In this document: one piece after another, positions 1-64,000 of the stretch
Numbering within the stretch: position 1 is the first letter of the stretch
Layout: each line of letters begins with the position of its first letter
Origin: Oscillospiraceae bacterium
GTDB lineage: Bacteria; Bacillota; Clostridia; Oscillospirales; Ruminococcaceae
Assembly (NCBI GenBank): GCA_022508895.1
Contig: JAFLUH010000003.1
Span: 1-64,000, forward strand
Reading direction: 5' to 3'
Length of the DNA: 64,000 bases
Notes under the pieces: model-generated
Database searches by the model: none
What the model saw: the letters and a program-made list of their open reading frames with translations, nothing else
Told to the model about the DNA's origin: nothing
Made by a program: the position numbers and the translations under genes

Positions 1-2
1 AG

Positions 3-1124
3 ATCACCAACGACAACCGTATCGTAGCTGCCCTGCCCACCATCAACAAGCTGGTCGAGAACGGCGCAAAGATCGTTCTCTGCTCCCACTTAGGCAAGCC
101 CAAGAACGGTCCCGAGGACAAGTTCTCCCTTGCCCCCGCAGCCACGAGACTGGCTGAGCTGGTAAGCACAAAGGTAACGTTCGCCAAGGACGACACCGTT
201 GTAGGCGACAACGCCAAGAAAGCAGTCGCCGAGATGAAGGACGGCGAGATCGTAGTTCTGGAAAACACCCGTTTCCGCGGCTCTGAGGAGACCAAGAACG
301 GCGAGGAATTTTCCAAGGAGCTTGCCGCTCTGGTACAGAACGACCTGTTCGTTATGGACGCATTCGGCTCCGCTCACAGAGCCCACGCCTCCACCGCAGG
401 CGTTACCAAGTTCGTCAAGGAGACCGCAGTGGGCTACCTGATGAACAAGGAGATCGAATTCTTAGGCAATGCGGTCGAGAACCCCGTTCGCCCCTTCGTT
501 GCAATTCTCGGCGGCGCAAAGGTCGCAGACAAGCTGAATGTTATCTCCAATCTGCTTGAAAAGTGCGACACCCTCATTATCGGCGGCGGCATGGCTTACA
601 CCTTCATCAAGGCGCAGGGCGGCGAGATAGGCACCTCACTTGTTGACGACGAAAAGCTGGACTACTGCAAGGAAATGATAGAGAAGGCAAACAAGCTTGG
701 CAAGAAGCTGCTTCTCCCCGTAGACACCACCATTGCCAAGTCCTTCCCCGACCCCATCGACGCCCCCATCGACGTTACGATAGTCGAGTCCAATAAAATT
801 CCCGCAGATTCCATGGGTCTTGATATTGGCACCAAGACAATGGAGCTGTTCGCAAACGAGGTAAAGAGCGCCAAGACCGTTGTATGGAACGGACCTATGG
901 GCGTGTTTGAGAACCCCATTCTTGCAAAGGGCACCATCGCAGTGGCAAAGGCGCTTGCCGACACCGACGCCACCACCGTTATCGGCGGCGGCGACAGCGC
1001 TGCGGCTGTAGTACAGCTTGGCTTTGCCGACAAGATGAGCCACATTTCCACCGGCGGCGGCGCTTCGCTTGAATATCTGGAGGGCAAGGTGCTCCCCGGC
1101 ATCGACGTTATTCAGGATAAGTAA
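3..1124 (+). CDS. pgk: Phosphoglycerate kinase, 5' truncated by the window edge
   Basis: Frame 3 is open from base 3; [33 protein letters not shown] and GGGDSAAAV motifs. Confidence 0.97.
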
Positions 1125-1136
1125 AAACACACAACT

Positions 1137-1157
1137 GGGCGGTTTTTCCGCCCTTTC
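1137..1157 (+). terminator. Intrinsic terminator after pgk
   Basis: GGGCGG-TTTTT-CCGCCC followed by TTTCG. Confidence 0.6.
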
Positions 1158-1215
1158 GTGTTGAGCAGTATTTTCGACGGATCGGTCACAATTTTCTGGA
1201 AAGGCGGGACTCGGT

Positions 1216-1680
1216 ATGGATACAAAATACGAGAATAACGAACGGACGGCGTCCTACGGAGTTTCCAAGCCCGAAAACGCCGACGCTCCCAGCGGCTTCG
1301 CAGACGAGTTCGAGGTTCACGACGCAGGCCTGCACAAAGCCTACTTCAAGTCGGTGTCCATGGAAAGGTGCTGTTTTGAGGACCTGAACCTGAACACTTC
1401 GGCGTTCCTGTACGCCAAAATGGAAAATTCCGCCTTTGACGAGGTCAGCTTTGACAGGGGCAACTACGTCAATGTGTCCTTCAACGGCTGCACCTTCGAC
1501 GATGCGAAATTCATCAATGCAAGAATGTTCTGTTCCGACCTCAGCGGTCTGGAGATAAGCGGCTGCAAGCTGGAGGGCGCAGTCATAGAGGGCATTCCCA
1601 TAAAGAAGCTGCTGCACGCTTACCACACGCTGCATCCCGACGAAGAGCTGCCCTTTGAGCTTTCCGAAGAAGAAAAATAA
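1216..1680 (+). CDS. Pentapeptide-repeat-like protein
   Basis: Repeating A(D/N/S)Lxx-like pattern (CFEDLNLNTSAFLYAKMENSAFDEVSF...); C-terminal LLHAYHTLHPDEEL. Confidence 0.75.
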   Translation: MDTKYENNERTASYGVSKPENADAPSGFADEFEVHDAGLHKAYFKSVSMERCCFEDLNLNTSAFLYAKMENSAFDEVSFDRGNYVNVSFNGCTFDDAKFINARMFCSDLSGLEISGCKLEGAVIEGIPIKKLLHAYHTLHPDEELPFELSEEEK

Positions 1681-1709
1681 CACTGTAATAATGGCAAAGG
1701 AGTTTTAAA

Positions 1710-2192
1710 ATGAACAAATCCGAAGAAATAATCGATCAGGAGATCGGTCTGATAAGCCAGTGCACCATCAACAAGGGCGAGCTTGCCAACTGTGCCATTA
1801 TCAACAGCGAGATATGGGACGGTTTCATGGACGGCACCACCATACGCGATACAAGGTGGGGCGACGCCGTATTCAACAACGTATTTCTTGACAGCGCAGA
1901 TCTTTCCCACATGAGCATGAGAGGCGCGCGCTTCAAGCTGGTGAACATGAAGGACGTCAGCTTCAGCGAGCTTTCCATGGAGGGAAGCTCCTTCGAGGGT
2001 GTCACTATGGCAGGCTGCACGCTGGACAGGGTGGATTTCAAGGAAGCCGTGATAAAAAATTCCGACCTGAAGGGCATAGATATAGTTTGCTGCGGCTATC
2101 AGGGAATGACCATCGAGGGCGTGGAGGTGGAGGAGCTGATAAAAGCCTACAACACCCTGCATCCCGACGAAAAAGTGATACTTAATTATTAA
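1710..2192 (+). CDS. Pentapeptide-repeat-like protein, paralogue of the preceding gene
   Basis: VFLDSADLSHMSMRGARFKLVNMKDVSFSELSMEGSSFEGV; shared C-terminus LIKAYNTLHPDEK. Confidence 0.75.
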   Translation: MNKSEEIIDQEIGLISQCTINKGELANCAIINSEIWDGFMDGTTIRDTRWGDAVFNNVFLDSADLSHMSMRGARFKLVNMKDVSFSELSMEGSSFEGVTMAGCTLDRVDFKEAVIKNSDLKGIDIVCCGYQGMTIEGVEVEELIKAYNTLHPDEKVILNY

Positions 2193-2227
2193 AAAAGGAG
2201 GACGCTTTCACAAAGCGTGGAACTGAT

Positions 2228-2992
2228 ATGAACAAGGCACTCAGAAAGGCAGTAATTGCCGGCAACTGGAAGATGAACAAGACAAGACCCGAGGCAAAGG
2301 CGCTTATCGAGGAGATGAAGCCTCTTGTGGCAAATGCAGGCTGCGAGGTGGTAATATGCACCCCCTTCACCAACCTCGAGACTGCGTTAGCCCTCACCGC
2401 AGGCACCAACATCAAGGTAGGTGCAGAAAACTGCCACTTCGAGAAGTCCGGCGCATTCACCGGCGAGATCTCGGCAGATATGCTCAAGGAAATGGGCGTA
2501 GAGTATGTGATAATCGGTCACAGCGAGCGCAGACAGTACTTTGCCGAGACTGACGAGACGGTGAACAAGAGAACAAAGGCAGCCCTTGCCGCAGGCTTAA
2601 AGCCCATCGTATGCGTAGGCGAGCTGCTTTGGGAGCGTGAGTGCAACATCACCGAGGAGGTCGTAGGCAGACAGATAAAGCTCGATTTCTGGGACATTTC
2701 GGCAGAGGACGTAAAGAAGTGCGTTATCGCCTACGAGCCTGTATGGGCGATAGGCACCGGCAAGACCGCCACCGCAGAGCAGGCGGAGGAGGTCTGCGCA
2801 TTTATCCGTGAGAGACTTGCCGCACTTTACGGCAAGGACACCGCAGACGCAGTAACTATCCAGTACGGCGGCTCCATGAATGCAGGCAACGCAGCCGAGC
2901 TGGTGGCAAAGGAGAACATCGACGGCGGACTTATCGGCGGCGCAAGCCTTAAAGCTCCCGACTTTGCGGCGATAGTGAAGGCTGCATCTTAA
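2228..2992 (+). CDS. tpiA: Triosephosphate isomerase
   Basis: AGNWKMNKT, IIGHSERRQYF, AYEPVWAIGTGKTA, YGGSMN, GLIGGASL. Confidence 0.98.
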   Translation: MNKALRKAVIAGNWKMNKTRPEAKALIEEMKPLVANAGCEVVICTPFTNLETALALTAGTNIKVGAENCHFEKSGAFTGEISADMLKEMGVEYVIIGHSERRQYFAETDETVNKRTKAALAAGLKPIVCVGELLWERECNITEEVVGRQIKLDFWDISAEDVKKCVIAYEPVWAIGTGKTATAEQAEEVCAFIRERLAALYGKDTADAVTIQYGGSMNAGNAAELVAKENIDGGLIGGASLKAPDFAAIVKAAS

Positions 2993-3014
2993 TCGAACAT
3001 ACAGGAGAACAACG

Positions 3015-4595
3015 ATGAAAGCAAAAAAACCGATACTTCTTGTGGTAATGGACGGCATAGGCTTCAGCAAAACAGGTCTTGGCGACGCCGTTACCCAAGC
3101 CAACACCCCGACCCTTGACTGGCTGCTTGCCAACTGCCCCAACACCCGCCTGAAAGCTCACGGCGGCGCAGTAGGTCTCCCCTCGGACGACGACATGGGC
3201 AACAGCGAGGTAGGACACAACGCCATAGGCTGCGGTCAGATATACTCTCAGGGCGCAAAGTTGGTCAACGAATCCATCGAAAGCGGCAAAATGTACAGCT
3301 CCGAGAGCTGGCAGGAGGTAGTTGGCAACGTAAAGTCCAACAATACTGCCCTCCACTTTATAGGGCTTCTCTCAGACGGCAACGTACACTCCAACATTTC
3401 CCACCTGCTGAATATGCTGGAAAGAGCAAAGCAGGACGGTGTGAAGAAAGCCCGTGTGCATATCCTGCTTGACGGACGTGACGTTCCTGCCACCAGCGCC
3501 CTTACTTATGTTGAGCAGCTTGAAAACAAGCTGAAGGAGCTGAACGACGCTTCCTTTGACGGCAAAATAGCCAGCGGCGGCGGAAGAATGAAGGTCACAA
3601 TGGACCGCTATCAGGCGGACTGGAAGATGGTGGAACTGGGCTGGAAAACCCACGTCAAGGGCGAGGGCAGGCAGTTTGCCACAGCCGCAGAAGCCATCGA
3701 GACCTACCGCAAGGAAAACGAGGGAATAATAGATCAGGATTTACCCGCATTTGTCGTAGCGGAAAACGGCGCTCCCGTAGGCAAGATACAGCCGAAGGAC
3801 AGCGTAGTGCTGTACAACTTCCGAGGCGACCGTGCCATCGAGCTTTCAATGGCGTTTGACGACGACATTTTCAGCCACTTCGACAGAGGGGAAAAGCTTG
3901 ACGTAGTCTATGCGGGAATGCTGCAGTACGACGGCGACCTGAAGCTGCCGAAGCGCTATCTGGTAAGCCCTCCCGAGATAAAGAACACCCTTTCCGAGCT
4001 TCTTGTGCAGAACGGCTACAAGCAGTACGCCGTATCCGAAACTCAGAAGTACGGTCATGTGACCTACTTCTGGAACGGCAACAGAAGCGCCAAGTTCAGC
4101 GAGGAGCTGGAGACCTTCAAGGAGATACCCTCCGACAAGGTTAGCTTCGACCAGCGCCCGTGGATGAAATCCGCAGAGATAACCGATGACCTTATCGAGG
4201 TGATAAAAAGCGGCGAATACGACTTTATCCGCTGCAATTTCCCCAACGGCGACATGGTTGGACACACAGGCAGCCTTGACAGCACCATAATCGGCGTGGA
4301 AAGCGTTGATTTAGGACTTACGAGGCTGAAAGCCGCCTGTGACGAGTGCGGTGTTACAATGCTTGTCACCGCCGACCACGGCAACGCAGACGAAATGCTT
4401 GAAAAGAACAAGAAGGGGGAGGTTGCGGTAAGGACCGCCCACTCCCTGAACCCCGTTCCCTTCATCATCTACGACAAGGACGAGAAGTACACGATAAAGC
4501 CTTCCGATAACTACGGCTTAGCCAACATTGCGCCCACCGTTGCGAAAATGTTCGGTCTGACCGTGCCCGACTGCTGGGAAGACTCCATGATATGA
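3015..4595 (+). CDS. gpmI: 2,3-bisphosphoglycerate-independent phosphoglycerate mutase
   Basis: VVMDGIGF, DDMGNSEVGHNAIGCGQ, HILLDGRDV, TADHGNADEM. Confidence 0.97.
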   Translation: MKAKKPILLVVMDGIGFSKTGLGDAVTQANTPTLDWLLANCPNTRLKAHGGAVGLPSDDDMGNSEVGHNAIGCGQIYSQGAKLVNESIESGKMYSSESWQEVVGNVKSNNTALHFIGLLSDGNVHSNISHLLNMLERAKQDGVKKARVHILLDGRDVPATSALTYVEQLENKLKELNDASFDGKIASGGGRMKVTMDRYQADWKMVELGWKTHVKGEGRQFATAAEAIETYRKENEGIIDQDLPAFVVAENGAPVGKIQPKDSVVLYNFRGDRAIELSMAFDDDIFSHFDRGEKLDVVYAGMLQYDGDLKLPKRYLVSPPEIKNTLSELLVQNGYKQYAVSETQKYGHVTYFWNGNRSAKFSEELETFKEIPSDKVSFDQRPWMKSAEITDDLIEVIKSGEYDFIRCNFPNGDMVGHTGSLDSTIIGVESVDLGLTRLKAACDECGVTMLVTADHGNADEMLEKNKKGEVAVRTAHSLNPVPFIIYDKDEKYTIKPSDNYGLANIAPTVAKMFGLTVPDCWEDSMI

Positions 4596-4604
4596 CCTTA
4601 TACA

Positions 4605-4638
4605 AGGCTCCGTAGATTATACGGAGCTTTGTTTTTTA
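4605..4638 (+). terminator. Intrinsic terminator after gpmI
   Basis: GCTCCGTA-GATTA-TACGGAGC followed by TTTGTTTTTT. Confidence 0.75.
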
Positions 4639-4669
4639 TCTGCATTGCATAAAAATTCTCTCAAAACTG

Positions 4670-4698
4670 TTGTAATTTTTAAAAAAATGTATTATAAT
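4670..4698 (+). promoter_or_regulatory. Sigma70/SigA-type promoter of the helicase-like/GHKL operon
   Basis: TTGTAA - 17 nt - TATAAT. Confidence 0.65.
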
Positions 4699-4740
4699 TA
4701 AACTATCTATCAGATGTAATATTAAAAAGGAGCTTATGCA

Positions 4741-6639
4741 ATGGGCGAAACAGATATAAGGGGAATCGTTTTTGACAGGATAACGCTGAACGAGGTAAAC
4801 ATAGCGTTCATGCGCAAGCTGGAGACCTTCGGCTGTGCCATCGTACTGGACGAGCAGGGCAACGACAAGCACGGAAAAGCGCAGCTTGCCGTTTTGAGCG
4901 CCGTATTTGCCGCCAAGAACCCGTCCGTTCTGGTGATAACCAAAAGGAAGCTGATGTATGCGTGGTATCAGGCGCTGCTGACGGGTATAGGAGCCGACTT
5001 CAAGTTCATAACCCCCGACGAGCGCAGCATAAACCACTTTTCCCCCAAGCTCAGCAATCTCTACATCGCCAACGAGGAGGCGTGCAGCAACCCCGTTTTC
5101 GCCAAGGTCAAGGAGGCAGGCTTTGTCTGGGACCTTGTGATAGTTGACGGCGGTCTTGCCCGTACAGGCATAAACACCGATCTGATCACCGACAACTTCG
5201 ACATAAAGACCAAAAAGCTGGTGGTATTTGCGCCCTATCTGCCCCAGGAGCGTGACGCAGCGGAAAAGCTGTCCAGGATACCCGAGAAATTCCTTGAGGA
5301 CGAGGGCAGGGCAAAATACTTTTCCGAAAACTTCGCCAACGAAACGGTGCTGGACTTCTCTCTGAAAACCCCCTTCACCCGCTGTTACGGCAAGGAAAAT
5401 CTCGTCAACCCAAGCATAAGGATAGTCCCATACACCGTGCTGGACGAGGTATTGCGGGCAAAGGCGGAGCAAAGCGGCTCCTCCCTCTACAATCACGGCG
5501 GCAACATTTTCGAGGAGCTGACCCTCGATATGCGCAAGGTGTACATCGAACAGCGGTACGACGACGATGTGGTGACCAAGCTGAGAGGCTACGACGCAAA
5601 GCTGGACGCCTATCTTACCGAGCTTGACCGCCTGCTTGAGGACCCCGAAAGCCGCATAATCACCTACTTCACCTCTGAAAAGACTCTTGAATATGTCTAC
5701 AAGACCCTGAACACCTCGGTGGTGGGACTGGGCAGGATAACCGCAATAAAGAAAACGGGACTGTTCCGCATAAACAACACCCTTGAGAGCTTCAAGGCAG
5801 GCACAAAAAACGACATCCGCATAGTTCTTTCGGTAGACGACCAGTACGAGGAGTGCGGACTGATAAGCAACATCACCCACGTTATCAACTACGAGCTTCC
5901 CAGCACTCCCATGATACTGCAAAGACGCTACAAGCAGGGCGGCACCGTGGGCTTCAAGAATCCCGAATTTGTAATATTCAGGGACGAGACCGACCAGTTT
6001 GACGGCAGAATGCTTTCCCGCACGCTGGCGCTCAACATAATGGACGGCTTCAGCTTCAACATTCCCGGCAGAAATATCTACATCTACACAGAGGGACTTG
6101 AGGAAATGCTGGCGGACATAACGGTGGAGCTGCACGACGTTGAGGAGATGGAGGACGACACGGTGACGGCTCTCATTGCCAAATACAATCTGAACACCAC
6201 TCCCGACCATGCAAGGATAGCCCTTTGCTACGGCAGAGACGCAGTACGCAACGCCTTCGGCATCTCCGAGGAGGAGACTGACAGAGACGTCTTGGTGAGC
6301 CGGTTCGGCAGCAAGCTGAAGGAGCTTCGCAACGGCTGCGCATACGTTGACCTTGAGGGCGTTCTGAAGTCCAGAAATTACGACGTTGAAAACAGCAGCG
6401 ACTACACTACCGTCAGCAAGAGCCTTGCCAACCAGCCCATGGCGGTGCTGAGAGACAAGGCGAGAAAGCTCCTTAAAGGCTGCGATACGGCTGACAGCTG
6501 CATACATCTGCTGCGCAGCACCGACGAGCACATAAAGTGCTTCGTGTACTACTGCGCATGGCGTTACATGGTTGAAAGCTGCGGCTTGCAGAGCGATTAC
6601 GACGAGTTCCTGAAGAGCTTGTATGAGGAGGTGATCTGA
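4741..6639 (+). CDS. Degenerate SF2/SNF2-helicase-like protein (probable pseudo-ATPase)
   Basis: N-terminal CAIVLDEQGNDKHGKAQLAVL in place of ADEMGLGKT; LVIVDGGL in place of DEAH; C-terminal HVINYELPSTPMILQRRYKQGG resembles motif V/VI VINYDLPWNPxxxxQRxGRxxR. Confidence 0.55.
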   Translation: MGETDIRGIVFDRITLNEVNIAFMRKLETFGCAIVLDEQGNDKHGKAQLAVLSAVFAAKNPSVLVITKRKLMYAWYQALLTGIGADFKFITPDERSINHFSPKLSNLYIANEEACSNPVFAKVKEAGFVWDLVIVDGGLARTGINTDLITDNFDIKTKKLVVFAPYLPQERDAAEKLSRIPEKFLEDEGRAKYFSENFANETVLDFSLKTPFTRCYGKENLVNPSIRIVPYTVLDEVLRAKAEQSGSSLYNHGGNIFEELTLDMRKVYIEQRYDDDVVTKLRGYDAKLDAYLTELDRLLEDPESRIITYFTSEKTLEYVYKTLNTSVVGLGRITAIKKTGLFRINNTLESFKAGTKNDIRIVLSVDDQYEECGLISNITHVINYELPSTPMILQRRYKQGGTVGFKNPEFVIFRDETDQFDGRMLSRTLALNIMDGFSFNIPGRNIYIYTEGLEEMLADITVELHDVEEMEDDTVTALIAKYNLNTTPDHARIALCYGRDAVRNAFGISEEETDRDVLVSRFGSKLKELRNGCAYVDLEGVLKSRNYDVENSSDYTTVSKSLANQPMAVLRDKARKLLKGCDTADSCIHLLRSTDEHIKCFVYYCAWRYMVESCGLQSDYDEFLKSLYEEVI

Positions 6640-9600
6640 TGGCTGATAAAGAGAAAGACGTCATCAAGCTGATAGGCGATTTTTATCAGGCACGGGTCAA
6701 GAACGACGAGGAGACCAGAAAGGAGACCCTTGAAAAGCTGGAGCACCTTGTCTACACAGGGGACATAGAAGGCTCCGCCTTTGTGAAATATTACAACGAC
6801 GTGCTCAGCGGACGTCACGGCTTCAACGCCAAGCTGAACCTTGAGGACTACCCCAAGGAAAGCATAATCCGTGAGCTGTTCCAGAACGCCTTCGGCTGCC
6901 TCTATGCCACCCCCGACATCAAGGTGGTGGTGGACTTTCAGGAGGACGACACGGTAATAATCTCCTACAACGAGGTCGGCTTCACCATGGAGGACGTCCT
7001 CTACTACTTCGGCTTCGGCATCGGCAGCGGCGACGCCACCCGTGAAGGACGCTTCGGCATCGGTGCAAAGAGCGTGTTCCTCAACGTTGAGTACATTGCC
7101 GTGCGCTCCAACAACTACGGCTTCAAGATAGTAAACGAGAACAAAAGCGTCAGCATTACCGAGTTTGACCTTGGCGGAAAAATGTTCAAGGGCACAAGGA
7201 TAACCCTGAAGCTTGCTCATGAGGAATACGAGCGGATAAAGGACAACTTCCTCACCCTCACCGAGAAGAAGGGCGACTACATCAACATTGTGGAGCTTTG
7301 CTTTGCCTTCAACCGCAAAAAGGTGATGAACAGGGAGCAGGGCGACGATGAAAATCCCGACCGCACCTTCAACATTGCCGTCTCCCAGAACGGACAGGTC
7401 ACCGACGTTTACCGTATCGCCCTTAACCGCAAGAGCGAGGAGGATACCCCCAAAATACGCTTTTTCCACAACAACAAGAGCTTGGTGGACTTCCTGTACT
7501 ACGAGAACGAGGGCTTTGTATACCTTGTCCCCTATGCGGTGGCGAACACCAAGCGCAAATTCATCATTCAGCTCCTGCTTGAAAAATACAACTACTTCTC
7601 CACCTATGAGCTTACAGGCTATATCGCCAACGGCAAGGAAAAGATAGTTGACGACAAGCTGTCCGCTTTCTTCGTAAGCGTGCCCAACACCGTCATCACC
7701 AACACCCGCACGGGCATACGCTTTGATAAGGAGGTAGTGGTTTACGACGCACTGGAGCGAGACATTCCCGAGATACTGAAGATAAACAAGGACTGCTTCA
7801 TACTTGACCTGAAGCAGACAAGCGGCGGCGAAAGCTACACCTTCAGCCCCCGCTCCTACGCCTTCGAGTTCTTCAACAGCTTCTTAAAGACCAGCCGCTT
7901 TGCGGAAAAGGTGAGAGAGGCGTTTATAAACGGCATCTCGATAATGTTCCCGAACGAAAAAGAGCCTACGCCTTACGGCAATATAAGGAAGAACGGCGTC
8001 AAGAGCACCATAAGAGGCGTGTCCAAAGGCCGCCACGAGGACGGCAGCGCCTTGGAGGAGTATGTCACCCTCAGACTGCAGAGCCTGAAGGAGCGCCTTC
8101 CCCAGCAAAATGAGACGGCTGTCTATGCGGGCTACGAGTGGGCGAGCGGCAACACCGAAGAAAAGGGCAGAGTTTACCGCTACGAGGTATCTCACGGCGG
8201 TTCGGTCTACACCATCGACTCAGCCGAGAGCGGCACTCAGGATTACGAGCTGTACAGCGGCTTCCCCAGCTTGGTGGACTGCTTCCTGCCCGGCTTGCTC
8301 ACGGAGGACTGCGTCACCGACGAGGATAACTTAGAGCAGATATTCTCCCTCTTTGACGAAGCGGCAGGCGCAGATTACGCCCTGTCCATGAAGTACTACC
8401 GTATCCACTTCGACCGTGACGGCGAGAACAACTCCTTCGAGATATCCAGAATAAAGATAAACAACGTCAAAAATGCCATGGACACTCTTGAAAAGCGCTC
8501 CAAGCATTTTGTGAACAACCAGAACTACCTTGAAGTGGTATCCCTTGTGATGAACTCCTTCACCGAGGGCAAGGACACCATGACCTTCCTGCGTGAGATA
8601 AAGCAGCAGGGCGGCGTCATCTCCCTCACTCTGGACTTCAACAAGCGTTTCCGCCTTGCCGCCTACGGCAGGCAGTTCATGATACCCAGCACCGTCACCA
8701 ACACCGACCTTGTGGAGATACTGGGCGATTTCTCCCAGCTTCTTGAATCGGGACTGCTCAAGGGCAGAAAGTTCGATTTCCCCTACAGCCCCTCCAGATA
8801 TGCGTTCGATCAGGACGAGGTGGCTCATCTCCTGCTGTCCTACGCTTCGGTGCAGGAGACGAAGGCTATCATGAACAGCACCATGACGGTGAACCTGAAA
8901 TACGACGGCGTTGCCTTCCTCACCGAGGAGGACAAGGTGGTCTGCATAAAGCATTTCGGCGAGCCTGTCTCGGTGGACGAGCGCAGCAATACCAAGCGCT
9001 ATATTATCCTTCGTGACGATCTGAGCAAGATGGAATTTGCCTCCATGCTGGAGTATGTGATCGCAGGCAGCGACTTGGGCATACTGAACCGCTTCTTCAC
9101 CCGTGCCAAGGCGCCCAACCGCATAATCCCCGATCAGGTGCCGCTGAAGTACAGGCGTGCTCCCGTGCTGAGCCACGGAGAGTTCGAGTTTGCTCAGGAG
9201 CTTTACGAATCCATCAAGGGTGACAGCGAGCTTGCCAACTACAAGAGCTACTTTGCCAAGGACATCAACTCGAGGCTGTACGGCTACGGTACCTATTGCA
9301 GCAGCTGCGGCGAGAACGGACACGACATCAACGCCTACGACCTTGCCGATTTCTCGGTGGACATCATGATAGAGGGCGTGGAAAAGCACTTCAGCTTTGC
9401 AATGTACCTCTGCCGCAACCATATTTCCAACTCCGACGGCTGGCTGGTCAAGGAGCTTACCATCGGCGGCATGGATCCCTTCACATGGATGGCGGAGCTG
9501 AACGACGCTCAGGATATACCTCCCGAGTTCTTTATCGGCTCCATGAAATATGTACCCCATTTAGTGTACGACATAACCCCCGACGGTGAGCCCAGCACTG

Positions 9601-9689
9601 ACGTGGTGATCTCCGATCCGGAAACTCTCCACTTCCGCCTTACGCCTCTTATGGCTGCCAAATGGCTCAGCGACAACACTCAGAGCTGA
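6639..9689 (+). CDS. GHKL (sacsin/Hsp90-like) ATPase with C-terminal CxxC...CxxH motif
   Basis: IRELFQNAF (N-box-like), YNEVGFTMEDVLYYFGFGIGSG, REGRFGIGAKSVF (G2-like); YCSSCGENGHD...YLCRNHI; start overlaps the upstream stop (TGATG). Confidence 0.7.
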   Translation: MADKEKDVIKLIGDFYQARVKNDEETRKETLEKLEHLVYTGDIEGSAFVKYYNDVLSGRHGFNAKLNLEDYPKESIIRELFQNAFGCLYATPDIKVVVDFQEDDTVIISYNEVGFTMEDVLYYFGFGIGSGDATREGRFGIGAKSVFLNVEYIAVRSNNYGFKIVNENKSVSITEFDLGGKMFKGTRITLKLAHEEYERIKDNFLTLTEKKGDYINIVELCFAFNRKKVMNREQGDDENPDRTFNIAVSQNGQVTDVYRIALNRKSEEDTPKIRFFHNNKSLVDFLYYENEGFVYLVPYAVANTKRKFIIQLLLEKYNYFSTYELTGYIANGKEKIVDDKLSAFFVSVPNTVITNTRTGIRFDKEVVVYDALERDIPEILKINKDCFILDLKQTSGGESYTFSPRSYAFEFFNSFLKTSRFAEKVREAFINGISIMFPNEKEPTPYGNIRKNGVKSTIRGVSKGRHEDGSALEEYVTLRLQSLKERLPQQNETAVYAGYEWASGNTEEKGRVYRYEVSHGGSVYTIDSAESGTQDYELYSGFPSLVDCFLPGLLTEDCVTDEDNLEQIFSLFDEAAGADYALSMKYYRIHFDRDGENNSFEISRIKINNVKNAMDTLEKRSKHFVNNQNYLEVVSLVMNSFTEGKDTMTFLREIKQQGGVISLTLDFNKRFRLAAYGRQFMIPSTVTNTDLVEILGDFSQLLESGLLKGRKFDFPYSPSRYAFDQDEVAHLLLSYASVQETKAIMNSTMTVNLKYDGVAFLTEEDKVVCIKHFGEPVSVDERSNTKRYIILRDDLSKMEFASMLEYVIAGSDLGILNRFFTRAKAPNRIIPDQVPLKYRRAPVLSHGEFEFAQELYESIKGDSELANYKSYFAKDINSRLYGYGTYCSSCGENGHDINAYDLADFSVDIMIEGVEKHFSFAMYLCRNHISNSDGWLVKELTIGGMDPFTWMAELNDAQDIPPEFFIGSMKYVPHLVYDITPDGEPSTDVVISDPETLHFRLTPLMAAKWLSDNTQS

Positions 9690-9762
9690 AAATAATAAAT
9701 ATCCGCATTTCCCCAAATATTGTACGGCTTTTTCTGAACCATACAATATCTTGGATTTATGC

Positions 9763-9793
9763 AAAGAACTCCCAAATCGGGGGTTCTTTTTTT
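9763..9793 (+). terminator. Intrinsic terminator closing the helicase-like/GHKL operon
   Basis: AAGAACTCCC-AAATC-GGGGGTTCTTTTTTT. Confidence 0.85.
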
Positions 9794-9966
9794 GTGCAAA
9801 GCATACAAAAATTACAAAGAAAATTTTCTGCTTTTTCCAACTAAGTTGTCCTTGAAACGGTTGATTTTTGTTTTGAGGTGGTGTATAATCTATTCAAGTG
9901 GTATTTTTGCCACTTTTGTGGTGAAATCACCCTAAACTTTCAACAAATCGGAAAGGAGATGGCAAA

Positions 9967-10386
9967 ATGCGGGGCGAATTTAAAAGCACCCTTGACGCAA
10001 AAGGCAGAATGAATTTCCCCGTAAAGCTCCGTGAGGAGCTGGGGAAAACCTTCGTCATCTCCAAGACCATAGGCGAAAAATGCATAAAGGTGTATTCCAA
10101 GGAGGACTGGGACTCTCTTGTTGATTCCATAAGACAGATGCCTCAGGTAAAAACCGCAGGGATACAGCGTTTCCTGTTCGGCAGCGCCTTCGAGGTGGAG
10201 CCGGACAAGCAGGGCAGAGTGCTGATACCCGCCCCCCTCCGCGAATATGCCGAGCTGCAGACGGACATAGTAATCGTAGGGCTTGAAGGCAGAGCCGAGA
10301 TATGGGACAAGCAGAAGTGGGACGGCTTCAACGACGCTCTGGATATGGACGAGCTTATGGCGGCTGCAATGGAAATGGAATTGTAA
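9967..10386 (+). CDS. mraZ: Transcriptional regulator MraZ
   Basis: MRGEFKSTLDAKGRMNFPVKLREELG; position at the head of the dcw cluster. Confidence 0.96.
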   Translation: MRGEFKSTLDAKGRMNFPVKLREELGKTFVISKTIGEKCIKVYSKEDWDSLVDSIRQMPQVKTAGIQRFLFGSAFEVEPDKQGRVLIPAPLREYAELQTDIVIVGLEGRAEIWDKQKWDGFNDALDMDELMAAAMEMEL

Positions 10387-11307
10387 ATGGAGTTCGAGCA
10401 TAAGTCGGTACTGCTTGAGGAAAGCATAGATGGGCTGGCGATAAAACCCGACGGGATATACGTTGACTGCACCACAGGCGGCGGCGGTCACAGCCTTGAG
10501 ATAGCGAAACGGCTCAGCAGCGGCACACTTATCTGCTTCGACCAGGACAGCGAAGCGATTGAAGCGGCAAAAAAACGGCTCGAGGACTACGCTCCCATTT
10601 TCGTAACACGCAACTTTGCGGAAATGAGGGAAGCTCTCAACCAACTGAATATAGACAGGGTCGATGGGATACTGATGGACTTGGGAGTAAGCTCCTACCA
10701 GCTTGACAACCGTCAGCGCGGCTTTTCCTACCACGACGACGCCCCGCTGGATATGCGCATGAGCGGCAGCGGACTCAGCGCCCGTGACGTGGTCAATGAG
10801 TACGGGGCGGACAGGCTTGCCAAAATACTGTACCTGTACGGCGAGGAGAAGTATGCGCCGTCGATAGTGAAAGGCATTGTCAGGGCGAGAGAGCAAAGCC
10901 CCATCGAGACCACATCTCAGCTTGCGGAGATAATCAAGGCAAACGTTCCGCAAAAGTTGAGAAAAGAGAAAAACCCATGCAGAAAAACCTTTCAGGCGAT
11001 AAGAATAGAGGTCAACCGTGAGCTTGAGGTACTGGAAAAGGGGCTTGCAGATGGCTTTGATATACTGAAGAACGGCGGCAGAATGGCTGTTATCACCTTT
11101 CACTCCTTAGAGGACAGAGCGGTGAAGAACGCCTTTAAGGAGTATTGCACAGGCTGTACCTGCCCGCCGGACTTTCCTGTCTGTGTTTGCGGGGGCAGGC
11201 CCCGTGCAGAGCTTGTGAACAAAAAGCCCATAACCGCAGGGGAAGCCGAGTTGGAGGCTAACCCTCGCAGCAGAAGCGCAAAGCTGAGAGTGATTGAAAA
11301 ACTGTAA
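10387..11307 (+). CDS. rsmH: 16S rRNA (cytosine1402-N4)-methyltransferase
   Basis: DCTTGGGGHSLEIA, ILMDLGVSSYQLD, RGFSYHDDAPLDMRM. Confidence 0.97.
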   Translation: MEFEHKSVLLEESIDGLAIKPDGIYVDCTTGGGGHSLEIAKRLSSGTLICFDQDSEAIEAAKKRLEDYAPIFVTRNFAEMREALNQLNIDRVDGILMDLGVSSYQLDNRQRGFSYHDDAPLDMRMSGSGLSARDVVNEYGADRLAKILYLYGEEKYAPSIVKGIVRAREQSPIETTSQLAEIIKANVPQKLRKEKNPCRKTFQAIRIEVNRELEVLEKGLADGFDILKNGGRMAVITFHSLEDRAVKNAFKEYCTGCTCPPDFPVCVCGGRPRAELVNKKPITAGEAELEANPRSRSAKLRVIEKL

Positions 11308-11337
11308 GGCATGTAAAAAACACAAGGAGCTGATAAA

Positions 11338-11847
11338 ATGTACGCCTACAACCGAAGCGACGTAGCATACGACCTGAGCAGATTTGACACGGGCGAGCCT
11401 GCCCGCAGACCCGAGGAGAAGCCTGCCGAGGCTGTCAAGCCTGCCGAGCCTGCAATAAAGATGCACAAGGTCTCGATAGCGAAAACGGGCAACTGGTTCA
11501 AGACGGTATTTTTCGTTGCATTTGCAGCGCTGCTTGCCTTTGCCATAATAAACAGCAAGGCCGTCATCTCCGAGATATCCACCGAAATAAGCACGCAAAA
11601 CGCCCTGCTTGAAGAAGCCAAGAGCGAGAACGCAAACCTCCAGTCAAGGCTGGACAATATGGTGACTCTCAGCAAGGTAGAGGAAATAGCGGTAGGCGAG
11701 CTTGGCTTACAGAAAACCGCCAAAAATCAGGTGCACTACATTTCCATTTACGACCGTACCATGGTGCAGGCAGCGCAAAGCGAGACCAACGTTTTCGTGT
11801 CGCTGAAAAACTGGCTGGACGGCGCTATGGAATATTTGGGATTTTAG
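11338..11847 (+). CDS. ftsL: FtsL-like cell-division protein
   Basis: Single TM followed by a coiled coil (EISTEISTQNALLEEAKSENANLQSRLDNMVTLSKVEEIAVGELGL); dcw position. Confidence 0.75.
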   Translation: MYAYNRSDVAYDLSRFDTGEPARRPEEKPAEAVKPAEPAIKMHKVSIAKTGNWFKTVFFVAFAALLAFAIINSKAVISEISTEISTQNALLEEAKSENANLQSRLDNMVTLSKVEEIAVGELGLQKTAKNQVHYISIYDRTMVQAAQSETNVFVSLKNWLDGAMEYLGF

Positions 11848-11907
11848 GACAATATAATGGACAAGAAACCGCAGTTATGCTGAATTATTGCGAAAGGAAA
11901 GAAGCCG

Positions 11908-14187
11908 ATGTCAAACGCACCCTCCAACAGAATGCGCAAGCGCCTTTATGCAGGCGTTTTCACGGTGGTACTTGTATTCACCGTGTATATCTGCGTCAAT
12001 CTGTTCAACATATCGGTGATAAACTCCGAGTATTACCGCTCCAAAGCCAACAATCAGCAGCTTGACAGCTTCACCATAAACGCAAACAGAGGCACCATCT
12101 ACGACACCAACGGCAAGATACTTGCCCAGAGCTCAACGGTGTGGGACGTTATAATCACCCCCTCCGACATAAAGGAGTTCGACGAGAAGGACACCGAGCT
12201 TATCTGCAAGACCGCAGCCGAAATATGCGATGTGGACTATGAGGAGCTGCTGGAGGTCTGCCGTGACACCGAGGGTCCCTTTTACCGCTACTACACGGTA
12301 AAGACCAAGGTGGACAAGGAGACGTCCGACGCAATAACCCAGTTCAGAATAAAAAACAAGCTTGCCCGATACTCCATCTTCACCGTCCCCAACACCAAGC
12401 GTGACTACCCCAACGAGAGCCTTGCGGCTTCCGTTATCGGCTTCACCAACTTCGACGGCGACGGCATTTACGGCGTTGAGGCATACTACGATGAATATCT
12501 TCAGGGCATAGACGGCAAGATAGTCACCGCCCGTGACGCCAAGGGCGACGCAATGCCCTACGAATACGAGACAAGGTACGAGGCGCAGGACGGCAACAGC
12601 CTGTATCTCACCATAGATACCGTTCTCCAGCACTATCTGGAAAAAAACCTTGAAAACGTAATGACCCAGCACAACGTTCAGAACCGTGCCTGCGGCATAA
12701 TAATGAACGCAAAGACCGGCGCTATCCTTGCAATGGCGACGGCTCCGGGCTTTGACCTGAACGACCCCGCAGTTCTCAGCGCCTACTACCAGACCAGACT
12801 GGCGGAATACGAGGAGGAGCTTCGTGAAAACGAGGAGGAGCGCACGGAGGAGGAGATACTCGCCCTGCTGTCCGACAGAGAATCGCTGTACCGTGAAACT
12901 CAGTGGAAGAACAAGGCCATCTCTGAGCTGTACTTCCCCGGATCCGTATTCAAGGTAGTCACCGCCGCCTCCGCCCTTGAGGAGGAGGTAATAGACGCCG
13001 GCAGCCATATAACCACATGCTTCGGCGTAGTTGAGGTGGCAGGCACCAAGATACACTGCTGGACGGAAGCAGGTCATGGCGATATGGATCTGCAGAATGC
13101 GCTCATCAAATCCTGCAACCCCTCCTTTATCGCAATAGGCAATCTCCTCGGTACAAAAGCCTTTACCGATTACTTTGAGGCCTTCGGTCTCACCGAAAAG
13201 ACAGGCGTAGACCTCCCCGGCGAGAGCAGTCCTATTTATATGCCCTACTCAAGAATGGGCCCCGTAGAGCTTGCCAGCTCCGCCTTCGGTCAGACCAACA
13301 AGATAACGCCTCTCCAGATGATAACCGCCTACGCAGCGGCGATAAACGGCGGATATCTGGTAACTCCCCATGTGGTGGACAAAATAGTCGACTCCACCGG
13401 CAACGTCATAATGACCAACTCCACCGAGGTAAAGCGTCAGGTCATCAGCGAGGACACCAGCGCCACCATGCGTATGCTGCTGGAAAACGTGGTAGAGTAC
13501 AACGGCGGCTCCAACGCCTATATCACCGGCTACAGAATAGGCGGCAAGAGCGGGACATCCCAGAAGCTGGACGAATACAGCGACGTAAATATGCGCTATG
13601 TGGGAAGTATGTGCTGCTTCACTCCCGCAGACGACCCCGAGATAGTGATGCTGGTAATGGTAGACGAGCCTTACAACGGACAGTACTACGGCAGTGCCGT
13701 TGCCGCTCCCGTAATTTCCGCAGTGTTCAGCGAGTGCCTTGAATACATGGGAATCTACGCACAGTACACCGCCGAGGAGCTTGCGGAGCAGGACACCACC
13801 GTGCCCTACATAATCGGCTCCAACGGACTTGCCGCAATAACCACCCTCAACACCTGCGGCTTGGAATACGAGTTCATCGGCGACGAGAACGGCAAGGTGG
13901 TAGCCACCGTACCCGGCGCAGGCTACACGATACCCAAGGGCGGCAAGGTAGTGGTATACATGGACGACAGCGAAAAGCTCACCGTCACGGTGCCCAACGT
14001 TATCGGCATGACGGTGGAGCAGGCGAACGCAGCCATAACCTCCGCAGGGCTCAATATAAGTCTTTCAGGCGGTGCTATCCTCAACGATAAAGCCAAGGCG
14101 GTCACCCAGTCCATCGACCCCGACACAGTGGTATACAAGGGAACGGTTATCGAGGTAAAGTTTATCCTCAACGACGAAACGGGCTAA
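11908..14187 (+). CDS. Class B PBP / FtsI-SpoVD type with two PASTA domains
   Basis: NRGTIYDTNGKILAQS, ELYFPGSVFKVVTA, KSGTSQKL; C-terminal PASTA (VPYIIGSNG..., VPNVIGMTVEQANAAI). Confidence 0.92.
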   Translation: MSNAPSNRMRKRLYAGVFTVVLVFTVYICVNLFNISVINSEYYRSKANNQQLDSFTINANRGTIYDTNGKILAQSSTVWDVIITPSDIKEFDEKDTELICKTAAEICDVDYEELLEVCRDTEGPFYRYYTVKTKVDKETSDAITQFRIKNKLARYSIFTVPNTKRDYPNESLAASVIGFTNFDGDGIYGVEAYYDEYLQGIDGKIVTARDAKGDAMPYEYETRYEAQDGNSLYLTIDTVLQHYLEKNLENVMTQHNVQNRACGIIMNAKTGAILAMATAPGFDLNDPAVLSAYYQTRLAEYEEELRENEEERTEEEILALLSDRESLYRETQWKNKAISELYFPGSVFKVVTAASALEEEVIDAGSHITTCFGVVEVAGTKIHCWTEAGHGDMDLQNALIKSCNPSFIAIGNLLGTKAFTDYFEAFGLTEKTGVDLPGESSPIYMPYSRMGPVELASSAFGQTNKITPLQMITAYAAAINGGYLVTPHVVDKIVDSTGNVIMTNSTEVKRQVISEDTSATMRMLLENVVEYNGGSNAYITGYRIGGKSGTSQKLDEYSDVNMRYVGSMCCFTPADDPEIVMLVMVDEPYNGQYYGSAVAAPVISAVFSECLEYMGIYAQYTAEELAEQDTTVPYIIGSNGLAAITTLNTCGLEYEFIGDENGKVVATVPGAGYTIPKGGKVVVYMDDSEKLTVTVPNVIGMTVEQANAAITSAGLNISLSGGAILNDKAKAVTQSIDPDTVVYKGTVIEVKFILNDETG

Positions 14188-14273
14188 AATACTATAATTC
14201 GACATTTTACAGGGCGGGGAACCTTTTTTCTCCGCCCGTAAGTCATAAATTATAGTAATTTTCACCGCACTAT

Positions 14274-15752
14274 ATGCAGAAAGAAGTGATAACAGTGCAG
14301 CTCTACGATATATTGCCCGAGGCAAAGGCTCAGGGTGTTCCCGACTGTGAGATCCGTTCCGTAACGGATGACACAAGGGAGCTTCAAAAGGGTGACATTT
14401 TCGTCTGCATAAAAGGCAACAACTTCGACGGACACAGCGCCGCTGCCGATATGCTGGAAAAGGGAGCTGCGGCAGTGGTGACGGAGCAGGACCTGGGTCT
14501 GGATAGGCAGATAATCGTCCCCGACACCAGAAAGCAGTACGCCTTACTTGCCGCCGCTTACCACGGCAATCCCGAGAAAAAGCTGAAGCTCATAGCGGTA
14601 ACGGGCACCAACGGCAAAACCACCACGGCGCATCTGATACAGGCGATACTTCGGGACAACGGCAAAAAATGCGCCTGCTTCGGCACCACAGGCAACGACG
14701 TCTGCGGCAAAGTGTACGAGCCTGACGGCGCAATTCCCACCACTCCCCGCCCGATGGCGTTTTTCGGTCTTCTTGCAGAGGCGGCGCAGAACGGAGCGGA
14801 GTACTGCTCGATAGAAGCCTCCTCTCAGGCTCTTGCTCAGAGCCGCCTGTACGGTATCCGCTTTGAGATAGGCGTATTCACAAACCTGACGCAGGACCAC
14901 CTTGACGTACACGGCAGCATGGAAAACTACTACAAAGCAAAAAAGCTGCTGTTCGACCAGTGCGGCAAAGCCCTTATCTGCACCGACGACAAATACGGAA
15001 AGCGGCTTTTCGATGAACTTGACATACCGAAAAAGACCTACAGCATAACCGACGCAGCCGACTATTACAGCGTAAACATAAAGTGCGCCCCCGCATACGT
15101 CAGCTACTGGTTCAGCAGCAGCGGCGACGAGAAATCCTTTCCCGTAAAATTCGGTATGCCGGGAATGTTCAACGTGGCTAATTCGATAGCAGCCGCCGCA
15201 GCCTGCAACCAGCTTGGCATAAGCGTCAACGACTGCGTAGCCTCATTACAGCGTTTTGAGGGAATAAGGGGCAGGTGCGAGGTGATATACGACGGCGATT
15301 TCACCGTTATCTGCGACTACGCCCACACCTCCGACGCACTGGAAAAGATACTGACCTCGGTGAAGGACTTTGCGGAGGGAAGGGTGATCTGCCTTTTCGG
15401 TGCGGCAGGCGAGCGTGACGCAGACAAACGCCCCGAAATGGGCTTGGTGGTAGGCAGGAACGCCGACTACGCCGTCCTCACCAGCGACAATCCCCGCTTC
15501 GAGGACCCCATGCAGATAATAGAGCAGGTGGAAAAGGGTCTTGATAAAACAACGATACCCTACCGCAGCATAGAGGACCGCCGTGAAGCCATAGAATATG
15601 CGCTGTCGTATGCAAAAGCAGGAGACATCGTGCTGCTCTGCGGCAAAGGACATGAGACGCACCAGGTCTACGGCGACGATTATCGCCATTTTGACGAGCA
15701 TGAGATAGTGAAAGAGATAATGAGAGGAAAACAGTCTGGAGGGAACGAATGA
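14274..15752 (+). CDS. murE: UDP-N-acetylmuramoyl-tripeptide synthetase MurE, DNPR motif consistent with meso-DAP
   Basis: AVTGTNGKTTTAHL, LTSDNPRFEDP, CGKGHETHQ. Confidence 0.95.
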   Translation: MQKEVITVQLYDILPEAKAQGVPDCEIRSVTDDTRELQKGDIFVCIKGNNFDGHSAAADMLEKGAAAVVTEQDLGLDRQIIVPDTRKQYALLAAAYHGNPEKKLKLIAVTGTNGKTTTAHLIQAILRDNGKKCACFGTTGNDVCGKVYEPDGAIPTTPRPMAFFGLLAEAAQNGAEYCSIEASSQALAQSRLYGIRFEIGVFTNLTQDHLDVHGSMENYYKAKKLLFDQCGKALICTDDKYGKRLFDELDIPKKTYSITDAADYYSVNIKCAPAYVSYWFSSSGDEKSFPVKFGMPGMFNVANSIAAAAACNQLGISVNDCVASLQRFEGIRGRCEVIYDGDFTVICDYAHTSDALEKILTSVKDFAEGRVICLFGAAGERDADKRPEMGLVVGRNADYAVLTSDNPRFEDPMQIIEQVEKGLDKTTIPYRSIEDRREAIEYALSYAKAGDIVLLCGKGHETHQVYGDDYRHFDEHEIVKEIMRGKQSGGNE

Positions 15753-16768
15753 ATTTATGGATAATACTGACGGTGGCTGTGGTATCCGCCGCTGTTACCG
15801 CCTGTATGGGCTGCTGGCTGATACCGCTGCTGAAAAGGCTGAAGTACGGTCAGACGATCCTTGAAGAAGGTCCCAAGTGGCACGAAAAGAAGCAGGGAAC
15901 TCCCACCATGGGCGGACTGATGTTCTACATGGGGATAACCGCCGCCTTCATCGCAGGCTATGTGATACTGTACCTGAACGGTCTTATCAGCTTCGAGACC
16001 GTAGGATTTTCCGACACGATGAGAGGCATATCGGGGCTGATAATGGCGCTGTGCTTCGGCTTTGTGGGCTTTATCGACGACTATATCAAAATTAGAAAAA
16101 AGCGCAACCAGGGTCTTACCGTAATACAGAAGATAGTTTTGCAGGTGCTGATAATAGCCGCCTACTTCACCTCCCGCGTTATCGGCGGCGACACCTCCAC
16201 GGTGCTGAACATACCCTTCATCGGGCAGCTTGACCTTTCCTTCTTCTACTACATTTTCATGGGCTTGGTCATACTGTACCTTGTGAACGCAGTGAACCTT
16301 ACCGATGGCATAGATGGGCTTTGCAGCAGCGTTTCCTTTGTGTACTTCATCGTATTTGCCGTCATCACCGCTCAGATACAGCTTTACGGCATGACGGTGC
16401 TCTCCGTTGCGTCGGCGGGCGGCGTATTAGGCTTTCTCATGTGGAATTTCCCGCCTGCAAAGGTGTTCATGGGCGACACAGGCTCCCTCTTTTTAGGCGG
16501 ACTTGTCTGCGCTCTGGGCATAGGCAGCGGCTGTGAGGTAATAATGATAGTTGCCGCCGCGGTATTTATCTGGGAGGCGCTTACCGTCCTTATCCAGACC
16601 ACCTATTTCAAGATAACCCACGGCAAAAGGCTTTTCAAGATGACGCCTATCCACCACAGCTTTGAAATGAGAGGCTGGAGCGAGGTAAAGATAGACGCGG
16701 TATTCTCCATGCTGGCAATGCTGGCGGGAGCGGCGGCGATACTGCTGTCGGCAGGCTTATTAAGTTAG
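15749..16768 (+). CDS. mraY: Phospho-N-acetylmuramoyl-pentapeptide transferase
   Basis: GTPTMGG, GFVGFIDDYIK, NLTDGIDGL, MGDTGSLFLGG, FKMTPIHHSFE. Confidence 0.97.
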   Translation: MNLWIILTVAVVSAAVTACMGCWLIPLLKRLKYGQTILEEGPKWHEKKQGTPTMGGLMFYMGITAAFIAGYVILYLNGLISFETVGFSDTMRGISGLIMALCFGFVGFIDDYIKIRKKRNQGLTVIQKIVLQVLIIAAYFTSRVIGGDTSTVLNIPFIGQLDLSFFYYIFMGLVILYLVNAVNLTDGIDGLCSSVSFVYFIVFAVITAQIQLYGMTVLSVASAGGVLGFLMWNFPPAKVFMGDTGSLFLGGLVCALGIGSGCEVIMIVAAAVFIWEALTVLIQTTYFKITHGKRLFKMTPIHHSFEMRGWSEVKIDAVFSMLAMLAGAAAILLSAGLLS

Positions 16769-16778
16769 GAGGCTGTGC

Positions 16779-18074
16779 ATGAGCGATAACAGAAGACCGA
16801 AAAACGACTCTGCGAGCAGCATAAGACTGCAGCCCCGAAGCGAAAAGTACCGCAGTCAGAGAGCCGCTCAGTCCGCAGCAGTTCGCGGAGCAGTCCCGGA
16901 CGCGGGCGGAGCCGCTGCGATACAAGCGGCGCCCGTAAAGCAGAAGGCGAAGAAAAAGACATGGGTAAGAAGCGGCTTTGACTACCCGCTGTTCACAATA
17001 GTGACGGTACTGCTTGCCTTCGGGATAATAATGATGTTCTCCGCAAGCTACGCCAACGCCTTCGCCGAATTCGGGGACAGTATGTACTACCTGAAGCGTC
17101 AGGCGCTGTTCGCCATAGGCGGACTTATCATGATGATGATGCTTTCCGGTATCGACTACCACATATTCCGGAGCAAGACCATAGTTTATGCCATAGGCTT
17201 TGTCTCCATCGGACTGATGGTGGCAGTCAAGCTTTTCGGTACAACTCAGGGCGGCTCCGAGCGCTGGCTCCAGATAGGCGAGCTTACCTTCCAGCCCTCG
17301 GAGATACTGAAGTTTGCCGTGATAGTTTTCTTTGCCTACTTTGCGGAAAAACGCTTTGAGCAGCTTCGGGAATTCAAAAAAGGCTTTCTCCCTCTGGCAA
17401 TAATATTGGCGACCTCCTGCGGACTGCTGATGATGCAGCCGCACCTTTCGGGTACGATAATCGTATTCTCCATCGGTTTTTCCATGATGTTCGTTGCGGG
17501 AGTGAACCTGAAGCACCTGTTCCTCATGCTGGGCGGGCTTGTGCTGCTGCTTGTCATAGCAATATCCGTTCTCAACGCAATGGGCATCGACTACTTCAGC
17601 GACCGCTTGCTCAGCTTCACCGACCCGGAGGCGGACATATCCGACAAGACCTTCCAGACCTACCAGTCCCTTGTCACCATCGGCAGCGGCGGTCTGTTCG
17701 GCTTAGGCTTCGGCAACTCCCGCCAGAAATACGGCTATATGCCCATGTCCAGAAACGACTTCGTATTCTCCATAATCTGCGAGGAGCTGGGCTTTGTGGG
17801 AGCGGTGCTGGTTATCCTGCTGTTCGTCATCTTCGTATGGAGAGGCTTCTACGTCTGCTCAAAGGCGAGAGACAAGTTCGGCATGATGCTTGCCTTCGGC
17901 ATAACCTTCCAGATAGGCTTACAGGCATTGCTGAACATTGCCGTCGTCACCAACTCAATACCCAACACGGGAATATCCCTGCCCTTCTTCAGCTACGGCG
18001 GCACGGCGCTTGTAATGCAGCTTGCGGAAATGGGCATACTGCTCAGCGTATCACGAAAAGCAGAGCTTGAATAG
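16779..18074 (+). CDS. ftsW: SEDS glycosyltransferase FtsW/SpoVE
   Basis: Polytopic; GSERWLQIG, FQPSEILKF, SFFSYGGTALV-like motifs. Confidence 0.93.
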   Translation: MSDNRRPKNDSASSIRLQPRSEKYRSQRAAQSAAVRGAVPDAGGAAAIQAAPVKQKAKKKTWVRSGFDYPLFTIVTVLLAFGIIMMFSASYANAFAEFGDSMYYLKRQALFAIGGLIMMMMLSGIDYHIFRSKTIVYAIGFVSIGLMVAVKLFGTTQGGSERWLQIGELTFQPSEILKFAVIVFFAYFAEKRFEQLREFKKGFLPLAIILATSCGLLMMQPHLSGTIIVFSIGFSMMFVAGVNLKHLFLMLGGLVLLLVIAISVLNAMGIDYFSDRLLSFTDPEADISDKTFQTYQSLVTIGSGGLFGLGFGNSRQKYGYMPMSRNDFVFSIICEELGFVGAVLVILLFVIFVWRGFYVCSKARDKFGMMLAFGITFQIGLQALLNIAVVTNSIPNTGISLPFFSYGGTALVMQLAEMGILLSVSRKAELE

Positions 18075-18100
18075 TAAACAGTAAAGGAAGATATGGATAT

Positions 18101-19246
18101 ATGCGAGCGCTAATTGCGGCAGGCGGCACGGCGGGACACATCAACCCCGCCCTTGCCATAGCCGATAAAATAGTCAACGTCCTGCCCGAAAGCAAGGTGC
18201 TTTTCGTAGGCACGCCAAACGGCATGGAATCCAGACTGGTAAAAAAAGCGGGCTACGACTTCTACGGGATAAAGATGGCGGGGATACAGCGAGGTCTGTC
18301 CTTTGCCAATATAAAGCGCAACGTGAAGGCGGCATACTATTACGGCGCCGCCTTTCCGCAGGTGAAAAGGCTGATAAACGAGTTCCGCCCCGACGTGTGC
18401 ATAGGAACGGGCGGCTACGTCTGCGGGGCGGTGCTCCGTGAGGCGGCTAAGCTTGGCGTAAAGACCGCCACCCATGAAAGCAACTCCTTTCCGGGTATCA
18501 CGACCAAGCTGCTCACCAAAACGGCGGACAAGGTGTTCCTGTTTTCCGAGGACTGCCTTGCGCACCTGAAGCACACCGAAAACTGCATAATAACGGGCAA
18601 TCCCCTGCGCAACAACGTCCCCATTGAGGAAAAGCACATCGCAAGGGAACGCTTGGGGCTTCCCGAAGGCTTTACCATACTGTCCTTAGGCGGCAGTCTC
18701 GGCGCCAATAAAATAAGCGCCGCAGTAGCCGAGCTTATGCGCTGGGAGCAGAAAAAGGGCGGCATAAATCACATTCACTCCTACGGCGGCAACGGCAGGG
18801 ACACCTTTGGCGGACTGCTGGAGGAAAACGGCGTTGACAAGACGTCAAACCGCCTGATACTTAAGGAATACATAGACAATATGTACACCTGTATGTGCGC
18901 CGCCGACCTGATAATCTCCCGTGCAGGCTCCATGACTCTCACCGAGATAATGGCGATAGGCAGACCAGCTGTCTTAGTGCCTTTCCCGCAAGCCACCGAA
19001 AACCACCAGTACTATAACGCCAAGACCCTTGCGGACGCCAACGCCGCCCTTCTTCGGGAGGACAAGGACTTGGACGGAAAGTGGCTGATACAAACGGTAA
19101 GCGACCTGTATACGGACAGGGCAAGGCTTGAGATAATGGGTGAGAACGCCCGAAAGATGGCAAAAACCAACGCCGCCGACGTGATACTCAGCGAGATAAT
19201 AGACCTTGTCGGCAGTGAAAAGTGCATAGTGAACAGTGAAAAGTAA
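18101..19246 (+). CDS. murG: UDP-N-acetylglucosamine transferase MurG
   Basis: AAGGTAGHINPALAIA, GIQRGLSF, SRAGSMTLTEI, PFPQATENHQ. Confidence 0.96.
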   Translation: MRALIAAGGTAGHINPALAIADKIVNVLPESKVLFVGTPNGMESRLVKKAGYDFYGIKMAGIQRGLSFANIKRNVKAAYYYGAAFPQVKRLINEFRPDVCIGTGGYVCGAVLREAAKLGVKTATHESNSFPGITTKLLTKTADKVFLFSEDCLAHLKHTENCIITGNPLRNNVPIEEKHIARERLGLPEGFTILSLGGSLGANKISAAVAELMRWEQKKGGINHIHSYGGNGRDTFGGLLEENGVDKTSNRLILKEYIDNMYTCMCAADLIISRAGSMTLTEIMAIGRPAVLVPFPQATENHQYYNAKTLADANAALLREDKDLDGKWLIQTVSDLYTDRARLEIMGENARKMAKTNAADVILSEIIDLVGSEKCIVNSEK

Positions 19247-19328
19247 AGGAATCCGTTATGCGGATAACATTAAAATTGCGGCGAAGCCGCACCACCAACT
19301 AACAACTGATCTCTGATAACTAATTAAC
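19214..19328. repeat. Heptad-repeat / GAA-loop hairpin / heptad-repeat element between murG and murA
   Basis: AGTGAAA-AGTGCAT-AGTGAAC-AGTGAAA-AGTAAAG (19214-19248); GCGGC-GAA-GCCGC (about 19278-19290); ACCAACT-AACAACT-GATCTCT-GATAACT-AATTAAC (19294-19328). Confidence 0.75.
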
Positions 19329-19386
19329 CAAAATTACCCTTTTGGCATAGACTGAATGGTAAATGCTAAAGAAAGGGTGATTTTGA

Positions 19387-20652
19387 ATGGCGGAGCAACA
19401 GCGTATCATCATAAACGGCGGGAAGCGGCTTGAGGGAGAGATACCCGTTCAGGGCGCAAAAAACAGCGCCTTGCCTCTGCTGGCGGCAACGGTGCTCTGC
19501 AGCGGAGAGTGTGTTCTGCACAACTGCCCCCACCTGTCCGACTGTGATGCGGCGTGCAGGATACTTGAGTGCATCGGCTGCAGGTGCAGGCGTGAGAAAA
19601 ACACCGTAACGGTAGACCCGACGGTTATAAGCGGCACCGAGGTGCCCACACAGCTTATGCGGGAGATGCGCTCCTCAATAATATTCTTAGGCTCAGTGCT
19701 GTCCCGCTGCCACACCTGCCGCTTATCCTTCCCGGGCGGCTGCGAGTTAGGACCCCGACCCATAGACTTCCACATAAAAGCCCTGAGAGAAATGGGCGCA
19801 GTTATCGAGGAGCGTCACGGCTACCTTGAATGTTCCGCTCCCAAGGGGCTTCACGGCGCAAGGATAACCCTGTCCTTCTCCTCGGTTGGCGCTACCGAGA
19901 ACATAATGCTTGCGGCGGCGCTTGCCGACGGCGTCACCGAGATACACAACGCCGCCCGAGAGCCGGAAATAGTTGATTTAGCCAACTTCATCAACAAATG
20001 CGGCGGCAAGATAAAGGGCGCAGGCGGCAGCACGGTAGTGATAGAGGGAGCGGAAAAGCTGGCAGGCTGTGAGCACAGGATAATCCCCGACAGGATAGCG
20101 GCTGCTACATACCTGTACTGCGGCGCGATAACCGGCGGCGAGCTGATACTGACCGGTGCAGACCACGCCGCACTGCGCCCCGTAACTGCGGTGCTGGAGC
20201 AGATGGGCTGCAGCATCTACACCTACGGCGAGGGCAATATCTTCATCAACGCCCGCAGACCCCTCACAAGCCCCGGCACTATCAGGACCAACGTCCACCC
20301 CGGCTTCCCCACCGACGCACAGCCGCCCCTTATGGCGCTGACGGCGGTATCGGCGGGAACGACGGTATTCGTGGAAAACATTTTCGAGAACCGCTTCAAG
20401 CACGCAGGTGAGCTTGTGCGCCTCGGCGCAAACATAAGCGTTGAGGGCAGAGTGGCGGTAGTGATAGGCGTAAAGTCGCTGTCCGGCGCAGAGCTGGTAG
20501 CCACAGACCTTCGGGGCGGCGCAGCGCTGGTGACCGCAGGTCTTGCCGCAGACGGCACCACGAGGATATCGGGAATATCCCACATCGACCGCGGATATGA
20601 AAACATAGAGCAGGTCCTGCGCAGCGTAGGCGCAGACGTGAAACGTCAGTAA
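19387..20652 (+). CDS. murA: UDP-N-acetylglucosamine 1-carboxyvinyltransferase
   Basis: GAKNSALPLLAATVL, PGGCELGPRPIDFH, TDAQPPLMAL, HIDRGYENIEQ. Confidence 0.96.
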   Translation: MAEQQRIIINGGKRLEGEIPVQGAKNSALPLLAATVLCSGECVLHNCPHLSDCDAACRILECIGCRCRREKNTVTVDPTVISGTEVPTQLMREMRSSIIFLGSVLSRCHTCRLSFPGGCELGPRPIDFHIKALREMGAVIEERHGYLECSAPKGLHGARITLSFSSVGATENIMLAAALADGVTEIHNAAREPEIVDLANFINKCGGKIKGAGGSTVVIEGAEKLAGCEHRIIPDRIAAATYLYCGAITGGELILTGADHAALRPVTAVLEQMGCSIYTYGEGNIFINARRPLTSPGTIRTNVHPGFPTDAQPPLMALTAVSAGTTVFVENIFENRFKHAGELVRLGANISVEGRVAVVIGVKSLSGAELVATDLRGGAALVTAGLAADGTTRISGISHIDRGYENIEQVLRSVGADVKRQ

Positions 20653-20793
20653 ACAGTAAACAGTAAACAGTAAATAGTAGTGGAGCGGCTTCGCTGCAAA
20701 TTTTGAATATTATCCGCAAAGCTTTGTGATTTTGCTTGCAAAGTCACGTTGGATACACTTTACTGTTTACTCTTTACTCATTACTGTTTACTG
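20647..20793. repeat. Inverted heptad-repeat element between murA and ftsQ
   Basis: AGTAAAC x3, AGTAAAT, AGTAGTG (20648-20682) opposed by TTTACTG-TTTACTC-TTTACTC-ATTACTG-TTTACTG (20759-20793); internal hairpin GTGATTTTGC-TT-GCAAAGTCAC. Confidence 0.85.
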
Positions 20794-20812
20794 TCAAAAA
20801 GGAGGTGAAAAA

Positions 20813-21976
20813 ATGCCCGAATTTCAGCGGCGCAAGCGCAGAAGTCTTACAGACGAGCAGCTTTTCGAGGAGTACCGCCGCACCGACGAGCCGAAGAAAA
20901 AAGGCAGGCAGAGCGGCGCTCCTCCAAAAAAGCAAAAGCCCGCAGGCGAAGCGCCTTCCGCAAAAAAATCACCTCCCGCAGCGGGAACGACCCCTGCAAG
21001 AGAAAAACCACCCGTAAGCCCTCTCCGACGGGAAATGCAGGAGGAGCAGCGGCATGAACCTCTGAACAAAAGGGAAGGGGCGCCTGACAAAGCCCCGCCG
21101 AAGAAAAAATCCCCCCTGCCGAAAAAAAGCCCGCCCAAAAAAGCTCCCGCAAGAAGAAAGCGCGGCAAAATGACCCTCTACTATGTGCTTATCGGAATAG
21201 TTGCGGTAGCGGCGGTATCCATTCTGTCGGTGACGGTTTTGTTCAACATAAGCAGCTTTCAGGTGATAGGGGAGACCTCCTACACTGACGAGGAAATAAT
21301 CGCCGCCTGCGGAATAGAAAAGGGCAACAATCTCCTTCGCATAAACATCGGCAATGCTGAGGAGCAGATAGTGAGCAAGCTGGTCTACATAGACTCCGCC
21401 AGAATAAGCCGAGGCTTTCCCAACCGCCTTGTGATAACCGTGGAGCCTGCCCACCCTGCCGTATCCTTTGCAAGCGGCGGCAGCTACTACGTTATCTCGG
21501 AAAGAGGGCGGCTGCTTGAAATAGACCGCATATCCTCCGACACGCCTGTGGTAAAGGGATATTCCCCCGCAGCGGACGCAGCGGCAGGCTCGCAGCTTGA
21601 GGACGACGACGAGGACAGAATGAGCATCGCCCTGCAGATGATAGCCTATATGGAGCAGTACGGGCTGAATAAGCGGTGCGAGATAGACCTGACCGACACG
21701 CTGAACATCACGATGTCCTATGACGGCAGGATAGAAATGGAGCTTGGCGCCGCCACCCGTATGGAGGACAAATTCTACCACGCAAGTCTGCTGCTGGAGG
21801 ACGAGATATCCCTCACAGAGCGGTGCATACTGATACTTTCCAATCCGGACAGAGTGGTCAAAAGACCCGTTTATGACACCGAGCCGGACGACCTCGGCGC
21901 CGTGACCACCGAGCCGGAAGATGAACCGCCGGAGGAGGAGCCGGAAAATACGGACGGAGAAGGCAATTCCGACTGA
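20813..21976 (+). CDS. ftsQ: FtsQ/DivIB cell-division protein (POTRA)
   Basis: Basic N-terminus, one TM, then NISSFQVIGETSYTDEEIIAACGIEKGNNLLRIN (POTRA-like); RBS GGAGG before ATG 20813. Confidence 0.88.
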   Translation: MPEFQRRKRRSLTDEQLFEEYRRTDEPKKKGRQSGAPPKKQKPAGEAPSAKKSPPAAGTTPAREKPPVSPLRREMQEEQRHEPLNKREGAPDKAPPKKKSPLPKKSPPKKAPARRKRGKMTLYYVLIGIVAVAAVSILSVTVLFNISSFQVIGETSYTDEEIIAACGIEKGNNLLRINIGNAEEQIVSKLVYIDSARISRGFPNRLVITVEPAHPAVSFASGGSYYVISERGRLLEIDRISSDTPVVKGYSPAADAAAGSQLEDDDEDRMSIALQMIAYMEQYGLNKRCEIDLTDTLNITMSYDGRIEMELGAATRMEDKFYHASLLLEDEISLTERCILILSNPDRVVKRPVYDTEPDDLGAVTTEPEDEPPEEEPENTDGEGNSD

Positions 21977-22081
21977 TATGGTAAATTTTGGTAAACCGCA
22001 TTATACAGCCTGTTTTTTCACTTTTACTACAATATACTGTAAAAAACAGCCTGAAAACTGCAAAGAAATTTTAAAAAACTA

Positions 22082-22110
22082 TTGAAATCCGACGTAAAAT
22101 CTGTTAGAAT
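22082..22110 (+). promoter_or_regulatory. Putative ftsZ promoter
   Basis: TTGAAA - 17 nt - TAGAAT. Confidence 0.5.
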
Positions 22111-22196
22111 TAGATATGTAATTTATGTCAGAGAAAAGAAACCGCGCAACCGTACAAAAAACAGATTTTGACTGCGGAAAAATGTGGAGGTACAAA

Positions 22197-23486
22197 ATGG
22201 GCGTTTTTATTGATGAAGACAACTTCGAGTACGACCTGGACGATCTTGACGAAAAGGGCGTATATGACGTAAAGATAAAGGTCATAGGCGTAGGCGGCGG
22301 CGGCGGAAACGCCGTTGAGTACATGGCAAAGCTGTACCAGAAGGAGTACGACGACATAGAAGCCAAGGGCGGCGACGTAATGTCCGACCTGCGTGACAAG
22401 ATAGAATTCATCGCTCTCAACACCGACGTAGCGGCGCTGAGAAACAAGGACAAGACCCTTATGCGCCGTATCCAGATAGGCAAGAAGTGCTGCAAGGGCA
22501 GAGGCGCAGGCGGACGTCCCGAGGTAGCCGCAGAGGCAGCCAAGGAGAGCCGTGAGGAGATCGAAAAGGCAATAGAGGGCGCGTCTATCGTGTTCATCGG
22601 CGCAGGCATGGGCGGCGGCACAGGCACGGGCGCAGCTCCCGTAGTTGCCGAGATCGCTCAGGAAATGAACATAATCACCGTAGGCGTAGTGACCAAGCCC
22701 TTCGAGTACGAACGTGAATACAAGATGAATCAGGCGATAAAGGGCATCGACGAGATGCGCAAGCACGTTGATTCATTGCTGATAATCCCCAACGAGCGCT
22801 TACTTAAGACCAACGAAAAAATGCTCAGCTTCAAGCAGGCATTTGCGATGGTGGACGACGTGCTGTACCGCTCGGTAAAGATAATCTCCGACGTGGTATA
22901 CGAGAGCACCACCGGCAGGATAGGCACCGACTTCGCCGACCTTTGCTCGATACTCTCCAATTCCGGCGACGCACACATCGCCATCGGTACAGGCACAGGC
23001 GAAAACAAGATACAGGAGGCTGTTTCACAGGTCGTCAACAGCCCGCTGCTTGAGACCTCCATCAATCACGCTACCAAGCTGCTTGTCAACGTTACGCTTT
23101 CGGCGGACAGCGCTATCAGCGACCTGCGTGACGTTATCAGCATGATCTCCGACGCCGCAGACCCGTCGGTAGAGATGATCCAGGGCGTAAGCCAGCGTGA
23201 GGACATCACCGACACCATCAGCATTGCGGTTATCGCAACAGGCTTCCGTGATACTCCCGGCGAAAGAGCCTTCGCAGCTCCCAAAGCGTCCGCTGCGGCA
23301 GCGCCTGCGTCATCTTCCACTCTCTCCTCTCTTTCTTCAAACGACAACGACGAGATAGTCACCAGCCAGAGCTCCGACGACGACCTGTCCAAGATAATCC
23401 AGAACACTCTTGGCAACATTCAGGAGAAGGAACGCTTCACCACATTGCAGGAGATATTCGATTCAAGAAACAGGAACAACGACTAA
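22197..23486 (+). CDS. ftsZ: Cell-division GTPase FtsZ (divergent)
   Basis: [50 protein letters not shown] before ATG 22197. Confidence 0.95.
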
Positions 23487-23492
23487 AAAATT

Positions 23493-23518
23493 AAAGCACT
23501 GCGTAAGCAGTGCTTTTT
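23493..23518. terminator. Bidirectional terminator between ftsZ and the ABC exporter
   Basis: AAAGCACTGC-GTAA-GCAGTGCTTTTT between convergent genes. Confidence 0.8.
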
Positions 23519-23524
23519 CTGTTT

Positions 23525-25285
23525 TCAGCTCACCTCAAACTGACTGTTATACAATTTAGCATAAAATCCGCCCTTCTCCATCAGCTCCTCATGCCGTCCC
23601 ATCTCCACGATATGCCCCGACTCCATCACTAAAATGCAGTCCGCCCTGCGTATGGTGGACAGCCTGTGAGCTACGATGAAGCTGGTGCGCCCCTCGGTCA
23701 TCTCGTCGAAGGCTCTCTGTATGCGGCTTTCCGTCATGGTATCGATGGAGGAGGTAGCCTCGTCCAATATCAGCATAGGCGGTAGGCACAGCATAACTCT
23801 TGCGATACAAAGAAGCTGCTTCTGTCCCTGTGAAATATTCGTCTCGTCGTCGGAAATGCGTGTGTCGTACCCATTAGGCAGCCTTTCGATAAAGCTGTGG
23901 GCATGAGCGGCTTTTGCGGCGTTCACCACATCTTCCTTGCTTGCGTCAGGCTTTCCGTAAGCGATATTCTCAAACACCGTCCCGTTTTTCAGCCACGTCT
24001 CCTGCAAGACCATTCCGTAAGCTCCCCGCAGGGAATCACGGGTGATATCCTTCACGGGAACGCCGCTTACCCGTATCTCCCCGCCCTGCACATCGTAAAA
24101 CCGCATAAGCAGATTTATCAGCGTAGTTTTCCCGCAGCCTGTGGGCCCCACTATGGCGATATGCCTGCCGCTCTGCACATCAAGGGAAAATCCCTCGATA
24201 AGCGGCTTTTCGGGGGTGTAGGAGAAGCTGACGTTATCCAATGCCACACTGCCGTCCACCCTGTCGGGCGTAAGTACGACCGCATGTTCAGGCTCAGCCT
24301 GCTCAGGCTCAGCCTGCTCAGGCTCAGCGTCGATAACCTCAAACACCCTCTTGGCGCAGGCAAGTGCGCTTTGCAGCTCGGTTATAACGCCTGAAATTTC
24401 GTTAAAGGGCTTGGTGTACTGATTTGCGTAGGTAAGGAAGCAGCTCAGCTGCCCCACGGAGATATTGCCTGCCAAAGCGCTTACAGCGCCGAACACGCCC
24501 ACGCCCGCATAGATAAGCCCGTTCACAAACCGTGTAGAGGGATTGGTAAGCGAGGAGAAGAACACCGCCTTAACGCTGTAGCCCTGCAAGTCGCCGTTTA
24601 TCACGTCAAACTCCGCCTCTGCCTCCTCCTCGTGGCAGAACGCCTTTACAAGGTGCTGTCCGCTCAGCATTTCCCCTGTCAGCGCAGTCATTTTTCCTCT
24701 CGTTTCGGACTGCAAGCGGAACATCTGAAAGCTGTGCTTTGCCACAAAGGAGGCGACGAAAAAGGACAGCGGCGTTATCACCACCACGATAAGCGTTATC
24801 CACAGATTTATGGACAGCATAAAGCCAAGGGTGCCCAAAATGGTGACAACTCCCGTAAAAAGCTGCGTAAAGCCCATCAGCAGTCCGTCCGATATCTGGT
24901 CGGTATCCGCTATCATGCGGCTGATAAGGTCGCCGTGAGCCTTGGAATCAATGTATGACAGCGGCACCCTTTGCAGCTTTGCAAACACCTGCCGCCTGAT
25001 ATCCCGCACCGTAAAGTAGGTCAGCTTATTTGTGCAAAGGCTCATAGCCCAGCTTGCCCCCGCAGCTATCGCCGCCGCAGCGGCAAGCTGCACAAGAATA
25101 GGCAGTATCGCCTCAAAATCCACCTTTCCCGCCTCCACTGTGCAGTCGACGGCATTGCCTATCAGAATAGGGATATACAGCGTCAGCGCCACATTCACCG
25201 CCGAAAACACCGCCGCCAGAACAAGGTGGTGCAGATAAGGCTTTGTAAACCGCAAAATGCGCTTCAAAATCCCGAAATTAGCCAT
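23525..25285 (-). CDS. ABC transporter, fused permease/ATPase (exporter subunit)
   Basis: Walker A GPTGCGKTTL, signature ISQGQKQLLCIARV, Walker B MLILDEATSSID. Confidence 0.95.
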   Translation of the reverse strand: MANFGILKRILRFTKPYLHHLVLAAVFSAVNVALTLYIPILIGNAVDCTVEAGKVDFEAILPILVQLAAAAAIAAGASWAMSLCTNKLTYFTVRDIRRQVFAKLQRVPLSYIDSKAHGDLISRMIADTDQISDGLLMGFTQLFTGVVTILGTLGFMLSINLWITLIVVVITPLSFFVASFVAKHSFQMFRLQSETRGKMTALTGEMLSGQHLVKAFCHEEEAEAEFDVINGDLQGYSVKAVFFSSLTNPSTRFVNGLIYAGVGVFGAVSALAGNISVGQLSCFLTYANQYTKPFNEISGVITELQSALACAKRVFEVIDAEPEQAEPEQAEPEHAVVLTPDRVDGSVALDNVSFSYTPEKPLIEGFSLDVQSGRHIAIVGPTGCGKTTLINLLMRFYDVQGGEIRVSGVPVKDITRDSLRGAYGMVLQETWLKNGTVFENIAYGKPDASKEDVVNAAKAAHAHSFIERLPNGYDTRISDDETNISQGQKQLLCIARVMLCLPPMLILDEATSSIDTMTESRIQRAFDEMTEGRTSFIVAHRLSTIRRADCILVMESGHIVEMGRHEELMEKGGFYAKLYNSQFEVS

Positions 25286-27011
25286 TCTGCGCCTCCTTCT
25301 CGGTCAACTGCGACAGGCATATCTCCCTGTACACCGTGCAGCTCTCAAACAGCTCCTTATGCGTACCAAGCCCAACCGCTTTTCCGTCGTCCAGCACCAG
25401 TATCCTGTCAGCGTGCTTCACTCCCGCAGCCCTTTGGGAAACGATAAACACCGTAGTTCCCGCCATATCCCTCGCCAGTGCCTTCCTGAGCGCAGCGTCT
25501 GTGGCAAAATCCAGCGCCGAGGACGAATCGTCCAGTATAAGTATCTCGGGGCGCATGGCAACAGCCCTTGCAATGGTGAGCCTTTGTCTCTGCCCGCCTG
25601 AAAAGTTGCGCCCGCCCTGCTCAACAGGAGCGTCCAGCCCACCGTCCAATTTCCGCACAAACTCCGCCGCCTGCGCCGTCTCCAGCGCCGCCCATATTTC
25701 ATCATCGGAAGCGCCTTTCCTGCCCCAGCAGATATTGGAGCGCACCGTCCCCTTGAACAGCACCGCCCTCTGGGGCACAATGCCTATCTTCCTGCGAAGC
25801 TGCTTCAGCGGATATTTTTTCACGTCCACTCCGTTTGCCAGCACCTCGCCTCCCGCAACATCGTAAAATCTCGGGATAAGGTTCACCAGCGTAGTCTTGC
25901 CTGAGCCTGTACCGCCAACGATACCGATGACCTCGCCCTTTTCAGCCCGAAGGCTTATCCCGTCCAGCACGGCGCCGCCCTCATGATACCCGAAGCTCAC
26001 GTCACGAAGCTCCACCGCAGGAGCGCCCGTGACGCCCTCCTGCTCCACATTTCCCTCATCGGAAACCGAGGGCTTCATTGCAAAAATATCGTTTATCCTT
26101 GCCCCGCTTGCGCTTGCCTTGGTGAGAATGTTTATCAGATTTGCAAGATATATCAGTGCCAGCAATATCTGATTCATATAGTTCACCAGCGCAATAAGCT
26201 CGCCCTGCGTGATAGAGCCTGTGTCAACTGAAATGCCGCCGAACCAGATAATAGCCGCTATCGCCAGATTGACCACCACAAAGGTCAGCGGATTAAGCAG
26301 TGCGGATATCCTCCCCACCCGAACCTGCGCCTTCATAAGCTCGGCAGTCTCCCGCTCAAAATCCTCCTGCTCATTTTTCTGCCGTGCAAACGCCCGTATA
26401 ACTCTCACTCCCGCCAGATTTTCACGGGTGAGCAGCGAGACTCTGTCCAGCCTGCCCTGTATCTTCTTATATTTAGGGATAGTCCGATTCATTATCAGAT
26501 AAATAATAAGTCCTATAACAGGCGCCGCCACCGCAAAGATAAGCGTCAGCTCCACGCTGATGGTAAGGCACATAACGATAGACCCCACCACGATAAAGGG
26601 ACTACGCAGAAACAGCCTGAGAAACATATTCACGCCTGTCTGCGTCTGATTTATGTCGTTTATTATCCGTGTGGTCATGGTATCGGAGCCTAACTTGTCT
26701 ATCTCGGCGTGGGACAGCGAGTTCAGGTGCCTGTAAAAGTCGTGCCTCAGCGCCGTTCCGAACCCCATGGAGGCCTTTGCCGCAAAATACTGCGCAGTGA
26801 TGGAGGCCGCCAGCCCCAACACGCCCAGCAGCACCAATACCAGCCCCATGCCGTAGATATAACCCTCGTCGTCATTTTTGACGCCCACGTCGATTATCCC
26901 CGCCATGACCAGCGGCACTATCAGCTCAAAGGACGCCTCCAGAAACTTGAACAGGGGAGCGATTATGCTTTGAAGTATATAGCCCTTGAGATATTTTATC
27001 AGCTTGATCAT
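25278..27011 (-). CDS. ABC transporter, fused permease/ATPase (partner subunit)
   Basis: Walker A GGTGSGKTTL, FSGGQRQRLTIARA, LILDDSSSALD; 8-bp overlap with the downstream subunit. Confidence 0.95.
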   Translation of the reverse strand: MIKLIKYLKGYILQSIIAPLFKFLEASFELIVPLVMAGIIDVGVKNDDEGYIYGMGLVLVLLGVLGLAASITAQYFAAKASMGFGTALRHDFYRHLNSLSHAEIDKLGSDTMTTRIINDINQTQTGVNMFLRLFLRSPFIVVGSIVMCLTISVELTLIFAVAAPVIGLIIYLIMNRTIPKYKKIQGRLDRVSLLTRENLAGVRVIRAFARQKNEQEDFERETAELMKAQVRVGRISALLNPLTFVVVNLAIAAIIWFGGISVDTGSITQGELIALVNYMNQILLALIYLANLINILTKASASGARINDIFAMKPSVSDEGNVEQEGVTGAPAVELRDVSFGYHEGGAVLDGISLRAEKGEVIGIVGGTGSGKTTLVNLIPRFYDVAGGEVLANGVDVKKYPLKQLRRKIGIVPQRAVLFKGTVRSNICWGRKGASDDEIWAALETAQAAEFVRKLDGGLDAPVEQGGRNFSGGQRQRLTIARAVAMRPEILILDDSSSALDFATDAALRKALARDMAGTTVFIVSQRAAGVKHADRILVLDDGKAVGLGTHKELFESCTVYREICLSQLTEKEAQNG

Positions 27012-27156
27012 TTTTATTTCCTGTGATTATTATTTTCATTTATTTTACCATGAACACGGTAAAAAATCAACAATATAAACCGCTCAACTATTCTCTGCTC
27101 TCTAATCCCTAACAACTATATGAACAATCCCCGCCTCAACCGAGACGGGGAACATT

Positions 27157-28989
27157 TTATTTCTCAATCACAACATCATATTTCCTCAACCAGTATTCCA
27201 GTTGTATCAGATAAGCAAACATCTGCGGCGTAGTCATAAGCTGCCCATACCAGTTCTTGCTGAACGCAGCCCCCTCGCTGTCTCTCAGCTCCTCCAGCTT
27301 CCCCCTGTCCATTATCTCACACAGCCGACAGTCGGGCTTTTTCAGCACCTCCCCGAACCTCATCAGCATAAGCGCAGTATAATCGGGATTGTGGGTCTTG
27401 GGGTAAGGGGACTTTTTCCGCCACGCCACGTCATTTGGCAGCACCTTTTCCATCGCCATTCGCACGATACCCTTTTCTCTTTCACGGTAAAACTTTATTT
27501 CCGGGGGAATATTGTAGGCGTACTGAGCTATCCGATGGTCGCAGAAGGGCACTCTCACCTCAAGCCCGTGCGCCATGGAGCAGCGGTCCTTCCGTGTCAG
27601 CAGCGTCTGCATGAACCAGTAAAAGTTCAGCATGAACATACCCCTCATTTTTCGCTCCACAGGCGTGTCGCTGTCTAAATAAGAGGTCCTGTCAAGGGTC
27701 TCCTCAGCCGCCTGCCGGACGTACTCCTCGGGGGAAATATTCCGCAGAATATCCTCCCGTATCAGCCCGTATCTCTCGACCGTAGCCGCTGCCCAAGGGA
27801 ACCCGCTTCTGTTCAGCATTTCTTCGTTGCGGAACCAAGGGTAGCCCCCGAAGATCTCGTCCGCACACTCCCCGCTCACCGCCACTTGGAAATTCTTCTT
27901 AACTTCCCCGCAAAACAGGTACAGCGAGCTGTCAACGTCCGCCATTCCCGCAGCGTCACGGGCAAGGGTGCTTGAATAAAGAGCGTCCGCCAGCTGCTCC
28001 GTATCAATGACCACGTTGGTATGCGAGCTCTTTATATATTCGCTCATTCTCACTATCCAAGGCGCGTCCTCGTCAGGCTGGAACAGGGAAGCGCGGAAAT
28101 TCTCCCGATTTCCCTTGTAGTCCACCGACCAGGTAGACAGCGTTTCGCCTTTTTTACGGTACTCCTCCGCCGCAATGGCGCTGATGATACTGCTGTCCAG
28201 CCCCCCCGACAAAAAGGTACACAGCGGCACATCACTGACAAGCTGCCTTGTAACGCTGTCCCGTATCAGAAACGCAAGGTGCTCCGCCGTCTCCTCCGCA
28301 GTCTCCTTATGCGGCTCAGCGGTGGGCTGCCAGTAGCTTTCCAAGGTCAGACCTTCTCTTGTATACCTCAGCTTACACCCCGGCGGCACCTGCTTTATTT
28401 CCCTGAAAATACCGCTGTTCGGCTTCACCGCAGGTCCCAGCAGCATTATCTGCGCCACGCCCTCTCCGTCAATGACAGGCTTCACAGACGGGTGCATAAG
28501 CAGCGCCTTAGGCTCCGAGGCAAACAGCAGCCCGCTGTCGGTAACGCTGTAGTAGAGCGGCTTCACCCCCGCCCTGTCCCTTGCCATAAACAGCCTTTTT
28601 CTTTCACCGTCCCATATCGCAAAGGCGTATATCCCGTTGAACCGCTCCAAGCACTCCTCGCCCCACTGTATGTACGAGGTAAGCAGCACCTCGGTGTCCG
28701 AATGCCCCGAAAAGGCGTATCCAAGCCTTTCCAGCTCCCCTTGCAGCTCAGCGGTATTATACAGCTCCCCGTTGTAGCAGATAGTGTAGCTGCCAAGCGT
28801 CATCGGCTGCTTTCCGTTTTCGGGGTCGATGACTACCAGTCTCCTATGCACAAAGCAGCAGCTTTCGCTGAAAAACGCTCCGCTCTCGTCAGGACCTCTG
28901 GGGGCAAGCACCCTGCTCATCTTCTCCATTACCGCATTTTCATTTCTGATATTTCTGCTGAAGTCTATCCAGCCTGCAATTCCGCACAT
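27157..28989 (-). CDS. asnB: Asparagine synthase (glutamine-hydrolysing)
   Basis: N-terminal MCGIAGWIDF (Cys2 nucleophile) at ATG 28989; FLSGGLDSSIIS PP-loop. Confidence 0.95.
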   Translation of the reverse strand: MCGIAGWIDFSRNIRNENAVMEKMSRVLAPRGPDESGAFFSESCCFVHRRLVVIDPENGKQPMTLGSYTICYNGELYNTAELQGELERLGYAFSGHSDTEVLLTSYIQWGEECLERFNGIYAFAIWDGERKRLFMARDRAGVKPLYYSVTDSGLLFASEPKALLMHPSVKPVIDGEGVAQIMLLGPAVKPNSGIFREIKQVPPGCKLRYTREGLTLESYWQPTAEPHKETAEETAEHLAFLIRDSVTRQLVSDVPLCTFLSGGLDSSIISAIAAEEYRKKGETLSTWSVDYKGNRENFRASLFQPDEDAPWIVRMSEYIKSSHTNVVIDTEQLADALYSSTLARDAAGMADVDSSLYLFCGEVKKNFQVAVSGECADEIFGGYPWFRNEEMLNRSGFPWAAATVERYGLIREDILRNISPEEYVRQAAEETLDRTSYLDSDTPVERKMRGMFMLNFYWFMQTLLTRKDRCSMAHGLEVRVPFCDHRIAQYAYNIPPEIKFYREREKGIVRMAMEKVLPNDVAWRKKSPYPKTHNPDYTALMLMRFGEVLKKPDCRLCEIMDRGKLEELRDSEGAAFSKNWYGQLMTTPQMFAYLIQLEYWLRKYDVVIEK

Positions 28990-29103
28990 AAAACCCTTCC
29001 TTTCTGCAAATTTGCGTTCAAATTCATTATATGCAGGGAAAGGTTTAACGTGAAAAAACAAAGCGGAAGAACGCAAGGTTCTTCCGCAATTATCAAATGT
29101 CAA

Positions 29104-31419
29104 TTATTCCTCGTCCTTCCTGTACGCCTCGTCTATCACCACATTCTGTTCCGCCGCCTGCCGTCTTCCGTAGACCAGCGACGGGCTGACCCTGGTATTC
29201 TTCATGATAGCGTCCATAACGTGCTTGGTCTTGTGTGACAGAGGGATACCGTCAGGGTCCAGCGGCACATCGTCCTCGTCGAAGCCGTCGTTGCGCTCGA
29301 TATTGTCCAGTATCTTTGCAAAGTCGTCCATCACTCGTGCAGCAGCCTCGTCCTGCTCGGCGGCAGCCTGCTCGCCTGCCCTTGGCATATTATTCACCGT
29401 CTTGTATGCGCTGACCACTCTTGCCGCCCTGTTCATTTCACGGTTTTCTTTGGCAGCGGGCTTTTCCAGCCTATCCTCCAGATTGACGAAATCGGTGTCG
29501 TCGTCCTCTACCACGAAATCCGGCTGATGAGCTTTCCTCTTCTGACCGAAATCGGGGCGCTCCGGCTGACTTTCCTGTCTTCCGAATTCAAGGGGCTTCA
29601 GTTCCTCCTCACGGTCATACAGCCTTACCTTTTCGTGCTTTTCGTTTTCGGGCAGCTTGGTCTGCTCCTGAAGACCGAAGTCCGGCAGCTTCACCTTGGG
29701 CGGCGACTTTCGCTCACGCTGCATCGCGGCAAGCTCCGAAAATTCGTCCAGCTCTGGCAGCCTTACTCTTTCGCTTTCCTTGTTTGCAGTCTCTTTTGGG
29801 GTCTCCTTTGCCTCCAAGGTCTGTATAGCGGCTCTTGCAGCTTCACCTGCGCTCTCAGCCGCCGCAAAGGACTGGGGCTTGAACACCTCGGACGCAGGCT
29901 TGAACTCCTGCCTGTCATTTCCCACGGGTATCTCATGATAGCTGGTAGGGTGCGCCCCGCGTATTATTCTTGCAACGGTCGGCGCAGGCGGAGCGGCGAC
30001 GGCCTCCACGGGAACGGGGACTTCGTCCTTATCCTCGTTCTTGTTTTTGAGCAGTCCCTGCTGTACCAGCTCCCTGCGGTCTATCTTGGTGAACTGATAG
30101 GGCTTCACCACACGGTTATCCTCCGTCAGCTCCTCCTTCTTCTCCGTCTCCTCCGGCTCTACCTCTACCTTGCCCGGCAGCGTGTATTCCCTTGTATATC
30201 TCACGAACTCCTCAAATACGGAAATATCCGCCTCGCTGCCCAGTACCTTGTTTCTGATAACGTTGAAGTTGCCCAGCCACTCGGAGAAATCACGCTGGGA
30301 CAGCCCTGTGCCCAGTCTTGCGGACATCTCCCTGTAAACTGCCTCCGAGGTCTCCTTGATATAGGCGAGCTGCTCGGGGGTCAGCGGCTCCAGGCTGCCC
30401 ATGGAGTTTTCCATTATCTCACGGCAGGTGGTACCGTCACGGTGAACGTTGTCGCAGTAATCCGAGTTATAGTAATCGTCCCGTATGTAGTATTCCTTGC
30501 ACCTTTTGCAGCGCTGCAAAAAGGCTCCGCTGTTCACTAAGGTATCTATCTCAAGGTCTATCATCGCCTTGAAGCCCGAGGGCAGATAAACCGTCTCAGG
30601 CAGTCTCGCCATGGACTTCATTATTGTATTTGCAACATTGTCGGAATGCTCAGGCAGATGCCCCTTTATCACCGCAAAGGAGTCCATCGCCTCCCAGTCG
30701 GACATGGGGCCCTCATACCTGCTCATGTACGGCAGCTTATCCGCAAATGCGACCTCCTTGAACAGGTTGCGAACCACTTCCTTTGCCGCTCCTCCGAACA
30801 CAAAGGGAGCGTTGGGCAGTCTGCCGCCCTTGAACACCTTCACGGAGCCTATTGCGTCCAGCGAATACCCCTGCTCATTGGCGGCGACGCTGAACATCAG
30901 GTCGAACAGATTGAGCCTTCCCACCGCCTCGCTGACGTTGTTCAGCTTTCCGCCGAAGATAAAGTCTATCTTTTTCCTTGCATACTCCTGCATCTTCAGC
31001 AGATTGACCCACTGATTTATCGCACGGTGGCTGCGGTACTCGGACAGGCGCTGGAACACTATCCGCTGGAAGGGGTTCTTGCACTTGGAAAAGGTGTTCC
31101 AGAGAGTAGTGGTGCCCATCTCGCCCTGACGGCAGATATACTCTATCCAGCTGTCCACCACTACCTTGTCGAATATGCCCCGCATATTGTTCTCGAAGTA
31201 TTTGTGGCAGTTGGTTATGGCATTTTTGACGTTGTTCACCTCGTCGGCGGGATACTCCCCCGTCCTCATGCACTCACGGCAGAGGCGGCTGCTCTCCTCC
31301 ATAAAGTAGGTGAAATCAAAATTGCAGAAATTCAGCAGATTGGCAGGCACGCTCACCGTATACAGCTCGTTGGTGGTGCGGCTTGCAATGTTCAGAATGC
31401 TCGGATTAACGTTGTTCAT
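29104..31419 (-). CDS. Hypothetical 771-aa protein with a putative zinc-binding CxxC...YC...C motif
   Basis: CKRCKEYYIRDDYYNSDYCDNVHRDGTTCREI; long acidic/charged C-terminal half. Confidence 0.6.
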   Translation of the reverse strand: MNNVNPSILNIASRTTNELYTVSVPANLLNFCNFDFTYFMEESSRLCRECMRTGEYPADEVNNVKNAITNCHKYFENNMRGIFDKVVVDSWIEYICRQGEMGTTTLWNTFSKCKNPFQRIVFQRLSEYRSHRAINQWVNLLKMQEYARKKIDFIFGGKLNNVSEAVGRLNLFDLMFSVAANEQGYSLDAIGSVKVFKGGRLPNAPFVFGGAAKEVVRNLFKEVAFADKLPYMSRYEGPMSDWEAMDSFAVIKGHLPEHSDNVANTIMKSMARLPETVYLPSGFKAMIDLEIDTLVNSGAFLQRCKRCKEYYIRDDYYNSDYCDNVHRDGTTCREIMENSMGSLEPLTPEQLAYIKETSEAVYREMSARLGTGLSQRDFSEWLGNFNVIRNKVLGSEADISVFEEFVRYTREYTLPGKVEVEPEETEKKEELTEDNRVVKPYQFTKIDRRELVQQGLLKNKNEDKDEVPVPVEAVAAPPAPTVARIIRGAHPTSYHEIPVGNDRQEFKPASEVFKPQSFAAAESAGEAARAAIQTLEAKETPKETANKESERVRLPELDEFSELAAMQRERKSPPKVKLPDFGLQEQTKLPENEKHEKVRLYDREEELKPLEFGRQESQPERPDFGQKRKAHQPDFVVEDDDTDFVNLEDRLEKPAAKENREMNRAARVVSAYKTVNNMPRAGEQAAAEQDEAAARVMDDFAKILDNIERNDGFDEDDVPLDPDGIPLSHKTKHVMDAIMKNTRVSPSLVYGRRQAAEQNVVIDEAYRKDEE

Positions 31420-31453
31420 AAAAATCTCTTTTCAGCTTATTTTCTTTGGCGGC

Positions 31454-32368
31454 TTATTCTTCTCCGTCCGCATCATCGTCTGTCTCTCCCGTACCGTCTG
31501 TCTCTCCTGTACCGTCTGTCTCTCCTGTATCGTCTGTATTTTCCGTGTCCTCCGTGGTTTTATCGGCGTCTTTATCCTCGTCTTTATCCTCGTCCTCAGG
31601 CTCCTTCTCTGCGAACAGCTCCTCCATATCTCTCTGCCGTCCGTCTATGAGCAATACCGTGTCGGATATCCATTTCGGGCTTATATCGCTGTCATACAGC
31701 GTGGAAAGAACGTGTCTGCACCCGTAAACACGGTAGCAGTAAACAAACGGGAACTGCTCGTCTTCAAAGGCAAGCTCCACATAATACCCCGTTACCGAGC
31801 GCCCGTTGTCGCCGTTGTCGATGTACTTCACCAATCGGTATGTACCGTCAGGCGAGATAAGGTAATCGGAGCTTCTCTCGTTCATGTCCACCTCGATGCC
31901 GTTGTCCTGAAGGTCGGTTATAACGTAAAACAGCGAGATGCCTAAATTCAGGAACACATTGTACACCAGCCCGCCAACAACGAACATCAGCAGGAACACG
32001 GTACCGAGCACGGTCTTGCATGGCTCCGCCACGCCGCATATCAGAAAGGCGAACATACTCACCACGATAGCCGGTATTATCAGATACCACTGCCCGAAGG
32101 CGGTTATCATCAGCGCAAACGCCTCTATCGGAAGTATTATTGCGCAGACGATCGTGGGGATCTGTTTTCGTGTAAAGAATATCAGCACTCCGAACAGGAA
32201 ATTTATCAGCAGATACAGCGCCATCATCGAGACGAAGTTGTTTATCTCAAGATAGCAGGTAAAGGTGACCCTTACCATATTCGCCACAAACAATACATAT
32301 ATGATATTCAGGAAGGATATTCCAAACAGGAACCACCTGTTTTTCAGAAACTTCAGAAACTTTTCCAT
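31454..32368 (-). CDS. Hypothetical multi-TM membrane protein with acidic Thr/Gly/Asp repeat tail
   Basis: At least four hydrophobic helices; tail TGETDGTGETDGTGETDDDADGEE from 18-bp DNA repeats. Confidence 0.6.
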   Translation of the reverse strand: MEKFLKFLKNRWFLFGISFLNIIYVLFVANMVRVTFTCYLEINNFVSMMALYLLINFLFGVLIFFTRKQIPTIVCAIILPIEAFALMITAFGQWYLIIPAIVVSMFAFLICGVAEPCKTVLGTVFLLMFVVGGLVYNVFLNLGISLFYVITDLQDNGIEVDMNERSSDYLISPDGTYRLVKYIDNGDNGRSVTGYYVELAFEDEQFPFVYCYRVYGCRHVLSTLYDSDISPKWISDTVLLIDGRQRDMEELFAEKEPEDEDKDEDKDADKTTEDTENTDDTGETDGTGETDGTGETDDDADGEE

Positions 32369-32564
32369 TTAAGCGTCCTCTCAAAGGCGTTCGCTTTGTT
32401 GGCTTGACGTTCTGTCAAGCCCTTGGGCGAACACCTACGGCATCCCGCCGTGGTAAAATCTATACATTATATATTGTATAACAAATTAAAGAAAATTGCA
32501 AGCAAAAACACCGTATTTTGTTTATTTCTACAGAAAATACCATCTTATATGGCGAAAAAAGCAA

Positions 32565-32605
32565 AAAAGAAAGCCCGACATTCCGTCGGGCCTTCATAAA
32601 AGGTG
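32565..32605 (-). terminator. Intrinsic terminator after the MsmK/UgpC-type ATPase
   Basis: AAGGCCCGAC-GGAAT-GTCGGGCTTTCTTTTTT on the minus strand. Confidence 0.75.
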
Positions 32606-32614
32606 ATCTAACGA

Positions 32615-33760
32615 TTAAGAAAGTATAGCGTGCTCGTCGTTTACGTCGAACAGGTGGATCTTGTTGGGATCCATCGCCAGCTTTACTACGTCCTGAGGAC
32701 GAGCGGTGCAGCGAGGGCTTACACGGGCGGTCAGGGGGATACCTTCGCAGGTCAGGTACAGATAGGACTCGGCGCCCATCATTTCGGTAACGTCTACGGT
32801 AGCCTCGATGATACCTGTGGTAGCTGCGGAAATGAACATTTCCTCGTCATGGATGCTCTCGGGGCGGATACCCAGAGTAACTTCCTTGTCTACATAGTAC
32901 TGGAGAGCGTCGCAGTCAGCGGTCTTGCTGTTGGGCAGCTCGATATAGAACTTTCTGCCTCTGCTGCTCTTGGTGTCCTCGGAGCCGAACTCAACGGTGT
33001 ACTTGCCGTTCTGCATGATAAGCTTGGCGTCGATGAAGTTCATCTGAGGAGTACCCATGAAGCCTGCAACGAACTTGTTTACGGGGTTTTCGTAAAGGTT
33101 GATAGGAGAGTCGATTTGCTGAATGAGGCCGTCCTTCATAACAACGATACGGTCGCCCATGGTCATAGCCTCGATCTGGTCGTGGGTAACGTAGATGAAG
33201 GTCGTACCCAGTCTCTTATGCAGCTTGGAAAGCTCGGTTCTCATCTGCGCACGGAGCTTAGCGTCCAGGTTGGACAGAGGCTCGTCGAGCAGGAACACCT
33301 GAGGGTCACGAACGATCGCACGGCCAAGCGCAACACGCTGTCTCTGACCGCCTGACAAAGCCTTGGGCTTTCTGTCCAGCAGGTGGCTGATGTCAAGGCT
33401 CTTGGCAGCCTCCTCAACCAGTCTCTTGATCTCGTCCTTGGGAACCTTGCGGAGCTTAAGACCGAACGCCATGTTCTCGAAAACGGTCATGTGAGGATAC
33501 AGAGCGTAGCTCTGGAACACCATCGCGATATCTCTGTCCTTAGGTGCAACGTCGTTTACCAGACGGTCGCCGATGAACAGCTCGCCCTCGGAAATTTCCT
33601 CAAGGCCTGCGATCATACGCAGAGTTGTGGACTTACCGCAGCCGGAAGGACCAACCAGAATGATGAATTCCTTGTCCTTGATGTTCATGGTGAAATCGGT
33701 AACTGCCGTAACACCGCCGGGGTAACGCTTGTAGATGCCTCTGAGTGATAAACTTGCCAT
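32615..33760 (-). CDS. Sugar ABC transporter ATP-binding protein, MsmK/UgpC type
   Basis: [47 protein letters not shown]-terminal TOBE-like [10 protein letters not shown]. Confidence 0.93.
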
Positions 33761-34106
33761 GTATGTGACCTCCTAAAAAGAATACATTAAGGTATGCTAA
33801 TATAATAACAGGAAACTCCCTAAATTGGTAGTACCTAATTCACTAAAAAAATTTCAAAGGCTTTATGTATAATAAACAACCACGCCAAATCAAAGTGAAA
33901 AAGCTGTGAATTTTATTAACAACTTGCACAAAAAAGCAACCGAAAACAGCCTTTAGCCAGTGTTTGAGGAAAAATTTTTGTTAATAGTGTTTACATTTCG
34001 GCACAATTTTTTGTATAAAGTTTCATATCTCTGTCCCGAAATTGCATATATATCTATAGAGAAGTCAGGCAGTATCACACAATATATAGATACAGGAGGG
34101 ACAGCC

Positions 34107-34565
34107 ATGTCAGTAAGGAGCAGAATATCCTTAAAGGGCTTTATAATAATGTTTGCAATACTTGCCGCGGCATTTTTTCTTGTAAAGTGCACCGTCAGCT
34201 ACGTCAGCGCCGCCCTTGGCGAGGTGACGCAGGAGGACGCTGCGCAGTTCCTTACGGAGTGCGGCTGGAAGCTGAAGCCCGACAGCGCCTCACGGGAGGA
34301 AGTGATGATACCCGCCGAGTTTTCGGAGGTGTACGAGAGATACAACAACCTGCAAAAGAAGCAGGGCTACGACCTGTCCGCCTACAAAGGGGAGAAGGTG
34401 GTAAAATACACCTTTCAGGTACTGAACTTCACCGAGTACGACGGCAGTCCCTGCGATAACGCCGAGGCGCACCTGCTGGTGTGGGGAGGGGAGATAATAG
34501 GCGGCGACGTATGCAGCCTTTCCATCAGCGGAAGAATGGTGGGCGTGATGGTTGACAGGGAATAG
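34107..34565 (+). CDS. Small membrane-anchored protein, DUF4830-like
   Basis: N-terminal TM; FLTECGWKL..., VMIPAEFSEVYERYNNLQKKQGYDLSAYKGEKV; RBS AGGAGGG before ATG 34107. Confidence 0.6.
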   Translation: MSVRSRISLKGFIIMFAILAAAFFLVKCTVSYVSAALGEVTQEDAAQFLTECGWKLKPDSASREEVMIPAEFSEVYERYNNLQKKQGYDLSAYKGEKVVKYTFQVLNFTEYDGSPCDNAEAHLLVWGGEIIGGDVCSLSISGRMVGVMVDRE

Positions 34566-34692
34566 AGAACAGCTGCGGAGTCCGCCCGGCGGACTCCTTT
34601 TATATTGGCAAATCACGGGAGCGTATTGCAAAACGCATAAAAATGTAGTATAATATTCACAAGATACAGATAAACAAAAGAAAGGAATATAA

Positions 34693-35952
34693 ATGAAAAA
34701 ATTCCTTAAAATGACGTGTGCTTTTGCCGTTGTTCTCGGGATAACGCTGCCGGCGTATGATACGGACGCTTACGCCGCCGACAGCGGCTTTACTCATTTT
34801 CTCACCTCATACGACCCGGACAGCTGCGCCGACATCACTATCGAGGGGAACCACTTCACGGTAGAGGGCAGGGTAGCGGGCGACACTGTGACAGGTGTAA
34901 GGTTCTCTACGGACCGTGTGCATATTACAGGCTACGAGTTCACGGCAGGTGACGACAGCACCTTCCACGCCGAGTTCGACGCCGAATATTCCGGCGGCTG
35001 GTGCGAGCTCTGGCTGGTAAAGGAGTCCCTTTTGGTGATGGGCTACCGCATACATCATGACAAAAGCGGCTGGTATTTTCCCGACAACGGACTTGCAAAG
35101 CTGAACGCCGAAAAGCTGGAAAATATCCTCACCGCCGCTCCCGAAGCCTCCGCCTACTATATCAGTCAGACCGCCGACCCTGTGGAGATAGAGGAGACTC
35201 TTGCTCAGCTGGAGCAGGTGGTGCGGGAGGTCTGCGGGGACGAGCAGGACGACTATATGAAAGCCCTTCTCCTCTACCGCTGGATATCCGATAATTTCTA
35301 CTACGACAAGGACGCGGCGGCGGCGGGCGTAACGCTTGACACCGTTGCCATACACAACGTTTTAGAGCGCCGCAGGACAACCTGCGCAGGCTTTGCCAAC
35401 ACCTACTGTGCCATGCTGGAGATAGCGGGGATACGCTCGGTGAACCTGAAAGGCTCCTCGGTGGCGTCGGGCGTGACCTATGACGAGCTGCTGACCGCAG
35501 GAGAAAACCACGAGTTCACCGCCTTCTGGTACGGGGCGGAAAGCCGCTGGGTCTACGCCGACCCCACCTGGGGGCGCAGCGGCATATACGAAAACGGCAA
35601 ATACACCAACGGCTATCCCTCCACGGAGAAGTATTTTGACGAGACGGACGAGGCGTTTGCCCTGAAGCACCGCATAGACAAGGTGGAAGAAAGGAGCTAT
35701 TTGGCAGCGCTGAACAATGCGGAGGAAACGGAGGAAACCGCCGACGAGCCCTGCGTGAACGACGAACCGCAGGACACTGAGGAAACTACTACCACCACAC
35801 GTCCTCCGGCCACTGCACAAAACGATGAGCCGAAGCAGAACGGCAATAATATAGTCATATATATAGTTATAGGCGCCGCAGGCGTTGCAATAGTTATAAC
35901 AGGCGTAATTCTTGCAGTAAAAAACATTAACGGAAAGGACGAACAAAAATGA
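34693..35952 (+). CDS. Secreted/membrane-anchored transglutaminase-like protein
   Basis: Signal peptide; RRRTTCAGFANTYCAML...GENHEFTAFWYG...WVYADPTWG (Cys/His/Asp triad); Thr-rich linker and C-terminal TM. Confidence 0.85.
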   Translation: MKKFLKMTCAFAVVLGITLPAYDTDAYAADSGFTHFLTSYDPDSCADITIEGNHFTVEGRVAGDTVTGVRFSTDRVHITGYEFTAGDDSTFHAEFDAEYSGGWCELWLVKESLLVMGYRIHHDKSGWYFPDNGLAKLNAEKLENILTAAPEASAYYISQTADPVEIEETLAQLEQVVREVCGDEQDDYMKALLLYRWISDNFYYDKDAAAAGVTLDTVAIHNVLERRRTTCAGFANTYCAMLEIAGIRSVNLKGSSVASGVTYDELLTAGENHEFTAFWYGAESRWVYADPTWGRSGIYENGKYTNGYPSTEKYFDETDEAFALKHRIDKVEERSYLAALNNAEETEETADEPCVNDEPQDTEETTTTTRPPATAQNDEPKQNGNNIVIYIVIGAAGVAIVITGVILAVKNINGKDEQK

Positions 35953-36419
35953 TAGTCATCGAAATGGAAAACGGCAAAGAGATCAAGCTGGAGCTGTACC
36001 CCGACAAAGCTCCCATCACCGTGGAGAACTTTGAAAAGCTGGTAGGGGAGGGCTTCTACGACGGGCTCACCTTCCACCGTGTGATAAGCGGCTTTATGAT
36101 ACAGGGCGGCTGTCCCAACGGCACCGGCACAGGCGGACCCGGCTATCACATCAAGGGCGAGTTCTCCGCCAACGGCGTTCCCAACGACATAAAGCACGTC
36201 CGCGGCGTTATCTCCATGGCAAGGGCAATGGACCCCGATTCCGCAGGCAGCCAGTTCTTCATCATGCACAAGGACGCACCTCACCTTGACGGTCAGTACG
36301 CCGCCTTCGGCAAGGTCGTGGAGGGCATTGAGGCGGTGGACGAGATAGCGGCGTCGGAGACGGATTTCAGCGACAAGCCCACCACTCCCGTAAAGATCAA
36401 AAGGATATACAAAGCGTAA
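35949..36419 (+). CDS. Cyclophilin-type peptidyl-prolyl isomerase
   Basis: GLTFHRVISGFMIQGGCPNGTGTGGPGY, SAGSQFFIMHKD, YAAFGKV. Confidence 0.95.
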   Translation: MIVIEMENGKEIKLELYPDKAPITVENFEKLVGEGFYDGLTFHRVISGFMIQGGCPNGTGTGGPGYHIKGEFSANGVPNDIKHVRGVISMARAMDPDSAGSQFFIMHKDAPHLDGQYAAFGKVVEGIEAVDEIAASETDFSDKPTTPVKIKRIYKA

Positions 36420-36887
36420 ATGGAACTGAAATTACTTCCGGTGGAGCGGCTGGACGAGCTTAACGCCATCTACGACATGAGCCGTTTCGAGAATTTTCAG
36501 CAGACCCGTGAGGACAACCTCCGCAACCGCCGTGAGATATGCGTGGTGGCTGAGGAGGAGGGCAGGTTTGTAGGCGAGATCAGCATAATGACCGAAAACT
36601 CCAACATTCCCATAGCGGTGATACCCAACAAGCGTATGTACCTGTTCGGGCTGCGTGTGCTGCCGGAGTTCCGCAACATGGGGATAGGGACGGCGCTGCT
36701 GAAATATGCCATCACCTCATGCACAAGGCGGGGCATATTCGAGTTCACCATCGGAGTGGAGACGGATAACGCCGACGCCCGCAGACTGTACGAGAAATTC
36801 GGCTTCGCAACGCTTCTTGAAAACTGCAGCGAAATGCAGTACGGGAAAATGTGCAGGTACGACCTGCTTATGCTGAAGCTGAGATGA
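36420..36887 (+). CDS. GNAT-family N-acetyltransferase
   Basis: LRVLPEFRNMGIGTALLKYAI, NADARRLYEKFGF. Confidence 0.9.
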   Translation: MELKLLPVERLDELNAIYDMSRFENFQQTREDNLRNRREICVVAEEEGRFVGEISIMTENSNIPIAVIPNKRMYLFGLRVLPEFRNMGIGTALLKYAITSCTRRGIFEFTIGVETDNADARRLYEKFGFATLLENCSEMQYGKMCRYDLLMLKLR

Positions 36888-36895
36888 AATAATTG

Positions 36896-37304
36896 CGGTC
36901 ACCGTTTTTTTACGGAAAACACGGTGACCGCATTTTTTTGCGGCTTGCTTTCCCCACACGAAAAAATCGCATCATCGCATTTTTCTGAGCGGAGGCGTCC
37001 GAGCATTGCCCGAAAAAATACGGTGACACGATTTTTCGGAATATTTCCCCCGTGTCGGCGGGGAAGCGCCCCTCTCCTCCAAACCCCTCGGCGCCGACCG
37101 CAGCCCTCTGCGCGTGATCTGCGGAAAACGCCTTGAACAGTGGAAATGCGGCGACCGCAGACTGACCGTATTTCCCGAAAAATACGATGACCGCATTTTT
37201 TTCGGCGCTGTTTTTCGCTCGGCGAAAAAAATCCTGTCACCGCATTTTTCGCAGATACAGCCCGACAGCCGCTTCTCAGAAATTCGCTTCACCGTATTTT
37301 TCGC
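36896..37304. repeat. Cluster of about six degenerate ~30-bp palindromic units
   Basis: Copies near 36911-36942, 36959-36991, 37009-37039, 37174-37207, 37221-37251, 37276-37304; consensus CCGAAAAAATACGGTGACCGCATTTTTTCGG. Confidence 0.75.
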
Positions 37305-37545
37305 ACTTACAGCCGCCTTTCCGCCCACGGGCTTCCGACAAAATTCCGCAGCATTTTCCCAAAAACCTGCCCGTCAGCTCCAAAATGCCGAAAAAAAGAT
37401 GAAATTATTTCCGAGGAAATGCGCCCGACTGATTTTTTTGGGAAATACCCTTGTACCTATAAAAATTTCCCGTAAAGGACGACGTCTTTTTTGTACAGGT
37501 TGTATGTAAAAATCCGTCGATTTTGGGCAAAGCTCAGACTGCAAA

Positions 37546-37582
37546 ATAAACCCACCCCATTTTATAAAATGAGGTGGGCTTA
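37546..37582 (-). terminator. Intrinsic terminator after hydG
   Basis: GCCCACCTCATTTTATAAAATGGGGTGGGTTTATTTT on the minus strand. Confidence 0.75.
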
Positions 37583-37630
37583 ATTTATACCAATTTTTTA
37601 TTGCGGCGGGTATTCTCTGATACCTGACAG

Positions 37631-39052
37631 CTAAAAGCGGAAATCCCGTTTCCCGTTCTTTTCTATCTCGGTAAGATAATCCCTTGCTATCTGCCTTACC
37701 TTTTCTTTGGGAATATTGTCCAGCTCCTTCTGTATAAGCTCCTCGCCTATTTTCCTCGTTTCGGGGCTTGCGTAGTCCACTAAATATTCCTTCAGAGTCA
37801 TCAGCGCATTGGGGTGGCAGCAGTTCTGTATCTGTCCGCTCTTGCACAGGCTCATGAAGCGGTCTCCCGTTCTGCCCTCACGGTAGCAGGCGGTGCAGAA
37901 GCTGGGGATATACCCTATCTCCATCAGCCACCTTACCACCTCGTCAAGCGTTCTCTTGTCGGAAACATCGAACTGCTCGCTGCTTTCGTCCTCGGGCTCA
38001 GGCTCGTAGTAGCCGCCTACGCTGGTCTTGGAGCCGCCGCTTATCTGGGAAACGCCCAGACGTATCACCTTTTCACGCACCGCCTTGCTCTCACGGGTGG
38101 AGATTATCATGCCCGTGTAGGGGACTGCAACCCTTATGCAGGCGCATATCTTGGCAAAAATATCGTCGCTGATACCGTTGTCGAACTCGTCGGGGTCAAT
38201 GTCGTCGGCGTGCTTCACTCTGGGTACGCTGATGGTGTGAGGTCCGACGCCGTGCACCGCCTCCAAATGCTCGGCGTGCATAAGCAGTCCCGCAAATTCA
38301 TACTTGTACAGCTCCAAGCCGAACAGCACGCCCAGTCCCACATCGTCGATACCGCCCTCCATTGCCCTGTCCATCGCTTCGGTGTGGTAGGCGTAATCAT
38401 GCTTGGGTCCGGTGGGGTGCAGGCGCTCATAGCTTTCCTTGTGGTATGTCTCCTGAAACAGGATATAGGTGCCTATTCCCGCTTCGTGGAGCTTTCTGTA
38501 ATTCTCCACCGTAGTTGCGGCGATATTCACGTTGACACGGCGTATAGCGCCGTTTTTGTGCTTTATGCCGTAAATGGTGTTTATGCACTCTAAGATGTAC
38601 TCGATTGGGTTGTTTACCGGGTCTTCTCCCGCCTCTATTGCAAGACGCTTGTGTCCCATATCCTGAAGGGCTATCACCTCATTGCGCACCTCCTCCTGCG
38701 TCAGCTTTTTGCGGGGAATGTGCTTGTTTTTCAGGTGATATGGGCAGTACAGACAGCCGTTCACGCAGTAGTTGGACAGGTACAGCGGGGCGAACATAAC
38801 TATGCGGTTGCCGTAGAAGTCCTTTTTTATCCGCTCCGCAAGGTCGTACACCTGCTGTATTTTTTCCTCGTTCTCGCAGGCAAGCAGCACCGAGGCTTCA
38901 CGGTGGGAAAGACCCTTTAGCTGTTTTGCTTTTTCGATTATGCTGTCTATCAGCTCAAGGTCGTTTTTGTTTTCCTCGGCGTAGGCAAGGGTAGCCTTGA
39001 TTTCCTCGTCGGATATGAAGTCCTCCGCTCTCAGTGATTTGGGATCGTACAT
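37631..39052 (-). CDS. hydG: [FeFe] hydrogenase H-cluster radical SAM maturase HydG
   Basis: YCVNGCLYCPYH radical SAM motif; ISGGSKTSVGGY; C-terminal CTACYREGRTGDRFMSLCKSG; start MYDPKSL at 39052. Confidence 0.92.
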   Translation of the reverse strand: MYDPKSLRAEDFISDEEIKATLAYAEENKNDLELIDSIIEKAKQLKGLSHREASVLLACENEEKIQQVYDLAERIKKDFYGNRIVMFAPLYLSNYCVNGCLYCPYHLKNKHIPRKKLTQEEVRNEVIALQDMGHKRLAIEAGEDPVNNPIEYILECINTIYGIKHKNGAIRRVNVNIAATTVENYRKLHEAGIGTYILFQETYHKESYERLHPTGPKHDYAYHTEAMDRAMEGGIDDVGLGVLFGLELYKYEFAGLLMHAEHLEAVHGVGPHTISVPRVKHADDIDPDEFDNGISDDIFAKICACIRVAVPYTGMIISTRESKAVREKVIRLGVSQISGGSKTSVGGYYEPEPEDESSEQFDVSDKRTLDEVVRWLMEIGYIPSFCTACYREGRTGDRFMSLCKSGQIQNCCHPNALMTLKEYLVDYASPETRKIGEELIQKELDNIPKEKVRQIARDYLTEIEKNGKRDFRF

Positions 39053-39160
39053 AATGTTTACTCCTTTTAGTTGTTCTTTTTTTGAAGGGCTGCCTGTTTC
39101 GCGGAAGTAAGCTCCCGCGGTTTTGGGGAGAAACGTGCGGCACTGCATAAGTGTCTGCCC

Positions 39161-39259
39161 GCGGCGAAGCCGCCTTTTCCCGCCTTCGGCGGGAAAAGCA
39201 ATGATTTGCTTCGCAAATCATTGGATTGGGCGCTTCGCGCCCAATTGCGGCTTCGCCGC
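39161..39259. repeat. Tandem array of five hairpins with TTC/GAA loops between hydE and hydG
   Basis: GCGGC-GAA-GCCGC; TTTTCCCGCCTTCGGCGGGAAAA; CAATGATTTGC-TTC-GCAAATCATTG; ATTGGGCGC-TTC-GCGCCCAAT; GCGGC-TTC-GCCGC. Confidence 0.9.
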
Positions 39260-39369
39260 CCCCCGCAAGCACAGCTTACGCTGTCCTTGCTGCGCAGTGC
39301 AAGCGCCTTTAGCACCCGTCAGCGTTCACGCACCGATCTTCGACCACCATTACTCTGCACTCTGCACTT

Positions 39370-40410
39370 TCAACTGCCATAATCTCCTCTTTCACAAACC
39401 AGTCTCCTGCCAACGGAGCTCACCCGTCTCTCCAGGCACCCCGCACATTCAGCCGCCTCCTCCCCCGTACATATCTTATTATCGTACAGCGAGTACTTCT
39501 TTCTGACCAAAACCGGCGACAAATTAGGCATCACCACATTAGCCCCCGCCATAAGCCCCTGTTCCCGTCCCGTAGGACTTATTGTACCCAACGCAGTGGT
39601 AGCGGGCAGCAAAACCTTTGGCAAAAGCAGCCGTACAACAGACAGCAAAAACAATGTCAGTTCAGCCGTTCCGTCGGGCATATCCGCAAAGGGCGTATCC
39701 TTATGCCGAATAAACGGTCCTATTCCCACCATGTGGGGCTGAAACTCCTTGATAAACCTCAGGTCAGCCGCAAGGCAGTCCACCGTCTGAAACGGCGACC
39801 CCACCATAAATCCGCAGCCCACCTGATACCCGATATCCCGCAGATCACTTAAACACCTCATACGGTTATCGTAAGACATCTCCTTCGGGTGCAGTCTCTC
39901 GTAATGCGCCTTGTCCGCCGTCTCATGCCTCAGCAGGTAACGGTCAGCCCCTGCGTCAAAAAGCCGCTGAAAGCTCTCCCTGCTCCTCTCGCCCAGCGAC
40001 AGCGTAACGGCGCAGTCGGGATACTTCTCCTTTATCTCCGAAACGACCCCGCACAGAAATTCGTCGGTATAATACCCGTCCTCGCCCCCCTGCAGCACAA
40101 AGGTGCGAAAGCCCAGCCCATACCCGTTCTCACAGCAGGCAAGTATCTCCTCCTGTGACAGCCGATACCGCTCCGCATTCCCGTTGCTCCGTCTCAGTCC
40201 GCAGTAAAGGCAGTCGTTCTTGCAGTAAGAGGATATCTCGATAAGTCCGCGGGTAAACACTCTGTCCCCGTAGCTCTCCTCGCACCGCTGCCTTGCATAC
40301 CTGCTGAGCAGCTCGAAATCGTCAGTGCTGCGGTTTTCTATCAGCCCTTTCAGCTCCTCCGCCGACAGGTCGCCTGTTTTATACAGCTTTTCGATAAGCT
40401 CAGTCTGCAT
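39370..40410 (-). CDS. hydE: [FeFe] hydrogenase H-cluster radical SAM maturase HydE
   Basis: SSYCKNDCLYCGLRRSN radical SAM motif; GFMVGSPFQT, LPATTALGTI; adjacent to hydG. Confidence 0.9.
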   Translation of the reverse strand: MQTELIEKLYKTGDLSAEELKGLIENRSTDDFELLSRYARQRCEESYGDRVFTRGLIEISSYCKNDCLYCGLRRSNGNAERYRLSQEEILACCENGYGLGFRTFVLQGGEDGYYTDEFLCGVVSEIKEKYPDCAVTLSLGERSRESFQRLFDAGADRYLLRHETADKAHYERLHPKEMSYDNRMRCLSDLRDIGYQVGCGFMVGSPFQTVDCLAADLRFIKEFQPHMVGIGPFIRHKDTPFADMPDGTAELTLFLLSVVRLLLPKVLLPATTALGTISPTGREQGLMAGANVVMPNLSPVLVRKKYSLYDNKICTGEEAAECAGCLERRVSSVGRRLVCERGDYGS

Positions 40411-40669
40411 TGGCGCCTCCCTTTTTGGCAGCTGAATATGCCGTCTTTGCGCTGACTCCGTCCAGCACTCCTATCTTCCCCGACAATGCGCTTATAACGT
40501 CCTGCGGCGCGTCTATCACGATGCTGATAATATTTATCCCCTTCTCACGGTACGGTATACCCATACGCCCAACGATATACTTCCCGTAATCGTGGAGCAG
40601 TCCGTTGAGCTTGCTTACCGAGCCTTCGTTCTCCACGATTATCCCGATGACCGCCACTCTTGTTTCCAT
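40400..40669 (-). CDS. TM1266-type iron-only hydrogenase system regulator (ACT-like)
   Basis: METRVAVIGIIVENEGSVSKLNGLLHDYGKYIVGRMGIPYREKGINIISIVIDAPQDVISALSGKIG; start 40669 after GGAGGG. Confidence 0.85.
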   Translation of the reverse strand: METRVAVIGIIVENEGSVSKLNGLLHDYGKYIVGRMGIPYREKGINIISIVIDAPQDVISALSGKIGVLDGVSAKTAYSAAKKGGANAD

Positions 40670-40675
40670 ATTCCC

Positions 40676-40820
40676 TCCGAAAATCAAAAATGCGCCCGTA
40701 AAAGGGCGCACTGAAATAAAGCTATACGATACAGCCCTTTCGTCTCAGCTCAGGCTTTGACGTCAGAAAAAATCCCGCCTTGGTGAAAAGGTCATTCCCG
40801 TCGCACCTCGGCTTTTTACA
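40676..40820 (-). ncRNA. Candidate structured leader with intrinsic terminator upstream of TM1266-hydE-hydG
   Basis: About 145 nt between a sigma70 promoter and the regulator RBS; ends in ATGCGCCC-style hairpin GTGCGCCC-TTTTAC-GGGCGCATTTTT. Confidence 0.6.
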
Positions 40821-40826
40821 CCTATA

Positions 40827-40855
40827 ATTATATATTGCGGCGTCCGTTTTGTCAA
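40827..40855 (-). promoter_or_regulatory. Consensus sigma70 promoter for the hydrogenase-maturation operon
   Basis: Minus strand TTGACA - 17 nt - TATAAT. Confidence 0.85.
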
Positions 40856-40969
40856 GCATTGTTTTTGTTATAAAATTGTTACCGTTTTGTAATTGCATTT
40901 CAGAAAAGCGTATAGTATAATTTTCTTGGAAGGATTTGAAGATACCGTTCACTGAAAAGGAGCTGCATA

Positions 40970-41845
40970 ATGAAAAAGATATTGTCCGTTGTTCTGATAC
41001 CGCTTATATTGGCGTTAGGCGGGTGCAATGACAGCGGTAAAGACATAGAGCTGGGCGACTTTACCCCCGATGAAACCGAGAGGGAGGCCGTTCCGACTGC
41101 GTCGGGTGAAATTACGGTGCCTCAGACTACCTCCGAGGAAATCTCCGTCACTCAGACCGCCGCAGAGGAAACGTCGGAGGAGCTCCCCCCGCCCCCGACG
41201 GAAATCGAATATGTTTACCTTGAGGACGCAGACCTGTCTCACATATACGCCGACGGGGAGATCTCTCTCATAGAGACCCCCGGCGCTTGCAGTGTGATAC
41301 TGTATGAAATACAGTGGAATGACCTCACCGTACAGCTTATCGGCGATTTTGTCCAGAGAAGGGCAGGCGCTTCGGAAAACACGCTGTTTGCAGGTATCCT
41401 GAGCGTCAGGACGCTTGGTGCCGAAGGGAACGGGACGGGCTCATGGCGTGTTGAGCGAAACTATTCCCGTCACGGCGGTCAGTCGTTTTTTTGCGAGTTG
41501 GACGACTCCCGCTTGAATGATTATCTCAGGGTATACACCATGTCGCAGAACGGCAGGGAATATCCCCTTATCGCCGCAATGCAGAAAACCTCCGATGAGA
41601 AAGACTACGACGTCTCCTTTTACACGGTGACCGAAAGCGGCGGGCTGACAGAATTTTACGGCATTACCGACGATGAGGCGCTTCAGCAGCGTATCGCCAC
41701 ATACGACAAAGGCAGGATAGGCGGCGTGGTTTTGTCTGGCGATTTTGCGGCTGACAGCGAAAATTGCGCTTTGACTGATAACAGACTGGGGGTAAGGTTT
41801 TTGTTTGATTTTGAAAACGCAGCGGTCACAGCGGAGATGACATAA
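40970..41845 (+). CDS. Hypothetical lipoprotein
   Basis: MKKILSVVLIPLILALGGCNDSG lipobox followed by a Thr/Glu-rich linker. Confidence 0.75.
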   Translation: MKKILSVVLIPLILALGGCNDSGKDIELGDFTPDETEREAVPTASGEITVPQTTSEEISVTQTAAEETSEELPPPPTEIEYVYLEDADLSHIYADGEISLIETPGACSVILYEIQWNDLTVQLIGDFVQRRAGASENTLFAGILSVRTLGAEGNGTGSWRVERNYSRHGGQSFFCELDDSRLNDYLRVYTMSQNGREYPLIAAMQKTSDEKDYDVSFYTVTESGGLTEFYGITDDEALQQRIATYDKGRIGGVVLSGDFAADSENCALTDNRLGVRFLFDFENAAVTAEMT

Positions 41846-41847
41846 AA

Positions 41848-41878
41848 ACGGGGGACAATATCCCCCGTTGATTATTTC
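41848..41878. terminator. Terminator between convergent genes
   Basis: AACGGGGGA-CAATA-TCCCCCGTT. Confidence 0.65.
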
Positions 41879-41891
41879 CGTGCCCCGAAGC

Positions 41892-42638
41892 TTATTCCGC
41901 AATTGCCTCTTTCAGCAGTGCGGTGACAATGACCGCCGAAATGCCGCCGACAGAGGAGCCGACAAGGTTCACCGTAAGCTGATATACCCAGTCCACCTTC
42001 TCCCCGTTTTTATTGGGGATAGGAAGTATCACAAACCACAAGCTGCTGAACACCGAGCGCATGGCGTTCATGCTGTAGCCGGTGCTGTTGAAGGAAAGCG
42101 CCAGCAGCATGACCGCACAGGCTCCCACGGCGCCCACCGCCAGTCCGCCTATCGGACGCCCGACCTCGGCGTCAGCGGAAAAGGTAATGCTTGTAAATAC
42201 AATGAACATGAAGATAAAGGAGGCAAGCAGCTCCTGCACGAAGTTCAGCACAATGTTCCTTTCCACCGGATATGCGGAGAAAATACCTCTTTTCGGCGTG
42301 TCGGGGGAAGCCTTGAAGGAATCCCAAAAAAACACTGTGCACACAAGCATAGCCGCTCCTGCCGCAAGAAATTCCATCAGTATATTCAGCAGCCCGTCAA
42401 CGGCTCCGATATTACCCAGTATCATATTTCCCAGCACAACGCCGGGATTAAGGAACGCCCCGCCTCCCATAATAAAGGACACGGCAAGTCCGAAGCCCAC
42501 TGCAAGGCTCCATGCCGCCGCCAATTCTATGTAATTCCGAGATGGCACCAGAGTTTTCTTCAAAGTGATATTGCAGGTATAAGCGTAGCCGCATGACAGG
42601 AAAATAAAGCACCCCGCAAATTCAGCCAGATAGACCAC
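41892..42638 (-). CDS. MIP-family (aquaporin/glycerol-facilitator-like) channel with atypical NPA boxes
   Basis: Six-TM pattern; GGAFLNPGVVLGN and GYSMNAMRSVFSS at the two NPA positions. Confidence 0.7.
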   Translation of the reverse strand: MVYLAEFAGCFIFLSCGYAYTCNITLKKTLVPSRNYIELAAAWSLAVGFGLAVSFIMGGGAFLNPGVVLGNMILGNIGAVDGLLNILMEFLAAGAAMLVCTVFFWDSFKASPDTPKRGIFSAYPVERNIVLNFVQELLASFIFMFIVFTSITFSADAEVGRPIGGLAVGAVGACAVMLLALSFNSTGYSMNAMRSVFSSLWFVILPIPNKNGEKVDWVYQLTVNLVGSSVGGISAVIVTALLKEAIAE

Positions 42639-42710
42639 AGTCCCTTCCCCCTTTATCCTTGTTGTACGTTACAGCTATTCTACCATTTTTCGTTCCGATT
42701 TACAATAACC

Positions 42711-42890
42711 TTTAAGGCAATACCGCACAAAGACCGCCTGACGGCTTTGCACGTGTATTGCTTGCATATTTTCCGTCATTTTTGCCCAAAACTCCTTGAC
42801 ATACGTCAGTATGCCTGCGTCGTTTTAGGCAATCTGACGAAAAATCTGACGGCGCAATACACGCACAATCTTTGTGCGGTATTGCCTTAA
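42711..42890. mobile_element. MITE-like element with at least 20-bp terminal inverted repeats
   Basis: Perfect TIR AAGGCAATACCGCACAAAGA (42713-42732) / TCTTTGTGCGGTATTGCCTT (42869-42888), TTAA at both ends, internal CGTGTATTGC/GCAATACACG. Confidence 0.8.
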
Positions 42891-42950
42891 AAAAGATAAG
42901 CAAAATTTCCCCTGCAATATCCCGTACATTTATTTTTTACGGATCTTTAC

Positions 42951-42979
42951 TTGATATTTTACAAAAAACGGTTTATAAT
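42951..42979 (+). promoter_or_regulatory. Promoter of the Fe-ADH gene
   Basis: TTGATA - 17 nt - TATAAT. Confidence 0.6.
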
Positions 42980-43033
42980 TAACATAAGCGGTCGATTGAA
43001 AACAACCAACAACATAGAAAGGATCAAAACAGT

Positions 43034-44188
43034 ATGGTAAACAGATTTATTCTCAACGAGACCTCCTATTTCGGCGCAGGCGCAAGGGAGAACCTTGCGG
43101 ACGAGGTAAAGTCGAGGGGCTACAGAAAGGTGCTTTTTGTGACCGACAAGACCCTGCTGGAATGCGGCGTGGCAGGCAAGGTGTCCGACGTGCTGGACAA
43201 GGCGGGCATACTCTACCGCACCTACTCCGATATCAAGGCGAACCCCACCGTAAAGAACGTGCAGGACGGCGTTGCGGTATTCAAGAGCAGCGGCGCCGAC
43301 GCAATTGTTGCGGTAGGCGGCGGCTCCGTGATAGACACTGCCAAGGGGATCGGCATAATCGCAGCCAACCCCGAGTACAGCGACGTGGTATCCCTTGAGG
43401 GCGTTGCTCCCACCAAAAACAGGAGCGTGCCCATTATCGCCCTTCCCACCACCTCAGGCACTGCCGCCGAGGTCACCATAAATTACGTCATAACCGACGA
43501 GGAAAACAAGAAAAAGATGGTATGCGTGGACCCCCACGACATACCCGTTGCTGCAATAGTTGACAGCGACCTGATGATGGGAATGCCCAAGAGCCTCTGC
43601 GCCGCAACGGGCATGGACGCTCTCACCCACGCCATCGAGGGCTACATCACCTTAGGCGCATGGGAAATGTCCGATATGGTGGAGCTTCACGCCATAAAGC
43701 TCATTTACGAAAGTCTTTTTGACAGTGTGAACGGCGACGCCAAAGCCCGTGAGAAAATGGCGCTTGCCCAGTATGTGGCAGGCATGGGCTTCTCCAACGT
43801 AGGTCTTGGCATCGTCCACTCCATGGCTCACCCCTTAGGCGCCTTCTACGACACGCCTCACGGCGTAGCCAACGCCCTGCTCCTTCCTTATGTTCTTGAA
43901 TACAACGCCGAAAGCCCCGCCAAGCCCAAATTCAAAGCCATCGCCAAGGCAATGGGCGTGAAGCGCACCAAAAAGATGACCGACGACGAATGCGTAAAAG
44001 CCGCCATCGACGCAGTGCGTTCACTGTCCAAGTCCATCGGGATACCCCAGAAGCTGTCCGAGATAGGCGTTAAGCAGGAGGACCTGCAGGCGCTGTCCGT
44101 TGCCGCCTTCAACGACGTCTGCACAGGCGGCAATCCACGTCCCACCTTTGCCGAAGAAATATTGGAGATATATAAGAAGGCATATTGA
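43034..44188 (+). CDS. Iron-containing alcohol dehydrogenase
   Basis: GGGSVIDTAKGIGI, ALPTTSGTAAEVT, MDALTHAIEGY, GIVHSMAHPLGAFYDTPHG. Confidence 0.95.
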   Translation: MVNRFILNETSYFGAGARENLADEVKSRGYRKVLFVTDKTLLECGVAGKVSDVLDKAGILYRTYSDIKANPTVKNVQDGVAVFKSSGADAIVAVGGGSVIDTAKGIGIIAANPEYSDVVSLEGVAPTKNRSVPIIALPTTSGTAAEVTINYVITDEENKKKMVCVDPHDIPVAAIVDSDLMMGMPKSLCAATGMDALTHAIEGYITLGAWEMSDMVELHAIKLIYESLFDSVNGDAKAREKMALAQYVAGMGFSNVGLGIVHSMAHPLGAFYDTPHGVANALLLPYVLEYNAESPAKPKFKAIAKAMGVKRTKKMTDDECVKAAIDAVRSLSKSIGIPQKLSEIGVKQEDLQALSVAAFNDVCTGGNPRPTFAEEILEIYKKAY

Positions 44189-44204
44189 TCACGCAGCAGC
44201 CGAA

Positions 44205-44235
44205 GCATGAAAAAGCCCTGTCACTCGACAGGGCT
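44205..44235. terminator. Terminator between Fe-ADH and the kinase island
   Basis: AAAGCCCTGTC-ACTC-GACAGGGCTTT. Confidence 0.8.
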
Positions 44236-44243
44236 TTATTTTG

Positions 44244-45239
44244 TCAGCTTTCCGCATTCCCCTCAAATCCCTCAGCCGCAATATCAAGTGCTTTGAGGTC
44301 CTCCGTCAGCTCCTCGCTGCTCCGATACCGCTGACTTATCCTCACCGAGGACATCTTGTTGATGACCGCTCCCAATCCTCCGCTCAGCTCCGCCAGCCCG
44401 CTCTGGAACTCCCGATCGTCGTCCAGCCTTGACATGGGGTCCTCAGGGGTTTTCAGGGTAAGCCCGTAGTACAGCACCGTTCCCAGTGAATAAATATCCG
44501 TCCACGGACCGTGATTTCCGTGGTGCTGGTACTGCTCCAGCGGCGCATAGCCGTGCTTTACCGCCACCGTCATGCTGTTTTCCCCGCTGATAAAGGGTCG
44601 TGCGTTGCCGAAATCCACCAGCCGCACCTTCCCGTCAACGGTTATCATCACATTGTTGGGCGACAGGTCACGGTGGATTATATTCCTGCTGTGTATGCAG
44701 CTGAAGACTGAGGCAATGCAAAGTGCGGCGTGCAGCGCCTGCCCTTCAGATATTTTTCCGTTTTTCCGTGTGTATTCACTGAGAGTTACCCCGTGAATAT
44801 ATTCCATAACGTAATAAATAGTCCCATTTTGACGGAAAGTATTATAAATATTTATTACATCAGTTTCGTCCTTCAGTCTGGAAAGTATCTCCGCCTCCTG
44901 CTCAAACTTCTCTGCTCCCCGCAGAAATTCAGCCTCCTGCACCGAGGTGAACGGCTCCAGCGTAACATTGTCCTCCGCCCGTACAGCCACGTTTTTCGGG
45001 TAGTACTCCTTTATTGCCACGCTTTTTTCCAGCTGAGTATCATAAGCGAGATAGGTAACGCCCCAGCCTCCCGAGCCGATGACTCTCCCGATGACATACC
45101 TGTCGTCCAGTACGGTGCCGGCGGTAAGGTTCATCGACTCCAGCTCGTCGCTGCAGTCAAATCCGCACACGGGACATCTTCCGCCCTTGACGGGGGAGGA
45201 GCATCTTATGCAGTTTTTTTCCATCTGACCATCTCCCAA
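44244..45239 (-). CDS. Zinc-ribbon Ser/Thr protein kinase (soluble)
   Basis: N-terminal CIRCSSPVKGGRCPVCGF; GSGGWGVTYLAYD, HRDLSPNNVM, DFGNARP, GYAPLEQY. Confidence 0.9.
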   Translation of the reverse strand: MGDGQMEKNCIRCSSPVKGGRCPVCGFDCSDELESMNLTAGTVLDDRYVIGRVIGSGGWGVTYLAYDTQLEKSVAIKEYYPKNVAVRAEDNVTLEPFTSVQEAEFLRGAEKFEQEAEILSRLKDETDVINIYNTFRQNGTIYYVMEYIHGVTLSEYTRKNGKISEGQALHAALCIASVFSCIHSRNIIHRDLSPNNVMITVDGKVRLVDFGNARPFISGENSMTVAVKHGYAPLEQYQHHGNHGPWTDIYSLGTVLYYGLTLKTPEDPMSRLDDDREFQSGLAELSGGLGAVINKMSSVRISQRYRSSEELTEDLKALDIAAEGFEGNAES

Positions 45240-45334
45240 AGCCGCTTTATCAAATCACCGTATCATTGTACCATATTTTTTCATATAATGCAACACAAAA
45301 AAGCGGCAGCGGAAAATACCGCTGCCGTCATGCT

Positions 45335-45727
45335 TTACTTATTGTCCCATATAAACTCGCAGGCTTCGTCATAGGAGAGGTCGTGCTCGATAGCGTGAAT
45401 GATCTTAGCGTCCGTAAGATTTCGTGCGTATAGGCTTTCCTTACCCGCTGCTCTCAGCAGCTTCTGAGTTTCCTCAAAGGTCAGCTTCAGCAAAAAGGAG
45501 ATTTTGATAAGCTGAACACGGGTAGGCACCCGCTTGCCGTTCAGCAGCTGATAGCCGTAGCATCTTTCCACGTTCAGCTTTCGGATAATATCCGCATGAG
45601 CCGCGTTTTTCTCGGCGATATACTTGTTTATCAGAATGTGTATATCGGGGTTTTTGTTGCTCAGCACCAGCTGTTCGTTAAAGTCCTTTTCCTCACGCAG
45701 CTTTCTTTCCAGATCCTCTGTAATCAT
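45335..45727 (-). CDS. Small HTH-like protein in the kinase island
   Basis: AHADIIRKLNVERCYGYQLLNGKRVPTRVQLIKISFLLKLTFEETQKLLRAAGK resembles an XRE-type HTH. Confidence 0.6.
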   Translation of the reverse strand: MITEDLERKLREEKDFNEQLVLSNKNPDIHILINKYIAEKNAAHADIIRKLNVERCYGYQLLNGKRVPTRVQLIKISFLLKLTFEETQKLLRAAGKESLYARNLTDAKIIHAIEHDLSYDEACEFIWDNK

Positions 45728-45748
45728 ATCGGTTCTCCTTTTCGGTTT

Positions 45749-47872
45749 TTATGCGGGTTCAAGGTATGCTCTTATAATATGTCCGTTGTTTATGCCAAAA
45801 TTAAATCCACGATCTGTCAGCGCTTCGATCTGTTTGGCGGAGATCACAAAGCTAACGGTATCGGGTGCAGTTTTGTAATAGCCGATATAGAAATTTTCGC
45901 AGCTCTCGGTATAATGGTTGATGCACTCAAGAGGCAAAAATCTGCCTCTTTCGTCAAAGGGGGTGATGTATACGTTGCCGTCATCAAAGATGTATTCACT
46001 TTCTATGCTGAGGGTTATCCTTACGTCACCGCCGCCGCCAATGTTCAGAAGCCGTTTTTTTGTGATAAACTGAGAAAATTCGGTTTTATATGAGTCATAA
46101 CGCTCCACAAGCATATCCAATATCACAGCGTCCTTGCCTATAGCGTAATCCGATTCATTGTAATCCTCAAGGGTTGCCGACATAACATAGAGATTGTTTC
46201 CGACAAAAAATATTCCCCTTGGTATACTTTCGACTATCACATCATGAGGGATAACGAACACAAAGCTCTGGAAAGTGTTTTCCATAGTCGTTCCCCTTGT
46301 GTAAAACGTCAGATAAAACGTTTCTCCGTACTGGTCCCGCGATTTATTGAAGGCACGGATCTCGGGCAGACCGCCGTTCATCTCCCATATAGCCAAATGA
46401 TGGTGGTATATTTCTGTGTCTGCCCAGGGTTCCCACTCCGGATTATCCAAGAGGAATTTCATATTGAGAGTGACCTTCACGTCGCCTGAAAAACTGCTCA
46501 GATCCTCTGCGGTTATCGCCCTGCTGCTCGGTTCCCAGGCGCCCGGAAAATCGCTGTCTATCTTTACGGTTATTACCTTTTTGCCTGCCGTTATATACGG
46601 CAGAAGGATAATAAGCGCAGCTATCGCAAGTACTGCCGCCGCAGAGCATAAAATGATGATGAGCGGCTTTTTCCTCTTGGATTTTTTCTTTTTGCCGTCC
46701 ACCCGCTCGTAAACGTTGTCGTTGGGGTCGTAGCCTGCGTTTTCGGGGACCTCAGGCTCGCTGCTCTCCGCTTCCGCGCTTGCAGCGGGCTTTTCGGCGC
46801 TTGTTTTGAGTACGGCAGAGGAAGCGGTCTTTTCCCGACTCTCCTGCCGTGGCTCCACCTTCACGTCCTCAATGTCCGCCGTCAGCGGCTCTGCCTTCAC
46901 ATGGTCCGACACCGCCGAAAGCGCCTTTCTCAGCTCTATTGCGCTGCTGTAGCGGTCTGCGGCGTTTATCATGGTGCACTTTTTGATGATATTCCACAGA
47001 GCGTCGTCTATGCCGTGAAGGTTGGACTTGAACTCGGTATCCTCCTCCATGCGCTCATAGGGGTCGTCGATGACCTTCTCCGTCAGCGCATAGTAAATGG
47101 AAGCGCCCAGCGCATGAACGTCCGTCCAGGCGCCCTGCTTGCCCTTTTTGGTATACTGCTCGATGGGCGTATAGCCGGGCTTCATCACCACGGTGAGGTT
47201 GGAGGAGCTTTCCGTCATTATCTGCCTTGCAGCGCCGAAATCTATCAGCTTTATTTTCCCGTCCAGACAAACCATTATGTTATCCGGCGAGATGTCACGG
47301 TGGAGCACTCCCGCGCTGTGAGTGATGCTCAGTGCGGCTGCCATCTTATCCATTATGAAAAGTGCCTGTCCGTCGCTTATCCTGCCGTGCTTTTTCACAT
47401 AATTCTTCAGCGTAACGCCGTTGAGGTATTCCATTATAAGGTATACCGTGTTATTTGCACGGAAGTAATCGTAAACGCCGACGATATTGGGGTTTCCGTT
47501 GAACTGAGCCACCATCTCCGCCTCGTTGTAGAACTTCTCGGTGCCCTTTTCAAAGGTATCCTCGGCATTGGCGTTGGCGACCAGCACTTCTGTTCTTGTC
47601 TGAGAGCGGCAGGCTATGCCGTTGGGGTAGTATTCCTTTACGGCTATGGTCTTTTCCATTCTCAGGTCATAGCCCAGATAGGTGATACCGAAGCCGCCCT
47701 TACCCATCACTCTGCCGATGATTATCTTATCCTCCAGCCTTGTGCCCATTGGCAGCACCAGCGGGTCAGGTTCAAACTCCTCCTTGGAGAAGCCGCAGCA
47801 GGGGCATTTGCCCTCCTCCACCACCTCGGCAAAGCAGCTTTCGCACAGCTTTTTGTTTCTTATCTCTATCAT
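45749..47872 (-). CDS. Transmembrane zinc-ribbon Ser/Thr protein kinase
   Basis: CESCFAEVVEEGKCPCCGF; GKGGFGITYLGYD; HRDISPDNIM; DFGAARQ; TM KPLIIILCSAAAVLAIAALIILLPYI and an extracellular domain; start MIEIRNKK at 47872. Confidence 0.9.
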   Translation of the reverse strand: MIEIRNKKLCESCFAEVVEEGKCPCCGFSKEEFEPDPLVLPMGTRLEDKIIIGRVMGKGGFGITYLGYDLRMEKTIAVKEYYPNGIACRSQTRTEVLVANANAEDTFEKGTEKFYNEAEMVAQFNGNPNIVGVYDYFRANNTVYLIMEYLNGVTLKNYVKKHGRISDGQALFIMDKMAAALSITHSAGVLHRDISPDNIMVCLDGKIKLIDFGAARQIMTESSSNLTVVMKPGYTPIEQYTKKGKQGAWTDVHALGASIYYALTEKVIDDPYERMEEDTEFKSNLHGIDDALWNIIKKCTMINAADRYSSAIELRKALSAVSDHVKAEPLTADIEDVKVEPRQESREKTASSAVLKTSAEKPAASAEAESSEPEVPENAGYDPNDNVYERVDGKKKKSKRKKPLIIILCSAAAVLAIAALIILLPYITAGKKVITVKIDSDFPGAWEPSSRAITAEDLSSFSGDVKVTLNMKFLLDNPEWEPWADTEIYHHHLAIWEMNGGLPEIRAFNKSRDQYGETFYLTFYTRGTTMENTFQSFVFVIPHDVIVESIPRGIFFVGNNLYVMSATLEDYNESDYAIGKDAVILDMLVERYDSYKTEFSQFITKKRLLNIGGGGDVRITLSIESEYIFDDGNVYITPFDERGRFLPLECINHYTESCENFYIGYYKTAPDTVSFVISAKQIEALTDRGFNFGINNGHIIRAYLEPA

Positions 47873-47927
47873 GAGTTTCTCCTTTGTATACGGAAAGATA
47901 CGAGCGCAATCCTGCGGTCGGGTATCG

Positions 47928-48989
47928 TCAGCCGCCAAACAGCTTTGCTATCAGCTTTTTGACGGGATTATCCTCAGCGCCCTCAGGAGGGAGCTTGGCG
48001 GGAACTCTGATGCCCTGCCGCTTGACAGGTATTGCCGCCAGCGCCTGACAAAACTCCTCAGTGTCCGAATAGCGCTCCCGATAATTCACCTTCATCGCCT
48101 TGTTCAGCAGCTCCCAGATCTGGGGCTGTATGTTATGCACGTTATTTTCTATTTCATAGTCGTCCTCAAGCCGATTTTGAGGATTTTCGGGCACCAGTCT
48201 TGTAAGGGCATAAAAAATCGACGCTCCAAGGGAATAGATATCCGTCCACGCTCCCTGCTTGCCGCTGCGCATATACTGCTCTATCGGCGCAAAGCCCGGC
48301 TTCATCACCACCGACAGGAGCTGCGAGCCTTCGCTGTACACCTGCCTTGCGGAGCCGAAATCCAGCAGCTTCACCGAGCCGTCGGCGCAAAGCATGATAT
48401 TGTCCGGCGACACGTCCCTGTGCATTACATTTTCACGGTGCAGCTCGCTGAACGCGTATGATATCATGTCCGCAACGTAAAGAGCCTGCCCCGGAGCAAG
48501 CGCTCCCACTCTGTCGACATAATCCTTCAGGGTTACCCCCGTAAGGAATTCCATGGTGAAATAAGCGGTGTCGTTTTCGTAGAAGAACTGATACACCTTC
48601 ACTATATTGGGATTTTGGGCAAAATTTGCAACGTAGCTTGCCTCGTTATAAAACTTTTTGACGCCCTTTTTGAACAGCTCGGCTGCCTCGCTGTCCCTGA
48701 CAACCACTTTCGTCTCTCCCCTTTGCCTCGTTGCAAGCTCAACGGGAAAATACTCCTTTATAGCGATTATCTTGTCGAATTTCACGTCGTAAGCAAGGTA
48801 GGTGATACCGAAGCCGCCCTTGCCCAGCACCTTTCCTATCAGGAAATTGCCCATCAGCACGGTGCCGACGGGCAGCACCATGTTTTCCGCTTCGTATGTG
48901 GCCTCGTTATATCCGCATTTTTTGCAGGGCTCTTTCCTTACAGGCGAGAAGCAGCTTGAGCAAAGCAGTCTGGTTCCCAGCATTAACAT
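47928..48989 (-). CDS. Zinc-ribbon Ser/Thr protein kinase (soluble)
   Basis: CSSCFSPVRKEPCKKCGY; GKGGFGITYLAYD; HRDVSPDNIML; DFGSARQ. Confidence 0.9.
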   Translation of the reverse strand: MLMLGTRLLCSSCFSPVRKEPCKKCGYNEATYEAENMVLPVGTVLMGNFLIGKVLGKGGFGITYLAYDVKFDKIIAIKEYFPVELATRQRGETKVVVRDSEAAELFKKGVKKFYNEASYVANFAQNPNIVKVYQFFYENDTAYFTMEFLTGVTLKDYVDRVGALAPGQALYVADMISYAFSELHRENVMHRDVSPDNIMLCADGSVKLLDFGSARQVYSEGSQLLSVVMKPGFAPIEQYMRSGKQGAWTDIYSLGASIFYALTRLVPENPQNRLEDDYEIENNVHNIQPQIWELLNKAMKVNYRERYSDTEEFCQALAAIPVKRQGIRVPAKLPPEGAEDNPVKKLIAKLFGG

Positions 48990-49088
48990 AAACCGACTCT
49001 CCTTTTGTCCGTTATTGCAATGATCCTGCCAAACTTAGCTTTTTCAGCAAGGCAGATGATGGGCATACTCCCTGTCGGGGAATTGCCG

Positions 49089-50618
49089 TCAGCCTATCAT
49101 GTCGGACAGCTTCCAGCTTTCGTCCTCCAATATCATATCCACGGTCTTTTCCACGTTGTTTCCATCTGCGTCCTTCAGAGTGACGGTAACGCTGCACTGC
49201 GTTTCGGAAACGGGCAGGCAGACAAGGCTCATGTCCGCCCATGAAAGCCCCGTCTCGTCGGAAGGCACAAAGTCCGCTGAAATACCTAACTCGCCGTTTC
49301 TGTCGCCGTATATCGCCCCGCTGCCGAAGGGGTCGGTGAGCAGCTTTTCGGCAGTCTTGGCAGTGTATACGGAGCGGACGTATTCGCAGAAGGCTTCAAA
49401 GGTGGGCAGCTCAACGTTGATGCAGGTGTAGAAGCCGTCCTCGGGCGGAGTGTCGCCAAGCTCCGGCTTGACGGTCATGCCCTGAGTGAAATACCGGTAC
49501 ACCTTGTGGTTTTCGGGAAGCAGGTCGTGTGCCGCCTGCTCCATCTCCTGTACAAGGTCGGCGCCGATACCGTTCTCGCTGTCAGGCGGGTTGTTATCGG
49601 TGTTATTATCATCATCTTTGCCGGAGGTGCCCGTACCGCTGTCGGGATCGTCCTTGCCGTCCGTCTTATCGGTTTCGTCGGTATCTGCGGGATCCTCCCC
49701 GGCAGTGCTGCTTGTACCGGGTACGGGGTCACCGTCGCTGCTGCCGCCGTTCAGCAGAAGCACGGCGGTAACGATGCCCGCAGCCAGCAGCAATACAGCC
49801 ACGATGCACAGTATCACGAACAGCGGGGAGGATTTTTTATTCTTACCGCCCGCCGCCTGTATTTCGGAGGTGACGGGAATAACGCCTGCGGGAACGGGAC
49901 CGAAGTCGTCTCCCGGCTCCATGTGGACGATGCCGCATATAGCGGTGTAGTTGTCGCCCTTGTTCTGGGCACGAAGGATATGCCTTTTCAACATATACTT
50001 GAGCCACACGTCGGCGCTGTCCGATTTGAGCAGGTCCGCCTCCATCTCGGTCTCATAAACATAATCCCAGAAGCCGTCGCTGCATATCAGGAAAGCGTCG
50101 CCCTCCTGCAGCCTCATGGGAGCATAGTGCTTCTTGAGGGCAAGCGTCTCCTCTCCGCCCAGCACCTTCAGCAGTCTTGAGCGGTCCTCGCTGCCCCTTA
50201 TATCCTCGAAGCGCATCATGCCCATATCCACCGACGCCTGACATACCGAGTGATCCTTTGTCTGTGCGATTATCTTGCCGTCACGGAACAGGTATACTCT
50301 GCTGTCTCCCACGTTGGTGTATATGAAATTTCCGTTTTCGATAAACGCCGCAGCGACGGTGGTCTTGCCTCCGTCGCCGTATTGCAGCACCTGAGTATTT
50401 GCGCTTTCCATAAGGGCGGTTATGCGTTCATTGGTGTAGTCGCCCTGACAGTATTGTTCAAAAAAAGAGATAGCCGTTCCGGACGCCTTTTCCCCGTCGG
50501 AATGTCCGCCCAGACCGTCTGCTACGATAAAGATCCCCCTGTCACTGCGGCACAGGAACGAATCCTCGTTGATATCATGTCCTCCCGGACAGGTATAATT
50601 GGCAGAATCAATAATCAT
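49089..50618 (-). CDS. Transmembrane PP2C-type protein phosphatase
   Basis: GGHDINEDSFLC, FIVADGLGGHSDGE, NVGDSRVYLFRDG, LICSDGFWDYV; TM then Asp/Thr-rich linker and extracellular domain; start MIIDSANY at 50618. Confidence 0.9.
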   Translation of the reverse strand: MIIDSANYTCPGGHDINEDSFLCRSDRGIFIVADGLGGHSDGEKASGTAISFFEQYCQGDYTNERITALMESANTQVLQYGDGGKTTVAAAFIENGNFIYTNVGDSRVYLFRDGKIIAQTKDHSVCQASVDMGMMRFEDIRGSEDRSRLLKVLGGEETLALKKHYAPMRLQEGDAFLICSDGFWDYVYETEMEADLLKSDSADVWLKYMLKRHILRAQNKGDNYTAICGIVHMEPGDDFGPVPAGVIPVTSEIQAAGGKNKKSSPLFVILCIVAVLLLAAGIVTAVLLLNGGSSDGDPVPGTSSTAGEDPADTDETDKTDGKDDPDSGTGTSGKDDDNNTDNNPPDSENGIGADLVQEMEQAAHDLLPENHKVYRYFTQGMTVKPELGDTPPEDGFYTCINVELPTFEAFCEYVRSVYTAKTAEKLLTDPFGSGAIYGDRNGELGISADFVPSDETGLSWADMSLVCLPVSETQCSVTVTLKDADGNNVEKTVDMILEDESWKLSDMIG

Positions 50619-50838
50619 TTGTGACCCTTTCCGAAGCATTTTCAGCGACACTGTGCAAACGGTTACGCCCAATGTCTGTGCAAAGCCGGTTTGCCGAATG
50701 CCTGTGCAAAGCCGTTTTTGCCGCACTGATTGCGTCTTTGATCTTTTATTCACGGCTCCATCGGATATGCAGCCGAGTATTTGCAAAACTGAGCATACAC
50801 CGCCGGTTGGGCGGTGTATGTCCTGAGGTTATAATGTT

Positions 50839-52188
50839 TTAGTATTTTATCTGGAAAAGCTGCTCCGCACTTCCGAGGTAGAAGAAGGTGCCGTTGGGAA
50901 GGGGAGTGGGAACATCGGGAGCGAGCCTCTGACCGCTGCCTAAGAAGGTTCCGTTGCTGGAGCCTCTGTCGATTATCTCGTAGCCGTTGGGAGTCTCCCT
51001 TATCTGGCAGTGGACCGCAGAGATGCCCTGAGTGTCGATAGGGTAAACGACGTTGCACTTCTGCGCATTTCTGCCTATAAGTATGCTGCCGCTGATAGGG
51101 AAGGTCTGACCGTTCATTACGCCCTTAGTGCCCGTGATCACGCCGTATTTGGCGGCAGGGGGAGGAGGAGCAGCGGGGGACTGATATGCCGCCGCATTTT
51201 CGGGAACGGGCTGCTGTGCTGCCTTTTTCTTGGACATGATTATTATCACCACTACCACGGCTGCTGCTGCCACTGCCGCAATTATTATCACGATAATAAG
51301 GATGCCTGCTCCCGAAACCTCGGTGGAAAGGGTATAAGAAACCACGTCACGGTTTATCATCGCAAGCAGCTCGTCGATAACGACGGCATAGTTCTTTGAA
51401 GATCCGCTGTAATCGGTTATGCTGAATGTATTGATGCCTACGACTTCACCCTTGGAGTTTACCAGCGGGCCGCCCGAGTTGCCTCCGGAGATGTCGATAT
51501 CTATCTGATAGACGTGTCTGCCCCGTTCGTCGGTGGACTGTCTGGCGATACCGCCTCTTGTGACGGTGATATCGCTTACGTCATAAGTAAAGGAGGAGCT
51601 GTCCATCAGACTGTCGGATACTGCCGGAAATCCGAGAGCTGCAAAGTCGTCGTCCATGTTTATCTCGGAGGATTTGCATATTACCAGAGGCTTTCTCTTG
51701 TTGGTAGCCTCGGGAAGCTTGAGCACGCATATATCCCTTTTCTCGTCCAGCTCAACTATCTGAGCGCGCATAAAATCGTTGGTGCCGTAGGAAAAGCACA
51801 CCGTTACTTCCGTTGCTCTTTTGCTGTTATAGGTAACGGAGCCGCTGGTGTCAATGGTGTTCAGCGCCTCGGCGGTCTGGTCGAGAACGACGTGAGCGTT
51901 GGTAACTATGTACTGCACCGGCTTGCCCTGTTCGCCTATTGCGAAGCCCGAGCCCCGCACATAGACGGTCTCGCCTGCATACAGGTATCTGTATCCGCCG
52001 CTGTCCAGAAAAACAAATTCATCACCGGATCTTGCGGAAAAGGTAGACTCGATGTAAACAACGCCTTCTTTAGCGTCGTTTACCGATGCGGCAGAAGCTG
52101 TCACCGGCAAAGCGGCCGCAACTACGGCGGCTGCCATTAAAGCCGACAGCGCTTTAAAAATCTTTCTCATAGCATATTTTCCTTTCAC
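50839..52188 (-). CDS. Trypsin-like (S1C) protease - TM - FHA domain protein
   Basis: Signal peptide; VTNAHVV, DICVLKL, DISGGNSGGPLVN; TM; FHA ILIGRNAQKCNVVYPIDTQGISAVHCQI...DRGSSNGTFL. Confidence 0.92.
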   Translation of the reverse strand: MKGKYAMRKIFKALSALMAAAVVAAALPVTASAASVNDAKEGVVYIESTFSARSGDEFVFLDSGGYRYLYAGETVYVRGSGFAIGEQGKPVQYIVTNAHVVLDQTAEALNTIDTSGSVTYNSKRATEVTVCFSYGTNDFMRAQIVELDEKRDICVLKLPEATNKRKPLVICKSSEINMDDDFAALGFPAVSDSLMDSSSFTYDVSDITVTRGGIARQSTDERGRHVYQIDIDISGGNSGGPLVNSKGEVVGINTFSITDYSGSSKNYAVVIDELLAMINRDVVSYTLSTEVSGAGILIIVIIIAAVAAAAVVVVIIIMSKKKAAQQPVPENAAAYQSPAAPPPPAAKYGVITGTKGVMNGQTFPISGSILIGRNAQKCNVVYPIDTQGISAVHCQIRETPNGYEIIDRGSSNGTFLGSGQRLAPDVPTPLPNGTFFYLGSAEQLFQIKY

Positions 52189-52979
52189 TATCTGATAAAC
52201 TCCAGCACTACGGCCGTAAAATTATCCTGAGTCGGGTATCCCTTTGAGACGACTGCGGTCTCCAATGCCGACGCCGCCTGATCTGCGGGCAGCGAAAGCG
52301 CCCCGATAAGCTCCGCCTCGGTGAGTGCGTTGTACACTCCGTCGCTGCAAAGCATGAGCTTATCGCCATGCTTAGGCACCAAGGGCTTTGCGTTCACATC
52401 AGGGGTTATCTCTCCCTTATAGCCCATATATCTGGCAAGTGAGTCCTTCTTTTCGTCGTCTCCCGCCTCGTCGAAGGTCATCTCTCCGGAAATGACCTGC
52501 TCGATAAGCTGGTTCATATAGTCGCTGTCCTCGTTCATCACGGTGAGACAGCCCTCACGGAACAGATACACCCTGCTGTCTCCTACCGTACACCAGTGTA
52601 TACCTGCGGGAATGCACATCACCACCACCGCAGTGGACCCTCCCGACATTCCGCTTTGCACTATGCTGTTGTTCACTGCACGAAGCGAGCCGGAGAGGTG
52701 AGCGTGAACGGGAACGTTGGGGTCACGGTTCGTCTGCATACCCAGCATGGCGGTGACAACATAGCTGCTGACCTGAGCGCCGCCCGAGATGCCGCCCATG
52801 CCGTCCGCTACTATAGCGGTGAAGCCGTACCGGTCCACGTCCGCCTGATCGATGGAGGAGAAGCCGAAGCTGTCTTCCTGATAGCTTCTTGCCCCCTGAT
52901 TGTTCACGACGCCCAGAGCGATCTTATTCGCGTTTGAGCCGACGAAGTCCATTCCGATAAAAAATTCACCGATCCCCAT
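52188..52979 (-). CDS. PP2C-type protein phosphatase (soluble)
   Basis: NQGARSYQEDSFGF, AIVADGMGGISGGA, TVGDSRVYLFREG, LMLCSDGVYNAL. Confidence 0.92.
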   Translation of the reverse strand: MGIGEFFIGMDFVGSNANKIALGVVNNQGARSYQEDSFGFSSIDQADVDRYGFTAIVADGMGGISGGAQVSSYVVTAMLGMQTNRDPNVPVHAHLSGSLRAVNNSIVQSGMSGGSTAVVVMCIPAGIHWCTVGDSRVYLFREGCLTVMNEDSDYMNQLIEQVISGEMTFDEAGDDEKKDSLARYMGYKGEITPDVNAKPLVPKHGDKLMLCSDGVYNALTEAELIGALSLPADQAASALETAVVSKGYPTQDNFTAVVLEFIR

Positions 52980-52982
52980 AGA

Positions 52983-53582
52983 TCAATATGTAAAGCTATC
53001 GTTGCAGAAGCTCCTGAACACGAAGGCGGTGGAGCCCAGCTTTATCCTGTCGTAATCCTTGATTTCCGTAGGCGTAAGGAGCATATTGTCGTTATGGTAG
53101 ATATTGTTCTTGCCCTTGCCCAGAACGGGGCTGATGAAGAACTTGCTGTTCTGCGAGTCATAAGCGATGACTGCGTTGCCGTCTGAGGAAACAGACTTGT
53201 CAAAGGAAATATTTATATCGAACTTCTGTCCCCTGCCGATGGAGTTCTGCTCACCGTGGATATTGAAGCAAGTACCCTTCTTTTCGCCGTCCACAACTAC
53301 CAGCCAGCCTCTTACGGGGTTGATGCCGGAGTCGGTCTGGTCAAGCGCAACGGTGACGCCCATGGCGCCGGGGCTGCTGGGTGCGGCCGCCTGATTGTTG
53401 ACGGGCATGGTGGGAGGGAAGGGAGTTTCGCCCGGAGCGTCCATGAGAGGCGCAGTCTTCGGAAAATCGTTCTGAGTAGGCATTCCGCCCAGCGGCTGAA
53501 AGCCTACATTGTCGTTGCCGCAGTAAGGGCATACGGGGGTTCTCATTTCGTCATAGATATGACCTTTTGGACACTGCTTCAT
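52983..53582 (-). CDS. Zinc-ribbon FHA-domain protein
   Basis: MKQCPKGHIYDEMRTPVCPYCG; NSIGRGQKFDINISFDKSVSSDGNAVIAYD FHA-like; start MKQCPKG at 53582. Confidence 0.85.
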   Translation of the reverse strand: MKQCPKGHIYDEMRTPVCPYCGNDNVGFQPLGGMPTQNDFPKTAPLMDAPGETPFPPTMPVNNQAAAPSSPGAMGVTVALDQTDSGINPVRGWLVVVDGEKKGTCFNIHGEQNSIGRGQKFDINISFDKSVSSDGNAVIAYDSQNSKFFISPVLGKGKNNIYHNDNMLLTPTEIKDYDRIKLGSTAFVFRSFCNDSFTY

Positions 53583-53826
53583 AAAATCATTTCCTTTCTT
53601 TTCCGACAAGTCCTTGCCGGTTAAATAATTATATCATTGTGCAGAGCCGCACGGGTGTGCAGCTTCGCAAAAAGCACAAAATGTCGCAATATGTACATTT
53701 AAAGTATTATATCATACACAGCCGTTATACAGGTGTGCGAGAATGCACACAGAAGTGAGCAAAAGCGGCGGAAAAAGGCGTTTTGCGTGGGCTCGACAAC
53801 CGCTTTCACCATCTGTTTTTCACCAA

Positions 53827-54678
53827 TTACCGATCATCGCCGTCATTCCCGCACTCAACCGGCTGCTGACCTTTATCGACCATGTGCACATCGACCTGCG
53901 GAAACGGTATCTCCACCCCGGCCTCTTTCAGTGCGTCAAGCGAAGTCTCATACAGCTCTCCCTTTACCTGCTTGTAATTCTCCCAAGTGGTAAAGGCGCG
54001 GAACAGCAGCTTTATGCAGGAGTCCTCGTGTCCCGTGACCGCAACGATGGGGGAGGGCTTGTTCAGCACCAGCGGGTTGTTCTTTGCGCACCTGATGAGC
54101 GCCTCTCTTGCGGCTTCTATGTTCGTACCGTAAGCCACGGATATATTGATATCCACACCTCTGTTCTCCTTGGCAGAGGCGTTGGTGACCACATGGGAGG
54201 ACAGCAGCCCGTTGGGAATGCTTATGCTCTGATTGTCCGGCGTCACTAACTTTGTGTAGAATATCCCTATCTCCTCCACTATGCCCTCGCATTGCTCGAT
54301 GATTATGTAATCCCCTGCATGAAAGGGCTTGAATATCATCAGCATAACGCCGCCTGCCAGATTGGAAAGCCCGCCCTGCAGCGCCAGACCGAAGGCAAGC
54401 CCGCAGGAGCCGATAATGGTGATGACGGTGGCGGAGGGAACGCCCACTATCTCTATTGCAATGATGATGATAAGCGCATTCAGCACCACTCTCAGCGTAT
54501 GCATCACCAGCGTCCATATATTGCTGTCCATTTTTTTGGCAAGCTTATGCTTTTCAAGGCGCTTGGTAAAGAATTTTATCAGCTTAAGCCCGACGATAAG
54601 CACCACAAGCGCAATAACAGCCTTGACAACAAAGGGCACCACATAGATATTCACAAACTCCAGCAGCCAGTCAAGCAT
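53827..54678 (-). CDS. Small-conductance mechanosensitive channel (MscS family)
   Basis: LAFGLALQGGLSNLAGGVMLMIFKPFHAGDYI (TM3-like); C-terminal beta domain ISIPNGLLSSHVVTN. Confidence 0.92.
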   Translation of the reverse strand: MLDWLLEFVNIYVVPFVVKAVIALVVLIVGLKLIKFFTKRLEKHKLAKKMDSNIWTLVMHTLRVVLNALIIIIAIEIVGVPSATVITIIGSCGLAFGLALQGGLSNLAGGVMLMIFKPFHAGDYIIIEQCEGIVEEIGIFYTKLVTPDNQSISIPNGLLSSHVVTNASAKENRGVDINISVAYGTNIEAAREALIRCAKNNPLVLNKPSPIVAVTGHEDSCIKLLFRAFTTWENYKQVKGELYETSLDALKEAGVEIPFPQVDVHMVDKGQQPVECGNDGDDR

Positions 54679-54808
54679 GATACTTCTCCTTCCCGCCCAT
54701 TCAACAAAATAAGTATACCATACATTCCCGCAAAATTCAAGACGGTATTGACAATTCCGCAGGATATGGAGTATAATTCCGATATAAAATCATCGGGGGG
54801 TGACATAT

Positions 54809-55408
54809 ATGGCATACTGTACATGGTGCAGGAGCGAAGCGGACAGGCGTTACCACGATGAGGAGTGGGGCGTTCCCCTTCACGACGACAGAGGACAGTT
54901 CGAGTTCCTTATGCTGGAGGTCATGCAGTGCGGGCTGAGCTGGTCGCTTATGCTGAAAAAGCGTGAGATATTCCGAAAGTGCTTTGACGATTTCGATTTT
55001 GAGAAAATATCGGAGTACGGCGAGGAGGATATTCAGCGCATACTGAACACCGAGGGCATGATACGTTCCCGAAGAAAAACAGAGGCGGTAATAAACAACG
55101 CGGTATGCTTCCGCAGGCTAAGGGAGGAATGCGGCAGCTTCAGCGATTACCTCTGGGCATATTCCGACGGAAAGACCATACTCTACAACGGGCACGGCGA
55201 CGGAAAAATACCCGCCTGCAACGGTCTTTCCGACAGGATAAGCAGGGAACTGAAAAAACGGGGCTTCAAGTATTTAGGCAGCATAACGGTGTATTCCCAT
55301 TTACAGGCGTGCGGTATCATAAACGACCACGGCAGCGACTGTCCCTGCTACAAAAAAATAGTGGAGAACTACCCCACGGTAAAAAAGAAAAGAGAACAGG
55401 AGAGATAG
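54809..55408 (+). CDS. tag: DNA-3-methyladenine glycosylase I
   Basis: YCTWCRSEADRRYHDEEWGVPLHDD, MQCGLSWSLMLKKRE, YSHLQACGIINDH. Confidence 0.92.
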   Translation: MAYCTWCRSEADRRYHDEEWGVPLHDDRGQFEFLMLEVMQCGLSWSLMLKKREIFRKCFDDFDFEKISEYGEEDIQRILNTEGMIRSRRKTEAVINNAVCFRRLREECGSFSDYLWAYSDGKTILYNGHGDGKIPACNGLSDRISRELKKRGFKYLGSITVYSHLQACGIINDHGSDCPCYKKIVENYPTVKKKREQER

Positions 55409-55412
55409 AAAA

Positions 55413-57077
55413 ATGAAAAAGATAACAGGCTTGCTTCTGTCAGCGGCAATGCTGCTGACCGTCCTGCTTTCGGGCTGTGATCAGAATCGGCAGCAGCGTG
55501 AGCACGACATAATAATCCTTTTCACCAACGACGTTCACTGCGGAGTGGACGACAATATCGGCTATGCGGGGCTTGCCGCCTACAAGTCCATGCTGCTGGA
55601 GAAAACGCCCCACGTTATCCTTGCGGACTGCGGGGACGCAGTGCAGGGGGACGTTATCGGCGTGGTGTCGCAGGGCGAATATCTTGTGGAGATAATGAAC
55701 GAGGTAGGCTACGACCTTGCCATTTTAGGCAACCATGAGTTCGACTACGGCACCGAACGGCTGACGGAGCTGATGGCAGCCTCCGAAGCGGAATATCTGG
55801 GCTGCAATATCCGCTATTCGGGAAGCGGCGAAAACCCCCTGTCTGCTCTCGCTCCCTACAAGATACTTTCCTTTGAAGGCACCGACGTGGCTTTCATAGG
55901 CGTCACCGCACCCTACACCCTCGTCTCCTCCAATCCCGCCAATTTCCGAGACGAAAACGGCGAGCTTATATACGACTTTTACGGCGGCAGCGGCGAGGAG
56001 CTTTACGGTCAGGTGCAGCTTACCGTTGACCAATGCCGCAAGGAGGGAGCGGACTATGTGATACTCCTTACCCATCTCGGGGACGAGGACTCGGTAGAGC
56101 CTTTCCGCTCCACCGACCTTATCGCAAACACAACGGGCATAAACGCCGTGCTTGACGGACACTCCCACAGCGTTATCCCCTGCGATCTGCTGAAAAACAA
56201 GAACGGGGAAACGGTGCTCCTCTCCTCAACGGGTACCAAGCTGAACTACATAGGACAGCTCACCCTCACCGCCGAGGGATATATCACCACAGGGCTTATC
56301 TCCGACCTTCCCGACAGGGACGGCGACACTCAGGGTTTTATCGGTGGGATACAAAGCGAATATCAGGAGGAGCTGGACAAGGTCATCGGTCACAGCGACG
56401 TTGCGCTCTCCGCTTATTCGGAAAGCGGTCTGCGGCTGGTGAGAAACCGTGAGACAAACTTGGGCGATTTCTGCGCCGACGCTTACAGAGCGGTGGGAGA
56501 AGCGGATATCGCCATAGTGAACGGCGGCGGCATAAGGGCCGATTTGGCGGCGGGTGACATCAGCTACAGCGGACTTATCGCAATGAACCCCTACGGCAAC
56601 ACCCTCTGCGTCGTGACAGCCACGGGGCAGCAGGTGCTGGACGCACTGGAAGCGGCGTCCCGCTTCACCATGGCGGAGGCGGACGACGGAGCCAACGCCG
56701 TAGGCGAAAACGGAGGCTTCCTTCAGGTTTCGGGACTGAGATACACGATAGACACCTCGGTTGACTCCACCGTAGAGACGGACGATTCGGGAATGTTCCT
56801 GTCCTGCGGCGAAAACAGGCGTGTCAAGGACGTTCAGGTGCTTATGCCCGACGGCACCTACGCTCCCATCGACCCCAGCGGCGTGTACACCGTAGCCTCC
56901 CACAACTTCCTTATCAAAAGCGGCGGCGACGGGCTGAATATGTTTATGGAGGACGAGCTGCTGATGGACGAGGGTATGCTGGACTATCAGGTGCTGATCG
57001 CCTACGTCACCGATTTCCTCGGCGGAACGGTAGACAGCGTCTACAGCGAGCCTCAGGGCAGGATAACGGTGATATGA
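55413..57077 (+). CDS. 5'-nucleotidase / 2',3'-cyclic phosphodiesterase-like lipoprotein
   Basis: Lipobox LLSGC; FTNDVHCG, LADCGDAVQGD, ILGNHEFDYG, NGGGIRADL. Confidence 0.93.
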   Translation: MKKITGLLLSAAMLLTVLLSGCDQNRQQREHDIIILFTNDVHCGVDDNIGYAGLAAYKSMLLEKTPHVILADCGDAVQGDVIGVVSQGEYLVEIMNEVGYDLAILGNHEFDYGTERLTELMAASEAEYLGCNIRYSGSGENPLSALAPYKILSFEGTDVAFIGVTAPYTLVSSNPANFRDENGELIYDFYGGSGEELYGQVQLTVDQCRKEGADYVILLTHLGDEDSVEPFRSTDLIANTTGINAVLDGHSHSVIPCDLLKNKNGETVLLSSTGTKLNYIGQLTLTAEGYITTGLISDLPDRDGDTQGFIGGIQSEYQEELDKVIGHSDVALSAYSESGLRLVRNRETNLGDFCADAYRAVGEADIAIVNGGGIRADLAAGDISYSGLIAMNPYGNTLCVVTATGQQVLDALEAASRFTMAEADDGANAVGENGGFLQVSGLRYTIDTSVDSTVETDDSGMFLSCGENRRVKDVQVLMPDGTYAPIDPSGVYTVASHNFLIKSGGDGLNMFMEDELLMDEGMLDYQVLIAYVTDFLGGTVDSVYSEPQGRITVI

Positions 57078-57105
57078 TATACAGTCTTGGACGCACATAA
57101 TACTG

Positions 57106-57200
57106 ATCTTCGTCTAAAATATTGATAGGTTTTGTGGTTAGACGAAGATAAGTGTTTCGGGTGCAATTCTCCGCTAAATCAATGATTTAGCGGAGAATTG
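57106..57200. repeat. Two strong consecutive intergenic hairpins
   Basis: ATCTTCGTCTAA...TTAGACGAAGAT (12-bp stem); CAATTCTCCGCTAAATC-AAT-GATTTAGCGGAGAATTG (perfect 17-bp stem). Confidence 0.85.
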
Positions 57201-57209
57201 GTATAAACC

Positions 57210-57244
57210 AAAAGCCGCTGTATGGCTTCATACAGCGGCTTTTA
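57210..57244. terminator. Strong bidirectional terminator
   Basis: AAAAGCCGCTGTATG-GCTT-CATACAGCGGCTTTT. Confidence 0.9.
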
Positions 57245-57258
57245 TGTATTTGTAAAAG

Positions 57259-57915
57259 TCAATCCTTCCAGGGAGCTGCGACCATAGCCGCTCCGAAATC
57301 AAACGCCTTCTGCTTCTCGGTGGGGAATACCGTTTCACGGCGTTCCTTCTTTGCCTCAGCGTCGAACATCGTCCACTCGTACTTGCCGTAATCGTCAACG
57401 TGCAGCGTGTCGCCGCTGATAAGCACCCTTGTGGGACCGATAAATATGCTGAGGGAGTTCTGATAGTTGGTCACCATCTTCCCGTAGCCGTTCGGCGTAT
57501 ACATATCCTCTGCGGCATGACTGGTCATGATGAAGAAAACGGGTATCGCACGCTCAATGTAGCTGTTGAGCTCGGTCTTGAACGTGATGTGCTGGAAGAC
57601 CAGACGCTCATACAGCAGCTTGAACATCGCAGAGGCGTCGCCGAGATAGTTGGGCGTTCCGATTATAAGCCCGTCCGCGTTCCGTATTTCCTCTAAAACA
57701 GGCGCAAGCCCGTCCTGCTGCACGCACTTGCCCTTATTCTCGCCTAACTTGCACTCAAAGCAGGACACGCAGCCTGTGAATTTGTCCAGCTCATAAAGGT
57801 CTATCACCTTGACCTCTGCGCCCTCGGACTCCGCTCCCTTAGCCGCTTCACGCACCAGCGTTCCCGTGTTCCATGTCTTTCTCGGACTGGCGTTTATCGC
57901 TACGATTTTTTTCAT
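57259..57915 (-). CDS. Flavodoxin-fold NAD(P)H-dependent oxidoreductase
   Basis: VAINASPRKTWNTGTLVREA, LIIGTPNYLGDASAMFKLLYERL. Confidence 0.9.
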   Translation of the reverse strand: MKKIVAINASPRKTWNTGTLVREAAKGAESEGAEVKVIDLYELDKFTGCVSCFECKLGENKGKCVQQDGLAPVLEEIRNADGLIIGTPNYLGDASAMFKLLYERLVFQHITFKTELNSYIERAIPVFFIMTSHAAEDMYTPNGYGKMVTNYQNSLSIFIGPTRVLISGDTLHVDDYGKYEWTMFDAEAKKERRETVFPTEKQKAFDFGAAMVAAPWKD

Positions 57916-57977
57916 AATGAACTACCTCCTGTTTCTCCTGCATTTATTGTACCATGAAAGCAAGAAAAAAACAATCC

Positions 57978-58703
57978 CTAATCGTGTCTTTGCTCCTTAT
58001 TTGAGTACATCTCGCAGAACCGCCCCGCAAAGGCAGGCGGCTCGCTCTGCATATACAAATGTGAAATATCCCCGAAGGCTGTCATTCTGAACACCGCCTT
58101 CCCCTCTCTGCGCTCCTCCGTCACCAGCGTGGTGACCGAGGTGGGAGCCGCAATAGTCCCATGCCACAGCACCATAGGCGACACTCCCAGCAAATGGGAC
58201 AGCATGACGCAGGTCACCCCGAAATGGCAGAACAGCGCAGCGGTGTCCTCGTTGGGGCTGACCGCCCTGTAGATTTCTCCCTCTCTCCTGTACCCGTGCC
58301 GCTCCAGCAGCCTGTCAAGCCCGTTATGTACCTTTTCAATGCCCGCTTTTATATCGGCGTCCTTCATTATTTTGACGTCAGTCCACCTGTCCCTGTCATA
58401 ATAATCGGGTACCGACCTCCAATCCTCCGGCAGGAAATCCCAGGCTATGCGCTTTCCGCCGTTTCCGTCGTCCACCGGCACGTCAAATTCCCTTGCCCAG
58501 TCCAGCACCTCAGCCGTTCTTCCGATCTTATCCAGCGTATACTCAGCCGTTTTCTTAGCTCTGCCCAGAGGGGAAGTGTAATACGCCTTGATATCCATCG
58601 GCGCAATGCGCTCTGCAAGCAGCTCCGCTTCTCTGTGCCCCTTTTCGGTAAGGGAATCTATCGAGTAATCGGGGTCGCCGTGTCTTATCAGCAAAAGTCT
58701 CAT
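57978..58703 (-). CDS. Histidine phosphatase family protein
   Basis: MRLLLIRHGDPDYSIDSLTEKGHREAELLAERI. Confidence 0.92.
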   Translation of the reverse strand: MRLLLIRHGDPDYSIDSLTEKGHREAELLAERIAPMDIKAYYTSPLGRAKKTAEYTLDKIGRTAEVLDWAREFDVPVDDGNGGKRIAWDFLPEDWRSVPDYYDRDRWTDVKIMKDADIKAGIEKVHNGLDRLLERHGYRREGEIYRAVSPNEDTAALFCHFGVTCVMLSHLLGVSPMVLWHGTIAAPTSVTTLVTEERREGKAVFRMTAFGDISHLYMQSEPPAFAGRFCEMYSNKEQRHD

Positions 58704-58872
58704 TTCAATCCTCTCAGCCTATTTCTTCTCAGAAAAGTATAGCACAAATAAGAGCCGATTGCAACATTTGTCTGTCCACGGCAGAGAAAACACACTCTCT
58801 TGACACCTTCACAACTCTGTGATAAAATTATAAAGCAGTTTTACAGTATTTCAGCGGCAAGGAGAGACGACC

Positions 58873-59181
58873 GTGCAGTTAGTGGATTTTTCGACTTTGG
58901 ACATATTTGATTACATCATACTTGGCTGCTACGCCGCAGTAGCGGTTTTCGGCGCAGTTCAGATAATCACTGCCAGAGTGATGGGCTCCAACATGAACAG
59001 GTACACACGGAGAAGCGTAAAGGTCTACGCCGTTCTGTCAGGTATCTTTTATTTTCTTGGCGGCGGCGGAGCGGTGTTCTGCAGGCTGATGAGCCTTGAC
59101 GATTCGATATCGTACCTTGCACTGGCAGGCGGCTTCCTGCTCACGCTTATAGCTTACTTTACGGTGCTTAAAAAGCAGTAG
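58873..59181 (+). CDS. Small hypothetical membrane protein (GTG start)
   Basis: Three hydrophobic helices; upstream AAGGAGAG RBS. Confidence 0.65.
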   Translation: MQLVDFSTLDIFDYIILGCYAAVAVFGAVQIITARVMGSNMNRYTRRSVKVYAVLSGIFYFLGGGGAVFCRLMSLDDSISYLALAGGFLLTLIAYFTVLKKQ

Positions 59182-59195
59182 AGCGTGCAGCTCTG

Positions 59196-59227
59196 AAAAA
59201 GCAAACCCCGTCGAAAGACGGGGTTTT
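59196..59227. terminator. Terminator between convergent genes
   Basis: AACCCCGTC-GAAA-GACGGGGTTTT. Confidence 0.8.
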
Positions 59228-59244
59228 CATTGTTTATGTACCGT

Positions 59245-60144
59245 TTACCGCTCCTGCGACTGTGACAAGCCCCACTGCTTTTTGACAGGCAGCAGCATAT
59301 TCGTCTGCCTTTTGTACTCCTCAAAGCCCGGCTTGAGCGCTTGCCGCCCGTCCGCCAAGGGTATGCTGACGGCGAGGAAAAGCACCGTGTTGGCAAGTGC
59401 GCCTATCCCGAGATACCACGCGTCGGGGAAAACGGAGACGACCGACAGAGCCACGCCCCACCACATCAGTATCTCTCCCAGATAATTGGGGTGACGTGAA
59501 TATTTCCACAGCCCCTCCCGCATGAACACGCCGTTTCTGTTCCTGCGAAAGCGGTGCATCTGGCAGTCGGCTGCTCCCTGCATGATGACGGCGGCTGCGG
59601 AAAGTCCGAAGAAGACCACGCTCACTATGTTCAGTGCGCCGTCATGCAGAAATGCGTGGACAGCGGGCAGTGTGCAGCCGTACACGATAAGGGTAGGCAC
59701 CGTATGGATACCGACGAAATTGACCAGCGGATAGAAAACGCCCGTTTTTTCCTTTAGCATTGTGTAGCGCCAGTCCTGATGATCAAGCCCCTTGAAGGTA
59801 TAAGCCCAGTTTGCGGTGAGCCTTACGCCCCAGAGCAGTACCACCGCCAACAGAAGTATGCGGAACAAGGTAAGCTCCCTGCCCGCCGCAAAAGCGACGA
59901 GAATGACGACAGGCTGTACGCTCCAGTATGGGTCGTACACCGACGCATTGCCGAAAAACACGCTGAAGGCAAAGGTAATGACGGTTGCCGCCATATCCGC
60001 CGCCAGAAGCTTCAGCCACCAGTCAAAGGCAAGCAAATTATAGACGGCTATCCCAACTGCGGCTGCAAGAACGTAAATAAATGCGATAACGACAAAGCTT
60101 GCCGCTCTGTTTTGCTTGAGCGATCTCATATATTTCTCTCCCAC
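59245..60144 (-). CDS. DUF1295 / steroid-reductase-like membrane protein
   Basis: Polytopic; DPYWSVQPV, GLWKYSRHPNYLGEILMWWG. Confidence 0.85.
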   Translation of the reverse strand: MGEKYMRSLKQNRAASFVVIAFIYVLAAAVGIAVYNLLAFDWWLKLLAADMAATVITFAFSVFFGNASVYDPYWSVQPVVILVAFAAGRELTLFRILLLAVVLLWGVRLTANWAYTFKGLDHQDWRYTMLKEKTGVFYPLVNFVGIHTVPTLIVYGCTLPAVHAFLHDGALNIVSVVFFGLSAAAVIMQGAADCQMHRFRRNRNGVFMREGLWKYSRHPNYLGEILMWWGVALSVVSVFPDAWYLGIGALANTVLFLAVSIPLADGRQALKPGFEEYKRQTNMLLPVKKQWGLSQSQER

Positions 60145-60445
60145 TTTCTTTGTTTAAGGTCATTATAGCACACACGGCGAAAATTTGCAAATCTCGGCAT
60201 AAAAATCAGTCAGGCAAGCTCTGAATGACAGTACCTGACGATCTGCTTTACTCAGCTCCTATTATTTCTCCCATATCCGCCGCCGTAAAAAACGCCTCCA
60301 CGACGCTTGCACGCCACACCTGCCCCTTTACCGAAAAAGCGGTGTTGTTTTGCGTTTCCTGTTTACAAGAAAGCGGATTTATGGTAGAATACAGGAAGGC
60401 GGCAGAAACGATTTCTGAAATTCACAGTTAGAAAGGAAGACGGTC

Positions 60446-61492
60446 ATGATCTATTTTTTGTCGGATTACAGTCAGGGTGCCCACCCTGCCGTGATGGAGG
60501 CGCTTATGCGCACGAATATGGAACACAGCGACGGCTACGGCACAGACCGGCACTGTGAGCACGCCGCCTCCATGATAAAGGAAATGATAGGCATACAGGA
60601 CGTTCAGGTGCACATGATGGTAGGCGGGACCCCATGCAATATCACAACCATTGCCGCTGCGCTGCGTCCCTATGAATCGGTGATCGCACTGCGCACGGGA
60701 CATATCTACTCCCACGAAACAGGTGCGATAGAGGCTACGGGACACAGGGTCATCGCCATGGACGGGGTAAACGGCAAGCTCACCCCCAAGCTGATAGATA
60801 AAGCCCTTGAGGAGCATCAGGACGAGCACACCGCTTTGCCGGGAATGGTGTACATTTCCCAGCCCACCGAGTGCGGCTCCGTCTACAGCAAGGCGGAGTT
60901 GACCGCCATAAGCGACAAATGCAGGGAAAAGAGCCTGTACCTCTATGTGGACGGAGCAAGGCTTGGCGCGGCGCTGACCTGTGACAGGAACGACCTGTCC
61001 CTCTCCGAGCTGGCAAAGCTCTGCGACGTGTTCTACATAGGCGGCACAAAGAACGGAGCATTGTTCGGCGAGGCGCTGGTCATACGCAGGCCCGAGATAG
61101 ACCACTGCTTCCGCTACATGATAAAGCGTCAGGGCGGCCTGTTGGCAAGGGGCAGGCTCATCGGCGTGCAGTTTGAGGCGCTGCTGGAGGGCGGCGAAAA
61201 CAGCCTTTACTTCAAAACTGCCGCCCATGCAAACAAAATGGCGAAGATCATCCGTGAGGAGCTGGGCGCGCTGGGGATAGCCTTTTACAGCAATTCCCCC
61301 ACTAATCAGGTGTTTCCCGTTTTGCCGACGTCCGTTGTCACGGAGCTGAAAAAGGACTTTGCTTTCCACGAATGGGCGCCCGAGAAAGACGGAATGATAC
61401 CCATTCGTCTGGTGACCGCATGGGGAACGGAGGAGAAAGACGTTGAATGCTTGGTGCAGGCGGTAAAGAAGCTGTATCGGAACATGAAATAA
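60446..61492 (+). CDS. Threonine aldolase-type PLP-dependent enzyme
   Basis: MIYFLSDYSQGAHPAVMEAL, YVDGARLGAAL, FYIGGTKNGALFGEA. Confidence 0.92.
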   Translation: MIYFLSDYSQGAHPAVMEALMRTNMEHSDGYGTDRHCEHAASMIKEMIGIQDVQVHMMVGGTPCNITTIAAALRPYESVIALRTGHIYSHETGAIEATGHRVIAMDGVNGKLTPKLIDKALEEHQDEHTALPGMVYISQPTECGSVYSKAELTAISDKCREKSLYLYVDGARLGAALTCDRNDLSLSELAKLCDVFYIGGTKNGALFGEALVIRRPEIDHCFRYMIKRQGGLLARGRLIGVQFEALLEGGENSLYFKTAAHANKMAKIIREELGALGIAFYSNSPTNQVFPVLPTSVVTELKKDFAFHEWAPEKDGMIPIRLVTAWGTEEKDVECLVQAVKKLYRNMK

Positions 61493-61548
61493 CGATAATT
61501 TGATTTATCATAATAAAAATAAAAAACCACCCGACAGAAAGGACGCCC

Positions 61549-63975
61549 ATGAACCTCCAACAGCATGAAAAAGACCATGCCCTGCGCCTGCGCCCCCTGC
61601 TGCCCGAATGTACGGTTTTGCTGAAATGGGGCGGCGATTTCCCCCTTGATAAAACAGGCAAGCTCGCCCTGTACGGCAGCGGCGCAAGGTACACCGTCAA
61701 AGGCGGCACCGGCTCAGGCGAGGTAAATTCGCACTACTTTGTCGATATAGAACAGGGTCTCACCGACGCAGGCTTTGAGATAACCACCAAGTCATGGCTT
61801 GACGCCTACGACAATATCCTTATAAACGCAAAAAAGCAGTTTATCGCCGATATAAAAGCCCAAGCAAAGCAAAACCGCACAAATCCCATTATGGAAGGCA
61901 TGGGCGCAATAATGCCCGAACCCGAATACACCCTCCCGTTAGACGGCGAGGGCGACGTGGCAATATACGTCCTCTCCCGCATCTCAGGCGAAGGAAACGA
62001 CCGCACCTACGAGCGGGGCGACATTCTGCTGACCGAGACCGAACGGCGTGATATTGCAGAGCTGCACAAGAAGTACGCCAAATTCCTGCTTGTGCTGAAC
62101 GTGGGGGGTCCCGTTGACCTCACGCCCGTTTCTCAGGCGGACAATATCCTGCTGCTGTCCCAGTTAGGCGCAGACACAGGCACGGCACTTGCCGACCTTA
62201 TCACCGGCAGGTCCTATCCGTCGGGAAAGCTTACAACAACTTGGGCAGCCGCAGCCGATTACCGGCAGCTCGGCGATTTCGGCAGTAAGGACGACACCCG
62301 CTACAAAGAGGGCATTTACGTCGGCTACCGTTATTTTGACAGTACAGGCGCAAAGCCCGTGTTTCCTTTCGGCTTCGGTCTTTCCTATACGAAATTTGAA
62401 ATATCAGATCCCGCTGTAAGCTCCGAGGTCGGGCATATCGGCGTGACCGCAAATGTAAAGAACATCGGACATCACACGGGCAAAGAGGTCTTGCAGCTTT
62501 ACATAAGCGTCCCGCAAAAACGCTTGGACCAGCCTTTTCAGACCTTGGCGGCATTTGCCAAAACAAAAGAACTCCATCCCGACGAGGCTCAGACGGTAAA
62601 GCTGCGTTTTGACCTATCCGACCTTGCCTCCTTCGACTCCGAAAGCTCCGCCTATATTTTAGAGCAGGGCGATTATATCCTCCGCCTCGGCACAAGCAGC
62701 GCCGATACCTCTGTCTGCGGCGTGGTAAGACTTGATGAAGAAATAACGGTGCGCCGTGTACATCACATCGGCGGCACGCCCGATTTTACCGATTGGAAGC
62801 CGCAAAACCCAGCGCCGGTGCCGCTGCCCGACAACATACCTGTCATCACGGTCACGGCAGAATGTATCCGAACCGAAACGGTCAGATACGATAGCTCCCC
62901 GGAAATACCTCAGAAAATAAAGGAACTCACCGACCAAGACCTTGCCTTCCTCAACGTAGGCGCATTCGACCCGAAGAAAGGCGCTCTCAGCGTTATCGGC
63001 AACGCAGGCACGAACGTAGCGGGAGCGGCGGGTGAGACTACAAGCCGCCTTAGAGCCAAAGGAATTACCAATCTTGTTATGGCTGACGGTCCCGCCGGAC
63101 TGCGCCTGAGCAAGGACTGCACAAAAGACAAAAAAGGCGTTCACCCAATAGGCAGCACCCTGCCGTCAACAGTGTTCGACTTTCTGCCCAGGCCTGCGGC
63201 ATTTTTCCTCCGCCTGCTTACCCCCAAGCCCAAAAAAGGAGCCGAAATACTCCACCAATACGCCACCGCCATCCCCATAGGAACGGCGATAGCCCAAAGC
63301 TGGAACCGTGAGCTTGCCTGCGCCTGCGGAGACGTCGTAGGCAGCGAAATGGAGCGTTTCGGAGTTCATCTCTGGCTTGCCCCTGCCCTCAATATCCACA
63401 GGGATATCCGCTGCGGCAGGAATTTTGAATATTTCTCCGAAGACCCGCTCATAAGCGGCATATTCGCCGCAGAGCTGACCAAAGGCGTTCAGCGGCACCA
63501 AGGCTGCGCAGTCACAATAAAGCATTTTGCCGCCAACAATCAGGAAACCAACCGCTATGCCAACAACAGCATGGTCAGCGAAAGAGCCCTGCGTGAGATA
63601 TACCTGCGAGGCTTCGCTATCTGTATCAGAGAGGCTCAGCCCCACGCCCTGATGACCTCATACAACCTCCTGAACGGCGAGCACACCTCACAGCGCCGTG
63701 ATATAATCGAGGACTACCTCCGCAGCGAATGCGGCTTTAACGGTATAGTTATGACCGACTGGCTGGCAGGCAGCGGCTTTTTGACAAAAAATCCCAAGTA
63801 CCCCGCCCCCACGGGAGCGGGAATAGCGGCGGCAGGAGGCGATCTGGTAATGCCCGGAAGGAAGAGTGATTATAAAAGCATTCTCTCCGCCCTGAAGAAA
63901 GGAAAGCTGACACGCTTGCAGCTTGAAGAAAACGCCTCCCGTGTTCTGCGGCTTGTGGAAATTCTTAGGAGATAA
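61549..63975 (+). CDS. Glycoside hydrolase family 3 with reversed domain order
   Basis: C-terminal GH3 domains and FnIII-like segment (GKLTTTW, FGFGLSYTKFEIS) precede the catalytic TIM barrel (GAAGETTSRL...MADGPAGLRL, KHFAANNQETNR, MTDW). Confidence 0.9.
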   Translation: MNLQQHEKDHALRLRPLLPECTVLLKWGGDFPLDKTGKLALYGSGARYTVKGGTGSGEVNSHYFVDIEQGLTDAGFEITTKSWLDAYDNILINAKKQFIADIKAQAKQNRTNPIMEGMGAIMPEPEYTLPLDGEGDVAIYVLSRISGEGNDRTYERGDILLTETERRDIAELHKKYAKFLLVLNVGGPVDLTPVSQADNILLLSQLGADTGTALADLITGRSYPSGKLTTTWAAAADYRQLGDFGSKDDTRYKEGIYVGYRYFDSTGAKPVFPFGFGLSYTKFEISDPAVSSEVGHIGVTANVKNIGHHTGKEVLQLYISVPQKRLDQPFQTLAAFAKTKELHPDEAQTVKLRFDLSDLASFDSESSAYILEQGDYILRLGTSSADTSVCGVVRLDEEITVRRVHHIGGTPDFTDWKPQNPAPVPLPDNIPVITVTAECIRTETVRYDSSPEIPQKIKELTDQDLAFLNVGAFDPKKGALSVIGNAGTNVAGAAGETTSRLRAKGITNLVMADGPAGLRLSKDCTKDKKGVHPIGSTLPSTVFDFLPRPAAFFLRLLTPKPKKGAEILHQYATAIPIGTAIAQSWNRELACACGDVVGSEMERFGVHLWLAPALNIHRDIRCGRNFEYFSEDPLISGIFAAELTKGVQRHQGCAVTIKHFAANNQETNRYANNSMVSERALREIYLRGFAICIREAQPHALMTSYNLLNGEHTSQRRDIIEDYLRSECGFNGIVMTDWLAGSGFLTKNPKYPAPTGAGIAAAGGDLVMPGRKSDYKSILSALKKGKLTRLQLEENASRVLRLVEILRR

Positions 63976-64000
63976 GCATAAAAAACAGTCAAGTATGATC

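Follow-up and report, generated by a model that had tools for sequence, protein, structure and literature searches.

Bacterial genes for GHKL ATPases have been found beside genes for SF2 helicases, SWI2/SNF2 members included, in restriction-modification operons (Iyer et al. 2008, PMC2292703), and a GHKL gene paired with an SF2/SNF2 helicase gene is therefore not new as a kind. Here we describe such a pair from an Oscillospiraceae bacterium, encoded in a 64 000-nucleotide stretch of contig JAFLUH010000003.1 (hereafter the window). The original prediction, made from the sequence, was of an undescribed two-component machine. A conserved unit without a named family is indeed present, whereas the pairing of GHKL protein and helicase was already known from the work cited above. 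No curated family covers either protein, and no bacterial sacsin–SNF2 pair was found described in the open-access literature; the passages located in the papers on HEPN/sacsin and CoCoNuT systems mention none. On balance, we consider it probable that the products of both genes form an obligate two-subunit housekeeping machine, core and vertically inherited, in which protein 2 is a live ATPase and protein 1 a dead one.

The gene pair and its inheritance

Two large open reading frames on the forward strand, overlapping at TGATG as first noted, make up the locus: gene 1 (4741–6639), encoding a RapA-type SWI2/SNF2 pseudo-ATPase of 632 aa, and gene 2 (6639–9689), encoding a predicted sacsin/Hsp90-type GHKL ATPase of 1016 aa. 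They form a unit of their own, with gpmI upstream and mraZ–rsmH downstream (mraZ at 9967). The upstream boundary is marked by a terminator-like hairpin 3' of gpmI (4602–4632, forward strand, a 13-pair stem and then a T run), after which lies a sigma-70-type promoter-like site (TTGTAA-17-TATAAT, 4670–4698, forward strand) that is a consensus match only. The downstream boundary is a second terminator-like hairpin 3' of gene 2 (9763–9789, forward strand, an 11-pair stem and then a T run). The promoter and both terminators had been predicted, and sites resembling them were located accordingly. Promoter-like and terminator-like sites show no excess over shuffled sequences (4 versus 3.6 and 6 versus 6.1, respectively), so only strength and place speak for these signals; in strength the two hairpins rank near the top of those detected, and they stand where they would be expected.

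The same arrangement recurs in other genomes. In the 68 loci with both genes, the two share a strand and the gap between them has a median of 1 bp. A named collection gave 70 loci, most of them bearing the label Ruminiclostridium sp. or Oscillospiraceae MAG (ruminant, rabbit and other samples); in 26 of them the pair stands directly before mraZ–rsmH–ftsI, the synteny that had been proposed as a sign of housekeeping, and in many it also follows pgk–tpiA–gpmI. Other named loci have the pair elsewhere with no recurrent neighbour, its genes still adjacent. The dcw-side position is seen on several deep branches of the tree, which suggests that this was the ancestral placement.

Co-occurrence of the two genes, a further expectation of the original prediction, holds almost throughout the genus: each of its 36 genomes carries at least one of the two, 34 carry both, and gene 1 and gene 2 are each present in 35. 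Beyond the genus, a search of 149 genomes from the family, 391 from the class and 399 from the phylum detected gene 2 only in two sister genera, both within the family. Among 295 order genomes, full-length matches to gene 1 occur only in the genus and a single sister genus, the remaining matches in that set being partial and limited to the helicase domain. In one genome (G016) the locus is cut by a contig end. In another (G006, 86% complete), gene 1 was not found in the assembly and gene 2 is a fragment (L095, G006:C86, 6487–6981) starting from about residue 544, with the ATPase half missing. This fragment begins inside the contig, behind its own upstream region and at a contig end, and may represent either a misassembly or a real loss of the ATPase half.

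The two proteins have diverged in step. Their pairwise identities correlate at r = 0.97, against 0.83–0.87 in comparisons with RsmH or FtsI, and their trees have 17 of 20 splits in common. Against the RsmH+FtsI tree, 17 of 20 splits match for protein 2 and 16 of 20 for protein 1 (maximum of 2 in 500 label permutations). Ka/Ks, taken from close pairs only as it saturates at larger distance, is 0.01–0.08 for protein 2, a level as low as that of RsmH and FtsI, and 0.04–0.13 for protein 1, values comparable with RsmH, FtsI and MraZ. At long range the pair diverges faster than the markers (median identity 0.43 and 0.29, versus 0.65 and 0.53). The pair is thus inherited vertically like housekeeping genes and is under strong purifying selection. 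Near-universal, vertical, co-evolving and constrained, it bears the signature of a cellular function and not that of a mobile defence gene. Gene order and co-evolution further suggest that proteins 1 and 2 interact. In well-sampled gut bacteria it is uncommon to find a core gene pair outside curated families that is under selection comparable with, or stronger than, the selection acting on cell-division proteins.

HtpG, MutL, Mfd and SMC are each present separately in the genus, indicating that the pair adds a function; the idea that it replaces a missing factor was rejected because all four are there.

Of the competing explanations, the strongest is that the pair is a phage-defence or restriction-type module fixed in the lineage, comprising a GHKL ATPase and an SNF2-type sensor in the manner of the operons that join MORC/paraMORC to an SF2 helicase, or of DISARM DrmD. 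It draws on the known neighbourhood of GHKL and SF2/SNF2 genes in restriction-modification operons (PMC2292703), and on PADLOC, where the best matches are DrmD for protein 1 (E 1.3e-5) and TmtA for protein 2 (E 4.6e-8). We nevertheless regard it as unlikely, given that nearly every genome of the genus has the pair and no signal of gain, loss or transfer is seen, where a mobile anti-phage system would show patchy distribution and horizontal transfer, and given that purifying selection on it is as strong as on FtsI and RsmH. In addition, no nuclease, methylase or other defence gene recurred in the neighbour survey, nor was the pair seen in a mobile or defence-island context. A conserved third partner was likewise absent among neighbours outside gpmI and the dcw genes. 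The viral-contig scan returned no relative of the pair, and the sole match in the plasmid search was HtpG. The initial guess had been left between defence, surveillance and a chaperone-like role; with 26 of 70 loci beside dcw and no mobile context, defence becomes its less likely branch.

One GenBank scaffold labelled 'Bacteriophage sp.' (MT835670.1, locus L210; human faeces, unverified) carries a full-length match at 42% identity. Over 14 kb it shares 98.5% identity with the chromosome of a genus member (G014), and so seems to be a piece of bacterial chromosome wrongly labelled as phage. A phage origin of the pair was rejected, as the viral contigs hold no relative, this scaffold is apparently chromosomal and the plasmid match is HtpG.

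Protein 2, a predicted GHKL ATPase

The structural model of protein 2 is of moderate quality (pLDDT 78.7, pTM 0.55), with some loops below 50 pLDDT. Its best Foldseek matches belong to the Hsp90 family (TRAP1 at E 1.4e-10, GRP94 and Hsp90), followed by GyrB and MutL. When normalised to the whole protein, TM-scores reach only about 0.2, and the fold is therefore assigned only in the N-terminal and middle regions; no relative was found for the C-terminal half. Among the BFVD viral models, phage RIIA proteins, in which the Hsp90-like GHKL region is also present, account for many of the top-ranking matches in fold. Curated models from Pfam, NCBIfam and PADLOC match weakly, namely P_loop_sacsin (NF047352, E 2e-5, 24.9 bits, under the cut-off of 50), HtpG and TmtA, while PF25794 matches 10 of 25 family members, also weakly. 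No J, HEPN or repeat domains were detected.

By its sequence, protein 2 is a sacsin/Hsp90-type GHKL protein in which the N-box Glu and Asn and the G2 box are intact, and it is predicted to be an ATPase. The N-box (ELFQN, residues 79–83) and the G2 box (EGRFGIGAKSVF, residues 136–147) are both present, as anticipated; E79 and N83 of the former and E136-G137-R138-F139-G140 of the latter are invariant in all 68 sequences that cover these residues. The G1-like box reads Y110-N-E-x-G, with the canonical adenine-binding Asp replaced by Tyr110, and a DxGxG box with Asp is missing from all family members (YNExG). This replacement makes ATP hydrolysis by protein 2 less than certain. A bacterial sacsin-like comparator (L180), however, has His in place of the same Asp (EHNG), so the pocket of protein 2 looks sacsin-type and not decayed; such a pocket may read adenine differently from that of Hsp90. 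In the middle domain, Arg357 is invariant (71/71) and precedes a long helix in the secondary structure of the model, which makes it a candidate for the catalytic Arg proposed for Hsp90 and sacsin, also positioned before a long helix (PMC9880540). At the C-terminus a CxxC...CxxH motif had been suggested. Its three Cys residues (887, 890 and 925) are conserved without exception in the 71 sequences, whereas the His at position 928 occurs in only 9 and is Asp in the other 62.

The fold matches, with TRAP1, GRP94 and Hsp90 ranking above GyrB and MutL, favour a second alternative in which protein 2 would mature or protect one client, with protein 1 as its adaptor, perhaps on behalf of the division and envelope genes nearby; the frequent position of the pair beside mraZ–rsmH–ftsL–ftsI agrees with this. 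We find such a client-specific chaperone rather improbable, since several clades keep the pair intact away from dcw, an SNF2 scaffold would be an odd client adaptor and HtpG is already present.

Protein 1, a decayed SNF2-type helicase

Two RecA-like domains with the SNF2 fold are present in protein 1, as judged from its AlphaFold model (pLDDT 87.6, pTM 0.88) and from fold and profile searches. In Foldseek it matches Chd1 (E 5.9e-12) and RapA (E 2.8e-11), as well as ISW1, SNF2h and CSB, and together with the TRAP1 match of protein 2 this agrees with the helicase and GHKL folds of the original prediction. A profile of 22 protein 1 relatives searched against the PDB places RapA (E 4.4e-8) ahead of all other helicases, and in the alignment RapA motif I (DEVGLGKT) and motif II (WDLLVVDEAHH) face decayed motifs. 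Matches to curated models in Pfam, NCBIfam and PADLOC are weak (Helicase_C and DrmD). Motif I of protein 1 (residues 37–44) reads DEQGNDKH and the motif II region (from residue 130) reads WDLVIVDGG, both without catalytic residues (GNDKH and VDGG, respectively), while the motif VI stretch is present within motif V/VI (about residues 379–404). The suspected loss of catalytic residues at the Walker A and Walker B/DEAH positions, beside a retained motif V/VI-like stretch, is thereby confirmed.

Protein 1 is a RapA-type SWI2/SNF2 fold whose ATPase motifs have decayed across the whole family. Among the 67 protein 1 sequences covering both motifs, with motif I counted at fixed columns, GxGK[TS] is kept in 13, the DE of motif II in six and both in none. 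One change on the tree suffices to account for the six DE-keeping sequences, and the motif I state switches many times (14, an approximate figure owing to a loose middle class). In the 22-row alignment, W130-D131-L132, G253-G254-N255, N383-Y384-E385 and W607 are invariant, which indicates that the fold and particular surfaces have been retained. The intact fold, and the motif I or DE residues surviving in some members, could be taken to mean that protein 1 remains active as an SNF2 ATPase of an unusual kind, working with altered motifs; this is very improbable, as no sequence holds both and the Walker and DE residues were lost separately, in different clades.

Two side observations concern particular relatives. 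In sequences of the window's own clade, a GK occurs shortly downstream of the motif I columns. In two deep-branching loci (L151, 1005–2333; L152, 7634–8977) gene 1 is shortened to about 445 aa with an altered motif VI, alongside a full-length gene 2; further shrinkage of the pseudo-helicase seems to be under way there.

A proposed division of labour and its relation to known systems

Decay in protein 1 set against conservation in protein 2 suggests that protein 2 acts as the motor, with protein 1 as a scaffold. We postulate that protein 2 would be the only motor of the housekeeping machine, opening and closing under ATP as Hsp90 or MutL does. Protein 1, presumably derived from a RapA-like translocase and no longer hydrolysing ATP, could dock the GHKL clamp onto double-stranded DNA or onto a DNA-bound complex, for example stalled RNA polymerase, and the docked machine might then remodel or release its substrate. 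Action on DNA-bound complexes is a guess, chosen as the most economical candidate. We put forward only tentatively a lineage-specific remodeller of such complexes, with a RapA-derived dead SNF2 docking arm and a live Hsp90/sacsin-type GHKL motor. More doubtful still is DNA or RNA polymerase as the target, which is much less certain than the two-subunit arrangement.

Should this division of labour be true, an SNF2 protein has been kept as a scaffold while a neighbouring Hsp90-like ATPase supplies the energy, and the pair may mark a path by which GHKL/helicase pairs of the defence type turn into housekeeping machinery. Descent by domestication from a restriction-type GHKL/SF2 pair would account for the likeness to defence genes as well as for the housekeeping behaviour seen today. 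GHKL and helicase gene pairs should not be labelled as defence by association.

Compared with described systems, protein 2 has in common with sacsin-type proteins the N-box (ELLQNA), a G1 box in which Asp is absent and N follows, and a GRFGVG-type G2 box, besides the weak NF047352 and PF25794 matches and the candidate catalytic Arg ahead of a long helix (PMC9880540); it differs in scoring under the curated cut-offs and in having its own C-terminal half with the Cys motif. HtpG and TRAP1 provide the best fold matches for its N-terminal and middle regions, but the C-terminal half is unrelated to HtpG by sequence, and HtpG is encoded separately in the same genomes. Protein 1 resembles RapA (HepA) in that its profile matches both RecA-like domains (motif I–II and motif V/VI). 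It is shorter, however (632 versus 968 aa), the match starting from RapA residue about 175 with the N-terminal region missing; it is also found in one lineage only, has a GHKL gene as partner and has decayed ATPase motifs, whereas an active SWI2/SNF2 protein would hold motifs I and II intact together. The likeness to DrmD of DISARM lies in the C-terminal half of the helicase and is slight in the NCBIfam model (NF038317, E 6e-4, 18 bits, cut-off 610). The pair is not mobile, and DISARM partners do not recur nearby: drmA, drmB, drmC and the methylase are not among the recurrent neighbours, which are only pgk/tpiA/gpmI and the dcw genes. Lastly, the MORC/paraMORC operons (PMC2292703) likewise place a GHKL ATPase gene beside an SNF2-family gene. 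Our pair departs from them in being Hsp90/sacsin-like, without a recurrent nuclease or methylase and with a helicase predicted to be inactive, and in belonging to the vertically inherited core of its lineage and not to the mobile gene pool.
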